Source: an uncultured Rhodopila sp.
Lineage (GTDB): Bacteria; Pseudomonadota; Alphaproteobacteria; Acetobacterales; Acetobacteraceae
DNA length: 64,000 nucleotides
Direction of reading: 5' to 3'
Assembly: GCF_903944925.1 (NCBI RefSeq)
Contig: NZ_CAJATU010000064.1
Location: forward strand, 1 to 64,000
Part shown: positions 1-64,000 of the stretch, in pieces
How the letters are laid out: every line of letters begins with the position of its first letter
How positions within the stretch are numbered: position 1 is the stretch's first letter
Notes under the pieces: generated by a model
Database searches by the model: none
The model's input: the letters and a program-made list of their open reading frames with translations, nothing else
Told to the model about the DNA's origin: nothing
Translations under genes and position numbers: made by a program

Positions 1-125
1 GCCGGGCGGCCACCGCGCGGGCCGCGCTGCTGACTGAAAGCGCCAACCGGGTGCGGGCCGGCCAAACCGTGCCGCATCCGCGGCCGGGCGACCTGGACTG
101 GATGAAGCCGCCGGACAAGCGGTAA
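1..125 (+). CDS. C-terminal end of an unidentified protein (partial)
   Basis: An open frame enters from the left edge and stops at a TAA at 123-125, giving about 40 C-terminal residues ending DWMKPPDKR. It is rich in Ala, Arg and Pro and shows no recognisable motif. The window does not contain enough of it to assign a family. Confidence 0.5.
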   Translation, partial: RAATARAALLTESANRVRAGQTVPHPRPGDLDWMKPPDKR

Positions 126-274
126 CGCCGGGGCGGCATCGTCGGCGCCCTTAATTTCATCACAAAACGCATAAATCCAATGCTGCGCGGCCCGATTATT
201 TCCCTTCGCGGATAGCCCATCTCAGCCTCCATGAAAGCCGGACATCTCGCCCGACTGAAGTTGGAGATACTCCG

Positions 275-427
275 ATGAAGAACCTGATCCTTGCCGCCCT
301 TGCAGCCGTCAGCCTGACCGGCGCGCTCGCGCCCCTGGCGAATGCCGCGACGCTCCACAACGGCAGCACTGTTGCCGGCGATGCGGCGGCCACGCGCATC
401 CAGCAGACCGGCGGCTATAGCCAATAA
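275..427 (+). CDS. small secreted peptide, 50 aa
   Basis: The ATG at 275 follows a GGAG at 263-266. The product begins with a clear Sec signal peptide (MKNLILAALAAVSLTGALA, cleavage expected near ANA-A), leaving a mature peptide of only about 25 residues ending GGYSQ. A Rho-independent terminator lies 30 bp after the stop, so this is a complete monocistronic unit. No function is recognised. The ribosome site, signal peptide and terminator together make it likely to be a real gene. Confidence 0.6.
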   Translation: MKNLILAALAAVSLTGALAPLANAATLHNGSTVAGDAAATRIQQTGGYSQ

Positions 428-457
428 GCCGAGAGTTTCAATCCCAACGATCGCACG

Positions 458-485
458 AAGGCCGGTTTCCGAACCGGCCTTTTTG
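458..485 (+). terminator. Rho-independent terminator after the small secreted peptide
   Basis: A perfect 10-bp stem (AAGGCCGGTT / AACCGGCCTT) with a 4-nt loop is followed by a T-run (480-484). It isolates the small peptide gene from the ABC transporter operon downstream. Confidence 0.85.
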
Positions 486-519
486 CTGTTCGCAGCGCGC
501 CCCGCAAATGTTCGGCCGC

Positions 520-543
520 GTACGAACGGCCCCGCCTCCGTAC
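520..543 (+). promoter_or_regulatory. candidate VnfA upstream activator site (GTAC-N16-GTAC)
   Basis: GTAC at 520-523 and GTAC at 540-543 are separated by 16 bp, and the left half reads GTACGAACGGCCC. The site between vnfD and the NifX-glyoxalase gene has the same GTAC-N16-GTAC spacing and begins GTACGAATGGCCC. In both cases the site ends 64 bp from a -24 element. VnfA of Azotobacter is known from the literature to use paired GTAC half-sites, though with a shorter spacer. Assignment here is inference from the match. Confidence 0.6.
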
Positions 544-606
544 ATCCCGGTGAGATCGGGATCACCCGGACGCCCCGCGTCCGCTATGAACCATCGAGCA
601 CAACGC

Positions 607-622
607 TGGTACGGTTCCTGCA
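607..622 (+). promoter_or_regulatory. sigma-54 -24/-12 promoter for the PhnCDE-type operon
   Basis: TGGTACGGTTCCTGCA matches the RpoN consensus TGGCACG-N4-TTGCW with correct GG/GC spacing and two mismatches. It lies 64 bp downstream of the GTAC-N16-GTAC site. The predicted start of transcription is near 633, very close to the first ATG at 639, so either the leader is very short or translation begins at a later non-ATG codon. Confidence 0.55.
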
Positions 623-638
623 CACCATCCCTCCGCAG

Positions 639-1544
639 ATGATCCAGTTACCCGCCCCGACATCCGTTCGTTGCTTTGGCGCTGATGGCTACGGCCCGGC
701 GCCGCTGATATCCCGCGCCGCCCCGCTGCTGCGCTATGAGCAACAAGATATCGCGCCCGGCAGCGGCACGGTCGACATCGGCGCGGTAACCCTCGATCGC
801 GTAACGCTGAAACGAAACGGCCGTGCCATCCTCAGCAACCTGACCCTGGCGTTTCCCCGGGGCACCATCACCGCCCTCGTCGGCTGCTCGGGCGTCGGCA
901 AGTCCACGCTGATGGGCGCGCTGAACGGACTGATCGCCCCCGCCGCCGGCAGCATCTGCATCGCCGGGGCCGGACGGCTCGACGATGCGAAATCGTTGCG
1001 GGAAGCGCGGCGCGGCACCGCAACGATCTTCCAGGACCACGCGCTGATCGACCGTCTGCCGGCCATCGACAATGTGCTGCTGGGCCTCGCCGACATGCGC
1101 CATCCGCTGTCGCCCCTGCCATGGCCGAAGTCGTTCCGCATACGCGCAGCCATCGCGCTCGACGAAGTCGGCCTGTTAGCCCGCGCCACCGCCCGCGCCG
1201 GCCAGCTTTCCGGCGGCGAGCGCCAGCGCGTCGGCATCGCCCGCGCGCTGGTCCGGCGCCCGCGCCTGCTGCTGGGGGACGAGCCGTTCGCCTCGGTCGA
1301 CCCGGTGCTGGCGCGGCAGCTTGGCGAGGCGTTCCGCAGCCTGGTGGTGCGCAACGGCCTCACCGTCATTCTGGTGCTGCATCAGATACCCCTCGCGCGC
1401 ACCCTTGCTGATCGCATCGTCGGTCTGGCGGACGCGCGCGTGGCCTTCGACGGCCCCGCCGCCGATTTCGATTCCGCAGCCGAGGACGCGGTGTTTTCCG
1501 CCGCTCCTGCACGAAAAAGGTCCACGCCATGTTCAGCCGACTAA
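639..1544 (+). CDS. phnC: PhnC-type ABC transporter ATPase, candidate vanadate importer subunit
   Basis: ATP-hydrolysing subunit of a PhnCDE-family importer. Visible motifs are Walker A GCSGVGKS (about residue 81), the Q-loop (IFQDH), the signature LSGGERQRVG (about 190), Walker B LLLGDEP and a switch His (VLHQ). In-frame ATG 639 is chosen, giving about 301 aa with a longer N-terminus than usual; homology to the family only begins near residue 45, so the true start is uncertain. The gene overlaps the next one by 16 bp. Family members carry phosphonate, phosphite or phosphate. The sigma-54 promoter and GTAC sites shared with vnfD suggest that here the oxyanion may be vanadate, a phosphate mimic; that is inference. 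Confidence 0.8.
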   Translation: MIQLPAPTSVRCFGADGYGPAPLISRAAPLLRYEQQDIAPGSGTVDIGAVTLDRVTLKRNGRAILSNLTLAFPRGTITALVGCSGVGKSTLMGALNGLIAPAAGSICIAGAGRLDDAKSLREARRGTATIFQDHALIDRLPAIDNVLLGLADMRHPLSPLPWPKSFRIRAAIALDEVGLLARATARAGQLSGGERQRVGIARALVRRPRLLLGDEPFASVDPVLARQLGEAFRSLVVRNGLTVILVLHQIPLARTLADRIVGLADARVAFDGPAADFDSAAEDAVFSAAPARKRSTPCSAD

Positions 1545-2413
1545 GCCGCCGTCTCCTGCTGACCGCCCCGCTGCTCGCCGCGCTGCCGCTGCATCGCGCC
1601 GCGGCGCAGGACCGCCCGAAAAAGCTTGTCGTCGGCTTGCTGCCCGGCGAATCCGCCCCGACGGTGATGCGTCTGAACGAACCGTTGCGCGCCTACCTGG
1701 AAAAGCGGCTCGGCCTGCCGGTGGAACTGGCCGTCGGCGCCGACTATGCCGCCACCGGTGAGGCGCTGCGCTTCGGCCGCCTCGACATCGCGTTTCTCGG
1801 GCCGGTGACCTACATCCTGCGGTCGCGCAGCGCCAGGCTGGAACCGTTCGCCCGGCCGTCCCATGCCGTTGTCGGACCGACATTCACCGCGGTGGTCATC
1901 GTGCCGGCCGATAGCACGGCGCAGACCTTGGCCGATCTGAAGGGCGGCGAGGTGGCGTTCGGCGATCCGGCCTCCACCTCCGGCACCTGGGTGCCGCGCT
2001 ATCAGTTGCTGCGCGCCGGCCAGGTGTCGGGTCGCGATTACACGCTGCGTGTGCTGGGGGCGCACGACGCTGTCGCCCTCGCGGTGGCGAACCATCGCGT
2101 GGCGGCCGGCGGCCTGTCCCAGCCGGTCTACGCGCGCCTGCTGAAGGAAGGCAAGATCGACCCCGGGGCTGTTCGGGTGCTGGAACAATCCCCGCCGATA
2201 CCGGAATATATGTGGACCTTCCGCCAGGGCATCGACCCGGCGTTCAAGGAGGAAGTCCGCCAGGCCTTCATCCACGTCGATGACCCGGCGGCGCTGAAGG
2301 TCTTCAACGCCGAAGCCTTCATCCCCGCGGTCGATTCGGATGTGGACCGGGTGCGCGGCTGGATCAACGCGATCCAGGCCGCCAATCCCGACGCGGTCCC
2401 GCCACCGGTATGA
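1529..2413 (+). CDS. phnD: PhnD-type periplasmic oxyanion-binding protein
   Basis: Periplasmic substrate-binding protein of the importer, 294 aa. It opens with a twin-arginine-like or Sec signal (SRLSRRLLLTAPLLAALPLHRAAA). The PhnD hallmarks follow: LVVGLLPGESAPTVMRLNEPL, the RFGRLDIAFLGPVTYIL segment that lines the oxyanion pocket, the FGDPASTSGTWVPRY loop, and repeated aromatic or acidic residues near the C-terminus. It overlaps phnC upstream and shares ATGA with phnE. The substrate cannot be told from sequence alone. The vnf-type promoter of the operon argues for vanadate or another anion needed during V-dependent diazotrophy. Confidence 0.82.
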   Translation: MFSRLSRRLLLTAPLLAALPLHRAAAQDRPKKLVVGLLPGESAPTVMRLNEPLRAYLEKRLGLPVELAVGADYAATGEALRFGRLDIAFLGPVTYILRSRSARLEPFARPSHAVVGPTFTAVVIVPADSTAQTLADLKGGEVAFGDPASTSGTWVPRYQLLRAGQVSGRDYTLRVLGAHDAVALAVANHRVAAGGLSQPVYARLLKEGKIDPGAVRVLEQSPPIPEYMWTFRQGIDPAFKEEVRQAFIHVDDPAALKVFNAEAFIPAVDSDVDRVRGWINAIQAANPDAVPPPV

Positions 2414-3228
2414 GTGCCAGCGCGCCCGCCGGCATCGAGGCCATTCTCGCCGACAGCCGCCGCCGGCTGTATGGCAGTGTCCTGTCCGGCGGCGCGGTCC
2501 TGCTGGTGGTCATCAGCGCTTTCGCCTACGGCGATGCCTTCGACCTGCACCGCTATGGCGACGCCTTGCCGACGATATGGCAGTTGGCGAAGGACGCCAT
2601 GCCGCCGGATTTCAGCCGCTGGACCCAATGGGGGCGGCCGTTGCTGGAAACCCTGGCCATGAGCGTTGCCGGCACCGCCCTGGCTGTCTGCGCCGCCTTG
2701 CCGCTTGCGGCGTTGGCCGCGCGCAACGTGGTGCGCCAGCCCTGGCTGGGCGAACCGGTGCGGCTGATGCTGAACGGGATCCGCTCGATTCCGGGACTGA
2801 TCTGGGGGGTGATCTTCGTCGCGGCGGTCGGCTTCGGGCCGCTGCCCGGGATACTGGCGCTGGCGACCCACAGCACCGGCATGCTGGCCAAGCTGTTCGC
2901 CGAGACGCTGGAGCACGTCGATCCCGGCCCCGGCGACGCGATGCGCAGCCATGGGGTTTCCCGCTCGGGCGTGCTGCGCTTTTCGGTGCTGCCGCAGATC
3001 CTGCCGCGCCTGGTGGACGTGACGCTTTACCGGTGGGAACACAATCTGCGTGCCGCGACGACATTGGGCGTGGTCGGGGCAGGGGGATTGGGGCTGGAGA
3101 TCATCACCGCCTTCCATCTGTTCGGATACCGCGAAGCCTCAGCGCTGATCATCGTGCTGCTCGGGCTGGTAACGTTCATCAACGTGGCGGGCGGGTTGTT
3201 GCGGGGGCGGTTCCTGGCCGGCGGGTGA
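2410..3228 (+). CDS. phnE: PhnE-type ABC transporter permease
   Basis: Inner-membrane permease of the importer, 272 aa, with about six hydrophobic segments. Residues around 110-130 (GIRSIPGLIWGVIFVAAVG) and around 195-225 (LYRWEHNLRAATTLGVVGAGGLG) are characteristic of the PhnE family; the latter is the cytoplasmic coupling (EAA-like) loop. ATGA overlap with phnD indicates translational coupling. No fourth subunit follows, so the transporter is a standard three-gene importer. The 3' end overlaps the convergent HTH gene by about 50 bp. Confidence 0.82.
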   Translation: MSASAPAGIEAILADSRRRLYGSVLSGGAVLLVVISAFAYGDAFDLHRYGDALPTIWQLAKDAMPPDFSRWTQWGRPLLETLAMSVAGTALAVCAALPLAALAARNVVRQPWLGEPVRLMLNGIRSIPGLIWGVIFVAAVGFGPLPGILALATHSTGMLAKLFAETLEHVDPGPGDAMRSHGVSRSGVLRFSVLPQILPRLVDVTLYRWEHNLRAATTLGVVGAGGLGLEIITAFHLFGYREASALIIVLLGLVTFINVAGGLLRGRFLAGG

Positions 3229-3649
3229 CGCGCGTTTGCTTCTTGACCGCACAGTCGGCCGAACCCATATCCGTTTCGTCAGCATCACACGCGTTCTGCT
3301 GGCGCGAAGATGCCGGCGCCAGCAGCAGCGTCAGCGCATCGACATCGCTTGCGAACATGATACGTGCTTTGGTTTCCATCGACCGGAAAATGTCCAGCAC
3401 CGCTCGCCCGGTCGGGGTCAAAGAGGCACTGCCGCCGCGCCGACCGCCGATGATCCGGGTGACCAGCGGTTCGCGGAAATGCCCGTTCATGCTTTCGAGA
3501 AGTTTCCAGGCGTTCGGATAGGCCATGCCCATCGTCCGGGCCGCCGCGGCGATGGAGCCTTGGCGATCGATACCCTCCAGCAACGCGATCTTGCCGGGGC
3601 CGATCAGCGGCGGGATGCGCACCTGGACGCTGAGATCCGGTTCGGCCAT
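3179..3649 (-). CDS. ModE-like winged-helix transcription factor (DNA-binding domain only)
   Basis: 156 aa. Residues about 5-105 match the ModE N-terminal winged helix: IGPGKIALLEGIDRQGSIAAAARTMGMAYPNAWKLLESMN, then FREPLVTRIIGGRRGGSASLT. The molybdate-binding Mop domains of full ModE are absent; the C-terminal 50 residues are low-complexity and Arg/Thr-rich. In purple bacteria ModE homologues (MopA/MopB of Rhodobacter) repress alternative nitrogenase genes when Mo is present. Lying between a PhnCDE-type importer and the vnf operon, this protein probably participates in metal-dependent control, but with no effector domain its signal is unknown. Confidence 0.75.
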   Translation of the reverse strand: MAEPDLSVQVRIPPLIGPGKIALLEGIDRQGSIAAAARTMGMAYPNAWKLLESMNGHFREPLVTRIIGGRRGGSASLTPTGRAVLDIFRSMETKARIMFASDVDALTLLLAPASSRQQNACDADETDMGSADCAVKKQTRVTRRPGTAPATTRPPR

Positions 3650-3753
3650 GGAAAGATCCTGTCGATAATCCCAACGATCTAGCCGTTTCGCCGGCCAGCG
3701 TCAAGAATCCATCGATCAGTCCATTGATTAGGCTAGGTTTTCCCGCCCCGGGA

Positions 3754-4245
3754 TCAGACTTCCTGCTCGTCCAGTGCCAGCCGAAGCCCGTCTGAATCGC
3801 GCATGACCCGGCGCATCCACAGCGGCGGAACGCCCTTCATGAGGCGCTGCACGTTGGAAATGACCTCGTCGATATCGCGTATCGTCGCGCTCATGACCGG
3901 GAAAATCTTCAGCGCATGGATGCGGAAGGCGGCGAGGTCGCTCAGGCCGAGCGTGAACAGCACGGAGCAGCCCTTCAGGGCATCGACCCGGTCCACCAAC
4001 GGATCGCGGCCGGTGCCGTCGTCATCGCCCATGTCGTCCATGATGCAGGTGCCGAGGTCCTTGCCCAGGCCGCCGCCGGGACCCTTCTTGGCCATGCCGC
4101 CGGGACCGAAATGGATCACGTCGACGAATTCCGAGCTGTCCCTGGTGACGTCGTAAAACACGACCTGCCTGGCGGCGGCGAAATTCGCGTCAACCTGGAT
4201 CAGGCTGTTCGTGGTGACGGCGATACGAAGATGCGGGGCATCCAT
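3754..4245 (-). CDS. NifX-family cofactor-binding protein, last gene of the vnfDGK operon
   Basis: 163 aa of the NifX/NafY/VnfY superfamily (dinitrogenase cofactor-binding fold). Seen: LRIAVTTNSLIQVDANFAAARQVVFYDV at the N-terminus, a central GCSVLFTLGLSDLAAFRIHALKIFPV, and the C-terminal PPLWMRRVM motif found in NifX proteins of nif clusters. Such proteins carry FeMo/FeV-cofactor precursors or hold apo-dinitrogenase. It follows the 297-aa gene by 18 bp and is the last gene of the leftward operon. One of three NifX-like proteins in the window; the division of labour between them is unknown. Confidence 0.8.
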   Translation of the reverse strand: MDAPHLRIAVTTNSLIQVDANFAAARQVVFYDVTRDSSEFVDVIHFGPGGMAKKGPGGGLGKDLGTCIMDDMGDDDGTGRDPLVDRVDALKGCSVLFTLGLSDLAAFRIHALKIFPVMSATIRDIDEVISNVQRLMKGVPPLWMRRVMRDSDGLRLALDEQEV

Positions 4246-4263
4246 GGCGGGTTCCTCGAAGGG

Positions 4264-5157
4264 TCAGGTCATTGGTTGGTTGATCGCCGCCACCTCGCGC
4301 CCGAAGCGCTGCCGGAAGCTGGCGGGCAAAGTGATGCCGTCCGGGGTGCGGGCGCGCCATTTGTCCAGCTCCGCCAGGGGCAGAGCGCTATCGGTCAGCG
4401 CCTCGACCGGAATGATATACAGGACATCACGGTGAACAACGAAAAAATCGATCGGATACAACGTCGCATCGCGATACAGCGGGCTGATTTCGATCTGCAG
4501 GAAATCGCCTTCGATTTCGGTCTTCGGATTGTCGCAATCGAAACGCGCATGCCGGTTGAAGCGGCCGGTGCGGCGGAATTGGTAGAGGACGCGATCCTCA
4601 TCGAAGAAGCGCTTCAGCTCGCCGGTGATGTCGAAGAAATATTGCGACAGCATCGCGGCGACATAGGCTTCCGGGTACGGCTGGCGCAACGATTCCAGAT
4701 AGTAGGCCGTCGCAGACTCCAGCAGCACCAGGCCGATCGGCGTGATCGCCAACTGCAGGGCGAGCTTGTGAACGGTGCCGTTGAACCAGATGATCCCGTC
4801 TTCAACGTTCACACGGCCTTGCGGCGTGAAAGCCACCGACCAGGCCACGCGCAGGATGCGGTAAAGTTCGGCCGCCACTCGCTCGCTCATGGTGCCCCGG
4901 GGCATCGCAGCCGCACGCTGCCAGGTCGTTTTGCCGTCGGCGTCAGGGGTGCGGGACTGCACGTAGGAATCCAGCACCGTGAAGGCGTTGAAGACACCGC
5001 GCAGCTCGTCGGCTATGAGGTCCTGTTGCGGATCGTCGGGGGCGAAGGTCAGGGCCCTGCGTTTCGTATAGAGTTCGATCTGCCGGTATTCCGGCAGCGA
5101 CAAGCGGCGAATCGAGCCGTTGGTCGAACCGGTCAGCAGGTCGTGCAGCTTTACCAT
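4264..5157 (-). CDS. uncharacterised vnf-operon protein, 297 aa
   Basis: I do not recognise the family. The protein is soluble, with no signal peptide or membrane segment, and opens with VKLHDLLTGSTNGSIRRLS. It contains an aromatic-rich middle (YYLESLRQPYPEAYVAAMLSQY) and a C-terminal part rich in Phe, Tyr and Asp (RHARFDCDNPKTEIEGDF). There are no CxxC pairs or nucleotide-binding loops. It lies 65 bp after vnfK, behind a strong intercistronic hairpin, and 18 bp before a NifX-family gene. Position predicts a role in V-nitrogenase maturation, assembly or protection. Confidence 0.75.
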   Translation of the reverse strand: MVKLHDLLTGSTNGSIRRLSLPEYRQIELYTKRRALTFAPDDPQQDLIADELRGVFNAFTVLDSYVQSRTPDADGKTTWQRAAAMPRGTMSERVAAELYRILRVAWSVAFTPQGRVNVEDGIIWFNGTVHKLALQLAITPIGLVLLESATAYYLESLRQPYPEAYVAAMLSQYFFDITGELKRFFDEDRVLYQFRRTGRFNRHARFDCDNPKTEIEGDFLQIEISPLYRDATLYPIDFFVVHRDVLYIIPVEALTDSALPLAELDKWRARTPDGITLPASFRQRFGREVAAINQPMT

Positions 5158-5187
5158 AATGTCCCGATCTCCGTATCCGGCAGGCGC

Positions 5188-5213
5188 CCGGGACGGGATT
5201 GCTCCCGTCCCGG
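5188..5213 (-). other. intercistronic hairpin downstream of vnfK
   Basis: A perfect 11-bp GC-rich stem (CCGGGACGGGA / TCCCGTCCCGG) with a 4-nt loop lies between the vnfK stop and the next gene. No T-run follows in the transcribed direction, so it is more likely an mRNA 3'-end stabiliser or partial terminator that keeps structural subunits more abundant than the downstream accessory proteins. Confidence 0.65.
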
Positions 5214-5221
5214 ATTGTTAC

Positions 5222-6622
<1,401 letters not shown>

Positions 6623-6639
6623 TCATTACAAAGTGGCGC

Positions 6640-8537
<1,898 letters not shown>

Positions 8538-8540
8538 TCA

Positions 8541-8564
8541 GTACGAATGGCCCGGGAAGAGTAC
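8541..8564. promoter_or_regulatory. shared VnfA activator site between divergent vnf promoters
   Basis: GTAC at 8541-8544 and 8561-8564, spacer 16 bp, left half GTACGAATGGCCC. It lies 64 bp upstream of the vnfD -24 box and 43 bp upstream of the -24 box of the NifX-glyoxalase gene, so one site could serve both directions. An outer inverted repeat GTTCCG/CGGAAC (8531-8536, 8576-8581) brackets it. Confidence 0.65.
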
Positions 8565-8606
8565 ACGCCGGTGCGCGGAACGTCGTAGCTGGCCCCGCAT
8601 AACGTC

Positions 8607-8622
8607 TGGCACGGAGGTTGCG
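8607..8622 (+). promoter_or_regulatory. sigma-54 -24/-12 promoter of the NifX-glyoxalase/Nif11 unit
   Basis: TGGCACGGAGGTTGCG is a near-perfect RpoN site (TGGCACG-N4-TTGC). Transcription would start near 8633, 28 nt before the ATG at 8661. Confidence 0.88.
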
Positions 8623-8660
8623 AGGCGTGACCCACCCTATTCGTCCACGAAGGTTCCTCC

Positions 8661-9452
8661 ATGTCCATCGACACGATTGAAAAACCCCAAGCGGCTACCA
8701 CGACCCTGCGGATTGCCGTTGCCACCAAGGATGACATCCGCATCGACCAGCATTTCGGCCACGCTGAATCTTTCCTGGTGTACGATGTCACCGCCGATGG
8801 CGTCACGCCGCTCGGCCGCCGCGAAATCGCCGCCCACGCCGAGGGTGAGGACGAAGACCCGCGCCAGACCATCCTCCGCATGCTCGCCGACTGCAAAGTC
8901 CTGCTGGTCGCCAAAATCGGCCCCAACCCGCAACAACAGCTTTCTACTGTCGGTATCGAAGCCTCTGACATGCTGGCGGGCAAGCCCATCGAAACGGCGC
9001 TGGAAATGACGTTTGCGGCAAAGAACGTGGATCATGGCAGCGCGGCGGTGGATGCCTCAACGTTTCGCCTGATGCACGCCATGCTGCGGGTCAGCGATCT
9101 CGACCGGGCCTTGGAATTTTACACCACCCAGCTAGGCATGCAGGTGCTGGAGCGCCGCGACCACAAAAAGAACCAGTTCTCCCAGGCCTATATCGGTTAC
9201 GCGGACGGATATGCGCAGATGACGCTGGAATTGGTGTCGAACTGGGATCACGAAGGACCGTATTCCGACGGCGAATCGTTCGGCCACATCGCCATTCAGG
9301 TCCGCGGCATTACCGCCCTGTGCGACCGCCTGTCGGCCGCCGGCGTAAAGATGCCGCGCCCGCCGCGCGCCCAGCGCCACGGCGAAAATATCGTCGCCTT
9401 CATCGAAGATCCGGACGGTCACCAGATCGAACTGGTGCAATTGCCCAACTAA
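8661..9452 (+). CDS. NifX-like cofactor-binding domain fused to a glyoxalase/VOC domain
   Basis: 263 aa with two domains. Residues about 15-125 are NifX-like (LRIAVATKDDIRIDQHFGHAESFLVYDV; KVLLVAKIGPNPQQQLSTVGI), a fold that binds nitrogenase cofactor or its precursors. Residues about 133-262 are a lactoylglutathione-lyase-type VOC domain (MHAMLRVSDLDRALEFYTTQLGM; the metal-ligand-like ESFGHIAIQV and FIEDPDGHQIELVQ). Linker HGSAAVDASTF joins them in one frame. The start ATG follows GGTTCCTCC poorly but sits 28 nt from a sigma-54 start site. The gene is divergent from vnfD and shares its activator site; Nif11 follows 10 bp later. Which substrate the VOC domain acts on, or whether it is only a binding module, is unknown. 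Confidence 0.88.
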   Translation: MSIDTIEKPQAATTTLRIAVATKDDIRIDQHFGHAESFLVYDVTADGVTPLGRREIAAHAEGEDEDPRQTILRMLADCKVLLVAKIGPNPQQQLSTVGIEASDMLAGKPIETALEMTFAAKNVDHGSAAVDASTFRLMHAMLRVSDLDRALEFYTTQLGMQVLERRDHKKNQFSQAYIGYADGYAQMTLELVSNWDHEGPYSDGESFGHIAIQVRGITALCDRLSAAGVKMPRPPRAQRHGENIVAFIEDPDGHQIELVQLPN

Positions 9453-9462
9453 GGAGCTTACC

Positions 9463-9681
9463 ATGTCAGTAGAATCCGCCGTTGCCTATATCAAGCGCAT
9501 GCGCGAGGACGATGCGTTTCGCCGCGTGCTCAATGACAACAGCGAAGACGAAGCCGCCAACTGGGCTTTCGTCAAGGAAAACGGTTACGAATTCACCATG
9601 TCCGAGTTCAAGGCGGCGCAGGACGGTATCTACAAGGAATATGGGGTCGATCCCGACCAGGCGATTCAGGTCGGTTCGTAG
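9463..9681 (+). CDS. Nif11-family small protein
   Basis: 72 aa matching the Nif11 domain: a helical N-terminus MSVESAVAYIKRMREDDAFR, a central acidic/Trp stretch and a FTMSEFKAAQDGIYKEYG segment. Nif11 proteins occur in nitrogen-fixation clusters of diazotrophs, function unknown; the same fold serves as leader peptide in some RiPP systems, but no modifying enzyme is nearby and the C-terminus lacks a GG cleavage site. AGGAG precedes the ATG by seven bases, and it is co-transcribed with the NifX-glyoxalase gene. Confidence 0.85.
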   Translation: MSVESAVAYIKRMREDDAFRRVLNDNSEDEAANWAFVKENGYEFTMSEFKAAQDGIYKEYGVDPDQAIQVGS

Positions 9682-9691
9682 CAACCGGGCA

Positions 9692-9719
9692 TGTCCTGGC
9701 GCCCGCGGGCGCCAGGACA
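9692..9719. terminator. perfect 28-bp palindrome between convergent genes
   Basis: TGTCCTGGCGCCCG is followed immediately by its exact reverse complement. It sits between the Nif11 gene stop (9681) and the stop of the convergent 114-aa gene (9725), so it most probably acts as a bidirectional transcription barrier. No T-run is present on either side. Confidence 0.6.
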
Positions 9720-9724
9720 ATCGT

Positions 9725-10069
9725 TCAGCTCCGGTAACGCAGCACCGCCTCACGCCGGTTGATGAAATGCTGTTCCATCCGCTCAGCATCGCTGACCGTC
9801 AGCGGCACCCCGTAGGTCTGCGCAGCGGCAGCCAGTTGCGTGGCGGGCATGCCTTGCAGGGAGGCGAATCCCGCCGTCGCCATGGCATTGACCCGGCTGC
9901 GCAACGCCGGATCGCCTGTGCGCGCCAACCAGGTTTCGCGGATCGACCCGGGGAGATACTCCGCACCAACCGGAACGACCGACTGACGGTCAAACGTGCC
10001 GATCGCCGCCATCATGGCGATATCAGCCAGAATCATATGATACGTCTGGTTATCGGTCGGCGTGTGCAT
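9725..10069 (-). CDS. uncharacterised 114-aa protein, co-directional with vnfA
   Basis: No family recognised. Soluble; no Cys; N-terminus MHTPTDNQTYHMILADIAMMAA, then alternating hydrophobic helices (TAGFASLQGMPATQLAAAAQTYG) and a basic end. It starts 11 bp after the vnfA stop on the same strand and ends at the palindrome facing Nif11, so it forms the second gene of a vnfA operon. Its place next to the activator suggests it could modulate VnfA or sense a condition for it; this is speculation from context. Confidence 0.65.
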   Translation of the reverse strand: MHTPTDNQTYHMILADIAMMAAIGTFDRQSVVPVGAEYLPGSIRETWLARTGDPALRSRVNAMATAGFASLQGMPATQLAAAAQTYGVPLTVSDAERMEQHFINRREAVLRYRS

Positions 10070-10080
10070 GGGCTGATTTC

Positions 10081-11676
10081 CTACTGGTTGGTGTCACCAC
10101 GGCGAAACGTCTTGTAGCTGATGCTATGCTTTTCCATCCGCAAGCCAAGGATGCGGCGCGTCAGGCCGAGTTCTTTGGCAGCTTCAGTCATGTTACCGTT
10201 ATGGGCCTTCAGCGTCTCGACGATCATTTCGTACTCGACGGCATGGATCTTTGCCTCCAGGCTGCAGCCGAAGGCAGTGCCGGTTTCGGCCGAAGTCTGC
10301 AGCGAAGGCGGCAAATTGTAGCCGTGGATCACCGCATCGTCCGACAGGATGACGGACCGTTCGATGACATTCTCCAGCTCGCGCACATTGCCCGGCCAAT
10401 GATACGCCATCAGCATATTCAGCGCAGGCGTGGAAATGCGCTTCACCGCCTTGCCGCCCTCGGCCGAGTAACGTGCGGCAAAATAATCCGCCAGCAGAAT
10501 CACATCGCTGCCGCGCTCTCGCAGCGCCGGCACGGTGATCGGGAAAACATTCAGCCGGTAATAGAGATCTTCGCGAAAGGTTCCCTTCGCCACCATGTCG
10601 GGCAGGTCGCGGTTGGTTGCGGCGATGATGCGCAAATCGACCTTGACCGGACGGTTGCCGCCCACCCTCTCGAACGCCCTCTCCTGCAACACCCGCAACA
10701 ACTTCGCCTGGATCGGCAGGCTCAGCTCGCCGACTTCATCGAGGAAAATCGTGCCGCCGTCAGCCTGCTCGAAGCGCCCCTTGCGCATCATCGCGGCCCC
10801 GGTGAAGGCACCCTTTTCATGCCCGAACAACTCGCTTTCGACGATGTTTTCAGGCAGCGCCGCACAGTTGAAGGTAATCAGCGGGCCGTCGGCATTCGGG
10901 CCGTGGTAGTGGATCGCGTTGGCAACAAGCTCCTTGCCGACACCGCTCTCACCCAGGACCAGCACCGTCGCCTTGGTCGCCGCCACCTTGTGCACAAGCT
11001 CGTAGACTTCCTGCATCGGCTTGGAGTTGCCGATGATGTTGGAAGGCTTGAACCGTTCCCGCAGTGCATTCTTCAGACGGCGGTTTTCGGTCTCCAGCCG
11101 CACTTTCGAAATATTCTCCATCAGGTACAACTCGACGGCAGGGCCGATCATCGAGGCGATGGTTGCCAACAGTTCGACGTCCTGCTTCAACAGGCCGCGA
11201 TTCAGATAGACTCGTTCCGCGCTGATTGTACCGACAACTTTCTTCGCGTGCATGATCGGCACACACACAAACGACGCCTTGGCGTTGCTGTGGTCGCCAT
11301 CCGCCGCACCAGTGTCGACAAACCCCGGCTGGTCGCGCAAATGCGGAACGATGAACGCGGTGCCGCTTTCCACCACCTTGGTGGTAATGCCGCCGGACGG
11401 GGCATAAAGACCGCTCGCCTGCTCCGCTTCCGTCAGGCCGAAGCTTTCATGGATGAAGATGGAGTCGGACTGATTGTCATACAGCGCCACCATGCCGCGG
11501 CGCATGCGCAAACGCTGCCGCATCACCTGAAGCATGACCGATAATGTGGTCGCCAGATCCTGGTTTTCCGCCATGATCTGACTGATCTGGAACAGAATCG
11601 GCAACATGTTCACGCGGCACTCGCCGGTGAAGCAATGCGTGAAATCTTCGACGTCGATGGCGATCGATTGCTCCAT
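10081..11676 (-). CDS. vnfA: sigma-54-dependent activator of V-nitrogenase genes
   Basis: 531 aa with the NifA/VnfA/AnfA layout. Residues 1-25 carry two Cys (15 and 20, HCFTGEC), equivalent to the Cys-rich start of VnfA/AnfA that is thought to hold an Fe-S cluster. A GAF domain spans about 35-185. The AAA+ domain (about 212-440) has Walker A GESGVGKE (242-249), the sigma-54 contact loop GAFTGA (289-294), Walker B IFLDE (310-314) and an arginine-finger region. A Fis-type HTH ends the protein (about 490-525, NMTEAAKELGLTRRILGLRM). It is transcribed divergently from vnfE and is the obvious activator for the four sigma-54 promoters here. Confidence 0.92.
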   Translation of the reverse strand: MEQSIAIDVEDFTHCFTGECRVNMLPILFQISQIMAENQDLATTLSVMLQVMRQRLRMRRGMVALYDNQSDSIFIHESFGLTEAEQASGLYAPSGGITTKVVESGTAFIVPHLRDQPGFVDTGAADGDHSNAKASFVCVPIMHAKKVVGTISAERVYLNRGLLKQDVELLATIASMIGPAVELYLMENISKVRLETENRRLKNALRERFKPSNIIGNSKPMQEVYELVHKVAATKATVLVLGESGVGKELVANAIHYHGPNADGPLITFNCAALPENIVESELFGHEKGAFTGAAMMRKGRFEQADGGTIFLDEVGELSLPIQAKLLRVLQERAFERVGGNRPVKVDLRIIAATNRDLPDMVAKGTFREDLYYRLNVFPITVPALRERGSDVILLADYFAARYSAEGGKAVKRISTPALNMLMAYHWPGNVRELENVIERSVILSDDAVIHGYNLPPSLQTSAETGTAFGCSLEAKIHAVEYEMIVETLKAHNGNMTEAAKELGLTRRILGLRMEKHSISYKTFRRGDTNQ

Positions 11677-11845
11677 GTCGGTCCCGCTTCACCCCTTGCC
11701 ATTACCCGAAAGCCATAGATGCAAGGACGATGCCAGCATCAAAATACGCTAACAGACTGATAACCCACAAAACCGCTATTGTCAGGTTGCTACCAATCGC
11801 CACACCCGGTCGACTTTGAGACATTGGCGAAATCCGTTCGGAAAG

Positions 11846-11878
11846 GTACAAACGGCCGGGAATGCGCCGATGATGTAC
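11846..11878 (+). promoter_or_regulatory. candidate VnfA sites upstream of vnfE
   Basis: Two half-sites GTACAAACGGCC (11846) and GTACGAACCC (11875) lie in the vnfA-vnfE gap, the second ending 77 bp before the -24 element. Their core matches GTACGAAYGGCC at the vnfD and phnC sites, although the spacing between them is 25 bp rather than 16. The rest of this 334-bp divergent gap (11677-12010) shows no further clear element for the vnfA promoter. Confidence 0.5.
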
Positions 11879-11954
11879 GAACCCTCACTCTATTCGTCCG
11901 CCGATCCGGCGGCTTTTGCGGGGAAAACCGTTATAGCCGAGTTATGCACCAAAC

Positions 11955-11970
11955 TGGCCCGGCGATTGCT
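11955..11970 (+). promoter_or_regulatory. sigma-54 -24/-12 promoter of the vnfENX operon
   Basis: TGGCCCGGCGATTGCT fits TGGCACG-N4-TTGCW with one mismatch and correct spacing. Predicted transcription start is near 11981, about 30 nt before the vnfE ATG. This also argues against any vnfE start upstream of 12011. Confidence 0.78.
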
Positions 11971-12010
11971 TTCAGTACCGATGCGCCACCACAGCCAGCG
12001 AGGCCAAGCC

Positions 12011-13396
12011 ATGAAAACCGACGAACTCCTTGCGCTGATGAACGAGCCCGCCTGTGCGCATAACGCCAAGTCGAAATCCGGTTGCGCCAAGCCGCAGCCC
12101 GGCGCCACGCAGGGGGGATGCTGCTTCGACGGCGCCCGCAACGCTTTGCTGCCCATCGCCGACGCCGCCCATATAGTACATGGGCCGATTGGCTGCGCCG
12201 GTTCGTCGTGGGACAATCGCGGCACGCGTTCAAGTGGAGCCGATTTGTTCAGGGTGGGAATGACGACGGATTTGTCGGACATGGATGTCATCATGGGCCG
12301 CGGCGAAAAGCGGCTGTTCAAAGCGGTGCGCCAGGCGGTCGAGACCTATCATCCCGCCGGCGTCTTCATCTACAATACCTGCGTGCCGGCGCTGCAAGGC
12401 GACGATATCGAAACGGTGGCGAAGGCCGCGGCCGAGCGGTTCGGCGTCCCGGTGGTGCCGGTCGATTGCGCCGGGTTCTACGGCAACAAAAACCTCGGCA
12501 ACCGTATCGGCGGTGAGGCTGTCTATAAGCATGTCATCGGCACGCGCGAACCCGATCCGGTTCCGGCTTCCGCCCAACGGCCCGGCATCGTCACTCACGA
12601 CATCAATCTGATTGGCGAATGGAATGTCGGCGGAGAGTTCTGGGCCGTCGCGCCGCTGTTCGATGAACTCGGCCTGCGCATCCTATGTACCTTCTCAGGC
12701 GATTCTCGTTTCCGGGAAGTGCAGACCATGCACCGCGCCGAGGCCAACATGGTCGTCTGCTCCAAGGCCATGATCCAGGTCGCCCGGAAATTGCAGGAAG
12801 ACTACGGCACGCCGTTCATCGAAGGCAGCTTCTACGGCATCGCCGACACGTCACGGGCTTTTCGCGATATCGCCGGTATGCTGAACGATCCCGACCTGAC
12901 CGCTCGGACCGAGGCGATGATTGCCCGCGAGGAAGCCAAGGTCGAAGCCGCGCTGGCACCCCTGAAGCCGCGCCTGGCCGGCAAGCGCGTGCTGATCTTC
13001 ACCGGCGGCTACAAGTCCTGGTCGATCGTTTCCGCCATGCAGGATCTCGGCATGGAGGTCGTCGCCACCGGAACGGAGAAATCCACCGAAGAAGACAAGG
13101 CCCGCATCATCGAACTGATGGGACCGGACGCAAAGATGATTTCCGACAATGACCAGATCGCCCTGCTGCAGACGTTTCGCGAATGTCGCGGCGATATCCT
13201 GATCGCCGGCGATCGTTACATCTATCCGACCCTGAAATCGCGCATCCCGTTTCTCGACATCGATCACGTCCGCCGCATCGGCTATGCCGGTTATGACGGA
13301 ATGATCGAACTCGCCGGCAACCTGGTGCACGTCGCCCACTCGCCGGTCTGGAAAAAGGTCCAGACCCGCACCGAAGCGCAGCGGCAAGCGGCGTAG
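12011..13396 (+). CDS. vnfE: V-nitrogenase cofactor scaffold subunit VnfE (NifE family)
   Basis: 461 aa; with VnfN forms the scaffold on which the NifB-derived cluster is converted to FeV-cofactor. NifE features: a Cys-rich N-terminus ([26 protein letters not shown]), P-cluster-type Cys62 ([12 protein letters not shown]) and Cys124 ([12 protein letters not shown]), and the Cys-containing [22 protein letters not shown] 12011 is chosen because it follows the sigma-54 start site and begins [13 protein letters not shown] like other VnfE/NifE; an upstream ATG at 11816 would precede the promoter. vnfN follows 11 bp later. Confidence 0.9.
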
Positions 13397-13407
13397 GGGA
13401 CAGCAGC

Positions 13408-14778
13408 ATGGCCGAAATCCTCCACCCCACCAAGGCGCTTGCGGTCAATCCGTTGAAGACCAGCCAGCCCATCGGCGCGTCGCTGGCGTTTCTCGGCCTG
13501 GCGAACTCGATGCCGCTGGAGCATGGCGCGCGCGGCTGCACGTCGTTCAACAAGCTGTTCTTCATGCGTCATTTCCACGATCCGATCGCTCTGCAAACGA
13601 CGGCCATGGACCACGTGATCGCGGTGATGGGGGCGGACGGCAACGTGGTCGAAGCGCTCGCCACCATTTGCACCAGGAATCGCCCCTCCGTCATCGGCCT
13701 GATCACCACGGGCCTGTCGGAAATGCAGGGCGCCGACATCCAGCGCACCGTGGCGATGTTTCGCACCCGGTTTCCCGGCTACGACGATGTCGCGGTCATT
13801 CCGGTTGCCACCACCGACACCATCGGCTGCCTGGAAAGCGGCTTCGCCCGCGCGGTCGAGGCGATCATTACGACCCTGGTGCCGCCAACCCCAAGCATCA
13901 TCCGTCACCGGCGGCGAGTGAATGTGCTGGCTTCCGCCATGCTCACCCCGGGCGATGTCGAAGCGATCAAGAGTGTCGTCAACGCTTTCGGCCTGACCGC
14001 GATCGTCCTGCCGGATATTGCGGATTCACTGGACGGTCATCTGATCGAGGAAGGATTCTCGACACTGACCTATGGCGGCACCCCGCCCGCTTCCATTGCG
14101 GAGATGGGTCAATCCGCCGCCACGCTGGTCATCGGTCCCTCCATGTACAAGGCAGCCGATCTGCTGCACGCCAGGACGGGATTGCCGGATTATCGTGTCG
14201 CCAGCCTCATCGGCCTGGACGGCTCCGACGCCTTCTGCCGCGCCCTGTCGGAAATCGCCGGCTGTGCCGTCCCGCCGATAATCGAACGCCAACGCTCCCA
14301 GTTGCAGGACGCCATGGTCGATTGCCAATTCCAACTCGGCGGCGCCCGGGTGGCAATCGCGGCGGATGCCGATTTGCTGTGCGCGCTGACCGGTTTCTTT
14401 ACCGATATGGGGGCGGACGTCGTCGGTGCGGTCGCCGCCGGGCGCGCCGCGCATCTCGTGGATCTGCCGATTGCGTCCGTCGTCGTCGGCGACCTCGAGG
14501 ATCTGGAGTTTCTGGCGCGCGAAGGCCGCGCCGATATGATCGTCACCAATTCGCACGGCGCGGAAATCGCGCGGCGGCAGCAGACGGCGCTGCTGCGGGC
14601 CGGCTTCCCGATCTACGATTCGTTCGGCGCCCACACCGTTACCCGCGCCGGCTATGCCGGCACCCGTCAACTACTGTTCGAAACCGCAAACCTGCTGGCC
14701 GGGCACTACCAGGAAATTCGCCCCTACCGGTCCCGTTATTGGCAAGGAACGCCGCGCGAGGATGAAGTTACATGCTAA
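13408..14778 (+). CDS. vnfN: V-nitrogenase cofactor scaffold subunit VnfN (NifN family)
   Basis: 456 aa, partner of VnfE. It begins with the NifN hallmark KALAVNPLKTSQPIGASLAFLGL, then HGARGCTSFNKLFFMRHFHDPIALQTTAMD, which is diagnostic for NifN/VnfN. The domain arrangement is that of dinitrogenase beta-like proteins. GGGGA 8-12 bp upstream serves as ribosome site. The stop overlaps the vnfX start by seven bases, indicating coupled translation. Confidence 0.9.
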   Translation: MAEILHPTKALAVNPLKTSQPIGASLAFLGLANSMPLEHGARGCTSFNKLFFMRHFHDPIALQTTAMDHVIAVMGADGNVVEALATICTRNRPSVIGLITTGLSEMQGADIQRTVAMFRTRFPGYDDVAVIPVATTDTIGCLESGFARAVEAIITTLVPPTPSIIRHRRRVNVLASAMLTPGDVEAIKSVVNAFGLTAIVLPDIADSLDGHLIEEGFSTLTYGGTPPASIAEMGQSAATLVIGPSMYKAADLLHARTGLPDYRVASLIGLDGSDAFCRALSEIAGCAVPPIIERQRSQLQDAMVDCQFQLGGARVAIAADADLLCALTGFFTDMGADVVGAVAAGRAAHLVDLPIASVVVGDLEDLEFLAREGRADMIVTNSHGAEIARRQQTALLRAGFPIYDSFGAHTVTRAGYAGTRQLLFETANLLAGHYQEIRPYRSRYWQGTPREDEVTC

Positions 14779-15242
14779 GAATTGCCTTTGCCTCCAGCGA
14801 CCGCACCACGGTCAACCTGCATTTCGGCGGCGCCGAAAGCCTCATGATCTACGACGTCTCCCCCGGCCGAGCCGATTTGATCGGCGTTGGCGAGTTCATG
14901 AAAGCCGAAGCCGTCGGGGAAAGCGGACGCACCGGACTGACTGGAACGGTGCAGGACAAGGTGCTGCCGAAACTCGATTTCGTCGGCGAATGTTCCGCCG
15001 TCTACGCCGCGTCCATCGGCAGTTCCTCCATACGCAGACTGATGAAACTGGGCATTCAGCCCATCATCGTCGATACCGGCCACGAAATCCTCGATCTGCT
15101 GAACGAGGTCTCGCTGGCCCTGGTGCATGGCGGCCTCGCCTGGGTCGATCGCGCCAAGGCCAAGGCGCTTACGGCGCCCCAAAAGGAAACCGCGGGCGCG
15201 CCACGGCACGTGCTGCTCAGCTCGCTCGATGATTTGGAATGA
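14772..15242 (+). CDS. vnfX: VnfX cofactor-carrier protein (NifX family)
   Basis: 156 aa. N-terminus MLRIAFASSDRTTVNLHFGGAESLMIYDV is the NifX core; SAVYAASIGSSSIRRLMKLGIQPI and ILDLLNEVSLALVHGGLAWVDRA follow. VnfX in Azotobacter binds NifB-cofactor and a V-containing FeV-co precursor, shuttling between NifB, VnfEN and the dinitrogenase. Position directly after vnfN, overlapping it by seven bases, supports the name over generic NifX. Confidence 0.88.
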   Translation: MLRIAFASSDRTTVNLHFGGAESLMIYDVSPGRADLIGVGEFMKAEAVGESGRTGLTGTVQDKVLPKLDFVGECSAVYAASIGSSSIRRLMKLGIQPIIVDTGHEILDLLNEVSLALVHGGLAWVDRAKAKALTAPQKETAGAPRHVLLSSLDDLE

Positions 15243-15249
15243 AACGACC

Positions 15250-16071
15250 ATGAAGCTCGCCGTTTCCAACCTGGCTTTGCCCGCTTACTACCATCTCGGC
15301 ATGCTGCCGTTCGTCCACAGCCTGGGCGTCGAAGGGCTGGAGGTCGTTCCGGCCCACACCTGGCCCGACCTGGTCTCCTCACGCATGGTGGAAAGCTACC
15401 GCGCGGCGGCCGAGCAAGCCGGACTCTCGGTCATCGGCATGCACGGACTGTTCCGCCATCGCCCCGATCTCGGCATCTTCACCGCCGCCGACAAACGCGC
15501 CCGCAGCCTGGAACTGCTGGTTCAGCTCTCCGCGGTGACGCGCGACCTGGGCGGCCGGACGCTGGTGCTTGAATCGCGCTGGCGCAACGATATCGCGGAG
15601 CGCGAGGCCTGGCTGCAATGCCGCGACTTCCTGCACGAAGTCCTGCCGCGGATCGAAGGCCACGGCACTGTGCTGTGCTTTGCGCCGCTTGCCCCGGAAG
15701 GCGGGGATTTCTGCACGCTGGCGAGGCATTGCTACATGCTGACCAACGCCATCGACCATGATTCGTTCGGCCTGCATCTCGGTGCCGCCGCGCTGTCGGC
15801 GAATGGCGAGATGGGACACACCACATTCGCCGCGGTGCGCGGACGCCTGGAACTGATCCATCTCGATGAACCGGACCATGCCGTGCTCGGCAGCTCGGGC
15901 CGGGTCGATCACACTGACATGCGAAACCACCTGGCGGCGATCACCTACACGGGCTGGGCCTCGCTGGTGCAGACGGCGTCCGCGGAACCGGCGACAAGCC
16001 TGAAGCAGGGACTACGTTTTTTCGCCGACAGCTACATGTCGGCCGGCACCAAACGAGGCATCCGGGTATGA
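15250..16071 (+). CDS. TIM-barrel protein of the sugar phosphate isomerase/AP endonuclease 2 superfamily
   Basis: 273 aa. The start ATG 15250 follows the vnfX stop by seven bases. The sequence MKLAVSNLALPAYY...GVEGLEVVPAHTWPDL...GLSVIGMHGLF...FGLHLGAAALSANGEM...LELIHLDEPDH is the pattern of xylose-isomerase-like TIM barrels, in which His, Glu and Asp usually bind divalent metals. Here several of the usual ligands are replaced (for example LHLGAAAL instead of DxGH), so catalysis may be altered or lost. Its place inside the vnfENX operon, ATGA-coupled to a NifU-type scaffold, implies a part in FeV-cofactor synthesis, for instance handling of an organic ligand; this is inference. Confidence 0.75.
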   Translation: MKLAVSNLALPAYYHLGMLPFVHSLGVEGLEVVPAHTWPDLVSSRMVESYRAAAEQAGLSVIGMHGLFRHRPDLGIFTAADKRARSLELLVQLSAVTRDLGGRTLVLESRWRNDIAEREAWLQCRDFLHEVLPRIEGHGTVLCFAPLAPEGGDFCTLARHCYMLTNAIDHDSFGLHLGAAALSANGEMGHTTFAAVRGRLELIHLDEPDHAVLGSSGRVDHTDMRNHLAAITYTGWASLVQTASAEPATSLKQGLRFFADSYMSAGTKRGIRV

Positions 16072-16298
16072 CCGACGAAGAACGACTGAATATCATCACC
16101 GCAACGGTCGAAGCAGCGCGCCCCGCGGTGCAGGCGGATGGCGGCGACCTGGAACTGGTCGGGATCGATGGCCACCGCGTGCGCGTGCGGCTGTCCGGTG
16201 CCTGCACCACGTGCTCGATGGCGGGGCAGACCCTCGGGGGCATTCGCCGCAAGCTGATGCAGGTCCTCGACGGGCCGGTGATGGTTGTGCCGGCGTAA
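16068..16298 (+). CDS. NifU C-terminal-domain (Nfu-type) Fe-S scaffold
   Basis: 76 aa, just the Nfu domain: AVQADGGDLELVGIDGHRVRVRLSGAC followed by the cluster-binding motif Cys46-Thr-Thr-Cys49 and a GIRRKLMQ helix. Nfu domains assemble or deliver [4Fe-4S] clusters through this CxxC on a dimer interface. ATGA overlap with the TIM-barrel gene. As the last gene of the vnfENX operon it probably supplies clusters for cofactor precursor or Fe-protein maturation. Confidence 0.88.
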   Translation: MTDEERLNIITATVEAARPAVQADGGDLELVGIDGHRVRVRLSGACTTCSMAGQTLGGIRRKLMQVLDGPVMVVPA

Positions 16299-16347
16299 CA
16301 CCCGGCAAAACCGGCATCGCTTTCCCCGGAGACCGCGCGTAAGCTGA

Positions 16348-16371
16348 ACTCCCGCGATCCGCGGCGGGAGT
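16348..16371 (+). other. inverted repeat overlapping a ribosome-binding site
   Basis: ACTCCCGC / GCGGGAGT with an 8-nt loop. The right arm contains GGGAG (16366-16370), the apparent Shine-Dalgarno of the membrane protein starting at 16379, so folding could limit its translation; it could equally serve as a weak end to the vnf operon. No T-run. Confidence 0.45.
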
Positions 16372-16378
16372 CAGGCCA

Positions 16379-16771
16379 ATGTTGCCGCTAACCGTGTTTC
16401 TGGGAAAATTCCTCGGTCTGTCCTGCTGCCTCATGTGTGCCGTCCTGGTGGCACGGCCGCTTGCGTCGCTGCAAGCGATCAGCGCGATGATGGAGAGCCC
16501 GGGACTGATCCTGCTGACCGGCATCTGGACCACGGGCTGCGGCGCAGCGTTGGTGGTAGGCCATAATGTCTGGTCGGGGGGCGCACTGCCTGTTGCGGTG
16601 ACGCTGCTGGGCTGGCTGACCTTGATCAAGGGCGTCGCGCTGATGGCGGTGCCGGGGCATCTGTTGACGAAATTCTACCACACGTTGCGGTATCCGGAAT
16701 GGTTTCGCGTATATATGGCAGCCGCCCTGGCTTTCAGTGCGTGGTTGGCGGTAACGGCATTTTTGGCATGA
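16379..16771 (+). CDS. small integral membrane protein, 130 aa
   Basis: Four hydrophobic segments at about 5-25, 42-62, 68-90 and 108-128 with short loops; Cys-Cys at the first segment (GLSCCLMCAV). No family recognised with certainty. It follows the NifU-type gene by 80 bp and precedes the AerR-like regulator on the same strand. A link to nitrogen fixation cannot be claimed. Confidence 0.65.
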   Translation: MLPLTVFLGKFLGLSCCLMCAVLVARPLASLQAISAMMESPGLILLTGIWTTGCGAALVVGHNVWSGGALPVAVTLLGWLTLIKGVALMAVPGHLLTKFYHTLRYPEWFRVYMAAALAFSAWLAVTAFLA

Positions 16772-16808
16772 ACAAATCACCTGGAAACGGTTGCTTGCGC
16801 GCGCGGAT

Positions 16809-16822
16809 TTGATCTAGATCAG
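16809..16822 (+). promoter_or_regulatory. FNR/FixK-type box upstream of the AerR-like gene
   Basis: TTGATctagATCAG matches the FNR/FixK consensus TTGAT-N4-ATCAA at 9 of 10 positions. It is 34 bp before the ATG at 16856, a distance that permits oxygen-responsive control, and purple bacteria regulate photosynthesis genes this way. Confidence 0.6.
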
Positions 16823-16855
16823 TGTGCCGGGTCTGCCGATGCTGGAAACGCACTT

Positions 16856-17794
16856 ATGCCAAGCTCGCCGCGTAATTCCGTCGCCAGAACGGATACCTCC
16901 CGCCAACCCGCAGCGATCGAGCGGCGGCGGAAACGCAACGTCAACGCCCCGCTTGCCCCGGCTTTGTCCCGGCAACATCGTATCGCCGCGCTGACGCGGA
17001 CGATCGAAGCGCAGATTTTCCCCAGGCTCGCGCTTGCGCACCGGCACGATGACGTGCGCGAACCCGGCCTTATGCCGGTTTTTGGCGCGGCGGAACTGGA
17101 AAGCTTCCTGGCTCTGGTGCTCGCCAACGATCTGCAGGCCGCCGTCGTGCGGGTCGTGCAACTGGCTGATGCGGGGTGCAGTCTGGTGGATATCTGCCAG
17201 GTCGTGCTGGCGCGCGCGGCCTGGCGGCTGGGTGAGATGTGGGATGACGACCTGTGCAGCTTCGTCGACGTGACCGCGGCCCTGGGCACGCTGCGGCTGG
17301 TGATCCACCGGTTGCGGCAGGCCTGCGCGCCGGCACGGGTAAGCCCCGACGCGTCGCGCCGCATCCTGCTGGCCAGTTTGCCCGGCAATCTGCACAGCTT
17401 CGGGCTGCAGATGGTAAGCGAGGCTTTCCGCGAGGCGGGTTGGGAAGTCACGGTCGCAGCCGCGTGCGCCGAAGCTGATCTGATTGAGATGGTGCGGAGC
17501 GAGTGGTTCGCTGTGGCGGGTCTGTCGATCGCGCTCGACCGGGAAACCGGCACCTTGGGCCGGACGATTTTGTCCATCCGCGAGGCGTCCTGCAACCGGC
17601 CGATCGGCGTATTGGCCGGCGGACCGGCGTTCATCCGGAATCCGGGGTTGGCGCGGCTTCTCGGCGCCGACGGAACAGCGATCGACGCCAGCCAGGCAGT
17701 GTTGCTGGCCGATGATTTGCGGCTTGATGCAGGCTGCCTGAGCGGGTCGTTGGCGTCACTGTCCCGATACGAAGGTGTTACGGCATCGGTCTGA
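16856..17794 (+). CDS. AerR/PpaA-like B12-binding regulator
   Basis: 312 aa. An Arg-rich, probably disordered N-terminus (1-65) precedes a helical cap (about 75-160, VLANDLQAAVVRVVQLADAG...LARAAWRLGEMWDDDLCSFVDVT) and a cobalamin-binding domain (about 168-300) with LPGNLHSFGLQMVSEAFREAGWEV. His180 is at the place where AerR/PpaA proteins contact cobalamin, although the DxHxxG form of methyltransferases is absent. In Rhodobacter these proteins antagonise CrtJ/PpsR, the redox and light repressor of photosynthesis genes. No pigment genes are in the window. An FNR-like box precedes it. PpaA/AerR family is well supported; the exact target is not. Confidence 0.75.
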   Translation: MPSSPRNSVARTDTSRQPAAIERRRKRNVNAPLAPALSRQHRIAALTRTIEAQIFPRLALAHRHDDVREPGLMPVFGAAELESFLALVLANDLQAAVVRVVQLADAGCSLVDICQVVLARAAWRLGEMWDDDLCSFVDVTAALGTLRLVIHRLRQACAPARVSPDASRRILLASLPGNLHSFGLQMVSEAFREAGWEVTVAAACAEADLIEMVRSEWFAVAGLSIALDRETGTLGRTILSIREASCNRPIGVLAGGPAFIRNPGLARLLGADGTAIDASQAVLLADDLRLDAGCLSGSLASLSRYEGVTASV

Positions 17795-17967
17795 CCGTTC
17801 GGTCGCTTTCATCGCGGGGCTGCGAAATCGCCTGCCGGGCGACTCTTTTCGCCATGTTTGTGTTGACATTGCCCAAATGCGATACGCTATGCTGCGTTCA
17901 TTAATGGAGAGGAGCGTCCCTCGACCTGTTGCCGGTGCGATTACGGCAATTTCGAAGGAACGCGTGA

Positions 17968-18381
17968 ATGCATTCAAACGAAGGCTTTTGGCTCCTGTTT
18001 CCCGGTCCGTGCAGCGGTCCGGCTGAACCAATCCGGCGCGGCGCAAAGCAGCGGGTATGCATCGGTATTCTTGCGGGGCTGTTGATTTTCGCTCTCCAGA
18101 CCGTTCTTGCAATAGCACAAACTCCTCCGATAAGCGATCCGACCGAGGGATTTGGCCGGGTATTCGGTCTCGGCGGACATGCCTGCAAGCAATACGACGA
18201 TAGCGGCAAACTTTACATCTATACCGAGGGAATTCCCTCCATCGGCGTCATGTCTTGGTTGCAACGATCAGACGGGGGAACGCGGCCGAATATTCCTATG
18301 CCGGACGAACTTGAAACCGCGCTGCCGCTGATCCCGGGATGCCTGCCGGGCAAGCATCACGCCGCGACACGAACCGGCTGA
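17968..18381 (+). CDS. exported or anchored hypothetical protein, 137 aa
   Basis: N-terminal basic region then one hydrophobic segment (ICIGILAGLLIFALQTVLAIAQ-like, about 31-52) that could be a signal peptide cleaved at AIA-Q or an anchor. The remainder has two Cys about 50 residues apart (GHACKQY; IPGCLPGK). No family recognised. A possible sigma-70 -35 TTGACA lies at 17863. Translation may start at another codon upstream. Confidence 0.45.
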   Translation: MHSNEGFWLLFPGPCSGPAEPIRRGAKQRVCIGILAGLLIFALQTVLAIAQTPPISDPTEGFGRVFGLGGHACKQYDDSGKLYIYTEGIPSIGVMSWLQRSDGGTRPNIPMPDELETALPLIPGCLPGKHHAATRTG

Positions 18382-18518
18382 GCACGCCGTCGCGTCCGCG
18401 CGGCGTCCGTTGCGCGAAGACAAAGATGCCCGACCTGTGCCGTCCCCCGCCCGCCTGAAGGATGACAGGCCGCTTGCCCTGTCGCAGACTGGCGCCCGGG
18501 ATCGAAGGAGGGAACGGA

Positions 18519-19430
18519 ATGGGCATGCTTGACGGGAAGGTCGCCGTTGTCACCGGCGCCGGCGGCGGCATCGGCCGCGCGGCGGCCATTGCGCTGGCGG
18601 CGAACGGTGCCCGGGTCGTCGTCAATGATGTCGGCGCCAGCGTGACCGGAGAGGGCCACGACGCTGGCCCGGCCCAGCGCGTCGTGCAGGAGATCGCCCA
18701 GGCCAACGGTGTCGGCCGCGCCGTCGCCAACACCGGCAGCGTCGCGATCTGGGAGGACGCCCAGCGCATGGTGCAGGACGCGATCGACCATTTCGGCCGA
18801 ATCGACATCGTGGTGAACAATGCCGGCATCCTGCGCGACCGCATGTTCCACTACATGTCGGTCGAGGAATGGGACGCCGTCATCAAGGTGCATCTGTACG
18901 GCTCGTTCTACGTCTCCCGCGCCGCGGTTGCGCATTTCCGCAAGCAGGAAAGCGGGTCGTTCATCCATATCAGCTCGACCTCCGGCCTTATCGGCGGCGT
19001 CGGCCAGGTCAATTACGGCGCCGCCAAGATGGGCATCGTCGGGCTGTCGCGGAACATCGCGATGGACATGCAGCGCTATAACGTGCGGTCGAACTGCATC
19101 GGGCCGCACGCCTTCAGCCGCATGATCGAGACGGTGCCCGGCCAGACCGAGGCACAGTTGCAGGCGCGAGCGGCGAAGACAAGGCCGGACCACATCGCGC
19201 AGTTGATCGCCTTCCTCGGCACCGACGCGGCGGCGGGTGTGTCGGGACAGATCCTGGGTGTCCGCGGCAACGAGATCTATCTCTACAACCAGCCGCGCCC
19301 GATACGCATCATGGCACGCACCGCCGGCTGGACCCCGGAGACTTTGGCGGAGCATTGGCTGCCGGCGGTGAAGAACAATTTTACTCCGCTGGAGCGGACA
19401 AGGGACGTGTATCCGTGGGACCCGGTGTGA
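18519..19430 (+). CDS. short-chain dehydrogenase/reductase, 303 aa
   Basis: NAD(P)-dependent SDR. Seen: the Rossmann motif VTGAGGGIG near the N-terminus, NNAG, catalytic Ser (HISSTSG) and the YxxxK pair (NYGAAKMG). Start ATG 18519 follows AAGGAGG by 9 bases. The extended C-terminus (RTAGWTPETLAEHWLPAVKNNFTPLERTRDVYPW) resembles the (3R)-hydroxyacyl-CoA dehydrogenase-like SDRs of lipid degradation. Substrate not predictable. A hairpin repeat lies downstream. Confidence 0.85.
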   Translation: MGMLDGKVAVVTGAGGGIGRAAAIALAANGARVVVNDVGASVTGEGHDAGPAQRVVQEIAQANGVGRAVANTGSVAIWEDAQRMVQDAIDHFGRIDIVVNNAGILRDRMFHYMSVEEWDAVIKVHLYGSFYVSRAAVAHFRKQESGSFIHISSTSGLIGGVGQVNYGAAKMGIVGLSRNIAMDMQRYNVRSNCIGPHAFSRMIETVPGQTEAQLQARAAKTRPDHIAQLIAFLGTDAAAGVSGQILGVRGNEIYLYNQPRPIRIMARTAGWTPETLAEHWLPAVKNNFTPLERTRDVYPWDPV

Positions 19431-19505
19431 AAGCAGCCGCGGCTGCGCGCGCCACTATGCGCATTGACTTAAGCGGCCCGGCGCAGCCTGCCACTTATGT
19501 GCCAT

Positions 19506-19583
19506 GGCCGGACTTGGTCCCGCCATTCACGACTTTGCTTCATTCGGCACCGCAAGTCGTGGATGGCCGGACCAAGTCCGGCC
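19506..19583. repeat. REP-like palindromic element (30-bp arms)
   Basis: Left arm 19506-19535 (starting GGCCGGACTTGGTCC) and right arm 19554-19583 (ending GGACCAAGTCCGGCC) are inverted copies with two mismatches, separated by 18 bp. The arm sequence resembles dispersed intergenic palindromes of alphaproteobacteria. It fills most of the 172-bp gap before the ThDP enzyme gene. Confidence 0.75.
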
Positions 19584-19602
19584 GTGACACGGGGCGCTCC
19601 GC

Positions 19603-21225
19603 ATGACCGCCACCCTCCGCGGCGCGGACATCGTCGCCCGCACCCTGGAACGCGCCGGGCTCACCGACATCTTTACACTGTCGGGCAACCACATCATGTC
19701 GCTGTTCGACGCGGCGTTGGACACGAAACTCCGCCTGATGCACGTCCGGCATGAGGCCGCGACGGTCCACATGGCGGACGCCTACGGGCGCCTGACCGGG
19801 CGCCCCGGCATAGCCTGGGTGACCGGCGGTCCAGGCCATGCCAACGCCGTCGGCGCCTTGTTCACCGCCCTCGGCCAGGAAAGCCCGATGGTGCTGATCT
19901 CCGGCCACACGGAAACCGATCAGATTGGCCGCGGCGGGTTCCAGGAACTGCGCCAGGTGGAGATGGCCGCGCCGGTGACCAAGGCCGCCTGGATGGCGAC
20001 GGATACCGCGCGGCTGGGCATGGACGTGGCGAAAGCCATCCGCCTGGCGACTTCGGGGCGGCCGGGGCCGGTGCATCTCAGCCTGCCGTCGGACCTGCTG
20101 GATGCGCGCGTGGCCGCCGATACCGTGATCCGGCCGCCGGAGTCCGAATTCTCCGCGCCGGAGGTGCCGCTCGGCGACGCCGCGGCCGATGCCGTGATCG
20201 CGCTGCTGGCGACAGCGAAACGGCCGCTGGTCATCGGCGCCCCGGCGCTGGCGACAAGGCCCGGCCGCGACATGCTAAGGCGGATCGTGCACTCCCTGTC
20301 CATCCCCGCCTGCCTCAGCGAGGGGCCGCGCGGGTTCAATGATGCCAGCCTCGGCGCCTATGCCGACGTGGCAAAGCGCACCGACATGGTGCTGCTGCTC
20401 GGCAAGGCGCTGGATTTTACCCTGAAATTCGGCGGCCCCCCGTTCCCTGCCGATTGCCGCTTTATCGCTATCGACCCGGACGGCGCGATCCTGGATCGGG
20501 CGGCGCGGTCGCGCGGCCTGGCGTTCGGCTGCGTCGCCGACACCCGGGCAGCCGGCGAAACCCTGATCGCCCGAGGGCGTGGGATCGGTGATGCCGGATG
20601 GCTGGCGGAGGCGCGGTCCTGCTTCGACGACCGTCCGGCGGAGTGGGCCGGGTTGACTTCGCGGACTGCCGGGCGGCTGCATCCGGCGCAGGTATTCCAT
20701 GCGCTGCAGCCGATACTGGCGCGTGATCCCGACAGCGTGCTGGTCTGCGACGGCGGCGAGTTCTCGCAATGGGGCCAAAGCATCCTGCGCAACGACCGCC
20801 GCATGATCAACGGCGTGGCGGGATCCATCGGCTCCTCGTTGCCGATGGCCGCGGGGGCCCGGGTGGTGGAGCGGTCCGCCCCGGTGGTCGCCGTGCTGGG
20901 CGACGGCACCTTCGGCTTCCATATGTCGGAGATTGAGACAGCGGTGCGCCTGGACCTGCCGTACGTCGCGATCGTCGGCAACGATTGCCGCTGGAATGCG
21001 GAGTATAACCTTCAGGTCCGCGACTACGGCCCGAACCGCACGCATGGCTGCGAGCTGAACGCGACGCGCTACGACCTGGTCGCGGCGGCGTTGGGCGGCC
21101 ACGGCGAACTGGTCACCAGCGCGGAGGAACTGCCGGGCGCGATCGAGCGCTCGTTGGGCAGCGGCAGGCCGGCGGTGGTCAACGTCATGATCGAAAGTAT
21201 TCCGTCGCCGGTGTTGCGGCGGTGA
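19603..21225 (+). CDS. thiamine-diphosphate-dependent enzyme, acetolactate synthase-like
   Basis: 540 aa with the three-domain layout of acetolactate synthase/benzoylformate decarboxylase-type enzymes: PYR domain with catalytic Glu51 (RHEAATVHMADAYGR) that activates ThDP, a central domain (about 190-330), and a PP domain with the GDG-N motif (VLGDGTFGFHMSEIE ... GNDCRWNAEYN). It lies alone after the REP-like element, with no small regulatory subunit (ilvN), so it is probably a catabolic 2-oxo-acid decarboxylase, oxalyl-CoA-type or carboligase rather than the branched-chain biosynthetic enzyme. Confidence 0.85.
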   Translation: MTATLRGADIVARTLERAGLTDIFTLSGNHIMSLFDAALDTKLRLMHVRHEAATVHMADAYGRLTGRPGIAWVTGGPGHANAVGALFTALGQESPMVLISGHTETDQIGRGGFQELRQVEMAAPVTKAAWMATDTARLGMDVAKAIRLATSGRPGPVHLSLPSDLLDARVAADTVIRPPESEFSAPEVPLGDAAADAVIALLATAKRPLVIGAPALATRPGRDMLRRIVHSLSIPACLSEGPRGFNDASLGAYADVAKRTDMVLLLGKALDFTLKFGGPPFPADCRFIAIDPDGAILDRAARSRGLAFGCVADTRAAGETLIARGRGIGDAGWLAEARSCFDDRPAEWAGLTSRTAGRLHPAQVFHALQPILARDPDSVLVCDGGEFSQWGQSILRNDRRMINGVAGSIGSSLPMAAGARVVERSAPVVAVLGDGTFGFHMSEIETAVRLDLPYVAIVGNDCRWNAEYNLQVRDYGPNRTHGCELNATRYDLVAAALGGHGELVTSAEELPGAIERSLGSGRPAVVNVMIESIPSPVLRR

Positions 21226-21358
21226 GAGGCCGATGACTAAGACAAACCGTCGTTTCGACAAGGACAGCTGCTGGACGGCGGTCTTCGGGTAGTGGATAGC
21301 CGCCGCCAACGGCATCCGATGTGTGTGACTTGCTGACCGGATCGTGCGATAAGGCGGC

Positions 21359-21799
21359 ATGAGCAACACCCTCTATGACCAGGATTTCTTTGCCTGGGCC
21401 AATGAGCAGGCCCGGTTGTTGCGTGCCGGCAAACTGTCCGATGCGGACATCGAGCACATCGCCGAGGAAATCGAGAGCATGGGCAAGGCTGAAAAGCGCG
21501 AACTGCTCAGCCGCCTGTCCGTGCTGCTGCTGCATCTGCTCAAGTGGCAGTTCCAGCCGGGGCGGCGCGGGGCCAGTCGGGAGGTCACCATTCGCAATCA
21601 GCGCCGCGCCCTGGCACGCCATCTCGCGGACAACCCGAGCCTGAAGCCGAAGGTGCCGGAAGCCCTGAGCGATGCTTACGGCGATGCGCGGGGGGAGGCA
21701 TATGCCGAAACCGGCCTGCCGGAAGATGCATTTCCCGCTACCTGTCCTTGGACGTTCGAGGAGCTCATGGCGGAAGATTTCTGGCCAGGGCAGGGCTAG
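21359..21799 (+). CDS. DUF29 family protein
   Basis: 146 aa. It has the DUF29 pattern: LYDQDFFAWANEQARLLRAGKLSDADIEHIAEEIESMGK, LHLLKWQFQP, and a C-terminal CPWTFEELMAEDFWP. The family is widespread in cyanobacteria and alphaproteobacteria, often multicopy, function unknown. Stand-alone here. Confidence 0.88.
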   Translation: MSNTLYDQDFFAWANEQARLLRAGKLSDADIEHIAEEIESMGKAEKRELLSRLSVLLLHLLKWQFQPGRRGASREVTIRNQRRALARHLADNPSLKPKVPEALSDAYGDARGEAYAETGLPEDAFPATCPWTFEELMAEDFWPGQG

Positions 21800-21807
21800 G
21801 CAAGCAG

Positions 21808-21906
21808 ATGGACCAAACGGACGTGCCGGGCATGCTCGCCATCCGGCGCGCGGTCGAGACTACGAGCATCGATCCGGTCCTTGCGGCGCTGAACGAAGAC
21901 TGGTGA
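21808..21906 (+). CDS. possible small ORF, 32 aa
   Basis: ATG 21808 with GGCAGGGCTAGG just upstream; product MDQTDVPGMLAIRRAVETTS...NEDW. It starts 9 bp after the DUF29 stop and ends 62 bp before the next gene. GC-rich third positions suggest coding, but nothing is recognised and it may be a gene remnant. Confidence 0.3.
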   Translation: MDQTDVPGMLAIRRAVETTSIDPVLAALNEDW

Positions 21907-21967
21907 AGCGGTTGGTAAGGCGCCGGTTCGGCTATACTGTGAAAAATATCACGACAGGATGGAAGCA

Positions 21968-22831
21968 ATGAAGCTCGGACGCCTCGGAGTTTGGTATTCC
22001 CCCGACAAGCATCCCGGCCCGGAGCCGGTGGCAGCGTTCGCCAGGACCGTCGAGCGGCTCGGCTTCGATACGCTGTGGTATCCCGAATCCCGCGGCTACG
22101 AATCCTTCACCCTCGCCGGCTACATGCTCTCCCAGACCACCACCCTGAAGATCGGCAGTTCCATCGCCTCGATCTATGCCCGCGATGCGTTCACCGCGCG
22201 GCGCGGCATGATCAGCCTGAACGATTTGTATGGCGGCCGTTTCATCCTCGGCCTCGGTGTCAGCCACGTGCCGATGGTCGAGGGGATTCGCGGCCACGTC
22301 TATGAAAAGCCGGTGCCGGCGATGCGGGCGTACCTGAATGGCATCACCAAAGGCGAAGCCGGCGCGACCGATTTCCCGATTTGCATCGCCGCACTCGGGC
22401 CGCTGATGCTGAAGCTGGCCGGGCAGTTGACGCAGGGCGCGGTGCCTTACAACACGATCCCGAAACATACCGCCGAGGCGGCGAAGATCCTCGGTCCGGA
22501 CAAGTGGCTGGCGATCGAGCAGAAAGTAACGATCGAAAGCGAACCGGCGCGGGCGCGCGGCCTGGGGCGGGAGGAACTGTCCCGCTACATGGTGCTGGAC
22601 AATTACCGCAACGCCTGGCTCGGGATGGGCTTCACCGAGGCCGATCTGGCGAACGGCGGGTCCGATGCGTTCATCGACCAGATTGTGCTGTGGGGCACGG
22701 CCGATCAGGTGAAAGCAGGGCTGCGGGCGCATTTCAACGCGGGTGCGACGCATGTGGCGATCCAGCCGGTGCATGCGGCTGGGGATACGGCGGCGCGCGA
22801 CGCGATCCTGGCGGCGCTGGCGGATACGTAA
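21968..22831 (+). CDS. luciferase-like monooxygenase (LLM) family, F420/FMN-dependent
   Basis: 287 aa TIM-barrel oxidoreductase. Family features: MKLGRLGVWYSP opening strand, FDTLWYPES, GSSIASIYARD, GRFILGLGVSH substrate/cofactor loop and a C-terminal VQPVHAAGD. Members oxidise small organic substrates with reduced flavin or F420. ATG 21968 is preferred over 21959. Not in an operon. A fourth LLM set lies at 58-61 kb. Confidence 0.85.
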   Translation: MKLGRLGVWYSPDKHPGPEPVAAFARTVERLGFDTLWYPESRGYESFTLAGYMLSQTTTLKIGSSIASIYARDAFTARRGMISLNDLYGGRFILGLGVSHVPMVEGIRGHVYEKPVPAMRAYLNGITKGEAGATDFPICIAALGPLMLKLAGQLTQGAVPYNTIPKHTAEAAKILGPDKWLAIEQKVTIESEPARARGLGREELSRYMVLDNYRNAWLGMGFTEADLANGGSDAFIDQIVLWGTADQVKAGLRAHFNAGATHVAIQPVHAAGDTAARDAILAALADT

Positions 22832-22833
22832 CG

Positions 22834-23547
22834 TCACCAGGGAATCGGCGCGCCGTCCCATGCATAAAACCCGCCATTCGCTTCCGGCCCCAGCCTGTCC
22901 ATCACCGCCAGCAAGGCTTCCGCCGCCTGCGCGGGGCTGAACAGTTTCTCGGCGGGCACGCCCGACCGGAACGGCTCGCTTAGTGCCGTTTCGACCGTGC
23001 CGGGATGCAACGCCACGCAAACCCCCGATGGGCGGGTGCGCCGATGCTCGATTGCCAGCGTGCGGATCAGCATGTTCAAGGCCGCCTTCGACGCGCGGTA
23101 GGCATACCAGCCGCCGAGCCGGTTATCGCCAATGCTGCCGACGCGTGCCGACAGCGCCGCGAACAGTCCCGGACGATCGCGCGGCGTCAGCGGCAGCAGG
23201 TGCTTCGCGACCAGCGCCGGGCCCGCCGCATTGACGGCGAACAGCGTCGTCAGCGACTCAAGCGACATCGCCCGCATCGACTTTTCCGGCGCGATGCCGG
23301 ACCCGTGCAACAGCCCCGACGCAACGATGATGCGGGTCACGACCCCTGTCTCGCGAAGCCGCGCCGCGGCGGCGGCCAATGCCGTCTCGTCAAGGACATC
23401 CGCCTCGATCCACTCGCCGGCGGGCCAGCCGTCCGGGCGGCGGCGAGACAGGGCGACAACCCGGTAGCCATCATCCTGCAACCGCGCGGCGATGGCCCTC
23501 CCGATTCCCCCCGACGCGCCAGCAACAACGGCCAGATCCGGCATCAT
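22834..23547 (-). CDS. short-chain dehydrogenase/reductase, 237 aa
   Basis: SDR fold: AGASGGIGRAIAARL at the N-terminus, ADVLDE, NAAGP, catalytic Ser (ALSARVGSIGDN) and YxxxK (YAYRASKAALN). Length and GGWYAYRASK fit C-factor-like or CsgA-type SDRs. It overlaps the DUF3429 gene by ATGA, forming the last gene of a three-gene minus-strand operon with DUF3429 and DUF393. Confidence 0.82.
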   Translation of the reverse strand: MMPDLAVVAGASGGIGRAIAARLQDDGYRVVALSRRRPDGWPAGEWIEADVLDETALAAAAARLRETGVVTRIIVASGLLHGSGIAPEKSMRAMSLESLTTLFAVNAAGPALVAKHLLPLTPRDRPGLFAALSARVGSIGDNRLGGWYAYRASKAALNMLIRTLAIEHRRTRPSGVCVALHPGTVETALSEPFRSGVPAEKLFSPAQAAEALLAVMDRLGPEANGGFYAWDGAPIPW

Positions 23548-23954
23548 GCCAGCGTAACCGCGCCGGCCAGCAACCCGAGGACGGCGCCCGCGGTCAGCAA
23601 CGACCGCAGCCGCGGATACCACGCCGGCAGGCCCGCACTGCGGACGTCCCACAGCCAGTGCAGCGCCAACGCCGCGGCCAGCAGCGGCAGCCGGACCCCG
23701 CCCGGCGCCAGCAACAGCCCAAGTCCCGCCAGGCTCGGCAGCATCGCCAAAGAAACGGCGCCGGCATCCGGCTCGGGGCGGCCGACCGCCAGGCCCCAGC
23801 GCGCGCCGCCCAGAAACGACAGAATCAACGCCGCGTAGAGCGCCAGCACCGTGCCTGCCAAAACCCTGGCGCCGGGCAGCGCAAAGCCAATCACGGGAGG
23901 TGCGAAGAACGGGATCAGGCCGAGCAAGCCATAGGTCAGAACCAGCCGCGGCAT
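23544..23954 (-). CDS. DUF3429 membrane protein
   Basis: 136 aa with four or five hydrophobic helices. Typical DUF3429 features: LGLIPFFAPPVIGF near the start and LSFLGGARWGLAV in the middle. Function unknown in the family. Start ATG 23954 overlaps the DUF393 stop (ATGA) and its own stop overlaps the SDR start, so the three are translationally coupled. Confidence 0.8.
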   Translation of the reverse strand: MPRLVLTYGLLGLIPFFAPPVIGFALPGARVLAGTVLALYAALILSFLGGARWGLAVGRPEPDAGAVSLAMLPSLAGLGLLLAPGGVRLPLLAAALALHWLWDVRSAGLPAWYPRLRSLLTAGAVLGLLAGAVTLA

Positions 23955-24313
23955 CACGGCTGCCCGCGGCTCGCCGCCAGGCCAGGCGAAACCGGCCGGA
24001 TTTTCAGGAAGCCGAGATACGCCCGCTCCAGCACTCGCAGCACCCCATCGTTCCGGGCCAGCAGGCCGAGCGGGCGCAGCAGCGGGATCGCGCGCCACAT
24101 CGCCGCGAAGGCGGCGGCGCCGGACAGCATCTTGCCGCCCTCCCGCGCATGGAACCGCTCCAGCAGGGCGCTCCGATCGACCGGACAGACCGAGTCGCCG
24201 CCGGCGATGTCGATGAAGTTGATCGCGCCGCGCCGATCCAGCCGGCGCATCAGCGCGATTTCCCGGCTGCACAAAGGGCAGGAGGCATCATACCAAACTG
24301 TTACTGCAACCAT
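23954..24313 (-). CDS. DUF393 thiol-disulfide oxidoreductase-like (DCC) protein
   Basis: 119 aa. N-terminus VTVWYDASCPLCSREIALM contains the CPLC motif (Cys12/Cys15) that gives the DCC family its thioredoxin-like assignment; SVCPVDRSALLERFHA follows. Cytoplasmic. First gene of the operon with DUF3429 and SDR, a common neighbourhood for DUF393 and DUF3429. Confidence 0.85.
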   Translation of the reverse strand: MVAVTVWYDASCPLCSREIALMRRLDRRGAINFIDIAGGDSVCPVDRSALLERFHAREGGKMLSGAAAFAAMWRAIPLLRPLGLLARNDGVLRVLERAYLGFLKIRPVSPGLAASRGQP

Positions 24314-24359
24314 CGCACCTACATGATGCGGTGGCGAGAATTGGCAACCCGCCGCGCGG

Positions 24360-25199
24360 CTACAACAGGTCCAGCGCCTGCTTGCGCTGCGGCGGCTTAT
24401 GCGCCGCGTCGATCTCCGCCAGGTCGTCCTCGGTCAGTTCCAAGCCGGCTGCCGCGGCGTTCTCCCGCACATGCGCGGCATCCGCCGCCTTCGGGATCGA
24501 GATCACGATGCCGCTGCGCAGCCCCCAGGCGATCGCCACCTGTGCCGGCGTGTCGCCGCGCCGCCTGGCAATCGCCTGCAACACCGGCGAACGCAGCAAC
24601 CGCCGCACATCGTGCCCCAGCGGCGAATACGCCATGATCGGGATGCCCTGGCCGGCGCACCACGGCAGCAGGTCGAACTCGATCCCCCGGCTGTCCGGAT
24701 GATACAGCACCTGGTCCGTCGCGCAGGCCGCCCCCGCCGGCAACCCCGTCACTGCCTTCATGTCGGCGACATCGAAATTCGATACGCCCCAATAGCGGAT
24801 TTTCCCGGCCGCCTTCAAAGCCTCGAACGCCGCCACCGTCTCCGCCACCGGATGGCTGCCGCGCCAGTGCAGCAGATACAAATCGATCCGGTCGGTTTTC
24901 AGCCGCTTCAGGCTGCGCTCGCAGGCCGCCGCAACGCCGGCGCGCGAGGCATTCTGCGGCAGAACCTTGCTGACGATGAACAGACGGTCGCGGATGCCCT
25001 CGGCGGCGCGGGCGACGACCTCCTCGGACCCGCCGGAGGCGTACATCTCCGCCGTGTCGATCAGGGTCATGCCCAAATCAGCACCCAGCCGCAGCGCGTC
25101 GGCCTCCCGCGCGGCATCGCCGCCGCGCTCGCCCATATTCCAGGTTCCCTGCCCGACGGCCGGGACCGTCTCTCCGCCCGGAAGCGTTACCGTCCGCAT
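24360..25199 (-). CDS. aldo/keto reductase
   Basis: 279 aa NADPH-dependent (beta/alpha)8 oxidoreductase. Catalytic tetrad is visible: Asp in LIDTAEMY, the Tyr of the same motif, Lys in IVSKVLP and His in YLLHWRG. The C-terminal GIVISIPKA loop binds NADPH. Start overlaps the stop of the upstream dipeptidase by ATGA. Similar to YvgN/2,5-diketogluconate-type AKR5 enzymes; substrate unknown. Confidence 0.9.
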   Translation of the reverse strand: MRTVTLPGGETVPAVGQGTWNMGERGGDAAREADALRLGADLGMTLIDTAEMYASGGSEEVVARAAEGIRDRLFIVSKVLPQNASRAGVAAACERSLKRLKTDRIDLYLLHWRGSHPVAETVAAFEALKAAGKIRYWGVSNFDVADMKAVTGLPAGAACATDQVLYHPDSRGIEFDLLPWCAGQGIPIMAYSPLGHDVRRLLRSPVLQAIARRRGDTPAQVAIAWGLRSGIVISIPKAADAAHVRENAAAAGLELTEDDLAEIDAAHKPPQRKQALDLL

Positions 25200-26227
25200 C
25201 AGCCCGCCAACCCCTCCGCCACCCGCATCACACGAAGGAAGTTGCCGCCCCAGAGTTTTTCAAGGGCGCCGCGGTCATAGCCGCGCCGCACCAGTTCGAT
25301 TGTGATGTTCGGGCACTGCCCTGCGTCGTTCCAATCGCTGATGCCGCCGCCGCCGTCGAAATCGGACGAAATGCCGACATGGTCGATGCCGATGCGCTTC
25401 ACCGCATGGTCGATATGGTCGGCGAAGTCGGACACGGTGACCTCCTCCGGCTTGGCGTTCGCTTTCAGGAAGGCGGAGACGGCGGTGATCTGGATCACCC
25501 CCTTCACGTCGCGGATCACGTCCAACTGCCAGTCCGCCATGTTGCGCGAATGATCGCACAACGCGCTGATGCAGGAATGCGTCGAGACCACCGGAGAGCG
25601 GGATTCATCCGCCGCCTGCACCATCGAATCGCGCGAGGCATGCGCGATGTCGACAAGCATGCCGGCGCGGTTCATCGCCGCGATCGCCGTCTTGCCGAGG
25701 GCCGACAGGCCGCCATGCTCATTGCCGCGGTCGCCGAGGTCGCGGCGCGGGTTGCAGGAATCCGCCAGGGCGTTGTGGCCGTTATGGGTCAGCGTCATGT
25801 AGATCGCCCCCTTCGCCCGGAACGCCGCGATCCGCGCGAGATCGGCGCCGATGGCGAAACCGTTCTCCACGCAGGGAATGATGGCGACCGCGCCGTCATG
25901 CTTGGCCGCCTCGATCTCGGCCGCCCGGGTGGCGAGGCGCACGCGGATGTCCGATTGCGTCTGCGCCATGCGGTTGATGTGGTCGAGCATGGCGAGGGCG
26001 CGGGCGTAGGCGGCATCCTCCGATATCGGCGTGCGGGCGGCCTGCGGGACGTAGGCGACGAAGCAGCCGGCGCTGAGGCCGCCGCGCAGCATTTTCGGCA
26101 TATCGACTTTTCTGCTGCCGTCCTGGAACGGGTCCGGGCCGGTTGGCCAGGGAATATCGATATGAGTATCCAGCGTTACGAGTGTACGGTGGATGGAGAG
26201 TGCGTCGGGTTGCGGGGCATCGTTCAT
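25199..26227 (-). CDS. M19 membrane dipeptidase (renal dipeptidase family)
   Basis: 342 aa zinc dipeptidase. Metal-binding motifs: DTHIDIP near residue 20, Glu in CVENGF, LTHNGHNALADSCN, THSC, and the C-terminal HVGISSDFDGGGG. No signal peptide, so probably cytoplasmic. ATG 26227 is chosen because homology starts at SIHRTLVTLDTH; the open frame further upstream lacks homology. Next gene in the operon is the aldo/keto reductase. Confidence 0.9.
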   Translation of the reverse strand: MNDAPQPDALSIHRTLVTLDTHIDIPWPTGPDPFQDGSRKVDMPKMLRGGLSAGCFVAYVPQAARTPISEDAAYARALAMLDHINRMAQTQSDIRVRLATRAAEIEAAKHDGAVAIIPCVENGFAIGADLARIAAFRAKGAIYMTLTHNGHNALADSCNPRRDLGDRGNEHGGLSALGKTAIAAMNRAGMLVDIAHASRDSMVQAADESRSPVVSTHSCISALCDHSRNMADWQLDVIRDVKGVIQITAVSAFLKANAKPEEVTVSDFADHIDHAVKRIGIDHVGISSDFDGGGGISDWNDAGQCPNITIELVRRGYDRGALEKLWGGNFLRVMRVAEGLAG

Positions 26228-26288
26228 GGCGCAACGCTTACAGATAACCGCGCGGTACGGAAGAGCCGTCTGCGTCAAGGGGACGAAA

Positions 26289-26906
26289 ATGCGGCGTGTC
26301 GCCGGTGCAATGCTGATCCTGGCCGCCACCGCGGCCGCCGCGCCGGAACCTGTCGGCAGTTGGCTGCTGGCATGCGACGGCGCGGCATGCGTGCTGCGCC
26401 ACAAAGACCGGCTGTTCAGCGGCGCCGGCGTGTCGGCCGATATGGAGGTGCGGGCGGTCGGCAGGGCGCTGGTGCCGGTGGTGACGCTGCGCGGGCTGCC
26501 CGATCAAATTCTGCTGGCGTCCGCGATGGCGGCCAAGGCGGAGGCATCGGTCCAGTTCCCGGGCGCGGCGCGGGTAGACCTGACCTGCGCGATCGGGGAT
26601 GGCGGCTATGTCTGCGCGCCTTCGGACGCTGCGGTCGCCGCCCTGGCTGCGGCGTTGCCGAAGGCGCGATCGGTTGCCGTGCGGGTCGCGGTGTCGGTTT
26701 CGGGCACGAATGTGCAGCCGGCGCGGGAACGGTCGCTGGATTTGGCCGGGACGCCGGAGGCGCTGGCCCGCTTGCGCGCTGCCGGTGCGCCGTCAGCCGA
26801 ACCGGGCGGGTGGGTTGGCTTGCTGGACCGCGGCATGAAGGCCGCCGGGTATAAGGATGGTGCGGCGGATTTGCCGGGGTTGGTGGCGCGGTATTGGGGG
26901 CGGTAA
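26289..26906 (+). CDS. secreted IalB-like (invasion-associated locus B) protein
   Basis: 205 aa. Signal peptide MRRVAGAMLILAATAAAA. The mature part begins with a GSWLLACDGAACVLRH segment typical of the IalB family (paired Cys with W.L.C) and ends in a C-terminal VARYWGR. IalB proteins are periplasmic or surface proteins of unclear function. Divergent from the dipeptidase, 61 bp apart. Confidence 0.6.
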   Translation: MRRVAGAMLILAATAAAAPEPVGSWLLACDGAACVLRHKDRLFSGAGVSADMEVRAVGRALVPVVTLRGLPDQILLASAMAAKAEASVQFPGAARVDLTCAIGDGGYVCAPSDAAVAALAAALPKARSVAVRVAVSVSGTNVQPARERSLDLAGTPEALARLRAAGAPSAEPGGWVGLLDRGMKAAGYKDGAADLPGLVARYWGR

Positions 26907-26915
26907 AGGCATCCG

Positions 26916-27156
26916 TCAGCCGATTGGCAATCGCCTGCGGCGGATACGGTCCCGGTCTACAACGAGTATGCCTTGCTCGATCTCCACGGGATCAAGGGCC
27001 GAGAGAATATCGTTCATTCTGGTGATGACATCTTCCGCGCTCCGGTTCCCTCCGCGGAACAGGATTAAGCTCGGCTCGAGTGCGCCCGCGTCGTGCCCCC
27101 GGGCGGAGAGCCAGCGTGCCAATGCTTGCGGCAATGGCATGTCGACGATGAATTCA
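26916..27156 (-). pseudogene. decayed DUF5615 (PIN-like) toxin gene
   Basis: Reading from the DUF433 stop, FIVDMPLPQALARWLSARGH matches the first strand and helix of DUF5615 proteins, and SLILFRGGNRSAEDVITRM matches the family's C-terminal third. The middle, which should carry the conserved TKDxDF, is missing, so two catalytic acidic residues are lost. The expected GTG start overlapping the DUF433 stop is one base out of frame. Both defects suggest a dead toxin beside an intact antitoxin. Confidence 0.6.
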
Positions 27157-27375
27157 CCGCGCCGGTTCGAGCGTCTCGTCGTCGGCCGGAAACGCCGCGT
27201 ATCGCAGTGCCTCGTCAATATCGTCAGATTCGAGATAGGAGCTGGCCAAAATCCGCTCCCGCGAGTCGCCGGCAGCCAGCAACCCGAGTAGACGCGCGAC
27301 CGGGAACCGAAGGCCCCTGATACAGGTCTTGCCGGTGCAGATCCCGGGATCGATCGTTATGCATGGAAATGACAT
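27154..27375 (-). CDS. DUF433 antitoxin-like protein
   Basis: 73 aa. ITIDPGICTGKTCIRGLRFPV is the hallmark of DUF433, followed by a helical part ILASSYLESDDIDEALRYAA. DUF433 proteins are HTH-type partners of DUF5615 toxins; the gene order and overlap seen here are the usual ones. Complete, unlike its partner. Confidence 0.85.
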   Translation of the reverse strand: MSFPCITIDPGICTGKTCIRGLRFPVARLLGLLAAGDSRERILASSYLESDDIDEALRYAAFPADDETLEPAR

Positions 27376-27454
27376 GCTGGTTGGTCTGTTTCCAGATATT
27401 TGCTTCGGCCGGCGCTGAGGATTGATGGACGTCCGGCCGTCTTGCCGTGATTAC

Positions 27455-28321
27455 TTATGCCCGCGTGCGGGCCAGCATCTCCAGCAAAATGGCGTTAACC
27501 GCCTCGGGGTTTTCATACGCCGCCCAATGGCCGGTGCCCGGTATCAACCGCACGTCCGCGTCCGGGCGAAGCGCGCGCAGGGCGGCGGCGCGTTGCGGTC
27601 CCCTCGGGTTGGCTGGCGCGTCCAGCTCGCCCCAAATTCCGTTAATCGGCGACTGCACGCGATCGATGGCGCGCAGGATGGCGCCGCTGCGCGACAGGTT
27701 CGGCGTGCGCAGGCGCGACCGCACGGTGTTCCAGTCCTGGATCGCCAGCGCCAGGTCGTCGATCTTGGCCGTGTCGGCGATCATCAGCCGGCTGAGGTTG
27801 ATGCGGTGGGTCTCGCGCCGCGCCTCGCCCTTCAGGTGGCGCACCTTTTCCAGCGTCACCATGGAGCCGGGAGGGCCGACGCCGGATGACCCGATGATCG
27901 TCACCGAGCGCACCCGGCGGCCGTGCAGCGCGGCGACACAGGCGGCCATGGTGCCGCCGAAAGAGAAGCCGACGACGTCATGGCGGGTGTCAGCCCCGGC
28001 GATGCTGTCGATGCCCGCCGCCACCACCGCGGCTATGGCGTCGGCATCGTCGCCGATCGGCGGCACATCGGAGTCGCCGAGGCCGGGCAGGTCGGGCACC
28101 AGGACGCGGTATTGCGGCAGCAGGGCAGGGATGGTGCGGATCCAGTGCCGCCAGGACCCGGCACCGCCGTGGAACAGCGCAACCACGGGGGCGGTGCCGG
28201 CGGACCGATCCCACAAATGCCAGACCATGCGGCCGTCGCCGCAGGGGGTCTCGTGGCGGGTGGCCTGGTGCTGGATGCGATCCAGGATGGTGTGCGGGTC
28301 GCCGGCAGTCTGCTGGTCCAT
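27455..28321 (-). CDS. alpha/beta hydrolase
   Basis: 288 aa. Oxyanion-hole LFHGGAGS, nucleophile elbow GFSFGG (Ser in G-x-S-x-G), an acid in GELDAPANP and catalytic His in GTGHWAAYE, giving a complete triad. No signal peptide. Resembles C-C bond hydrolases and haloperoxidase-like esterases; substrate not predictable. Confidence 0.88.
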   Translation of the reverse strand: MDQQTAGDPHTILDRIQHQATRHETPCGDGRMVWHLWDRSAGTAPVVALFHGGAGSWRHWIRTIPALLPQYRVLVPDLPGLGDSDVPPIGDDADAIAAVVAAGIDSIAGADTRHDVVGFSFGGTMAACVAALHGRRVRSVTIIGSSGVGPPGSMVTLEKVRHLKGEARRETHRINLSRLMIADTAKIDDLALAIQDWNTVRSRLRTPNLSRSGAILRAIDRVQSPINGIWGELDAPANPRGPQRAAALRALRPDADVRLIPGTGHWAAYENPEAVNAILLEMLARTRA

Positions 28322-28477
28322 CCGGGGCGGGTCCTGTGTGGCGGGTGGATGGTGAGACTACAGACCGGGCCGGTGTAACGCCAAATTGCGGGAGCGCCGG
28401 CAGCGCGCAAACGTCGCGATTGCGTATTCATCGCGTCGCCGGTAACGTGCGGCCGAAATGGTAGGGCCGTGGCGCGC

Positions 28478-28882
28478 ATGAACGCGATCGAACGAGTGAT
28501 CTGGCGCTGCATCGCGCTCGGGGCATGCGCGGCGGTCGCGGCTTGCACCGAGTATTGGGCCAAGCCCGGCGGCACGCCGGCCGAATTCGAGGCAGCCAAA
28601 GCCAATTGCCAAACCCGGGCGTACGCCGATTTCCCCCCGGCGTTGCGTCAGGTGATGGTCAGCCCGGGCTATACGACACCGCTGCAGACCGTCTGCAACG
28701 GCGGCCCGAATGCGAGCAATTGCATCATGACGGGCGGCCAGTATAGCCCGCCGTCGTTCATGATGGTCGATCAGAACGAAGCCGGGCGGAACAGCGCCGC
28801 CAGGTCGTGCCTGTTTGCCGCGGGCTGGCAGCCTGCCAAGAACAAGGAAGACGCCGAGGCGATCAGCCGATCGGCGCCGTAA
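28478..28882 (+). CDS. lipoprotein, 134 aa
   Basis: Signal peptide ends in the lipobox AVAAC with Cys23 of the ATG 28478 start, so it is probably attached to a membrane. The mature part has six Cys, Tyr/Pro-rich stretches (SPGYTTPLQTVCNGG) and a C-terminal CLFAAGWQPAKNKEDAE. No family recognised; a GTG at 28469 is an alternative start. Confidence 0.6.
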   Translation: MNAIERVIWRCIALGACAAVAACTEYWAKPGGTPAEFEAAKANCQTRAYADFPPALRQVMVSPGYTTPLQTVCNGGPNASNCIMTGGQYSPPSFMMVDQNEAGRNSAARSCLFAAGWQPAKNKEDAEAISRSAP

Positions 28883-29004
28883 TGTGTGAAGGCGGGTTGC
28901 CTGCGGGCCCGCCATGCTGACACAAAGGTTACGTCTTGTCCCCCTTTTTCGGCCGCCGCGATGCTCGATAATTAATCGAACCACGGGTGGGGGGAACTGG
29001 AAAC

Positions 29005-30657
29005 ATGGGCCATCATCGGCGGCTTCGGCTAACGGCTGCGCTCGGCATAGCGACGATGCTTGCAACCGGGGCGCGGGCGCAGACAGTCGGGCCGGATTAT
29101 CCGGTGCCTCCGTCGATCGACTATAAGAACCTGTATCGCGATGTTGAACTGGCGGGGATTTACCCTGATAGCAAGACGTTTCCGGATCTCATCCCCGCCG
29201 CCGCGCCGCCCGCTGTTCTGGCCGACTACGATGCCGCCAAAGGGTCGCCCGGCTTCGACCTGGCGACATTCGTCAACCAGTATTTCTCCGGACCGACCCC
29301 GCCGGGGCCGACGGTCAACCCGGCGACCAGCGGGCAGCCTTTGCTGGACTACATCACGAGCCTTTGGCCGGTGTTGCAGCAGGATACGACGACGGTTCCG
29401 CCTTACGCGACGTTGCTGCCGCTGCCGTATCCGTATGTCGTTCCGGGCGGCCGGTTCCGGGAGTTCTATTACTGGGACAGCTATTTTGCCATGCTGGGGC
29501 TGGAGCAGGACGGGCAGCACGCGCTCGCGGTGGACATGCTGAAGGATTTTGCGTTCGAGATCGATCAATATCACCACATCCCGAACGGCAACCGCAGTTA
29601 TTACCTCAGCCGTTCGCAGCCGCCGTTCTTTGCGCTGATGGTGGAGCTGATTGCGAAGGCGGACGGGGACGGGACCTTCGCCGCGTATCTGCCCGAACTT
29701 CAGGCGGAATACGACTACTGGATGCAGGGGGAGGAGCTGCTGCTGCCCGGCCATGCGGCGCGGCATCTGGTGCGCCTGCTGGACGGGACCGTGCTGAACC
29801 GTTACTGGGATGAACGCAAGGCGCCGCGCGACGAATCGTATCTGGAGGATGTGCAGACCGCGCAGCAGACCTCCCGCCCGGCGGGGGAGGTTTACCGTGA
29901 TCTGCGCGCGGCGGCTGAGTCGGGGTGGGATTTCAGTTCCCGCTGGCTCGGCGACGGAACAAATTTGAGCACGATCCGCACACTGTCTTTGCTGCCAGCA
30001 GATCTCAATAGTTTGCTGGTGAAGCTGGAGGAGACGCTGGCGAAGGCGTATCAGTGCGCCGGCGATTCGACCCGTGCGGCGGAGTATAAGCAGCGGGCGG
30101 CGACCCGGACCGAGGCGATCCGCCGGCTGCTGTGGGATGCGCAGGACGGGGTTTTCACCGATTTCCTCTGGACCGAGGGCCATACGACGGGAACGGTTAC
30201 CGCGGCGACGCTGTATCCGCTGTTCCTGAAGGTGGCGACCCCGGAACAAGCTCAAACGGTTTCCGCCGTCGTAACCAACGAACTGCTGCAGCCGGGCGGG
30301 CTGGCGACATCGCTGGTAAACAGCGGCCAGCAATGGGACAACCCGAACGGTTGGGCACCGCTGCAATGGATCGGCGTCGTCGGCCTGCGCAACTACGGCT
30401 ACGGCGCGCTGGCGCAAGAGGTCGCCTCGCGCTGGGTGAACGCGAATATTTACGTCTACGAACTGGAAGGCAAGCTGGTCGAGAAGTACGACGTTTCGAC
30501 CCCCGACGGCACCCCGGGCGGCGGCGGCGAGTACGCGACCCAGATCGGCTTTGGCTGGACCAACGGGGTGCTGCTGGCCCTGGGATCGCTGTATCCCGAC
30601 CTGAGGACGGCGGCCGAGAATGCGACGGCGGACGCGAAGACGGCCTCGGCGCAATGA
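29005..30657 (+). CDS. treA: periplasmic alpha,alpha-trehalase (GH37)
   Basis: 550 aa. Splits trehalose into two glucose. A signal peptide (LTAALGIATMLATGARA) sends it to the periplasm. Both GH37 signatures are present: PGGRFREFYYWDSY (about 147-160) and QWDNPNGWAP (about 443-452). The expected catalytic acid is Asp in ESGWDFSSRW (about 309) and the base is Glu in GGEYATQIGFGWTNG (about 509). ATG 29005 is chosen over GTG 28987 because it begins the signal peptide directly. Stand-alone gene. Confidence 0.95.
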   Translation: MGHHRRLRLTAALGIATMLATGARAQTVGPDYPVPPSIDYKNLYRDVELAGIYPDSKTFPDLIPAAAPPAVLADYDAAKGSPGFDLATFVNQYFSGPTPPGPTVNPATSGQPLLDYITSLWPVLQQDTTTVPPYATLLPLPYPYVVPGGRFREFYYWDSYFAMLGLEQDGQHALAVDMLKDFAFEIDQYHHIPNGNRSYYLSRSQPPFFALMVELIAKADGDGTFAAYLPELQAEYDYWMQGEELLLPGHAARHLVRLLDGTVLNRYWDERKAPRDESYLEDVQTAQQTSRPAGEVYRDLRAAAESGWDFSSRWLGDGTNLSTIRTLSLLPADLNSLLVKLEETLAKAYQCAGDSTRAAEYKQRAATRTEAIRRLLWDAQDGVFTDFLWTEGHTTGTVTAATLYPLFLKVATPEQAQTVSAVVTNELLQPGGLATSLVNSGQQWDNPNGWAPLQWIGVVGLRNYGYGALAQEVASRWVNANIYVYELEGKLVEKYDVSTPDGTPGGGGEYATQIGFGWTNGVLLALGSLYPDLRTAAENATADAKTASAQ

Positions 30658-30713
30658 TTGATGGCCCCCGGCCCGCGTGGTAGGGCCGGACTCCCTACTT
30701 GGGAGGATGCACG

Positions 30714-31280
30714 ATGACTGCGATTAGCCGCTGGCCGGTGCCGGCGTTGCAAGACCTGCCGGACGATATCCGCGCCCGCATCCTGGCGGTGCAGGAAAAG
30801 GCCGGCTTCGTTCCGAATGTGTTCCTGGTGCTGGCGCACCGGCCGGATGAGTTCCGCGCGTTCTTCGCCTATCATGACGCGCTGATGGACAAGCGCGGCG
30901 GGCTGACCCTGGCCGAGCGCGAGATGATCGTGGTGGCGACATCCAACGCCAATCAGTGCCAGTATTGCGTGATCGCGCATGGCGCGGTGCTGCGGATTCG
31001 GGCGAAAAATCCGCTGGTGGCGGATCAGGTGGCGGTGAATTACCGCAAGGCGGATATTACGCCGAAGCAAAAGGCGATGCTGGACTTTGCGATGCAGGTC
31101 GCGGCGGGGGGTTATGCTGTCGGCGATGCGGAGATCGAGGCGCTGACCGGGCACGGCTTCTCGGAGGAGGAGGTCTGGGACATCGCCGCCATTGCCGCGT
31201 TCTTCGGGATGTCGAATCGAATGGCGAATGTCACCGGGATGCGCCCGAACGATGAGTTCTATGCGCTCGGGCGGGGGTGA
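30714..31280 (+). CDS. AhpD/carboxymuconolactone decarboxylase-family peroxidase-related protein
   Basis: 188 aa. CxxC with its following His (NQCQYCVIAHG) is the AhpD-type redox centre; the flanking LTLAEREMIVVATSNAN and AIAAFFGMSNRMAN are family-specific for peroxidase-related enzymes. Likely reduces hydroperoxides or serves as thiol-dependent protective protein. Start ATG 30714 follows GGGAGG by 8 bases. Confidence 0.85.
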   Translation: MTAISRWPVPALQDLPDDIRARILAVQEKAGFVPNVFLVLAHRPDEFRAFFAYHDALMDKRGGLTLAEREMIVVATSNANQCQYCVIAHGAVLRIRAKNPLVADQVAVNYRKADITPKQKAMLDFAMQVAAGGYAVGDAEIEALTGHGFSEEEVWDIAAIAAFFGMSNRMANVTGMRPNDEFYALGRG

Positions 31281-31463
31281 GCCGGCGGAAGGTTTCGTCC
31301 ATGGCTGCCTGGCGTTTTGCCGGCGAGGCAGACAGGATCGACCTATGGACAGACGTTGCATATACGCATAAAGAGCGACGATGTTCATCGGGATAGGCAC
31401 GAAAATGGGACGGATCGTTGTTTTGCTCGCTCGGCCAACGCATCGCGCCGGCTGGCGATGCCA

Positions 31464-31892
31464 ATGATGCGCCGCCTCGGATCGGTTGTTGCCATTCTGT
31501 TGTGGGCAGCGGCAATGAGTACGACCGCGATGGCCGCGCAGGATGCGGAGGTCCCCGACTGGCTGATCGGCGATTGGTCGAGCGCGCGGGGATGTCCGGA
31601 CCCGGGTCATGCGTTCCGGATTGCCAAACATCATGTTACAAAGCTGGTTTTCGGCGGAAGATACCCGATTGTCGGCATAGTCAACAACGGCATTGAGGCT
31701 GCGATCAAATGGAGTACTGTACCTGGTGAATTCACGGAGTACACCTTCCGCTTCTCATCCGAACGGGTTGTGACCGTAATAAAGCGCCACGGCGTGAGCC
31801 GCGGCAACTACAATGTCGGCGGACAAAACCCGGGGCAACAATGGACAACATTCGACGATAACGATCCGGATGATATGTATAAATGCCAGTAA
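31464..31892 (+). CDS. exported hypothetical protein, 142 aa
   Basis: Signal peptide MMRRLGSVVAILLWAAAMSTTAMA followed by VPDWLIGDWSSARGCPDPG, the kind of opening seen in small periplasmic lipocalin-like domains (WLIGxW). The C-terminal half is rich in Asn/Gln/Asp. ATG 31464, with alternatives at 31458 and 31467. No function assignable. Confidence 0.55.
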   Translation: MMRRLGSVVAILLWAAAMSTTAMAAQDAEVPDWLIGDWSSARGCPDPGHAFRIAKHHVTKLVFGGRYPIVGIVNNGIEAAIKWSTVPGEFTEYTFRFSSERVVTVIKRHGVSRGNYNVGGQNPGQQWTTFDDNDPDDMYKCQ

Positions 31893-31988
31893 GGACTGCT
31901 CTGATTCGGCTACGACTGGCGTGCGCGCGGCAACCGCAAGGCGCCCGGCCAGGGTGGTATCGGCCGCGCGCCGCCGCGCACGCCGGTC

Positions 31989-32411
31989 TCACTCGCCGAT
32001 GATCTTCACCAGCACGCGCTTGGGGCGGCGGCCGTCGAACTCGCCGTAGAACACCTGCTCCCACGGGCCGAAGTCGAGCCGCCCGGCGGTGATGGCGATA
32101 ACGACCTCCCGCCCCATGATCTGGCGCTTCATGTGTGCGTCGGCGTTATCCTCGCCGGTGCGGTTGTGGTGGTAGGTTTGCGGCGATGCGTCGAACGGGG
32201 CGAGCTTTTCCAGCCACCGCTTGTAGTCCTCGTGCAGGCCGGATTCGTTGTCGTTGATGAAGACCGAGGCGGTGATGTGCATGGCGTTGCAGAGCAGCAG
32301 GCCCTCCTGCACGCCGCTTCTGGCCAGGCAGTCGATCAGGCGGGGGGTGATGTTGACGAAGCCCATGCGGGCCGGGACGTTGAAGGTGAGGTGTTCGGTG
32401 AAGGATTTCAT
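31989..32411 (-). CDS. yjbQ: YjbQ/UPF0047 family protein
   Basis: 140 aa. Highly typical: [37 protein letters not shown] and the C-terminal [19 protein letters not shown]. Members have weak thiamin-phosphate synthase activity and an unclear cellular role. ATG 32411 follows AAGGA by 10 bases. Next to the DUF2218 gene, 16 bp away and on the same strand. Confidence 0.92.
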
Positions 32412-32427
32412 CGATCGTGTCCTTGGT

Positions 32428-32712
32428 TCAGGCGGGGCGCCAGACGATCTGCATCGTTTCGCGGAAAGCAAAGCGCAGCAGGTGGCGGGCGACGACGTCC
32501 TGAAGTTGCAGCAGTTGCGTGTCGTCGGGGGAGTCCAGCGACAGCGTCAGGCGGTTGTCTGCTGTGCTGAGGCGGCAGTCGCCGATGCTGAACGCGATGT
32601 GTCCCGAGGTGTCGTCCAGCGTCACCGGCAGCTTGTGCTGGAAGTGCTTGCAGAGTTGGGCCATATACCGACCGGCCAGCGGCGTGGCGATCTCGGCGGT
32701 GCTCTGGTTCAT
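32428..32712 (-). CDS. DUF2218 domain protein
   Basis: 94 aa. Pattern [37 protein letters not shown] is DUF2218, small proteins often found beside siderophore or iron genes and PadR regulators. ATGA overlap with padR shows they are co-expressed. Function unknown. Confidence 0.88.
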
Positions 32713-33281
32713 TGGGTGCGCTCCACGGTCTGGGCCGCCGCGTCGATGGCGGCGGCGATGGTTTGTGCCGCTGCGGCATCGAGCGGGCCGCCGCGCAGGC
32801 GAAGCCGCAGGGCCAGCTTGAGGTTTTCCATGGCGCGCAGCACGGGGGCGGGCACGCCGTCGGGGGAGCCTCCGGCGGCGCCGCCGATACGCGCAAGTAA
32901 CGCATCGACGGAGGCGCGGTTGGCGGTCAGGAAGGCGTCGCCCTGATCCGTGATGCGGTAGCGCTTGCGGCCGGCAACGGCGGTCTCGGCGGCGGCATAG
33001 CCCATGTCCTCGAGCCACGACAGCGTCGGGTAGATGACGCCGGGGCTGGGGCTGTAGCTGCCGCTCATGCGCTCCTCGATGGCTTTCATGAGTTCGTAGC
33101 CGTGGCGGGGTTGCTCGGCGATCATGGCGAGGGTGAGGAGGCGGAGTTCACCGTAATCGAAAAGGCGGCTGCCGCGGCGTCCGCCGGAGCGATGGCCGTG
33201 ATGCCGGCCGGGGTGGTGGTCCGCGGTGTCTTCGGGGCAGGCGAAGCGGCGGTGGGGGGAGTGGGTGTGTTTGTGTCTCAT
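32709..33281 (-). CDS. PadR-family transcriptional regulator
   Basis: 190 aa. A His/Arg-rich N-terminal tail (HKHTHSPHRRFACPEDTADHHPGRHHGHR) precedes a PadR winged helix (LFDYGELRLLTLAMIAEQPRHGYELMKAIEE ... GVIYPTLSWLEDMGYAA) and a helical dimerisation end. The His-rich tail could bind metal. Palindromic AT-rich repeats just upstream of the start suggest autoregulation of the padR-DUF2218-yjbQ operon. Confidence 0.9.
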   Translation of the reverse strand: MRHKHTHSPHRRFACPEDTADHHPGRHHGHRSGGRRGSRLFDYGELRLLTLAMIAEQPRHGYELMKAIEERMSGSYSPSPGVIYPTLSWLEDMGYAAAETAVAGRKRYRITDQGDAFLTANRASVDALLARIGGAAGGSPDGVPAPVLRAMENLKLALRLRLRGGPLDAAAAQTIAAAIDAAAQTVERTQ

Positions 33282-33288
33282 GGGGAGC

Positions 33289-33329
33289 GATATAGCTCGA
33301 GATATATCGAGAGTCAAGATATATCTTAT
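33289..33329. promoter_or_regulatory. probable PadR operator
   Basis: An AT-rich tract 8-48 bp upstream of padR contains the perfect palindrome AAGATATATCTT (33316-33327) and the inverted repeat CTCGA-N6-TCGAG (33296-33311), with GATATA repeated three times. It contrasts with GC-rich surroundings and is placed for autorepression. Confidence 0.55.
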
Positions 33330-33354
33330 CCCTGATCGTGGGCGATGCGAAAGA

Positions 33355-33651
33355 TCACTCCAGTTGCCGTTGCGGCAGGGGCGGCGCCGGGTAGCGTCCG
33401 ATTTTTGCGTTCCAATAGGCCCAGGAGCGCGGCCTGATGATGCCGGGGGGAGCAGCGTCGAGCGTCTCCCGGATATCGGCATCCGTGACAGCGGCGTGAT
33501 CGCGGAGCGCCTGCATGTCGTCATGTGTCGCGAATTCCAGCGCGTGGGCCACGAACCGGATCGGATTGGCCAGCGCCTCCGCCGGTTCTTCGAACCAAAT
33601 CAGGCGCCGGGCCAGCGCCTCGGTTTCGGGGGTTAGCGGGATCGGCTTCAT
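33355..33651 (-). CDS. hypothetical protein, 98 aa, partner gene of a truncated upstream gene
   Basis: Soluble protein; opens MKPIPLTPETEALARRLIWFE and ends with PPGIIRPRSWAYWNAKIGRYP. I recognise this as a small family that in acetobacterial and related genomes follows, with ATGA overlap, a larger toxin- or nucleotidyltransferase-like gene. That overlap is kept here (ATG 33651, stop 33648), but the upstream gene is only a remnant. A decayed second copy lies at about 35857-35935. Confidence 0.6.
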   Translation of the reverse strand: MKPIPLTPETEALARRLIWFEEPAEALANPIRFVAHALEFATHDDMQALRDHAAVTDADIRETLDAAPPGIIRPRSWAYWNAKIGRYPAPPLPQRQLE

Positions 33652-33779
33652 CGGGCGGGGAGTTTCGGCAAGCGTGCCAGATCGACGGCGCGGGACGCCG
33701 CGACGAGCCGATCATTGACAGCCCGGGGGGGGGGAGTGGCGACGTTGCCGTCGTCGAAGTGGGCGAGGACCTTCAAGTG
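33648..33779 (-). pseudogene. C-terminal remnant of a partner gene (nucleotidyltransferase/AbiEii-like C-terminus suspected)
   Basis: About 43 residues ending in a TGA that overlaps the next ATG: HLKVLAHFDDGNVATPPPRAV then VDLARLPKLP. This LxxLxxFDDG end is what I recall from the gene that normally precedes the 98-aa protein. No start and no upstream homologous part are present, so I call it a truncated remnant. The family assignment is from memory. Confidence 0.4.
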
Positions 33780-33840
33780 GCGAGCGGGTTGATGCCGCGC
33801 CTTAGGTCGCTCCCGCGACGGCAAGTGGTGCGGCCGTCGG

Positions 33841-34224
33841 TCAGGTTGGCGAGGATGCGGAGCTGGCTTCGATAGCCCCGGCTTCGGCTTCGAGGTCGTT
33901 TGCAACCTCGTCAAGCAAGTTTGCGGAACGCGGATCCTCGCCGGTGCGGGCGATCTCCCGCACCATGGCCGCTCGGTCTCTCAAGTTGCCGGCCAGGTTG
34001 CTGGCGCTGGCCATCTCTCGCGCCTCGGCCGCTCTGTCGCCAAAGCGGTTCACAGGGGGAAGACCCGCGCGGTCCCTAACCCTCCCGGCCGCGTCAGTGC
34101 TGTGATCGCCAACGAGGTTCGCGAGCGGCGGCGCGCTTCGAGCATGCATCGCAGCCGCCAAGAGGCCGAGCGCCAACACGCCGAATGGCACGCCAAAAAA
34201 GAGCAACGCCGTTGATGTATCCAT
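33841..34224 (-). CDS. single-pass membrane hypothetical, 127 aa
   Basis: MDTSTALLFFGVPFGVLALGLLAAA is one N-terminal membrane anchor; the rest is Ala/Asp/Arg-rich with repeated GDRAAEAREM and RDRAAMVREIA units that look like amphipathic or coiled-coil helices. No family recognised. Real coding is likely but not certain. Confidence 0.45.
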   Translation of the reverse strand: MDTSTALLFFGVPFGVLALGLLAAAMHARSAPPLANLVGDHSTDAAGRVRDRAGLPPVNRFGDRAAEAREMASASNLAGNLRDRAAMVREIARTGEDPRSANLLDEVANDLEAEAGAIEASSASSPT

Positions 34225-34605
34225 CACAGGAGCCTGTTCAAACCCAGCGGGCAAGTAAATGTAGCATGACGGCACAAAACAACAAAGCTGCGGAGGCCGA
34301 GCGGTACGGCGCGGCGAGCGTCGGATCGGCTGGCGGAAGATGCCCCCGACACCGAGCGCCATAGAGGTGCGGTCCAAGGGGAGTTGACGCCTCGGGGTTC
34401 GGACCCGGCGGGGGGCGCTTCCGGGCGGGGTCTGGCGGCTTAGGGAGGGCTTCCCTGTGCACGATACCGGCCGGCCGCTTCTTTGTTGCGCATCTGCCCC
34501 GGGAGGTGTGGTAATATGTCTACCAGCGACACCCGGGCTGGGGTCTTGAGCCGCTGCCAGCGGATCGCCGTAGACCAGCTGAGACGGGAAAGGAGGGATG
34601 CGAGC
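34225..34605. other. 381-bp divergent intergenic region
   Basis: It lies between the single-pass membrane hypothetical and the 248-aa gene. An AAGGAGGG Shine-Dalgarno (34590-34597) at its right edge sets the start of the 248-aa gene. I see no repeat, terminator or clear promoter in the rest. Confidence 0.4.
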
Positions 34606-35352
34606 ATGTCTGACCGTCATGAATACCGGCTGAAGATCGACGTGGTCAGCGTCGCTTCCTTGCCGATGTCCAGGCTCGCCGAATACATGTCCGAATTGGC
34701 ACGGTTGCTCGGTGAGCAGGAGCACGTGCATTTTTCGCATATCGAGCCGGGCAGCGCGGTGCTGGTATCCAGTGTCGAAGACCCCGCCGTCCTGAAAGTC
34801 GGGGAGAGGTTGCAGGCCGTCCGCGACGGGTGCGGGGCGCGTGATGCTACGCAGGCCTATAAGGCGCTCGATGCGCTGCTGGCGAAGGACGATGCTGTCG
34901 GCACCCTGTTCGGCGAGGGCGGCGCGGAGGTTATCGCCTTCCCGGGCCGCTCGGGGCCGAAGCCGCTGCGTTACGGTCCGTTCCGCGAGGAAGGTTCGCT
35001 CGATGGCGTCGTGATTCGCGTCGGCGGACGCGATGACACGATTCCCGTGCTGCTCAAGGACGCTGAGGGGGCGGAATACCCCTGCCAGACGAACCTGGAA
35101 CTGTCGAAGAAGCTGGCTCAGCTCTATCGGGGGCCGCCGGTGCGGGTTTACGGCAGCGGCAAGTGGGTTCGTGAAGAAAACGGCGCCTGGATGCTTCAGC
35201 AGTTCGATATCACCAGCTTTGACGTGCTTGACGATACCTCGCTGACGGAGGTCGTCGCCAAGCTGCGCGCGGTGGAAGGGGCGGAGTGGAACTCGGACGC
35301 ATCGCTGGGGGATATGCTCGGCCTGCGGCGAGAGGACGGGCCGGCGCACTGA
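34606..35352 (+). CDS. uncharacterised 248-aa protein paired with a PIN-domain gene
   Basis: ATG 34606 follows AAGGAGGG at ideal spacing. Soluble protein opening MSDRHEYRLKIDVVSVASLP, then MSELARLLGEQEHVHFSHIEPGSAVL, a region rich in beta strands. No family recognised. Its stop is directly followed by the ATG of a PIN-domain gene (TGAATG), so the two form an operon that might be a toxin-antitoxin-like or RNA-processing pair. Confidence 0.7.
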   Translation: MSDRHEYRLKIDVVSVASLPMSRLAEYMSELARLLGEQEHVHFSHIEPGSAVLVSSVEDPAVLKVGERLQAVRDGCGARDATQAYKALDALLAKDDAVGTLFGEGGAEVIAFPGRSGPKPLRYGPFREEGSLDGVVIRVGGRDDTIPVLLKDAEGAEYPCQTNLELSKKLAQLYRGPPVRVYGSGKWVREENGAWMLQQFDITSFDVLDDTSLTEVVAKLRAVEGAEWNSDASLGDMLGLRREDGPAH

Positions 35353-35829
35353 ATGTCTGTCGTCTTCGACTCGTCCTTTCTCATTGCGCTGCTTGATCCG
35401 GCGGTAAACGGCGCGGGTCCGGTGGATGCGAGGATCGATTTACTCGTGCGCTCGCTGGACAAGGCGCGAACGAAAATCATCGTCCCGACGCCGGCCTTGA
35501 GCGAAGTGCTGATTGGTGCCGGCGATACCGCACCTTGATATCTCGACATCATTGCTCGTTCCGCTCGGTTCAAGATTGCTCCTTTCGGCACCCGCGCCGC
35601 GGTCGAAGCCGCGGCGGCGCAGAGGGATGCCCTGCGTGCGGGAGACAAGCGGGAGGGATCGGCTTCATCGTGGACCAAGGTAAAGTTTGACCGGCAGATT
35701 GTTGCCATCGCAAAAGTGGAGGGCGCGGACGTCATCTATTCGAATGACGACGACATAAGGAGATTCGCGGACCGGGATGCGGTTGAGGTAAGAAGTGCCG
35801 ATGACCTTGCGCATCCTCCCGATGAGTAA
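35353..35829 (+). pseudogene. PIN-domain nuclease gene interrupted by one in-frame TGA
   Basis: The frame starts MSVVFDSSFLIALLDP (PIN strand 1 with the first Asp), continues TPALSEVLIGAGDTAP to a TGA at 35536-35538, then resumes in the same frame YLDIIARSARFKIAPFG and ends with DVIYSNDDDIRRFADRDAVEV, carrying the second acidic cluster, until TAA at 35829. All three PIN acidic blocks are present across the stop. So one nonsense mutation has disabled an otherwise intact toxin-type PIN nuclease, unless the TGA is a sequencing error. Confidence 0.75.
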
Positions 35830-35856
35830 CCGGCGCGGACTTTCACCAGAAACTAT

Positions 35857-35935
35857 GCGGCGCCGGGTAGCGCCCATTTTCGCGTTCTGATAAGCCCATG
35901 GCCACGGTCCGATAATGCCGGGAGACTGGCGTCGG
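35857..35935 (-). pseudogene. decayed second copy of the 98-aa gene (3' part)
   Basis: The DNA matches the 3' part of the gene at 33355-33651 (compare GGTAGCG..CATTTT.GCGTTC with 33390-33420). Minus-strand translation gives PGIIGPWPWAYQNAKMG, against PGIIRPRSWAYWNAKIG in the intact copy. A one-base deletion after MG shifts the frame. No start or N-terminus remains. Confidence 0.65.
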
Positions 35936-36002
35936 ACGCGCCACGGACACGTTTTATCGTCCCATATCCGGTGCGATCAACCGGTCGGTGGTTGACATAG
36001 TA

Positions 36003-36449
36003 TTAAAATGCCAATTCTAATTTGGCCTTGCTGATATACCGCTCCATCTCCTTGATATCTGCATCGATTGGAGCTATCCCATCGATACGATGGAGAGTGG
36101 CATCGAACCTCGAATACCATTCCTTCAAGGTGGCGAGGACGGCAGGGCGGTTACCGATTATTGGCCGAATCTCGAGGAGGCCCTTCCGGACTTTGTCGTC
36201 CGCCATCTTGGCGCATGCGGCTTTGTCCTTGTCTACGTCTGACCGCCTTTCATCGCCTGGATGAGATGCTTCTAGGAAGGCTTTCAACGCGATCTCCGAT
36301 TCGAGACGGGAATGGCAAAGCGCTAAGTTCGTTGAGGCAACTTCTTGTGTCGCATCGAGAATGCGTGCTATCTGGTCCAATGTCTGTCCCTGCACTTCGC
36401 CAGAGTGTATCCCAAACGCAATCGTTAAAGCTACAAGTATAGTTTTCAT
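36003..36449 (-). CDS. exported hypothetical protein, 148 aa
   Basis: Signal peptide MKTILVALTIAFGIHSGEVQG, then a helical, charged mature part (ARILDATQEVASTNLALCHSRLESE). Lower GC than neighbours. The sequence contains two Cys; no family recognised. ATG 36449 with GGGAG at 36455-36461 on the minus strand. Confidence 0.55.
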   Translation of the reverse strand: MKTILVALTIAFGIHSGEVQGQTLDQIARILDATQEVASTNLALCHSRLESEIALKAFLEASHPGDERRSDVDKDKAACAKMADDKVRKGLLEIRPIIGNRPAVLATLKEWYSRFDATLHRIDGIAPIDADIKEMERYISKAKLELAF

Positions 36450-36619
36450 TGCGCGCTCCCCGAGGTGTTGCACATGTTGGTCATGATCGCACCGAAGGAC
36501 TCACATTAGCGTATCATATCTATCTTGGAAAGGCACCCGTTTTGGTTCGGTTCAAATCGCGTCGGCTGCCGATCAGCAGGGCTATGTGTCCCTCCCGGGG
36601 CGCTGCCGGAGGGTGCCAA

Positions 36620-37429
36620 TCACACCGTAAACTGCTCCGCAATAATCCGCTCCGACAACCCCCGGTCCGGATCAAACAGCACCGTCACACTCACCCCCCG
36701 GTCCTCACTCACCGCCACCGAAACTACATTCCGCACTTCCGTAAAATCCGCCACCGCCGCCACCGGGCGCTTATCCGCCTCCAGCACCTCGAACAGCACA
36801 TCCGCGCTGCTCGGCAACAGCGCCCCCCGCCACCGCCGCGGCCGGAACGAGCTGATCGGCGTCAGCGGCAACAAATTCGCCGACAGCGGCACAATCGGCC
36901 CATGCGCCGAAAGATTATACGCCGTCGAGCCAGCAGGCGTGGAGATCAGAACCCCGTCGCAAGACAACTCCTCCAGCCGCACCCGCCCATCCACCAGAAT
37001 CCGGATCTTCGCCGCTTGCCGCAGTTGCCGCAGCAGACTGACCTCATTGAACGCCAGCGCCTCCTCAACCGAGCCGGTCGCCGTGATCGCATGCATCCGC
37101 AACGGATGCAGTTCCGCCGCCTGCGACTGCGACAGGCGATCCAGCAGCCCGTCCTCATGGTAATTGTTCATCAAAAAGCCGACCGAGCCGCGGTTCATGC
37201 CGTAGACCGGCATGCCGTGCTGGAGCACGATGGAATGGATCGTCTCCAGCATGAACCCGTCGCCGCCCAGCGCCACCACCACCGCCGCCTTCTCCGGCGG
37301 GCACTGCCCATACCGAGCCGCCAGCGCCTCCCGGGCCTCCTGCGCAATCGAAGCGGGCGAAGCTACGAACGCAACTTCCCCGGCGGCGAACCCCCGCTCC
37401 TCCCCGGCGAGGGACAGCAGGTCGCTCAA
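36620..37429 (-). CDS. nadK: NAD kinase
   Basis: About 269 aa. Phosphorylates NAD to NADP with ATP. GGDG motif ([16 protein letters not shown]), [10 protein letters not shown] and [21 protein letters not shown] are diagnostic. The only plausible start is a TTG at 37429, whose TTGA overlaps the stop of the nitrilase gene upstream, suggesting coupling; homology begins about 20 codons later (EVAFVASP), so a later GTG is possible. Confidence 0.92.
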
Positions 37430-38262
37430 AGCCGCTTCCTGTGGTCCAGCACGGGCATGTCGCGGCGCACCTTCGCGGTCAGTTCCCGATCGATCCGAGC
37501 CGTCACCCAGCCGACACCGTCCGACGCCCGCGCAACCACGTGCCCCCATGGGTTCACCACCATGGAATGGCCATAGGTGAACCGAGGCTCGCCCTTGCCC
37601 TCCAGATGCCGACCCCAGGTGGCGGGGGCGGCGAACCAGCACTGAGTCTCGATCGCCCGGCCGCGGATCAGCGCCTCCCAATGGTCGCGCCCGGTCGCCA
37701 GGGTAAAGGCGCTGGGCAGGAAGATCAGCTCCGCCCCGGCTTCGCGCAGCTTCCAGAACAGGTCGGGGAAGCGCACATCGTAGCAGATGGCGCAGCCGAC
37801 GCGCACGCCGCCGGCGTCATAGCAGACGATCTCGTCCCCCGCGCCGTAGCTCGCACTTTCGCGGTAGCCGACGCCGTCCGGCCCGACGATGTCGAACAGG
37901 TGCATCTTGCGGTAGCGCGCCAGTTCCACCCCGTCCGGGTCTAACACCACGGTGGTGTTGAACAGTTTCTCGGGTCCCTGCTCGATGATCGAGCCGCCAT
38001 GCACGTACACCCGCGCCTCACGGGCGGTCCGGCGGAGGAATTCATACGCCTCGCCGCCCGGCTCGTTCGATCCGCGCGGCGGCAGCACTTCCGCGTTCTC
38101 CGCCCGCGTTCCCCGGTCGCCGCCGAGCGAATCCCAAACCTCCGGCAGGCTGACGATATCGGGACGATCCTGCTCGACCGCATCGCGGATCAACGCCCGC
38201 GCCTGAGCAATGTTGTCCGCCTTGTTCGCGCCGGGGTTCATCTGCAGCACGCTGACGCGCAT
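37426..38262 (-). CDS. nitrilase-family carbon-nitrogen hydrolase
   Basis: 278 aa. Catalytic triad of the nitrilase superfamily: Glu in LPEVWDSL, Lys in YRKMHLFD and Cys in [13 protein letters not shown]. Length and motifs match the Nit/omega-amidase group (deaminated-glutathione or 2-oxosuccinamate amidase). Overlaps nadK by TTGA. Start [11 protein letters not shown] at 38262. Confidence 0.9.
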
Positions 38263-38377
38263 CGTCGGCCTCCGGGTGAAATCCCGGGCAGGGAAGCGTA
38301 TCCGCCGCGGCGATGCAACAGGGATGGCAGAGGCCGCGCATCGCCCATATCCTGCGCCGCGAGATGGAGGCTGATCG

Positions 38378-39025
38378 ATGCGGCGGATAAAAGTCTGGGA
38401 CCTGCCGGTGCGTCTGTTCCACTGGGCGATCGTGGTGCTGATCGCCGCGGCCTGGACGACGCAGGAACTCAACAAGATGGAGTGGCACATGCGCATCGGC
38501 TACGCCATCCTGGCGCTGCTGCTGTTCCGCATCGTGTGGGGAATCGTCGGCAGCGACACCGCCCGCTTCGTGCGGTTCCTGAAAAGCCCGGCCGCCGCCC
38601 TCCGCCACCTCTCCCACCTCCGCCGCCGCGAACCCGACCTGGAGATCGGCCACAACGCCGCGGGCGGATGGATGGTGCTGCTGATGCTGGTGCTGCTCGG
38701 GGTGCAGGCCGGGACCGGGCTGTTCTCCAACGACGACAGCGACAGCGACGGGCCGCTGATGCACCTGATTGGCAAGGACCAGAGCGACTTCATCAGCAAG
38801 ATCCATTCGTTGAACTTCAACCTGATCCTGGCGGTCATCGTCCTGCACGTGGTGGCGATCACCGCCTACGCGGTGCTGAAGCGGCAGAACCTGGTGCGGC
38901 CGATGCTGACCGGCATGAAGGAGATGCCGGGCGACACCGCCGCGCCCCGCCTGGTCAGCCCGGTCTGGGCGGCGGTGACTCTGGCGGCGGCGGGGGGTGC
39001 TGTGGCGTGGCTGGTGAACCGGTAG
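38378..39025 (+). CDS. cytochrome b561-type membrane protein
   Basis: 215 aa, four transmembrane helices. RIKVWDLPVRLFHWAIVVLIA opening and the His residues in LFHW, GHNAAGGW and ILAVIVLHV are candidate b-heme ligands. These proteins pass electrons from quinones to soluble cytochromes or act as the membrane subunit of Ni/Fe-hydrogenase-like or sulfide systems. Partner not visible. Confidence 0.85.
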   Translation: MRRIKVWDLPVRLFHWAIVVLIAAAWTTQELNKMEWHMRIGYAILALLLFRIVWGIVGSDTARFVRFLKSPAAALRHLSHLRRREPDLEIGHNAAGGWMVLLMLVLLGVQAGTGLFSNDDSDSDGPLMHLIGKDQSDFISKIHSLNFNLILAVIVLHVVAITAYAVLKRQNLVRPMLTGMKEMPGDTAAPRLVSPVWAAVTLAAAGGAVAWLVNR

Positions 39026-39036
39026 GCCGGCTTGCT

Positions 39037-39195
39037 ATGACAGAACGCGAACCTTCGATGGAGGCCGAGGCCAACGCTCCTTCGAACCGGCAGCAGCGCA
39101 ATCTCTACGACTGCGTCCGCGCCCGCTTAGCCCCGCTCGGCGGCGTCGACCCGGACTTGCCAAAACGCGAACCCGGCGTGATCACGCCCCGGTAG
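39037..39195 (+). CDS. small hypothetical protein, 52 aa
   Basis: ATG 39037 starts 11 bp after the cytochrome b561 stop; product MTEREPSMEAEANAPSNRQQ ... RARLAPLGG, hydrophilic. Its end overlaps the convergent AHSA1 gene by 14 bp. No function recognised. Confidence 0.45.
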   Translation: MTEREPSMEAEANAPSNRQQRNLYDCVRARLAPLGGVDPDLPKREPGVITPR

Positions 39196-39658
39196 CTGCC
39201 GTCTCCGCCAGATACCCCGCCAACCGTTCAAGCGTCTGCTTGCCGCCGTCCACCGCGCTGTATTTCCGTGCGAACTGGTCGCGAAAGAATGGCGTCGCGA
39301 AGACGATGCGGAAGGTCACGCTGGTCTGGCTGCCATCTGGTTCCAGCACCAGGGCGGACTCGAAGTCGGATGCACCGTGCCCCTCCTTGCCGCCGCCGTT
39401 GGTGTAGACAATACGTTCGTATTCAACCACTTCGGTGAAGACGCTGTGGTTGTGGAACGACGTCAGGCCGTAGACGTTCATCCGATAGATCCACTCGCCA
39501 CCCGGCCGCAGATCGATCTTCTGGACCGTCGCGGTGCAACCGCGCGGACCCCACCAGTGCGCCAGGGCCTGAGGTTCCGTCATCGCCCGCCAGACGCGCT
39601 CCGGCGAGGCATCCAGCACGCGTGATACGGTGATATCCCGGCCTTTTTCGTCACTCAT
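39182..39658 (-). CDS. AHSA1/SRPBCC-domain protein
   Basis: 158 aa. The START-like fold typical of AHSA1 proteins: ITVSRVLDASPERVWRAMTEPQALAHWWGP, LRPGGEWIYRM, and a C-terminal GGKQTLERLAGYL. Usually small ligand-binding proteins of unknown substrate. ATG 39658. Confidence 0.88.
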   Translation of the reverse strand: MSDEKGRDITVSRVLDASPERVWRAMTEPQALAHWWGPRGCTATVQKIDLRPGGEWIYRMNVYGLTSFHNHSVFTEVVEYERIVYTNGGGKEGHGASDFESALVLEPDGSQTSVTFRIVFATPFFRDQFARKYSAVDGGKQTLERLAGYLAETAATGA

Positions 39659-39715
39659 CAATGCGTCCTGTCCTGCAACATCCACAAACTTCGATGCCGC
39701 TCCGGCGGCCGGTTG

Positions 39716-40534
39716 TCAAACCAGCCACTGCAATCCCACCAATCGCTCGAACTCCGCCACCGACAGCGTCTCCGCCCGCCGCTCCCCGGCGATGCCCGCC
39801 CGCGCCAGCAGCGCCTCCCCGCCCAGCCCGCGCAGCGACCCGCGCAGCATCTTCCGCCGCTGTCCGAACGCCGCCGCGGTCAGCGCTTCCATGCGCCGGA
39901 ACACCGCCGGGTCCGGCTGCTGCGCGTGCGGCGTCAGGCTGACCACGGCGGACCACACCTTCGGCGGCGGCGTGAACGCCGCGGGCGGCAGGCGCAGGAC
40001 AATCCGCGCGTCGCACACCCATTGCGCCAGCACCGACAGCCGCCCGTAGGCGGCGGTATCCGCCTCCGCGCAGATGCGCTCGGCCACCTCCTGCTGGAAC
40101 ATCAGGGTCAGCCGCTCAAACGCCGCCGCCTGGCGCAGCCAGCCGACAAGCAGCGGGGAGGCGACGTTATACGGCAGGTTGGCGATAACCTGCCGCGGCG
40201 CCGGCACCAGGTCCGCATAGTCCACCGCCAGCGCATCACCCTCGACCACGCGAAGCCGTGGCGCCGCCAGCGCCGCCAGCTCGGTCACCGCGCCGATGGC
40301 CCGGCGGTCCAGTTCGATCGCGGTCACGCTCGCCGCGGCCGAGGCCAGCAGCGACCGCGTCAGTCCGCCCGGCCCGGGCCCGACCTCGATCACATGGCGC
40401 CCGTCCAGCTCGCCCGCCTCGCGGACGATGCGATCGGTCAGGTTGCCGTCGAGCAGGAAGTGCTGGCCGAGCGAGTGCCGCGCCGCCAGCCCGTGGCGCG
40501 CGATGACCTCCCGCAGCGGCGGCAGTTCGGTCAA
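39716..40534 (-). CDS. rsmA: 16S rRNA dimethyladenosine transferase
   Basis: 272 aa. Dimethylates the two adjacent adenosines near the 3' end of 16S rRNA during small-subunit maturation. SAM motif EVGPGPGGLTRSLL and catalytic NLPYNVAS motif are clear; LGQHFLLDGNL begins the enzyme. Follows surA by 8 bp, as in many proteobacteria, but pdxA, which usually sits between them, is absent. Confidence 0.95.
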   Translation of the reverse strand: MTELPPLREVIARHGLAARHSLGQHFLLDGNLTDRIVREAGELDGRHVIEVGPGPGGLTRSLLASAAASVTAIELDRRAIGAVTELAALAAPRLRVVEGDALAVDYADLVPAPRQVIANLPYNVASPLLVGWLRQAAAFERLTLMFQQEVAERICAEADTAAYGRLSVLAQWVCDARIVLRLPPAAFTPPPKVWSAVVSLTPHAQQPDPAVFRRMEALTAAAFGQRRKMLRGSLRGLGGEALLARAGIAGERRAETLSVAEFERLVGLQWLV

Positions 40535-40542
40535 TCGCCGGC

Positions 40543-41895
40543 TCAGACCCCGCCGTTGCGCAGGTCGATGGTCGCCCTGCGGTGCAGGTCGCGCATCACT
40601 TGCCGCGACAGGTTCTCCACCCGCTCGGTCACCAGCCGGTGCTGGATGTCCTGCGCGGTTATTTCTCCGACGTTCTTCTGCTCCCGCGAGCAGACCGTGA
40701 TCACCGCAATGCCGTCCCGCGAGATCAGCGGTTCGGTCGGCTTGCCGATGGGGATTGTCGCCAGCAGCGTTCGGAACGCCGGCGGATTGACCCCCTCCAC
40801 CCGGATTTCACCCGGATCTATCGGCCGGTTCGGTGCGTTGTTGGCCTTCGCCACCGCCTCCATCTGCTCGCAGCCATTCACCGAGCCGATAACCGACTTC
40901 GCCTTCGCCAGGGCCTGGCGCTGCTGCTCCGTCGGGTTCTGGGGATCGGCCAGGGGCGTGGTGAACGGGAAGAATGCCTGCCGCATCGTTGCCACCGTCG
41001 CCATGTCGTGGCCGATTTCCCGCTTGGCCTGCAGGTTGACGATCGAAATGCCCCCCGGCACCCGCACCGCGTTGCTGACCGCGCCCACCGGCATCTCCGC
41101 CACCAGGCGCGCAACGGCCGGATCAAGCTGGTTGGTCTGCTCCCAGCCGAGTTCGCCGCCCTCCAGCGCTGTCTGCGTCTGGCTGAACTGTGCGGCGACC
41201 ATGGCAAACGGCGCGCCGGCGCGCAGTTCGCTGATCACCGTTTCGGCGAAACGCTGGGCGTCGGCGGTGTTGTTCGGATCGTCTACCGGTATGAAGATTT
41301 CTCCCAGCCGGTATTCCACCTGGCCGGTCTGGCTGGCGGCCAGCCTCTGCTGCTCGGCCACCTCGGCTTCGGTGATGCTCATCCTTTCGCCGACGATCCC
41401 CTTCAGCATCTCCGTCCAGGCGAGCTGGGCGCGGATCTGGTCGATCAGGGTGCGGTTGCTGACGCCGTCCGACGCCAGCTTGGCCCGCAGGGCGCCGGCC
41501 GGCATGTTGTTGCGGGTTTCGATGTCCTTGATCGCAGCGGCGATCTGCGCGTCCTGGATGACGATCTTGCGGCGCTGCGCCTCCTGCACGCGCAGCCGTT
41601 CGTCGATCAATTGCCGCAGGATCTGCGGCTTCAGGTGGTCGATGACCTCCTGCGACATCGGCAGGCCGGTGGAGATCGCGAACAGCCTGGCCCGGTTGCC
41701 GATGTCGGCATCGCTGATGACGTCGCCATTGACCACGGCGGCGATCCGGCTGGTATCCGGCAATGGCCTGTCCGCCACCGGCTTGGCATAAACCGCCGGT
41801 GTAGCACCAAGGCACGCGTGAATGCCCCCGATCGGGGCGGCCAGCAGAAGCGCGAATAGTCCTGTGCGTATCCGGTCGCGGTGCAGGTTCGGCAT
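40543..41895 (-). CDS. surA: SurA-type periplasmic peptidyl-prolyl isomerase/chaperone
   Basis: 450 aa. Signal sequence (IRTGLFALLLAAPIGGIHACLGATPAVYA), a SurA_N chaperone domain (about 55-175, IAAVVNGDVISDADIGNRARL) and parvulin PPIase regions (about 195-300 and 320-420, EGGELGWEQTNQL). Assists folding of outer-membrane proteins such as LptD, whose gene lies just upstream. ATG 41895 is preferred (GGAG nine bases upstream); the open frame back to 41916 has a TTG. Confidence 0.93.
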   Translation of the reverse strand: MPNLHRDRIRTGLFALLLAAPIGGIHACLGATPAVYAKPVADRPLPDTSRIAAVVNGDVISDADIGNRARLFAISTGLPMSQEVIDHLKPQILRQLIDERLRVQEAQRRKIVIQDAQIAAAIKDIETRNNMPAGALRAKLASDGVSNRTLIDQIRAQLAWTEMLKGIVGERMSITEAEVAEQQRLAASQTGQVEYRLGEIFIPVDDPNNTADAQRFAETVISELRAGAPFAMVAAQFSQTQTALEGGELGWEQTNQLDPAVARLVAEMPVGAVSNAVRVPGGISIVNLQAKREIGHDMATVATMRQAFFPFTTPLADPQNPTEQQRQALAKAKSVIGSVNGCEQMEAVAKANNAPNRPIDPGEIRVEGVNPPAFRTLLATIPIGKPTEPLISRDGIAVITVCSREQKNVGEITAQDIQHRLVTERVENLSRQVMRDLHRRATIDLRNGGV

Positions 41896-41912
41896 GCAAG
41901 GCACTCCTGTAT

Positions 41913-44150
41913 TCAAAGGGCGCGATAGCCGAATTGGCCGATCGTCTTGAAGGTTACAAGGAACAGGACAGCGGTTGAGCCGTTGTCGCCGTTGATGCTG
42001 ACATAGCGGCGAAACGCCCTAAGATCAAAGATGAAGCATTCATTTTCGTAAATTGCGTCGGCGCCGACCATGACCATCTGGTTGGTCGCGAGGTCGCGGC
42101 GGGCGTATCCGCTGAACCGGTATGGTCCCCAGAACGTGGTCAGCCCGACGGTGGCCTCATTGCGCGGGAAGTAGTACGGATTCCCGGCCGGCGGCGGCGG
42201 CGCCTGATCATAAAACGTATACGGATTGAAAGTGGTGTAGATATAGCCGGCGGAAACCCGGAACCGCGACGGGCCGGCCGAAGCCACCGCATCGGCGTAG
42301 CGTGTCGCCAGGTCGGTTTTGTTCAGCCGGGTATGGTAGGTCAGATCAAGCCATTGTGAAGGTGTAAAAGTTGCCCTCGCAACGATGTCGGAGACCGTAT
42401 CATGCAGTCCGGATGTCTCCGGAAACAGGTTATCCTGCGTGGTGCGGTAGGACTGCCCGATGAGTCCGTCAAATGTCGTGCCGCCGAGATACCACGCCCC
42501 GTGCATGCCGACGTTGGCGCGCACGCCGCCGTCCAGCCGGTCGATCCCGGTAAAGCGGTTGAAGCCGAACAGGTTGGCGTCGGTGAACTGGAAATCCAGG
42601 CTGTCCTCGTTCGGATACAGCCTTGTCTGGCTGTCGCCGGCCTGCGGCGCCACCACCACCTGGCCGATCGGCTCCAGCAGTTGCGTGCCCCAGGCGCCGC
42701 CATCACGGGCGAACGGCCAGCGGACGTCCACCGCCATCTGCGGCAGCGCACGGCCGGAGTTGATCGCGTTTTTTGTCGCGAAGTTCGGCGTCTCATTGAA
42801 CTGCGAGGCGTCATAGGCCGCAGCATCGCCATGCAGGGTGACCTTCCACTGATCCCCGAGCAAGCCGATGAACGGCCGCTCGTAATCCATGGTCAGCGAG
42901 GCGCGGCGGGTATTCGTCCCGGTGGTCCGCAGCACGTTGAAGTTTTGGGTCGTCAACGAAAACCGCCCGCCCCACGCGTCCGGCCGGCCGAAGTAATCGT
43001 ATTCATATCTCGGTAGCACCGTCGGCAAGGCGGTGCTGTTGATCGCCGAATTGAGCGCCTGGTAGAACCGCGAATCGAGGCGGGCGTAGGAGCCTTCGCC
43101 GAACCCTTCCAGGTAGATCTGGCTGGACAGGATGTTCGGATCGCCCGACAGCCCGGTGGTCAGGTGAAAGTCGCGGACGTAATCGCTGGATGACGCGCGA
43201 TTGACGTTGAAGCCCCAGCGCCATGTGTCGTCGTAAACGAACTGCCCGCGTGAGGCGAAGGTGCCCTGCAACGAATTGTCGACATAGCCGCCGGAGGTGT
43301 TCACCAGGAAGGTGCCGTCGTTGAACCGGCGGCGATACTCGATATCGAGCTGGGGACCGGCCCGCGAGGTGATCATCGGCAGGAACGTTGCATCCGACTG
43401 ATCGTCGATCACCTGGTACCAGGGCTGGCCGTAAAAGCCGCCGATGCTGGACGACGATCCCATGACCGGCGGCAGCAGGCCCGATGCCCGCTTAACCGAC
43501 GGATCGGCGTTGAAGAAAAACGGGAAATACGCAATCGGGAACCCGTAGATCTCGAGTTCGGCGTCATGGTACTCGATCTTCTTGTGCTCCAGGTCCTGCA
43601 CCGCCGAAGCGGCGCGGATCTGCCACAGCGGCGGGTGGGTCGGGTCCTTCGCGCACGGATTGCATGTGGTGTAGACGACCTTGGTCATCTCGTTGATCTG
43701 CCCGCCGGTCCGCTGCGCTCCGTTGGCCGCCATACGGCCGTTCTGCTGCAATAACGCGCGCACATCCTTCAGGATGCCGTCGTTCATGTTGTTTTGCATT
43801 TCCGCGTAGTCGGCGAACATGACTTCGCCGTCGGGTTCCAGCAGCACCACATTGCCGGTGGCGGCGGCAACCCCGGTATTGCGGTCGAAGACGATCTTGT
43901 CCGCGCGCATCACGTGGCCGTTCTGCCAGGCCTCGACATGCCCGGTCGCGGTGACCAGCGACTTGTCCTTGTCGTATTCCACCGAGTCGGCGGAGAACGT
44001 CACCGGCTCATCGGTGCGGATCTTCTCCCCGGCCCGCGGCGCGGTCAGGCTGCCGAACTGGGCAAAGGCCGGGGTCGCGCCGAGGCATATCAGGACCAGC
44101 GCTACCGGAAGCCGGAGGCAACCCTGTCGGGCACGGTTCAATCGATCCAT
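41913..44150 (-). CDS. lptD: LPS-assembly outer-membrane protein LptD
   Basis: 745 aa. Signal peptide (LRLPVALVLICLGATPAFAQ), an OstA/LptA-like N-terminal domain (DSVEYDKDKSLVTATGHVEAWQNG) and a beta-barrel rich in aromatic strands (LEIYGFPIAYFPFFF; DIEYRRRFNDGTFLVN; FRVSAGYIYTTFNPYTFYDQ) ending in a C-terminal GQFGYRAL. Inserts LPS into the outer leaflet with LptE. ATG 44150; a longer open frame further upstream has no homology and overlaps lptG. One Cys pair (VVYTTCNPC) is visible. Confidence 0.95.
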   Translation of the reverse strand: MDRLNRARQGCLRLPVALVLICLGATPAFAQFGSLTAPRAGEKIRTDEPVTFSADSVEYDKDKSLVTATGHVEAWQNGHVMRADKIVFDRNTGVAAATGNVVLLEPDGEVMFADYAEMQNNMNDGILKDVRALLQQNGRMAANGAQRTGGQINEMTKVVYTTCNPCAKDPTHPPLWQIRAASAVQDLEHKKIEYHDAELEIYGFPIAYFPFFFNADPSVKRASGLLPPVMGSSSSIGGFYGQPWYQVIDDQSDATFLPMITSRAGPQLDIEYRRRFNDGTFLVNTSGGYVDNSLQGTFASRGQFVYDDTWRWGFNVNRASSSDYVRDFHLTTGLSGDPNILSSQIYLEGFGEGSYARLDSRFYQALNSAINSTALPTVLPRYEYDYFGRPDAWGGRFSLTTQNFNVLRTTGTNTRRASLTMDYERPFIGLLGDQWKVTLHGDAAAYDASQFNETPNFATKNAINSGRALPQMAVDVRWPFARDGGAWGTQLLEPIGQVVVAPQAGDSQTRLYPNEDSLDFQFTDANLFGFNRFTGIDRLDGGVRANVGMHGAWYLGGTTFDGLIGQSYRTTQDNLFPETSGLHDTVSDIVARATFTPSQWLDLTYHTRLNKTDLATRYADAVASAGPSRFRVSAGYIYTTFNPYTFYDQAPPPPAGNPYYFPRNEATVGLTTFWGPYRFSGYARRDLATNQMVMVGADAIYENECFIFDLRAFRRYVSINGDNGSTAVLFLVTFKTIGQFGYRAL

Positions 44151-44152
44151 CG

Positions 44153-45265
44153 TCAGCCGTCTTCCGTGTGCAGCAACAGGGCGACCGCGAGCATAAGCCC
44201 TGACGCCGCCGGTGCCCAGGCTGCAAGCGCAACGGGCAGGGCGCCGGACTGGCCGATTTCCTCGGCGATCTTGGATACCACGAACAGCACGAACCCCGCC
44301 GCGACGCCGCTGCCGATCATTTTCGCCACCCCGCCGCGGCGCGCAGGCCGCATGGAGAAGCCGGCGGAAACCAGGCACATCGTTGCGGACAGCAGCGGCA
44401 ATGCCAGCAGCGCCTGGAAATGCAGCCGGTGGCGAATCGACGAAAATCCGGAGCGGTCGAGCAGGGCGATGAAACTCGGCAGCGCCCAGACCGACAGCGT
44501 ATCCGGGGAGGCGAAGCTTTCCTGCACGCGGGCAACCGTCAGATCCGTCGGCAGGCTCATTTCTCCCGGCGGTCCCGGCAACTGATCGGCTTTCATGGTG
44601 CGGGCGTTGTCGAGAATCCAGTTGCCCTTGCCCAGCGTCGCGCGAGTCGCCTCGACCCGGTCGAGCAGTTTGTCGGCGCCATCCAGGCGGAACACGCTCA
44701 CCTGCGTTGCGGTCAACTGCTTGCCGCGGAGTTCGACCTGGTTGGCGTGGATGATCGCCACGCCCTGCGGGGTCAGAACACGGTCGGACTGGCGCAGCCA
44801 AAGTTGGCCGCCGTTCAGCGCCAGCGGTCCGCCGCCGCTGCGCAGATAGGTGTTTTCCATCGCCTCCGCGCGGGCCAGCATCACCGACGACACCGGACTG
44901 ATCAATGCGGTGGCGATTATCCCGAACAGCGCGGCGCACAGCGTCGGGCCGGTCAGGAATTCCCAGGCCGAGACGCCGGAGGCGCGGGCGACGATCAGCT
45001 CGGAGGAGCGCGTCAGGCGCCAGAAGCACAGTATGCCGCCCAGCAGCACCGCGAACGGCATAATCTGCATCGAGACATAGGGCAGCCGCAGCGCGGCGAT
45101 CTGGCTGACCAGGCCGAAGCTGACCTCCGGATGGCTGGCCGAGCGGCGCAGCAACTCGATGAAATCAAACATCGCGACCAGCCCGGACAGCGCCAGCAGC
45201 ATGCCGAGGACCGACGCCGCGAACTGGCGGACGATGTAGAGCGACAGGGTGATGGCGGCGGTCAT
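44153..45265 (-). CDS. lptG: LPS export permease LptG
   Basis: 370 aa, YjgP/YjgQ family. Six transmembrane helices around a periplasmic jellyroll; opening ITLSLYIVRQFAASVLGMLLALSGLVAMFDFIELLR is characteristic, and the later GVAKMIGSGVAAGFVLFVVSKI helix follows the pattern. Works with LptF and LptB (not in the window). Ends 2 bp before lptD. Confidence 0.95.
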   Translation of the reverse strand: MTAAITLSLYIVRQFAASVLGMLLALSGLVAMFDFIELLRRSASHPEVSFGLVSQIAALRLPYVSMQIMPFAVLLGGILCFWRLTRSSELIVARASGVSAWEFLTGPTLCAALFGIIATALISPVSSVMLARAEAMENTYLRSGGGPLALNGGQLWLRQSDRVLTPQGVAIIHANQVELRGKQLTATQVSVFRLDGADKLLDRVEATRATLGKGNWILDNARTMKADQLPGPPGEMSLPTDLTVARVQESFASPDTLSVWALPSFIALLDRSGFSSIRHRLHFQALLALPLLSATMCLVSAGFSMRPARRGGVAKMIGSGVAAGFVLFVVSKIAEEIGQSGALPVALAAWAPAASGLMLAVALLLHTEDG

Positions 45266-45269
45266 CCGG

Positions 45270-46379
45270 TCAGGCTTCGGCGGTCCGGGATTGGAACAGG
45301 CCGAAGTCCGGGGCGAGCAGCAGCCAGCCGGCCACCACGCCGGGCACGATCGCGTGCAGCCACATCAGGAAGATCAAGCTGTTGTCCCTCGCCGCCAAGG
45401 TGCCGAACGCGAGTCCCAAAGCCAGCAGAGCGACCATGATGCCGATGGTCACCAGGGGTCGCACGATGCCGCCGTGCCGGCGAAAGATGCCGCCGAGTGC
45501 CGAGGCCAGCCCGACCATGGCGTAGGACAGCGTCGTCAGCGGCGCTGACAGGCGCTTATGGCCCTCGGCGAGCCATTTCGGACGATCGCGCTCGAACCAG
45601 GGATGCGGGTCGAGCAGGGCGGACAGCGGGACCTCCGACATGTCGGCCGGCCGATCGGTTTCGTCCTTGGTGGCGTCGGCCAGGTCGATTTCGTTCTGGC
45701 TGAAAGTCAGAACATTCAGCCGTCCGGTCTGGTGGTCGATCTCCTCCCGGCTGCCATCGAGCAGCAGCACGCGCGGCCCGGTCGGGCCGTCGACCAGCCG
45801 TCCGCGCTCGGCCAGGATCGTGGCGTGTGCGGTGGGGTCGCGCGCGTCATCGACCAGGATGCCGTGCAATGTCCCGTCCTGGTCGCGGGTGCGGATATAG
45901 ACGGTGAGCTTTTCCGACAGCGGGGTGAAGACTCCGTCCTGCAGCAGGAACGCGGCGAGGCGGTTGCGGATTTCCCACTGGAACTGCTTGAAGTCGGACA
46001 GCGCCGCCGGGACCGCCCAGATGCTGAGGATGTAGCCGAGGATGGTCGCCAGCAGCGCGACGGTCAGGGCGGGGCGGGCGAGCGCCCATGGCGACAGGCC
46101 GGAGGCGCGCATCACGGTCAGCTCCCGGTCCGTCGCCATGCGCTGGTAGACGAACTGGATGACGACATAGGTGGTTATCGGCAGGATCACCGCGACGAAG
46201 CTGGGGATCAGCAGGCTGGTCAGATGCAGGAACACCAGGAAGGACAGGCCGCGGTTGACCACCAGGTCGACGAAGCGGAGTGACTGGGTCAGCCAGACCA
46301 GCGCCGTGAGGCCGCAGGTAGCGACCACCAGGGCGCCCAGCACCTGACGGAAAATATAGATGTCAAGCCGGGTGATCAT
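45270..46379 (-). CDS. lptF: LPS export permease LptF
   Basis: 369 aa, YjgP/YjgQ family. MITRLDIYIFRQVLGALVVATCGLTALVWLTQSLR opening helix and SYAMVGLASALGGIFRRHG cytoplasmic loop are typical. Forms LptB2FG with LptG. ATG 46379 is chosen; longer open frame upstream is not homologous. lptG follows 4 bp later. Confidence 0.95.
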   Translation of the reverse strand: MITRLDIYIFRQVLGALVVATCGLTALVWLTQSLRFVDLVVNRGLSFLVFLHLTSLLIPSFVAVILPITTYVVIQFVYQRMATDRELTVMRASGLSPWALARPALTVALLATILGYILSIWAVPAALSDFKQFQWEIRNRLAAFLLQDGVFTPLSEKLTVYIRTRDQDGTLHGILVDDARDPTAHATILAERGRLVDGPTGPRVLLLDGSREEIDHQTGRLNVLTFSQNEIDLADATKDETDRPADMSEVPLSALLDPHPWFERDRPKWLAEGHKRLSAPLTTLSYAMVGLASALGGIFRRHGGIVRPLVTIGIMVALLALGLAFGTLAARDNSLIFLMWLHAIVPGVVAGWLLLAPDFGLFQSRTAEA

Positions 46380-46821
46380 CTTGCCGGAACGCATGCCGCT
46401 TTCTGCGGCAGCCAACGGGATGATGCAACCGGACATTTGGCAATCGGCGGGACAGGTGTGCTGAGGCCGCCGGGGACGGGGGCCGCAGAAACGGGCTGAC
46501 CCCGGGGAAGCCATCAGCCGTGACATGCGGTCCGGTTGCGTCCGCCCGGGCTGGGCCGCCGGTCGCGGCGGCGGTGCGCTGAGGGCGAGGCCGCGCCGGG
46601 GCCCGAAAGCCGTGTCGCCAGGGGCCATCCGGCCGGACTCTGCGGACCCCGCGGAAAATCCGGCTTGCACCATGTCTTGCGACAGCCGCCTGCGGCGGTT
46701 CACTCGGGCCCCCGCTGCTGTCGGCTGCTGCCGCCATAACCTGAATGTTATCCGATATGATTTGATAAGGAGACTTCTGGAGTATAAGTACTTTATTGTC
46801 ATAGTTAGATATAGGCAACAT
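46380..46821. other. 442-bp intergenic region between lptF and a lipoprotein gene
   Basis: Divergent region for lptF (leftward) and the lipoprotein (rightward). Its right 80 bp (46740-46821) are strikingly AT-rich (for example GAGTATAAGTACTTTATTGTC), unlike the flanking GC-rich DNA; this fits a promoter for the lipoprotein pair. The rest holds no gene I can support. Confidence 0.5.
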
Positions 46822-47490
46822 ATGAAGTACATGTTTTTACTGCCTATGGCAGCATTGGCGAGTTGTGCAGCACAGCCCCCGCAAATCGCGAAAATCTTAC
46901 CAATACCTCCAAAGACCGAGACGTGGGCGCCCCAGCAGGTTGCCACCAATGTCCAGGATTGGGATCGTGCGGCAAAGAAAGTCGTCGACAGCTTGCAAAA
47001 CCAGGGTCTGCTCTCGGATCAAACCGGACAGCGCGCGGGCCGCAATGATGTGCGCGTCAGCCAATTGACCTCGATCGCGACTGATGCCGTCCGCGGATCG
47101 TCCACCTTCGAACAAAATCTAGTTGGTGAGCCATCTCAGGGACATGCTCTCTCCTTTAGACTAGCGCACAATTCGATGTTTCTGCGCCAGATGCAGGGCG
47201 CCATCGAGAATGAAGTCATCAGTCGGGGCGGCCCGGCCGCCGATATGCGCGTTGAGCTTACGGTCGATGTGGTGCCTTGGGGGTCACGCCTGCGATCGCA
47301 ACCTTCCGAGCAGCGTCGAGAGGCCGTCTGGCAAGCGACCGTTACGGCAGGAGACAAGATAATGTCTTTCCGGGAACCTTTCTACATATTTGAATCCGAT
47401 GTTGGATTGTATGCCCAGTCACCGCAGCAGCCATCGCCGGATGAGGAATTGCGCAACTCGGCGCGTCCCCTTCGGTATACCACCCACTAG
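46822..47490 (+). CDS. outer-membrane lipoprotein, 222 aa
   Basis: MKYMFLLPMAALASC: signal peptide and lipobox (ALAS-Cys15). Mature part is soluble, with QVATNVQDWDRAAKKVVDSLQNQ and AVWQATVTAGDKIMSFREPFYIFESD, resembling periplasmic CsgG/penicillin-binding-activator-LpoB-like folds: 'VQDWDRAA..V..SL' is a LpoB-type opening. It is followed 12 bp later by the FlgO-like lipoprotein, so they probably form one complex. Low GC at the 5' end. Confidence 0.65.
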   Translation: MKYMFLLPMAALASCAAQPPQIAKILPIPPKTETWAPQQVATNVQDWDRAAKKVVDSLQNQGLLSDQTGQRAGRNDVRVSQLTSIATDAVRGSSTFEQNLVGEPSQGHALSFRLAHNSMFLRQMQGAIENEVISRGGPAADMRVELTVDVVPWGSRLRSQPSEQRREAVWQATVTAGDKIMSFREPFYIFESDVGLYAQSPQQPSPDEELRNSARPLRYTTH

Positions 47491-47502
47491 GGAAACAACG
47501 CC

Positions 47503-48099
47503 ATGCGGATCGATTATATAGTTCTGTTCTCAACCTTGGCCATGCTCGCCGGCTGCGGTGATCATGTGCAGGATGGACCGCCGCAGCTGGCACGTGGTGC
47601 TGACTGTCCGGCATACGCGCATCCTAATCGGCACTATGCCGACGGATCCGGGGCCTTGCCGGAACTGACATATGCCGCAGTCGACAAGATGACGTTCTGT
47701 GCCAGGGATATCGTCTCGGAGAAGGTGCCGATCACCGTCTCGTCGATCACTGATTCGCAGCATGTGGATAAGACTTCGCCGTTCGGCAATATGGTCGCGG
47801 ATTTCGCCCGCGCACGGCTGGCGGAGAATCATATGGCGGTATCCGAGCCACGGTTGCGGTCGGATCTGTTAATGCAGGCGGATCAGGGCGAGATGTTTCT
47901 CAGTCGTGACCCGAGCAAGCTAACGATGCCGCATCCGCCTTATGCCGCCGTTCTCACCGGCACGTACGGCGTCGGCAGTGAAAATGTGTTCGTCAGTCTC
48001 AAGCTTATTCGGACTGACAACGCGCAGGTGCTTTCCGCCGCTGACTTTGTTGTTCCCCGTGGCGGGGACGTCGGTTCTTTATTGGGGTCTCGACTGTGA
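47503..48099 (+). CDS. FlgO-family lipoprotein
   Basis: 198 aa. Lipobox LAGC (Cys18). FlgO-domain features: ITVSSITDSQHVDKTSPFGN, FARARLAENHMAV, DQGEMFLSRDPSKL and VLTGTYGVGSENVFVSLKLI. FlgO is an outer-membrane protein linked to flagellar stability in Vibrio; related domains occur without flagella. No flagellar genes are near, so the role is open. Confidence 0.8.
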   Translation: MRIDYIVLFSTLAMLAGCGDHVQDGPPQLARGADCPAYAHPNRHYADGSGALPELTYAAVDKMTFCARDIVSEKVPITVSSITDSQHVDKTSPFGNMVADFARARLAENHMAVSEPRLRSDLLMQADQGEMFLSRDPSKLTMPHPPYAAVLTGTYGVGSENVFVSLKLIRTDNAQVLSAADFVVPRGGDVGSLLGSRL

Positions 48100-48251
48100 C
48101 CGCCGTCGCGTTCCGCTTTGCCCGATGCGGCCTGTTCATCAACTCCGGGGGGTGAAGGCCGCGTTGCGCGCCGGCTGGATTTCCGGCCCGGCAAACCATC
48201 GGGAGGCGTCCATGACCGCTCAGGCTTCGCTAGCGCCCCGGTTGCTTCTAC

Positions 48252-49547
48252 TCAGCGCCGCCGCCGTGAAACGGCATCGAGCAGGATCAACCCCGCCGGT
48301 ATCGCCGCCGCGATTCGGAACGTCGCCTGAAACGCCGCCTGGAAGGTCTCGCCGTCGCCGCCGGACCCGAGCAACAACTGAAACACCAGCATCAGCACCG
48401 TCGCCCCCATGACGTTGCCGATGGTGCGAGTCGCCATCCCGAGCGCTCCGGCTACGCCACGGTCATGCACCGGAATGGTGGCCGTAACGACATCGAAATA
48501 GGCGACCTGAAAGAGACCCAGTCCGAAGCCCTGGATCGCCATCGATACCGCCAGGACGGGGATCTCCGCTGCGCCCCCGGACAGCGATATCCCGAACAGC
48601 CCGACGCTGCACAGGCCGCACCCTGACAACACGATCAGCCGGGGCGCACATGATAGAGCCAACCTCCCGGCTACCGGAGCCGCCAGCACGACGCCCAACG
48701 GTGAGACCGCCAGCACCAGCCCCGCCACCGGCAACGACAGCCCGGGGATGCGGGACAGATAGAACGGCGCCAACAGCATGATCGCGAACGCCGCCAGGTT
48801 GATCAGCACGTTCATCGCGTTGACCACCGTGAAGTCGCCGTTCCGAAAAAGATCGAAATCGATTATCGGCCGGACGAAATGCCGCTCCCGCCGGTAGAAC
48901 AGCGCAAAACCCGCGGCGGCGATGGCGGCGAACAGCGCAGTGTCCGCGCCGGGCAGACGCAGCCGGTTCAGCGCCAGCAGCAGGCAGCTCAGCGCCAGCG
49001 CCAGCAGCGCCCCGCCCGCGGCATCGAACGGCTCGGGCGCGGAGCGCGGCCGCCGCGGCAGAGTCCAGCCGAGCACAAACGCCGCCAGCGCGATGGGCGC
49101 GCGGACGCTGAACACCGCGCTCCAGCCGAACCGGTCCACCAGCAGGCCGAACACGGACGGACCCAGCGCCCAGCCGATGCCGAACATCGTCATGTAGCGG
49201 GCGAGGATGCGGGTGCGCATCGCCTCCGGAAACAGGCTGGTGGCCAGCGCCGGGCCGCAGGACAGGATCAGCCCGGCACCGATACCCTGGACGATCCGCG
49301 CGCCGAGCAGGGCGGCGAATGACGGTGCCAGCGCGCAGGCGGCGAACGCAACGGTACTGATGCCGGTGCCGAACAGGAAAATCCGCCGGTAGCCCAGCAT
49401 GTCACCGATGCGGCCGAAGCTCAGCATCAGGCTGGTCTGCGTCAGCACGTAGGCGATCACCACCCACTGGATCGTCGGGATCGCCAGGCCGAAATGCCCG
49501 ACGATGGCCGGAAACCCGATATTCACCGCCGAATCGAGCGGCACCAC
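48252..49547 (-). CDS. MFS drug/metabolite exporter
   Basis: At least 431 aa with about 12-14 hydrophobic helices; DHA2-like (14-TMS) pattern: GFPAIVGHFGLAIPTIQWVVIAYVLTQTSLML and SFGRIGDMLGYRRIF. The coordinates start at the first GTG (49547), but in the same frame upstream codons read RSLLIVGLGTS, completing helix 1, back to a CTG at 49595 whose CTGA overlaps the stop of the neighbouring hydroxylase gene. So the true start is probably upstream of the GTG. Confidence 0.85.
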   Translation of the reverse strand: MVPLDSAVNIGFPAIVGHFGLAIPTIQWVVIAYVLTQTSLMLSFGRIGDMLGYRRIFLFGTGISTVAFAACALAPSFAALLGARIVQGIGAGLILSCGPALATSLFPEAMRTRILARYMTMFGIGWALGPSVFGLLVDRFGWSAVFSVRAPIALAAFVLGWTLPRRPRSAPEPFDAAGGALLALALSCLLLALNRLRLPGADTALFAAIAAAGFALFYRRERHFVRPIIDFDLFRNGDFTVVNAMNVLINLAAFAIMLLAPFYLSRIPGLSLPVAGLVLAVSPLGVVLAAPVAGRLALSCAPRLIVLSGCGLCSVGLFGISLSGGAAEIPVLAVSMAIQGFGLGLFQVAYFDVVTATIPVHDRGVAGALGMATRTIGNVMGATVLMLVFQLLLGSGGDGETFQAAFQATFRIAAAIPAGLILLDAVSRRRR

Positions 49548-49591
49548 CGAGGTGCCGAGCCCGACGATCAGCAGCGACCGGACGCCGGCGT

Positions 49592-51880
49592 TCAGGACGC
49601 GGCGCTTTGCAAGGCCTGCCAGATGCGGCAGGCCGAGGCCGGGCCATTCAGGCTGGTGACGCCGGTTGCATCGGCGATGGCATTGGCGATGGCGGGGAAC
49701 AGCGCGATGGTGCCGGCCTCGCCGCAGCCTTTCACGCCGAGCGGGTTCGTCGTGCAGCGCGTGCCGGCAAAGCTGAGATCGAAACCGGGCAGGTCCGCCG
49801 CCCGCGGCATGGCGTAATCCAGGAAGCTGCCGCTGAGCGGCTGGCCGGACGCGGGATCGTAGACCGCGTGCTCCAGCAGCGCCTGGCCGGCGCCCTGGGC
49901 GATGGCGCCGTGCGCCTGGCCGGCAACGATCATCGGGTTTAGCAGGACGCCGTAGTCGTCCACCGCGGTCAGCCGCTCCAGGCTGACGGCGCCGGTTTCG
50001 GGATCGACCTCGACTTCCGCGACGTGGGTGCCGTTGGGGAAGGTCATCGCCTCCCGCGTCCAGCGGTGGTAGGTGTCGAGGGGTTCGTTACTGTCGCGTG
50101 CCATGGCCGCGGTTTCCGGCAGACTGATCTCCCGGCCGGAACCGGCAACGCGATACACGCCGTCCGCGAAAACGATGTCCGCTTCGGCGGCCTGCAGCGC
50201 GCGGGCGGCGATGGCGCGTGCCTTGGCGATGATGATGTCGCAGGCGCGCCAGATCGCCGTGCCGCCCATGTAGGTGGCGCGCGAACTGCCATGGCCGCCG
50301 CCGATCGGGATCAGGCCGGTGTTGCCCTGCTTCAGATGCACTGTGTGGTTGGGAAGCCCGAGCCGATGGGCCAGGATCTGCGGGAAGGTGGTTTCGTGGC
50401 CCTGGCCGATGGCCTGCGTGCCGGTGATCAGCGACACGCTGCCGTCCGGTTCGAAACGGATATCCACGTTCTCCGCCGGCGCCCCTCCGGTGGCCTTGAT
50501 GTGGCAGGCGAGTCCGATGCCGCGGCGTTTGCCGATGGTTTCGCTGACGGCGCGTCGCGCCGGAAAGCCTGCCAGGTCCGCCCGTTCCAGCGCCGCATCG
50601 AACGCGGCGCGGAAATCGCCGCTATCGACCGCGAAGTTGAGCGCATTGGTCATCGGCGTCGCTTTGACAAAGTTTCGCCGCCGCAGGTCGAAGCGATCGA
50701 ACCCGCATTGCCGCGCCGCCGTATCGATCAGGCGCTCCATGATGTTGACGGCCTCGGCAAATCCCGGACCGCGGGTCACGCCGACGGGCGTGGTGTTGGT
50801 CAGCGCCGCGCGGACGCGCAACGATATCGCCGGGACGGCATAGACCGTGCCTTGCAGATGCGCGTACTGGTTGGTCTGCACGCCGCCCGCCGCACCGGCC
50901 ATGTAGGCGCCGAGATTGGCGATGCTGTCCACTCGCAGCGCGAGGAACGCGCCCGCTTCATCCAGCGCCAAGGTCGCCTGCGCACAATGGTCGCGTCCCT
51001 GATGATCGCACAGAAACGTTTCCGATCTGCTGGCGATCCACTTCACCGTCCGTCCGGTGCGCCGTGCTGCCCACAGGATCAGGGTATGCTCGGCATAGGC
51101 GAAGTTCCTGGCGCCGAAGCCGCCGCCGACATCCGGTGCGATGAAACAAACCGCATCCGGATCGACGCCGAGGGTGCGGGCGGCGATGTCGCGGTTGGCG
51201 TGGATGTTCTGGCTGGACAGGTGCAACGTATAGCGTCCGGTCCGCGCATCGTACGCGCCGACGGCTCCGCGCGGTTCCATCGGATTGGTAACGATCCGAT
51301 GGTTGCGCACGGTCATCGTCACCGCGTGCGCGGCGGTCGCGATCGCGTCGGCGACCTCCGCCGTCTGGCCCCAGCGCCAGTCGAGGCAGAGATTGCCGGG
51401 CGCCTCGGATGTCAGCAGCGGCGCATCGGGCCGGACGGCGTCCTCGGCGGTGGTCACAGCGGCAAGCGGTTCATAGTCAACGGCAATCAGCTCCGCCGCA
51501 TCGAGAGCCTGGTTGCGGGTTTCCGCGACGACCAGGGCGACCGGTTCTCCGACGTATCGGACTATGTCCGGGGCCAGCAGCGGTTGCGGCAGGAAGCGAA
51601 ACGGTTCGGCGGTCTGGACATTCGCTTCGATGGTTGGCCGCAGCGGGCGGAGACCATCGGCGGCGGCGTCCGCGGCGGTCAGGATGGCCAGGACGCCGGG
51701 CACGTTTGCCCGGGACGTATCGATGCAGGCGATGCGTGCATGGGGATGCGGGGAGCGCAGGAAGACGGCGTGAGCGGCGCCGTCGAAGCGCAGATCGTCC
51801 AGGTAGGCGCCGCGGCCGGTGACGAAGCGGGCGTCCTCGCGCCGCCGCGGGGAATCGCCGATGACGGCGCGGTCGCTCAT
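49592..51880 (-). CDS. molybdenum hydroxylase large subunit (CoxL/xanthine dehydrogenase family)
   Basis: 762 aa Mo-molybdopterin-binding subunit. Shows GDSPRRREDARFVTGRGAYLDD at the start, PDVGGGFGARNF, and the active-site Glu in GVKGCGEAG near the end. The usual AYRxxGRPEA motif is replaced by VTRGPGFAEA, so the catalytic pocket is probably unusual. Family members hydroxylate aldehydes, purines, nicotinate or oxidise CO. The small [2Fe-2S] and medium FAD subunits are not beside it, so it is an orphan; MFS exporter follows. Confidence 0.9.
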   Translation of the reverse strand: MSDRAVIGDSPRRREDARFVTGRGAYLDDLRFDGAAHAVFLRSPHPHARIACIDTSRANVPGVLAILTAADAAADGLRPLRPTIEANVQTAEPFRFLPQPLLAPDIVRYVGEPVALVVAETRNQALDAAELIAVDYEPLAAVTTAEDAVRPDAPLLTSEAPGNLCLDWRWGQTAEVADAIATAAHAVTMTVRNHRIVTNPMEPRGAVGAYDARTGRYTLHLSSQNIHANRDIAARTLGVDPDAVCFIAPDVGGGFGARNFAYAEHTLILWAARRTGRTVKWIASRSETFLCDHQGRDHCAQATLALDEAGAFLALRVDSIANLGAYMAGAAGGVQTNQYAHLQGTVYAVPAISLRVRAALTNTTPVGVTRGPGFAEAVNIMERLIDTAARQCGFDRFDLRRRNFVKATPMTNALNFAVDSGDFRAAFDAALERADLAGFPARRAVSETIGKRRGIGLACHIKATGGAPAENVDIRFEPDGSVSLITGTQAIGQGHETTFPQILAHRLGLPNHTVHLKQGNTGLIPIGGGHGSSRATYMGGTAIWRACDIIIAKARAIAARALQAAEADIVFADGVYRVAGSGREISLPETAAMARDSNEPLDTYHRWTREAMTFPNGTHVAEVEVDPETGAVSLERLTAVDDYGVLLNPMIVAGQAHGAIAQGAGQALLEHAVYDPASGQPLSGSFLDYAMPRAADLPGFDLSFAGTRCTTNPLGVKGCGEAGTIALFPAIANAIADATGVTSLNGPASACRIWQALQSAAS

Positions 51881-52153
51881 GTCTGGCGTTTCCTCGGTTT
51901 TCTTGCCGTGGAGTTTGGGCCGCGGCCGGTGGCCGGGCAAGCCGCGTTAGCTCTTTCTTAAGGCTTTTGGTGTTGCATGCGGCGGGCGAGTTGAAAGTCC
52001 CGAGATTTGCATGAGAACCGACACCATCACACCGACAGTGGCGACCCTGTCCCGCCCGCGCGGCTGTCCGGGCAGCGCGGCCGCGGCTGTCTCGTATCAC
52101 ATTCTCGTAATCTGCTTGCGTGTAGGCACCTATTTTGGTACAAGGAGGTTGAT

Positions 52154-52504
52154 ATGATTGACCGGCTCGAGCCGATCCCGCTGATCTTCTGGCGATCGGA
52201 CACCGGGCGGGAACCGGTCCGGGATTGGCTCAACGACTTGCCGCGGGAGGATAAGCGCACCATCGGGCTGGACATCGCCCGGGTGCAGTTCGGCTGGCCC
52301 GTCGGGCTTCCGGTGTGCCGCCCGATGGGCAAGGGGTTGTGGGAAGTGCGGTCCTCGCTGCCAAGCCGGCGGGAGGCGCGGGTATTGTTCGGCTTTCACG
52401 ATGGCACGCTGGTCGCGCTGACCGCGTTCATCAAGAAGACACAGACGACGCCGGACGCCGAACTGGCCCTGGCGCATCAACGACTGCACGAGGTGACTGA
52501 ATGA
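52154..52504 (+). CDS. HigB/RelE-type toxin (phage-derived Gp49-like)
   Basis: 116 aa. Features of the Gp49-like HigB2 family: LIFWRSDTGREPVRDWLNDLP, VCRPMGKGLWEVRSSLPSRREARVLF, and ALTAFIKKTQTTP. These toxins cleave mRNA on the ribosome. A good AAGGAGG Shine-Dalgarno precedes ATG 52154, and the antitoxin gene overlaps it by four bases in the reverse-of-usual toxin-first order of higBA. Confidence 0.9.
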   Translation: MIDRLEPIPLIFWRSDTGREPVRDWLNDLPREDKRTIGLDIARVQFGWPVGLPVCRPMGKGLWEVRSSLPSRREARVLFGFHDGTLVALTAFIKKTQTTPDAELALAHQRLHEVTE

Positions 52505-52791
52505 CCAGGCAGAGCAACCCCCGTTTCGGCTCCAGCTTCGAAAGCTGGCTGGACGAACACGGCATCCGCGAAGAAGTCACGGCTGCCGCGGTCAAGAGCG
52601 TCATCGCCGAACAGCTTGCGGGGGCGATGAAGGAGAAGGGGCTGACCAAGGCGCGGATGGCGGAACTGATGAACACCAGCCGGACCCAGGTGGACCGCTT
52701 GCTCGATCCCGCGAACGGCGGCGCCACGCTGGAAACGCTGCTGCGCGCGGCGAAAGTCGTCGGGCGGGCATTGCGGGTGGAGCTGGTCTGA
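52501..52791 (+). CDS. HigA/XRE-type antitoxin
   Basis: 96 aa. An XRE-type helix-turn-helix (EQLAGAMKEKGLTKARMAELMNTSRTQVDRLL) in the second half with an N-terminal helical part. ATGA overlap with the toxin. It would both neutralise the toxin and repress the operon. Confidence 0.9.
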   Translation: MTRQSNPRFGSSFESWLDEHGIREEVTAAAVKSVIAEQLAGAMKEKGLTKARMAELMNTSRTQVDRLLDPANGGATLETLLRAAKVVGRALRVELV

Positions 52792-52792
52792 A

Positions 52793-53506
52793 CTACATCG
52801 CCAGATAACGGCTGCGCACCTCCTTGTTCGCCTTCAAACCGGCGATCGTATCGCGGTAAACGATCTGGCCCTTGTCGATCACCACCGCATCGCTGGCGAT
52901 CCCCAGGCAGAAATGCATGTTCTGTTCGGCGATCAGCACCGTCGTGCCGATAGACCGCAACTGCTTCAGCAACGTCCCGATGCTTGCCACGACGATGGGG
53001 GCCAGTCCCTCGCTCGGCTCGTCCAGCAGCATCACGACCGGGTTGCCCATCAGCGCACGGGCGATCGCCAGCAACTGCTGCTCCCCGCCCGACAGCCGCC
53101 CGGCGACGCGCGATTTCAGGCGTGCGAGCAGGGGGAAGACGTCGTAGATCCGGGTCAGCGGCCAGTCGTCCTGTCCGGCTGGACCTTTCTTCGCCGCAAT
53201 CACCAGGTTGTCCTGCACGGAATGATCGGGGAAGACCTGGCGATCCTCGGGGACGTAGGCGAGGCCCTGGCGGGCCATGACGTAGGGCTTGCGGCCGGTG
53301 ACGTCCCGGCCCCGGAACACCACCTGTCCGCGCCGCGGCGGCGCCAGGCCGGCGATCGCCTTCATCGTGGTGCTCTTGCCGGCGCCGTTACGGCCAAGCA
53401 ACGCCATGGTCTGGCCCTGCCGCACCTCGATCCCCACGCCGAACAGTATCTGGCTGGCGCCGTAGAACACGTCGATCGCATCGACCGACAGGACCGTCTC
53501 GCTCAC
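52793..53506 (-). CDS. livF: branched-chain amino acid-type ABC transporter ATPase LivF
   Basis: 237 aa. Walker A GRNGAGKST, LSGGEQQLLAIARAL signature, Walker B VVMLLDEPSEGLAP, His in AEQN. GTG start 53506 is chosen (GTGA overlap with livG stop). Family imports branched-chain amino acids, but in this operon the substrate is uncertain. Confidence 0.93.
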   Translation of the reverse strand: MSETVLSVDAIDVFYGASQILFGVGIEVRQGQTMALLGRNGAGKSTTMKAIAGLAPPRRGQVVFRGRDVTGRKPYVMARQGLAYVPEDRQVFPDHSVQDNLVIAAKKGPAGQDDWPLTRIYDVFPLLARLKSRVAGRLSGGEQQLLAIARALMGNPVVMLLDEPSEGLAPIVVASIGTLLKQLRSIGTTVLIAEQNMHFCLGIASDAVVIDKGQIVYRDTIAGLKANKEVRSRYLAM

Positions 53507-54258
53507 AGGTCGTCCTCCGCATCCGGGGTGCCGAGATAGGCTTCGATCACCGCCGGGTTGGCGCGGATTTCCGCCGGCGTGCCTTCCGCCAGCACCCGCC
53601 CGTAGCACAGCACGCGGATCGAGGACGAAATTCCGAACACGATGTCCATGTCGTGCTCGATGAACGCCAGGGTCAGCTTCTGCACCTGCCAGAGACGTTG
53701 CACTTTCTCGATCATCCGCCAGCGTTCCTCCGGCCCCATGCCCGCCGTCGGTTCGTCCAGCAGCAGCATCGACGGCTCCAGTGCCAGGGCCAGGGCGATA
53801 TCGAGCAGTTTTTGGTCACCGTGCGACAGGTTGGCGGACAGCACCCCGGCGCTGTCCTGTAGGCCGAGCATTTCCGCGACTTCCAGCGCCCGCGCGCGGA
53901 CGCCCTGGCGGGGGAAGCGGTGGTTCAGGTCGCCCCACTGGCCGCGGTGGGCGGCGATGGCCGCCATCAGGTTCTCCACCACCGTCATCGACGGGAAGAA
54001 GCTGGCGACCTGGAACGCCCGGCCGATACCGCGGCGAACGATGGCGGCACGGTTCATTCCGGTAATGTTCTCACCCTTGAACAGCACTTCGCCCGCATCG
54101 GGGCGGAACGCGCCGGAGATCAGGTTGAAGAACGTGCTTTTGCCGGCGCCGTTCGGGCCGATGACGGCCGTCAGCGTGCCGGCTTCGAAAGTCATGGTGA
54201 CGTCGCTGATTGCCGAGATGCCGCCGAACCGTTTGGTCAGGCCGGTGATCTGCAGCAT
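53503..54258 (-). CDS. livG: ABC transporter ATPase LivG
   Basis: 251 aa. Walker A GPNGAGKST, LSHGDQKLLDIALALAL (signature with H for G, usual for LivG), Walker B MLLLDEPTAGMGP. Ends APAEIRANPAVIEAYLG-like. ATGA-coupled to livM upstream. Confidence 0.93.
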   Translation of the reverse strand: MLQITGLTKRFGGISAISDVTMTFEAGTLTAVIGPNGAGKSTFFNLISGAFRPDAGEVLFKGENITGMNRAAIVRRGIGRAFQVASFFPSMTVVENLMAAIAAHRGQWGDLNHRFPRQGVRARALEVAEMLGLQDSAGVLSANLSHGDQKLLDIALALALEPSMLLLDEPTAGMGPEERWRMIEKVQRLWQVQKLTLAFIEHDMDIVFGISSSIRVLCYGRVLAEGTPAEIRANPAVIEAYLGTPDAEDDL

Positions 54259-55223
54259 CAGTGCACGCCCCCGGCCGGGCGGCCGCCCAACCGTTCGGTC
54301 ACGAAGTCCAGCACCCCGCGCCTCAGCCCCAGCGCGAACAGCAGAATGATCAGACCCAGCGCGAGGCCGTAATACTCCGTCTGCCGCGTCACGACGTCGT
54401 TCAGCAGCAGCAGGATCATGGTTCCCACCGTCGGGCCGAGGAAACTGCCGACGCCGCCCATGACGATGGCGAAGATTGCGTCGCCGGAAATCGGCCAGTT
54501 GATCAGTTCCGGGTAGGCGCCGGAGACGAACAGGCTCATGACCATGCCGCCAACCGAGGCGAATACCGCCGCCAAAACGAATACCGTCAGCTTTACCCGC
54601 CACACCGAGATGCCGAGGAAGGCGGCGCGGGTCTCATTATCCCGTATCATGCGCAACGACGTGCCGAAGGTCGTTGCCACGATGTGGCGCATCAGCAGCA
54701 GGCCGATAACCAGCATGGCGGCGCTGAACAGATACAGGTTGTATTGATTGCCCAGGTCGATCCCCGCCACCACGCGCCGCGGAATGCCGCCCTGCAGGCC
54801 CTGGTCGCCGCCGGTCAGGCCGACCCAAGAAATGATCACCGAGTGCGCCAGCATCTGCATCGCCAAAGTGACGAAGGCGAAATAGATCAGCCGCAGGCGG
54901 ATGCAGATTGCTCCGACAACGACAGCGGTCGCCGCGGAGATCAGCAACGTCAGCAGGAACGCCAGCGGCAGCGAAACGGTCGTCTTTTGCATCAGCAGCG
55001 CGAAGCTGTAAGTCCCCAGGCCGTAGAACAGCCCGTGCCCGAACGAGGACAATCCGGTGTAGCCGACAAGCAAATTCAGCGACGTTGCAAACAGCGCCAT
55101 CGACGCGCAGCGAATGACGAAATCCTGGAACGCCTTGCCTGGAAGCATCCAAGGAATCGCCGCCAGCACGGCGACCACCAGGCAACCGATGGCGATGTCG
55201 CGCAGGGTGTGCGTCCGGCCCAT
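54258..55223 (-). CDS. livM: ABC transporter permease LivM
   Basis: 321 aa, about ten hydrophobic helices; GYTGLSSFGHGLFYGLGTYSFALL and GGVGSFLGPTVGTMILLL are LivM hallmarks. One-base gap after livH. Partners livH, livG, livF. Confidence 0.93.
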   Translation of the reverse strand: MGRTHTLRDIAIGCLVVAVLAAIPWMLPGKAFQDFVIRCASMALFATSLNLLVGYTGLSSFGHGLFYGLGTYSFALLMQKTTVSLPLAFLLTLLISAATAVVVGAICIRLRLIYFAFVTLAMQMLAHSVIISWVGLTGGDQGLQGGIPRRVVAGIDLGNQYNLYLFSAAMLVIGLLLMRHIVATTFGTSLRMIRDNETRAAFLGISVWRVKLTVFVLAAVFASVGGMVMSLFVSGAYPELINWPISGDAIFAIVMGGVGSFLGPTVGTMILLLLNDVVTRQTEYYGLALGLIILLFALGLRRGVLDFVTERLGGRPAGGVH

Positions 55224-55224
55224 G

Positions 55225-56127
55225 TCAGACGATCTCCTTGCCGAACAGGCCGCTGGGCTTCACCACCAGGATGATGATCATTGCGATATACATCAGCCCC
55301 TCGGTGAACAGCGGAAACCCGATGGTGCCGAAGCTGCGGATCAGGCCGAGCACCACCGCGGCGATCAGCGCGCCGGCGATCGAGCCCATGCCGCCGATGA
55401 CGGTGACGATGAAGCTCTCGATCAGGATGGAAAATCCCATGCCCGGAGTCAGTGATCGCACCGGCGCCGCCAGTCCGCCGGCGAGTCCCGCCAGCATTCC
55501 GCCGACGGCGAAAACCATCGAGTACAGCAGCGTCGTATTGATCCCCAGCGCCGAGACCATGTCCGGATTGATCGCCGCCGCGCGGATGGTTTTTCCAACC
55601 CGCGTCAACCCGAGGCCAAGCCCCAGCGCGCCGCCGATGACCAGCGTGACGGCGATCAGGACGATGTAGAACGGCGGCACCACGCCGCCCGCGATGAACA
55701 GCGGGGGCACCTGGAACTCCGGCGGCATGCCCATGGCGCGGAAATCCGGTCCCCAGATCAGCTTCACCAGGTCGTCGCAGATCAGCACGACCGCGTAGCA
55801 GATCAGCAATTGCATCAGCACGTTGGCGCCATACACCCGGCGGATCAGGAACCGCTCGAACAGCACGCCGAACGCCGCCATCCCCAGCCCGCCGGCCAGG
55901 ACGCCCAGCACGTAGCTGCCGGTCGCGGCGAACACGGAATACGCCAGGTAGGCCCCCAGCATGTAGAACGTGCCGTGCGCGAAGTTGACGATCTTCAGAA
56001 CGCCGAAGATCAGGGTCAGCCCGGCCGCGACCAGGAACAGCAGCATGCCGACGATCAGCCCGCTGACCGTCTGCGTGACCACGCAGGATGACGTGGTCAG
56101 GCATCCCAGCAGCGCCTCGAGATCCAC
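55225..56127 (-). CDS. livH: ABC transporter permease LivH
   Basis: 300 aa, eight or so helices; KIVNFAHGTFYMLGAYLAYSVF and GGMGSIAGALIAAVVLGLIRSFG are characteristic of LivH. Directly after the substrate-binding protein gene (10 bp). Confidence 0.93.
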   Translation of the reverse strand: MDLEALLGCLTTSSCVVTQTVSGLIVGMLLFLVAAGLTLIFGVLKIVNFAHGTFYMLGAYLAYSVFAATGSYVLGVLAGGLGMAAFGVLFERFLIRRVYGANVLMQLLICYAVVLICDDLVKLIWGPDFRAMGMPPEFQVPPLFIAGGVVPPFYIVLIAVTLVIGGALGLGLGLTRVGKTIRAAAINPDMVSALGINTTLLYSMVFAVGGMLAGLAGGLAAPVRSLTPGMGFSILIESFIVTVIGGMGSIAGALIAAVVLGLIRSFGTIGFPLFTEGLMYIAMIIILVVKPSGLFGKEIV

Positions 56128-56137
56128 CGGTCAGCCT

Positions 56138-57379
56138 TCAGATATAGCCGTTCTTCTTCTTCCACTCGGTTTCGAGTTCGAAGATCTGGCCCCAGTCCCC
56201 CGGCTCGATGCCGGTCACGAAAGGCGGTTGCGGCACCGTCGTGCCCCAGCCGATGGCATAGTCGATCAAGGTATGGTCCTCGGCCCGCATCGTTACTTTG
56301 CCGGTGGTCGAGAACGGGCTGTCGATGGTCAGCCCCTCCAGCGCCGCCGCGGCCTTTTTCCCGTCGGTGGAGCCCGCCTTGGTCACCGCCGCCTCGATGA
56401 AGCGCATCGCCGTGGCGCTCTCCCACGACCAGTTGGTCGGGTAGTCGTTGCCGTTGGCCTTGCGATACTGCGCATACCAGGCGGCGTTCGCCGGCGTATC
56501 CGGAAATGTCGGCAGATAGCGTGCCGCCGATTGGATGCCCGGGGGCAGGTTCTTGATTGCCGTCAGCACCGGCAGGTCGCCCATCGCCGGCACGAACACC
56601 TGCATCGCGCCGAACAGCGCATAGACATTGCCCTGGTTGATGAACGCCGACAGATCGCCCGCGTACAATGCCGAATACAACGCCTGCGGCTTGGCTTGCA
56701 GGATTTTGGTTATCACCTCGGTGAAATCCGGCTGACCCAGCTTGGGCCAGCTTTGCGAGACCACCTCGATATCCGGCTTGAAGTGCTTGAGGAACTCCAG
56801 GAACTGCGCCGTCGTGTCGCGGCCGAACGCATAGTCCGGCGAGCAGGTCGCCCAGCGCGACAGCTTCTTCTCCGTGGCGACCTTGGCGGAATGGGCACCC
56901 CCGACGATCGCATCGTGCACGCCCTGCCGCGTCGATCGGAACGCGGTGGCGACGCGCAGCTTGGGGTCCGCGGTCAGCGACGACGTTTCGCTGTTAGAGT
57001 GCACGCACAGCACGCCGAGGTCACGCACGACCTCTTGCACGGCGAAGGCCCCGGACGAGGCCTCGGCATCCAGCAGGATTTCGCAGCCATCGGTGTTCAC
57101 CAGTTCGCGCGCAACGCGGGCGGCTTCCTGTGGCTGGCCTTTCGAATCGCGGTACACCGGCTGGATCTGCCGCCCGAGCAGGCCGCCCGCCGCATTGATG
57201 CGGTCGATCTCCGGCTGTATGCCGCCCCGCGACGACGTGCCCAGCAATGCGATCGGCCCTGAAAAGATCGATTGAATGCCGATTTTGAGGGGGTTGGACT
57301 GGGCGCGGGCGATCCACGGGGCGGCGAGAAGGCCGGCCGAACCGGCCAGCAGCGTCCGACGGTTTATTCTCTCGCGCAT
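56138..57379 (-). CDS. periplasmic substrate-binding protein of the Liv-type transporter
   Basis: 413 aa. MRERINRRTLLAGSAGLLAAPWIARAQ is a twin-arginine-like signal. Then LKIGIQSIFSGPIALLGTSSRGG ... NAAGGLLGRQIQPVY of the type I periplasmic binding fold used for branched-chain amino acids, amides and urea. Ligand not predictable. First gene of the operon sbp-livH-livM-livG-livF. Confidence 0.9.
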   Translation of the reverse strand: MRERINRRTLLAGSAGLLAAPWIARAQSNPLKIGIQSIFSGPIALLGTSSRGGIQPEIDRINAAGGLLGRQIQPVYRDSKGQPQEAARVARELVNTDGCEILLDAEASSGAFAVQEVVRDLGVLCVHSNSETSSLTADPKLRVATAFRSTRQGVHDAIVGGAHSAKVATEKKLSRWATCSPDYAFGRDTTAQFLEFLKHFKPDIEVVSQSWPKLGQPDFTEVITKILQAKPQALYSALYAGDLSAFINQGNVYALFGAMQVFVPAMGDLPVLTAIKNLPPGIQSAARYLPTFPDTPANAAWYAQYRKANGNDYPTNWSWESATAMRFIEAAVTKAGSTDGKKAAAALEGLTIDSPFSTTGKVTMRAEDHTLIDYAIGWGTTVPQPPFVTGIEPGDWGQIFELETEWKKKNGYI

Positions 57380-57448
57380 GACGTTGTCTCCCGATTTTGT
57401 CCGTACTGAACGGGCAAACCCGGGGCGCGTCAAGCATCAGGCGGCCCA

Positions 57449-57505
57449 GCGTTAGTCCGGGCTACCGCCGCCAGATAAGCTGCGACCGGTAGCCCGGACT
57501 GACGC
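57449..57505. repeat. 19-bp inverted repeat upstream of the Liv operon
   Basis: GCGTTAGTCCGGGCTACCG (57449-57467) and its complement (57487-57505) differ in one position; the loop is 19 nt. It is in the gap between the substrate-binding protein start and a small convergent-side gene, and could be a bidirectional terminator, an operator or a repeat element. Confidence 0.6.
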
Positions 57506-57532
57506 CGGGCTATGACGGTGAACGCCACGCCA

Positions 57533-57769
57533 TCAGGCGACGAACTTCTTGCCCTTCAGGGAGGCATCGGATCGGCGCTGCCACAGCGCCATGTCAGCGT
57601 CCTTGCTGAACATCACGCGGACGCCCTTGCCGCCCTGGCTGACGCGGATCTTGCCGCCGTTGCGGGCCTTGTGATCCGCCAGCCAGCCGATGAACTCCGG
57701 GTCCTCGCTGGTGCGGCCTTCGAATTCCAGGATGCCGGCGATGTCTTCCTCTTTGCGACGCTTGACCAT
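57533..57769 (-). CDS. hypothetical protein, 78 aa
   Basis: MVKRRKEEDIAGILEFEGRTSEDPEFIGWLADHKARNGGKIRV, a basic, soluble small protein. No family recognised. GGAGGC lies at 57775-57780 on the minus strand ahead of the ATG. Confidence 0.6.
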   Translation of the reverse strand: MVKRRKEEDIAGILEFEGRTSEDPEFIGWLADHKARNGGKIRVSQGGKGVRVMFSKDADMALWQRRSDASLKGKKFVA

Positions 57770-57868
57770 TTGGTGCCTCCGGACGCGCCCTGCGGCGCTT
57801 CGGGTGAGTGGAAACTCTGATACAATATGCTGCGCATGCGAACGCGCAGGAGGCAGCCGGGTTGCGCC

Positions 57869-58243
57869 CTATTTGCGCGCCTTGCGGGCGGCGTAACGCG
57901 CATCCCGGGCGGCCTTGCGTTCCGCTTCCACGGCCGCGGCACGGGCCTTGGCTTCGGCGGCGAGGCGTTGTTCCTCCGTGCGCTGGGCGGCCTGTTCGGC
58001 TGCCACGCGGGCCGCTTCGGCGTCCTTGATCGCCTTGCGCTCGGCGGCGCGAGCGTCGCGGGCATCGGCAATGGCCTTCAGCGCCGCCTGCTGCTCCTGC
58101 ATGGCGGGGTCGTCGGGCTTGGGCCGGGCGAGAAAACGCTCCAGCACCGCCTTCTTGGCGGCGGCGGCGGCGCCGATTCGGTCGTCAAAATTTATGCGCG
58201 CGTGCGCAGGCTTAGTCGCGGTTGATCGTTTAGCGCTTGGCAT
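57869..58243 (-). CDS. DUF6481 family protein
   Basis: 124 aa, almost all Ala/Arg/Glu/Lys helix (KAIADARDARAAERKAIKDAE), with FDDRIGAAAAAKKAVLERF at the start. Strong coiled-coil tendency. Function unknown. Confidence 0.7.
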   Translation of the reverse strand: MPSAKRSTATKPAHARINFDDRIGAAAAAKKAVLERFLARPKPDDPAMQEQQAALKAIADARDARAAERKAIKDAEAARVAAEQAAQRTEEQRLAAEAKARAAAVEAERKAARDARYAARKARK

Positions 58244-58267
58244 TGTCTGTCCATACAGCGGGCACCC

Positions 58268-59209
58268 TCACGGAGCAACCAATAGCTCACGTGGTCGCAG
58301 CTTTGCGAACGTGTCCAGATGCCGATTATGGTCCCCCGCGAAGCGTAATACAAGGTGCGTCGCGCCAGCTTGCGCATAGCTGTCCAGCCATGCCGCCACG
58401 TTTTCGGGCGGACCGGCGTAACAGGCCTGCCGTTGGCGCGTTTTTTCGGCGGGCTGGTCGTAATATCGCTCAAGGAATTGGTTCAGCCGCCGATCCGCCG
58501 CGTCCGTGTTATCATCCAGTGAAACCGTCAGATACATCGCGCCGCTGACCGCCTCCGGGTCGCGGCCCCGGCTGGCTGCGACCTGTTTGACGTGCCGTAA
58601 GCCGGCTCCGAAATCGGCAGCGTCGGGGGCGATCGGGAACCAGCCGTCGAAATGCTTCCCGGCGCGCTCCAGGCTGGCGGGCAGGTTGCCGCCGATCCAG
58701 AGGGGCGGGCCGCCGGGGCGGTGAGGCGTCGGGGCGACGGTGACGCCTTTCATTTGCCAGCGCCCGTTCCAGTCGACGGGATGGCCGGACCAGAGGGCGC
58801 GGCACAGCCGCAGCCCCTCGATCATGCGGCCGATGCGGTGCTCGAACGGCACCCCCGCCGCCGCGAACTCCGCCCTGATGTTCGGCCGATCGGCGGCGAA
58901 GCCGACACCGAGGATAAGATGGCCGTCGGAGAGTTGGTCCAGGGTCGCCACCTGATGCGCCAGCACCACCGGGTTGCGCAGCGCCGGCAGCAGCACCGCG
59001 GTGCCAAGGGTCAGTCCCGGCACCCGCCCCGCCACTGCCGCCAGCAAGGTCAGCGGATCATGCCGCGGCCGCGCCGTCAGCGAATCGCCGACCCAGACCG
59101 AGTCGTAGCCCAGCGCGGCGGCGCGTTCGGCCAGGGCGAGCAGTGGACCGGTCTCCGGCCGCCCTTCCATGATCTGTTCGCGCGTTGGCAGCAGGTAACC
59201 CAGCTTCAT
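58268..59209 (-). CDS. luciferase-like monooxygenase family protein
   Basis: 313 aa LLM flavoprotein. MKLGYLLPTREQ opening strand, GYDSVWVGDSL, GHLILGVGFAADRPN. The gene order is three tandem LLM genes running leftward, with ATGA overlap to the next. Reduced flavin or F420 cofactor; substrate unknown. Confidence 0.88.
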   Translation of the reverse strand: MKLGYLLPTREQIMEGRPETGPLLALAERAAALGYDSVWVGDSLTARPRHDPLTLLAAVAGRVPGLTLGTAVLLPALRNPVVLAHQVATLDQLSDGHLILGVGFAADRPNIRAEFAAAGVPFEHRIGRMIEGLRLCRALWSGHPVDWNGRWQMKGVTVAPTPHRPGGPPLWIGGNLPASLERAGKHFDGWFPIAPDAADFGAGLRHVKQVAASRGRDPEAVSGAMYLTVSLDDNTDAADRRLNQFLERYYDQPAEKTRQRQACYAGPPENVAAWLDSYAQAGATHLVLRFAGDHNRHLDTFAKLRPRELLVAP

Positions 59210-60060
59210 ATCCCGAGCTCCCGCACAACCTCCACCCAGCGATCCAGGATCGGCAGGATCGTGTCTTCCCGTTCCGCCGGCAGGCTGAACACGACGCGGT
59301 CGACGCAGATCTCCTGGCAGAAGCGCAACTTCGTCAATTCATCCGGCACGCGGAAGAGGGTGATCGGCAGGCCGTCGGGATCGCGTCCGGCCGCAACCGC
59401 CATCTCCCGGAACGCGGTGATCACGCGCCCGACCCCGTCATGCTCCAGCGCGTCGGCGCGGGGGATCCAGCCGTTGCCGTAGCGGATGGCGCGCCTGGGG
59501 GCGTGCGGAAACGCGCCGCCGACGATTATCGGCGGGTGCGGAGTCTGGAACGGCTTCGGCCATTGGTTCATCGGGCCGAATCGCACGAACTCGCCGTCGT
59601 AAGCCGGTTCGTCCCGGGTCCAGATCGCCTGCATCGCCTCGATCCGTTCCCGCGCGAGCTTGTGCCGTGTTTCGAACGCCGTGCCGTGATTCTCGATCTC
59701 GTCGCGGTTCCAGCCGTTGCCGACGCCGAACAGGAACCGCCCGCGCGAAAGCCGGTCGATGGTCGAGACCAGCTTCGCCGTCACGATCGGGTCCCGCTGC
59801 ACGACAAGGCAAATGCCGGTGCCGATCTTCAGCGTCGTGGTTGCGGCGGCGGCGGCGTTGAGTGCCAGGAAGGGATCGTACAGCTCGTAATACGGCCGGG
59901 GCAGGGCGCCTCCGCTTGGATACTCCGACGATAGGGTCAGCGGCACATGGGTGTGCTCGGGCACCCACAGCGACTCGAAGCCGCGTTCCTCCAGCGCGCG
60001 CCCCAGCGCGCCGGGCTGCATGGAGTCCGCGGTGAAGAACATCACGGCGCCGATTTTCAT
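59206..60060 (-). CDS. LLM-class F420-dependent oxidoreductase-like protein
   Basis: 284 aa. KIGAVMFFTADSMQPGALGRALEERGFESLWVPEHTHVP and RGRFLFGVGNGWNRDE identify the TIGR03619-like F420-dependent group. Middle gene of the LLM trio. Confidence 0.88.
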   Translation of the reverse strand: MKIGAVMFFTADSMQPGALGRALEERGFESLWVPEHTHVPLTLSSEYPSGGALPRPYYELYDPFLALNAAAAATTTLKIGTGICLVVQRDPIVTAKLVSTIDRLSRGRFLFGVGNGWNRDEIENHGTAFETRHKLARERIEAMQAIWTRDEPAYDGEFVRFGPMNQWPKPFQTPHPPIIVGGAFPHAPRRAIRYGNGWIPRADALEHDGVGRVITAFREMAVAAGRDPDGLPITLFRVPDELTKLRFCQEICVDRVVFSLPAEREDTILPILDRWVEVVRELGI

Positions 60061-60070
60061 GGCTTTTCCT

Positions 60071-61081
60071 TCAGGCGGAGCGGACGGCGGGGAACACGTC
60101 TTCGGCGATCATCTGCATCTGTTCCAGCGCCAGGCTGGCCGGCATGCCGGCCCAGTGCACGCCCAGCACCAGCGTATTGACCCCGAAACGGCGTTGCAGC
60201 CGCAGTATCTGCTCCGTCACCTCGGCCGGGGAGCCGAACAGGAACCGGTCGTTCATCAGGTCTTCGAAGTCGAGGCCGAAATGATCGCCCGCCGGCATCA
60301 CCTTGTCCTGGCCCCAGTCGCGATAGGCATTGTATTTGGCTTCGAGATAAGGCTGCGCCAGCCGGATCGCCTCGGCCCGCGTCGGGGCAACGAACACTTC
60401 CCGCAGCATCGGCAGTTCGGTCGGGAACGGCTTGCCGCAGTCATCCAGGGCGCGCTTGTAGACCTCCATCTGCTCCGCTATAGTATCGATCTTGTTGTGC
60501 GGGTTGATGAACCAGGCATCGGCGGCGCGGGCGGCGCGGCGGATGCCGGCATCGGCGTTGGCGCCGATCCATATCGGCGGCATCGGTTTTTGGATGGGAA
60601 GGGTGGTGCAGTTGGCGTTGTCCAGCTCGAAGTAGCTGGCTTTCATCGTAACGAACTCTTTGCTCCAGAGTCGTTTGACCGCTTCCAGGCACTCCTCCAG
60701 GCGCCGGGCGGACTGTTTCTGCGTCGTGCCGAACGCCTTGAACTCCACCTCGCGGTAGCCGATGCCGGCACCGAAGATCAGCTTGCCGTCGCACATCACG
60801 TCCAGCGAGGCGAGTTCCTCCGCGACATGCAGCGGGCTGTGCAGCGGCAGCAGCACCACGCCGGGGACAAGGCGCAGCTTCGGGGCGACCAGCGCGACCT
60901 GGCAGAGATAGGGAATCTGCTGAATATACTGGAACGGGTGCGAGGAATAATGCGACCCCTTGGCGACGAGGTCGTAGCCGAGCGCCTCGGCGCGTTTCGC
61001 GGCATCCAGATCCTCGCGCAGGCGGACGCGCATGTCGTCGCCCTGCGAATACTGGCCGCGGATCATCAGGCCGAAGCGCAT
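60071..61081 (-). CDS. LLM-class flavin-dependent oxidoreductase
   Basis: 336 aa. MRFGLMIRGQYSQGDDM, GYDLVAKGSHYSSHPFQ and KLIFGAGIGYREVEFKAFG are family marks. ATG 61081. First gene of the LLM trio, 10 bp before the second. Confidence 0.9.
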   Translation of the reverse strand: MRFGLMIRGQYSQGDDMRVRLREDLDAAKRAEALGYDLVAKGSHYSSHPFQYIQQIPYLCQVALVAPKLRLVPGVVLLPLHSPLHVAEELASLDVMCDGKLIFGAGIGYREVEFKAFGTTQKQSARRLEECLEAVKRLWSKEFVTMKASYFELDNANCTTLPIQKPMPPIWIGANADAGIRRAARAADAWFINPHNKIDTIAEQMEVYKRALDDCGKPFPTELPMLREVFVAPTRAEAIRLAQPYLEAKYNAYRDWGQDKVMPAGDHFGLDFEDLMNDRFLFGSPAEVTEQILRLQRRFGVNTLVLGVHWAGMPASLALEQMQMIAEDVFPAVRSA

Positions 61082-61150
61082 CGTCTGGTTTCCCTCCCCG
61101 AGCGGGAGGCAGCGTGGCAGCGGGGCGGCTTCTGTCAAGCCGCAGCCCGC

Positions 61151-61702
61151 TCAGTGGTGGCCGCCGCCGTGGCCTCCGGCATGGCCATAGCCGCCGTGGC
61201 CCCAGCCGCCGTGGCCCCATCCGGCATGGCCCCATCCGCCATGGCCCCATCCGCCATGGTAGTGCCAGTGCCCGTAGTGCCGGCCGCCGTAGCCGAACCC
61301 GCCGAAAAACAAGCCGCCCGCGAAGACCGGATACGCATCGAAGTAGCCATAGGGATAGGCGAAGCCATAGGTGTAGCCAGGGTAACCGGCGGCATAGGCT
61401 GCGGGAGCCGCAGCCACGACGTCGCCACGGGCCGCCATGCATTGCAGGAAACTTTGGTCCTCGCTGGCGATCCAGGCTTGCGGGTTCGCGGGTGCCGCGG
61501 ATGCTGCGGGCGTTGGCGGCGTCCCGTAGCCGGTACCCGCGGCCGCATGCTGCTGGCAGATCTCGCTATCCTGCTGGAACACCGCCTGGTCGTGGCCGGA
61601 TCCCGGCGTTACGACGAATAGCGGGCCGGAGGGCGGGACGGTCGCACACCCGGACGCGACGCTTGCGGCAACCAGCGGCAAGCCGAGACGAAGGAATTTC
61701 AT
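61151..61702 (-). CDS. His/Gly-rich lipoprotein, 183 aa
   Basis: Signal peptide and lipobox VASGC (Cys19). The C-terminal 70 residues hold a tandem array of WGHGG/WGHAG units after an aromatic GFGYGGRHYGHWHYHGG, ending GGHGGGHH. Such Gly/His tracts often bind metals or anchor to surfaces. The array runs at about 61150-61260. Interesting in an organism with V-nitrogenase, but no proof of metal binding. Confidence 0.75.
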   Translation of the reverse strand: MKFLRLGLPLVAASVASGCATVPPSGPLFVVTPGSGHDQAVFQQDSEICQQHAAAGTGYGTPPTPAASAAPANPQAWIASEDQSFLQCMAARGDVVAAAPAAYAAGYPGYTYGFAYPYGYFDAYPVFAGGLFFGGFGYGGRHYGHWHYHGGWGHGGWGHAGWGHGGWGHGGYGHAGGHGGGHH

Positions 61703-61818
61703 CCCCAGACAATGGTCAGGCCGCAGCCGCGGTCCAGTTCACGATCCCGATGACGTTTGACGCTTTGGGCCGGGACGAACCCGGGTTACGTTGCGCCGCA
61801 CATCTTCAGGAGCACCGC

Positions 61819-62286
61819 ATGGCGGGTCAGATCGAGGCGAAACTGGCGGAACTCGGCATTACCCTGCCGCGTCCGATGCTGCCAATCGCCAACTATGTTC
61901 CCTACGTCGTCACCGGCAATCTGGTGGTCGTGTCCGGCCAGGTGCCGGCCATCGACGGCAAGATCGCCATCACCGGCAAGGTGAGTTGGGGTGTTTCGGT
62001 CGACCAGGCGAAGGAAGCCGCTCGGCTGTGCTTCATCAACGTGCTGGTGCATCTGAAATCGGCCTGCGGCGGCGACCTCGACCGCGTCCGGCGCGTTGTC
62101 CGGCTCGGCGGCTTCATCGCCGCGCCGTCCGAATTCACGCAGCACGCGCTGGTGATGAACGGTGCCTCCGACCTGGCGGTCGCGGTGTTCGGCGATATCG
62201 GCCGGCACGCGCGCAGCACCGTCGGCGTGCCGTCCTTGCCCGCCGATGCGGCGGTCGAGGTGGAGGGGCTGTTCGAAATCGAATAG
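61819..62286 (+). CDS. RidA/YjgF-family enamine/imine deaminase
   Basis: 155 aa. GNLVVVSGQVPAIDGKIA, EAARLCFINVLVHLKSACGG and VVRLGGFIAAP match the RidA family; the arginine that binds carboxylate is in the FGDIGRHARSTVGV segment. GGAG 9 bases before ATG 61819. Removes reactive enamines from PLP enzymes. Confidence 0.9.
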   Translation: MAGQIEAKLAELGITLPRPMLPIANYVPYVVTGNLVVVSGQVPAIDGKIAITGKVSWGVSVDQAKEAARLCFINVLVHLKSACGGDLDRVRRVVRLGGFIAAPSEFTQHALVMNGASDLAVAVFGDIGRHARSTVGVPSLPADAAVEVEGLFEIE

Positions 62287-62298
62287 AGGCTCTCGCGC

Positions 62299-63456
62299 AT
62301 GCCTGATGGTTCGGCCACCCTGACACTGACCCTCCATCCCCGCATCGCCGAGATCAGCGCGGCCGACTGGGATGCCTGCGCCGGCGGCGGCAACCCGTTC
62401 GTTAGCCACGCCTTCCTGAGCGCGCTGGAGGACAGCGGTTCCGCCAATGCCCGCACCGGCTGGCTGCCGCAGCACGCGGTGCTGCGGACCGAGGCGGGGC
62501 ATGTCGTCGCCATCGCGCCGATGTATGCGAAGTCGCACAGCTACGGCGAGTACGTGTTTGACCACGGCTGGGCGAACGCGCTGGAGCAGGCGGGGGGGCG
62601 ATACTACCCGAAACTTCAGGTGTCGGTGCCGTTCAGCCCGGTCCCGGGTCCGCGGCTGCTGCGGCGGCCGGGCACCGGCGTTTCGGTGGCGACGCTGGCG
62701 GGTGCGCTGGAGCAGGCTTGCGGGTCGCTGAAACTGTCCTCGGTGCATGTGACGTTCTGCAGCCGGGAGGAATGGGATGGCCTGGGCGATGCCGGCTGGC
62801 TGAAGCGCACCGGGATGCAGTTTCACTGGGAGAACGAGGGCTATGGCAGCTTCGACGATTTCCTCGGTGCGCTGTCGTCGCGCAAGCGCAAGGTGCTGCG
62901 GCGGGAGCGGCGGGATGCCAATGCCGCCGGGCTGACTTTTGAGGCTCTGTCCGGCGCCGATATCCAGGAGCGGCACTGGGACGCGTTCTATGCGTTCTAT
63001 CAGTCCACCGTGGACCGCAAATGGGGGTCTGCGTACCTGACGCGCTCGTTCTTTTCGCTGCTGAGCGAGAGGCTCGGCGACAAGGTCGTGCTGATGTTCG
63101 CGGACCTGGACGGCAAGCCGGTGGCGGGCGCGCTGAACCTGGCGGGGGACGAGGCGCTGTACGGCCGCAACTGGGGCTGCAAGGGCGACTGGCCGTTCCT
63201 GCATTTCGAGCTTTGTTACTACCGGGCGATCGATTGGGCGATCGAGCGCGGCCTGAAGCGGGTGGAGGCCGGTGCCCAGGGGCGGCACAAGATCCAGCGC
63301 GGGTATTTGCCGCAGCCGACATATTCGGCCCATTGGATCGCGCATAAGGGGCTGCGCCGCGCGGTGGCCAGTTTCGTCGGTGAGGAGCGGGCGGCGATCG
63401 AGGCGGAGATGGCTGCGCTGGCCGAGGAATCGCCGTTCCGCAAGGGCGAGGATTGA
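62299..63456 (+). CDS. GNAT-family peptidoglycan-type N-acyltransferase (DUF482/FemAB-like)
   Basis: 385 aa. Family pattern: ALEDSGSANARTGWLPQHAVL, EYVFDHGWANALEQAGGRYYPKLQ, FYQSTVDRKWGSAYLTRSFF, GRNWGCKGDWPFLHFELCYY. Members are distant GNAT enzymes; substrate unknown. 13 bp after ridA, so an operon. Confidence 0.88.
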   Translation: MPDGSATLTLTLHPRIAEISAADWDACAGGGNPFVSHAFLSALEDSGSANARTGWLPQHAVLRTEAGHVVAIAPMYAKSHSYGEYVFDHGWANALEQAGGRYYPKLQVSVPFSPVPGPRLLRRPGTGVSVATLAGALEQACGSLKLSSVHVTFCSREEWDGLGDAGWLKRTGMQFHWENEGYGSFDDFLGALSSRKRKVLRRERRDANAAGLTFEALSGADIQERHWDAFYAFYQSTVDRKWGSAYLTRSFFSLLSERLGDKVVLMFADLDGKPVAGALNLAGDEALYGRNWGCKGDWPFLHFELCYYRAIDWAIERGLKRVEAGAQGRHKIQRGYLPQPTYSAHWIAHKGLRRAVASFVGEERAAIEAEMAALAEESPFRKGED

Positions 63457-63561
63457 GCGGGCCGCTGTTAACCGGGCGGTAACCTTTTGCTGAGACCTTA
63501 TGCGCGTGGTGGCCGAGGCCATCGCCACGCTTGCAAGCGACTAGGTCAATGGCATACAAGA

Positions 63562-63903
63562 ATGGCGCTCTGGCGGCGAGATCAGATCCGGTTCGACCTG
63601 GAGGATGCGAACACCCAGCATCCCGTGGCGGTGGTGAAGATCGAGACCCCGGCGGGACGTCTGTCGGTGATCGCCGAGGTCGCGCGACTTGCCGGCACGT
63701 TGATGCTGCTCGGGCTGCATGTCCAAAGCGAAACGGTCGAGGTCAACGCCATCGGCCCCGGGAATCTGCGCCAGATCGTGCTGGCCTTCATGGAGCTTAT
63801 GGACCTTGACGAACTCGTGGTTACCGGAGGGCTTCGAACGACTGGGGCGCATCCCGGGCGAACCCCGCGTGAGCGACGGTTCAGCCGCCGCCGTCCTGCT
63901 TGA
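63562..63903 (+). CDS. hypothetical protein, probably frameshifted near 63820
   Basis: ATG 63562 starts MALWRRDQIRFDLEDANTQ and continues FMELMDLDELV. From 63823 on, GC3 falls in this frame (tail RERRFSRRRPA), while it rises in the +1 frame, reading LPEGFERLGRIPGEPRVSDG and open to the window edge. So the natural protein likely shifts frame near 63815-63822, by mutation or sequencing error, and continues beyond the window. Confidence 0.45.
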   Translation: MALWRRDQIRFDLEDANTQHPVAVVKIETPAGRLSVIAEVARLAGTLMLLGLHVQSETVEVNAIGPGNLRQIVLAFMELMDLDELVVTGGLRTTGAHPGRTPRERRFSRRRPA

Positions 63904-64000
63904 GTCCACGGTCGAGGTTCGGCAGATCAAGACCATCTCAGCCATCCGATCGCTGGGGCGGCGCTGGACGCCGATCCTGCGGGCCAAGCGGGCGGTCGAG
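63869..64000 (+). CDS. continuation frame or next gene, partial at right edge
   Basis: GTG 63869 begins VSDGSAAAVLLESTVEVRQIKTI and the frame stays open to 64000, with high GC3. Homology not recognised. It is either an independent overlapping gene or the C-terminal half of the gene that starts at 63562 (see the frameshift at about 63820). Confidence 0.4.
   Translation, partial: MSDGSAAAVLLESTVEVRQIKTISAIRSLGRRWTPILRAKRAVE

Follow-up and report, generated by a model that had tools for sequence, protein, structure and literature searches.

The window, by which we mean the whole 64,000-nucleotide stretch that was analyzed, carries a V-nitrogenase cluster. In it, vnfDGK and a VnfY-like gene are encoded on the minus strand, and vnfD is followed by a gene for a two-domain fusion protein and a Nif11 gene (plus strand), vnfA (minus strand), and then vnfE, vnfN, vnfX and a TIM-barrel gene (plus strand). 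The features of the locus are as follows.

342 to 3228, plus strand: phosphonate-type ABC transporter genes, possibly for vanadate uptake (VodABC-like)
3754 to 4245, minus strand: VnfY-like gene, NifX fold without the HFG histidine, named by position and analogy only
5222 to 6610, minus strand: vnfK (TIGR02932, 894 bits against a cut-off of 874)
6640 to 6993, minus strand: vnfG (PF03139)
6990 to 8408, minus strand: vnfD, divergent from the fusion gene (TIGR01860, 995 bits against a cut-off of 823)
8531 to 8544, plus strand: predicted VnfA-type enhancer GTTCCGATCAGTAC, which fits the published VnfA1 motif (motif match)
8561 to 8574, plus strand: putative second VnfA-like enhancer GTACACGCCGGTGC, 30 bp downstream of the first and differing from the published motif by one base (motif match)
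8607 to 8621, plus strand: predicted sigma-54-type promoter TGGCACGGAGGTTGC (pattern kept in all fusion loci)
8661 to 9452, plus strand: fusion gene (NifX-VOC), 263 aa (ORF and Pfam)
8733 to 9008, plus strand: N-terminal Nitro_FeMo-Co domain, residues 25 to 116, HFG motif with H31 (Pfam, alignment and tree)
9069 to 9434, plus strand: C-terminal GloA-type glyoxalase/VOC domain, residues 137 to 258 (Pfam and alignment)
9463 to 9681, plus strand: Nif11-domain gene, next after the fusion gene
10081 to 11676, minus strand: vnfA, sigma-54 activator, named by context (best model NifA, below its cut-off)
11816 to 13396, plus strand: vnfE, vnf by context (NifE model above cut-off); the ORF begins upstream of the homology
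13408 to 14778, plus strand: vnfN, vnf by context (NifN model above cut-off)
14772 to 15242, plus strand: vnfX, named by context (NifX fold with HFG motif)

Vanadate transport has been proposed for phosphonate-type ABC transporters that adjoin vnf genes, as described in PMC4465626 and in PMC9542535, where they are called vodABC. The start of the vnfE ORF at 11816 is probably too far upstream; sigma-54-like sites at 11955 to 11970 (plus strand) and at 11735 (minus strand) could serve vnfE and vnfA. The TIM-barrel gene 3′ of vnfENX (15247 to 16071, plus strand) is xylose-isomerase-like, and a gene of this kind also follows vnfENX in loci L032, L036, L038, L039, L089, L092 and L141. No vnfH is present in the 64-kb window. 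The nif cluster of the same genome (L033) has a nifH that shares 90% identity with the vnfH of L092, and thus one Fe protein may serve both systems in this organism.

The first-pass annotation described a single 263-aa protein with a NifX-like N-terminus and a complete VOC domain, and this architecture stands. Translation of the ORF at 8661 to 9452 (plus strand) gives a protein that ends in FIEDPDGHQIELVQ, in which the Nitro_FeMo-Co domain (Pfam PF02579) is matched at E 8e-20 (71.3 bits against a cut-off of 26.3) and the Glyoxalase domain, at residues 137 to 258, at E 2e-21, also above the Pfam cut-off. Nitro_FeMo-Co is matched at E 0.001 by all 12 fusion orthologues scanned. As full-length orthologues occur in other genera and families, the fusion is no assembly artefact. 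The AlphaFold2 model (12 sequences; mean pLDDT 80.7) presents two mostly confident domains, with low confidence at residues 1 to 12 and in the inter-domain segment 124 to 135; its pTM of 0.46 means that the relative placement of the domains is not fixed by the model.

That the gene has its own sigma-54 promoter was confirmed at the level of pattern. The exact TGGCACG-N3-GTTGC occurs once in the window (chance expectation 0.015), as TGGCACGGAGGTTGC at 8607 to 8621, and is found upstream of the fusion gene in 16/16 fusion loci. The VnfA1 motif, as reported from ChIP-seq in A. vinelandii, is GT(T/A)C-N6-GTAC and occurs mostly twice per promoter. This strict form is present in 13 of the 16 fusion loci, the window among them, while L032, L087 and L088 have the enhancer only as GTAC-N6-GTGC. 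The relaxed form GT(A/T)C-N6-GT(A/G)C, within 260 bp upstream of the sigma-54 site, is found at least once in all 16 loci, and 12 of them have two matches 29–30 bp apart. Among 8000 random 260-bp stretches drawn from these loci, 4% contain the relaxed form, a contrast that is somewhat favourable because the pattern was relaxed after inspection of these promoters. The VnfA-like enhancers argue that the fusion gene is probably a VnfA target and, as had been proposed, a member of the vnf regulon. On the minus strand, TGGCACGGCCTGTGC at 8463 to 8477 resembles, by eye, a sigma-54 site that could serve the divergent vnfD; its −12 part has a single mismatch.

An accidental fusion without function that travels with a mobile vnf cluster is already disfavoured and appears extremely unlikely. 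A published suggestion that the vnf genes of R. palustris were maybe gained by horizontal transfer would suit it, as would the broken gene of G828 (L092 11860–12635), which is split over two frames inside the VOC domain and reflects either a sequencing error or a decaying gene. It is opposed by the low dN/dS of both domains (0.06–0.17 against two Rhodopila orthologues) and by the promoter and enhancer patterns, kept in 16/16 loci from four families.

The distribution of the fusion follows that of V-nitrogenase. Of the 18 genomes found to encode a V-type alpha subunit, all of them alphaproteobacterial, 16 carry the fusion, and these span four families. The anticipated co-occurrence with vnfD is seen in the two groups in which both genes were sought, where the fusion accompanies vnfD in 14/14 genomes and is found in 0/74 without it, among the matches listed. 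In the genus Rhodopila (33 genomes), to which the window genome belongs and which includes R. globiformis, an alternative-nitrogenase alpha subunit scores above cut-off in G000, G007, G024 and G029; the fusion occurs in 4/4 of these and in 0/29 of the remainder, again among the matches listed. The same four genomes carry the full-length fusion among 98 genomes (among the matches listed, in E-value order), 25 of which belong to other genera of the family and were searched for the fusion alone. VnfD exceeds its cut-off in 10 of the 55 genomes of the G100 family, and the fusion was found in 10/10 of these compared with 0/45 of those without VnfD; two of the ten genes are incomplete, that of G801 being cut by a contig end and that of G828 broken in frame. 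Fisher tests give p = 2e-5 for Rhodopila (among the matches listed) and p = 3e-11 for the G100 family, neither corrected for relatedness. The fusion was not found in G841, G850 and G853 of the G100 family, which have only a sub-cut-off, presumably Anf-type, alpha subunit, nor in G1057. It had not been expected in organisms with Mo-nitrogenase only, and G004 and G023 (89% and 68% complete), with a presumed Mo-type alpha subunit only, below cut-off, yielded none among the matches listed.

Wider searches added few vnf genomes. A search of the order (248 genomes) contributed G942, which has the fusion, and G896 and G930, in which it was not found; G1573, a guess at whose genus would be that it may be Rhodopseudomonas, is a further vnf genome with the fusion. 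In the class and phylum samples (385 and 398 genomes) only G000 and G100 exceed the VnfD cut-off. No genome does so in the G474 family (346 genomes) or in the G418 family (188 genomes), where nine have sub-cut-off, presumably Anf-type, matches. None of 400 matching plasmid records covers 80% of the fusion in one place. A contig scan of a named collection, made with Rhodopila-specific patterns and hence blind to distant fusions, returned three close relatives, all Rhodopila, with 80–97% identity over the N-domain. An orthologue is carried by R. globiformis DSM 161.

Both fused and split versions had been anticipated in other vnf genomes. Fused versions are the ones encountered; in the few loci read for split versions there was none, as L107 and L108, which have vnf genes without the fusion, contain no ORF that best matches either domain (20 kb and 13 kb). 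On the Nostoc plasmid, no glyoxalase/VOC gene is annotated within 12 kb of vnfD, in a gene table that is incomplete and omits vnfD itself, and comparison of this stretch with reference proteins by blast matched only VnfD and an Fe protein. L108 does encode, between vnfA and vnfE (437–1072), an additional protein of the NifX fold that lacks the HFG histidine. A relative of the N-domain, 31% identical over residues 17–100, lies on a deltaproteobacterial contig (L029 10001–10258). Since the fusion is missing from two vnf genomes (G896 and G930), the protein is accessory and not generally obligatory. The same holds for the putative step, suggested earlier, in which a cofactor precursor meets a ligand: these two genomes do without the gene, and the accounts of the Azotobacter vnf cluster, in the excerpts available, mention no such gene.

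The fusion gene adjoins vnfD, divergently, in 16/16 loci. A Nif11 gene follows it in 12 of the 16, three of them with vnfH in between; none was seen after the fusion in L096, L106 and L141, and L087 ends inside the fusion. An Fe-protein gene lies directly 3′ in 5 of the 15 loci that are not cut off inside the fusion (L089, L092, L093, L096 and L141). In four of these it is a lone vnfH-type gene, named vnfH in L089, L092 and L093 because the Nif11 gene comes next and in L141 because a convergent vnfA comes next. The fifth, L096 (genome G852), has vnfD-vnfG, the fusion and nifH-nifD (3–1589, minus strand) on one 4.7-kb contig, so that the fusion sits between vnfDGK and nifH followed by a Mo-type nifD. 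A constant operon with vnfH was considered and rejected on account of this one locus in five. The order in G852 is evidence against a strictly V-only operon, and a V-limited role is not proven.

Structural and phylogenetic comparison of the N-domain provides insight into its kinship. Alignments included 12 of the 16 fusions, leaving out G801 (cut), G828 (broken), G814 (frame overruns) and G1573 (found later). The HFG motif is present in 16/16 fusions and aligns with that of the NafY core (PDB code 1P90; Z 15.6) and of NifX (PDB code 9IAN; Z 14.7). Its histidine is described as binding the cluster in NafY (H121; PMC8496260) and in NifX (H35; PMC13128457, PMC11938142). A 43-domain tree groups the fusion N-domains with the C-terminal domains of NifB (support 99/98) and sets them apart from NifX, VnfX and VnfY; this placement carries a long-branch warning, and the fusion N-domains form a single clade beside NifB-C in 8% of the bootstrap trees. 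Identity to the NifB C-terminal domain is 34–43% in the loci compared. The label "NifX-like" is right as to the Nitro_FeMo-Co domain, but the resemblance is closer to the C-terminal domain of NifB than to NifX, and the tree leads us to reject a plain NifX/VnfX orthologue. The NifX equivalog TIGR02663 gives the fusion 45.9 bits, below its cut-off of 112, but this score alone is no argument, as the neighbouring VnfX, at 68.7 bits, fails the same cut-off.

The fusion thus shares with NifX and VnfX the fold and the cluster-binding histidine, and with VnfX the locus, but differs from them in its NifB-C affinity and in the extra VOC domain. From NifB, whose C-terminal domain is its nearest relative in the tree and also keeps HFG, it differs in having a VOC domain attached in place of the radical-SAM part. 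The local VnfY-like protein is without the HFG histidine that the fusion has, and the histidine is absent from 8/8 VnfY-like domains examined; consequently, the HFG carriers at these loci are VnfX and the fusion. The VnfY-like protein of the window reads ANF where the carriers have HFG.

The C-terminal domain is a VOC domain, as first annotated, and more exactly a GloA-like one. Its nearest solved structures are bacterial glyoxalase I enzymes: E. coli Ni-GloA (PDB code 1F9Z; Z 17.3 over 124 residues) and GloA2 (PDB code 4MTS; Z 17.3). Residues H139, E190, H209 and E257 align with positions 5, 56, 74 and 122 of 1F9Z, which we take to be the E. coli GloA metal ligands H5, E56, H74 and E122. All four are invariant in 12 fusions and in 30 stand-alone GloA sequences, the latter counted after four more distant homologues of 34 had been dropped. 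R143 and N194 are likewise common to GloA. In contrast, E164, H168, N171, Q172, Q175, Y177, V192, R236, Q238 and R239 are invariant in the 12 fusions and occur in at most 2 of the 30 GloA; G801, outside this alignment, has R in place of Q172. Judging from the GloA fold, the changed loops (164–177 and 236–239) would line the active pocket. A tree of 46 VOC domains, 34 stand-alone ones included, puts the fusions on one side of a long branch (100/99). A VOC domain that is more basic overall was considered and rejected, net charges being −4 to −2 in the 12 fusions and −10 to +1 in the 30 GloA; basic residues are gained only in loops 168–172 and 236–239.

Fold and metal-ligand positions therefore tie the domain to GloA, a Ni/Zn lactoylglutathione lyase, from which it differs in its separate clade, its changed loops, the attached cofactor domain and the link to vnf. 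An active glyoxalase I attached to a NifX-type domain, serving in V-dependent growth to clear methylglyoxal or a different 2-oxoaldehyde, would account for the retained fold and ligand positions, for R143 and N194, and for the near miss on the glyoxalase I equivalog TIGR00068 (118.2 bits against a cut-off of 120). We consider it highly unlikely: a stand-alone GloA-like gene (42% identity) is present in the same genome, the fusion VOC domains make up a single clade whose branch is long and whose loops are changed, and such an activity gives no reason for the tie to vnf.

The same residues can be read as a site for a ligand of the cofactor. A VOC domain recruited from glyoxalase I would then load or deliver homocitrate, vanadium or carbonate, performing its chemistry on the FeV-cofactor while the NifB-type domain holds the cluster. 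Retention of the four metal-ligand positions, the newly conserved loop residues and the tandem arrangement with a lone vnfH-type gene in four loci all fit, but genomes with VnfDGK and no fusion must manage the same chemistry unaided, and we regard this reading as distinctly improbable.

NafY and AnfO likewise combine a NifX-type domain with a second one, and the NafY/VnfY/AnfO proteins act in cofactor delivery or sorting. NafY delivers FeMo-cofactor and AnfO blocks misloading of the Fe-only enzyme, as described in PMC11938142; the partner domain, a VOC domain in the fusion, is a sterile-alpha-motif domain in NafY as described. In the account of AnfO in the same source, an N-terminal NifX-like domain docks, the C-terminal domain captures cofactor and a histidine is required. 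By analogy, the fusion could be a fidelity guard, one domain docking on apo-VnfDGK or VnfEN and the other capturing the wrong cluster, FeMo-cofactor, so that mis-loading is prevented. The setting would suit such a guard: the window genome, G007 and G029 have a second, presumably Mo-type, nitrogenase alpha subunit (375–380 bits, below cut-off), and nifH-nifD adjoins the fusion in G852. However, docking in AnfO, as described, falls to the NifX-like domain and capture to the other one; the HFG motif of the fusion suggests the opposite arrangement. Moreover, AnfO, here compared by description only, has no VOC domain, its capturing C-terminal domain standing where the fusion has VOC, and the conserved metal-ligand positions suggest more than docking. 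A guard of this kind is, in our judgement, rather unlikely.

The fusion probably helps to build the metal cofactor of V-nitrogenase, and we favour, tentatively and with close to an even chance of being right, an accessory cofactor carrier whose partner domain is derived from GloA and bears a metal. The N-domain, of the NifB C-terminal, NifX-fold type, would bind NifB-co or the finished FeV-cofactor through H31. The VOC domain would be a GloA-derived, probably dimeric, metal-binding module with changed loops, and it would confer specificity on the carrier through an interaction with either a partner protein or a small anionic ligand. The cluster held at H31 might then be directed at VnfEN/VnfH or at the hand-over from VnfEN to VnfDGK. 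Pick-up at the NifB-co stage is suggested by the kinship of the N-domain with NifB. The step at VnfEN/VnfH is suggested by the linkage of vnfH in four loci, together with the belief, as stated in PMC11938142, that Fe-protein reductases are needed for NifB-co processing. Some observations count against the carrier. Two vnf genomes are without the fusion. The operon partner of the fusion in G852 belongs to the Mo system, as the gene lies between vnfDGK and nifH-nifD. In addition, VnfX already covers NifB-co trafficking, and the fusion may thus be redundant.

Literature searches on nitrogenase, NifX or vnf with glyoxalase found no description of the fusion. Both domains are known. Nothing on their combined architecture, on its link to V-nitrogenase or on the altered loops of the VOC domain came up in these searches, and annotated records may already give the gene the name glyoxalase or NifX. 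The routes by which vanadium and homocitrate are delivered to the FeV-cofactor, and the means of keeping three near-identical cofactors separate, are open questions in the field. A conserved vnf-linked gene with testable cluster and metal sites is a concrete handle on both, and the R. globiformis DSM 161 orthologue places it in a named strain. Efforts to reconstruct V-nitrogenase in other hosts could also draw on the fusion as a candidate component. Should the VOC domain indeed handle a ligand of the cofactor, the V-system would possess a maturation device that acts alongside VnfH and VnfEN, at a point for which the Mo system relies on other proteins.
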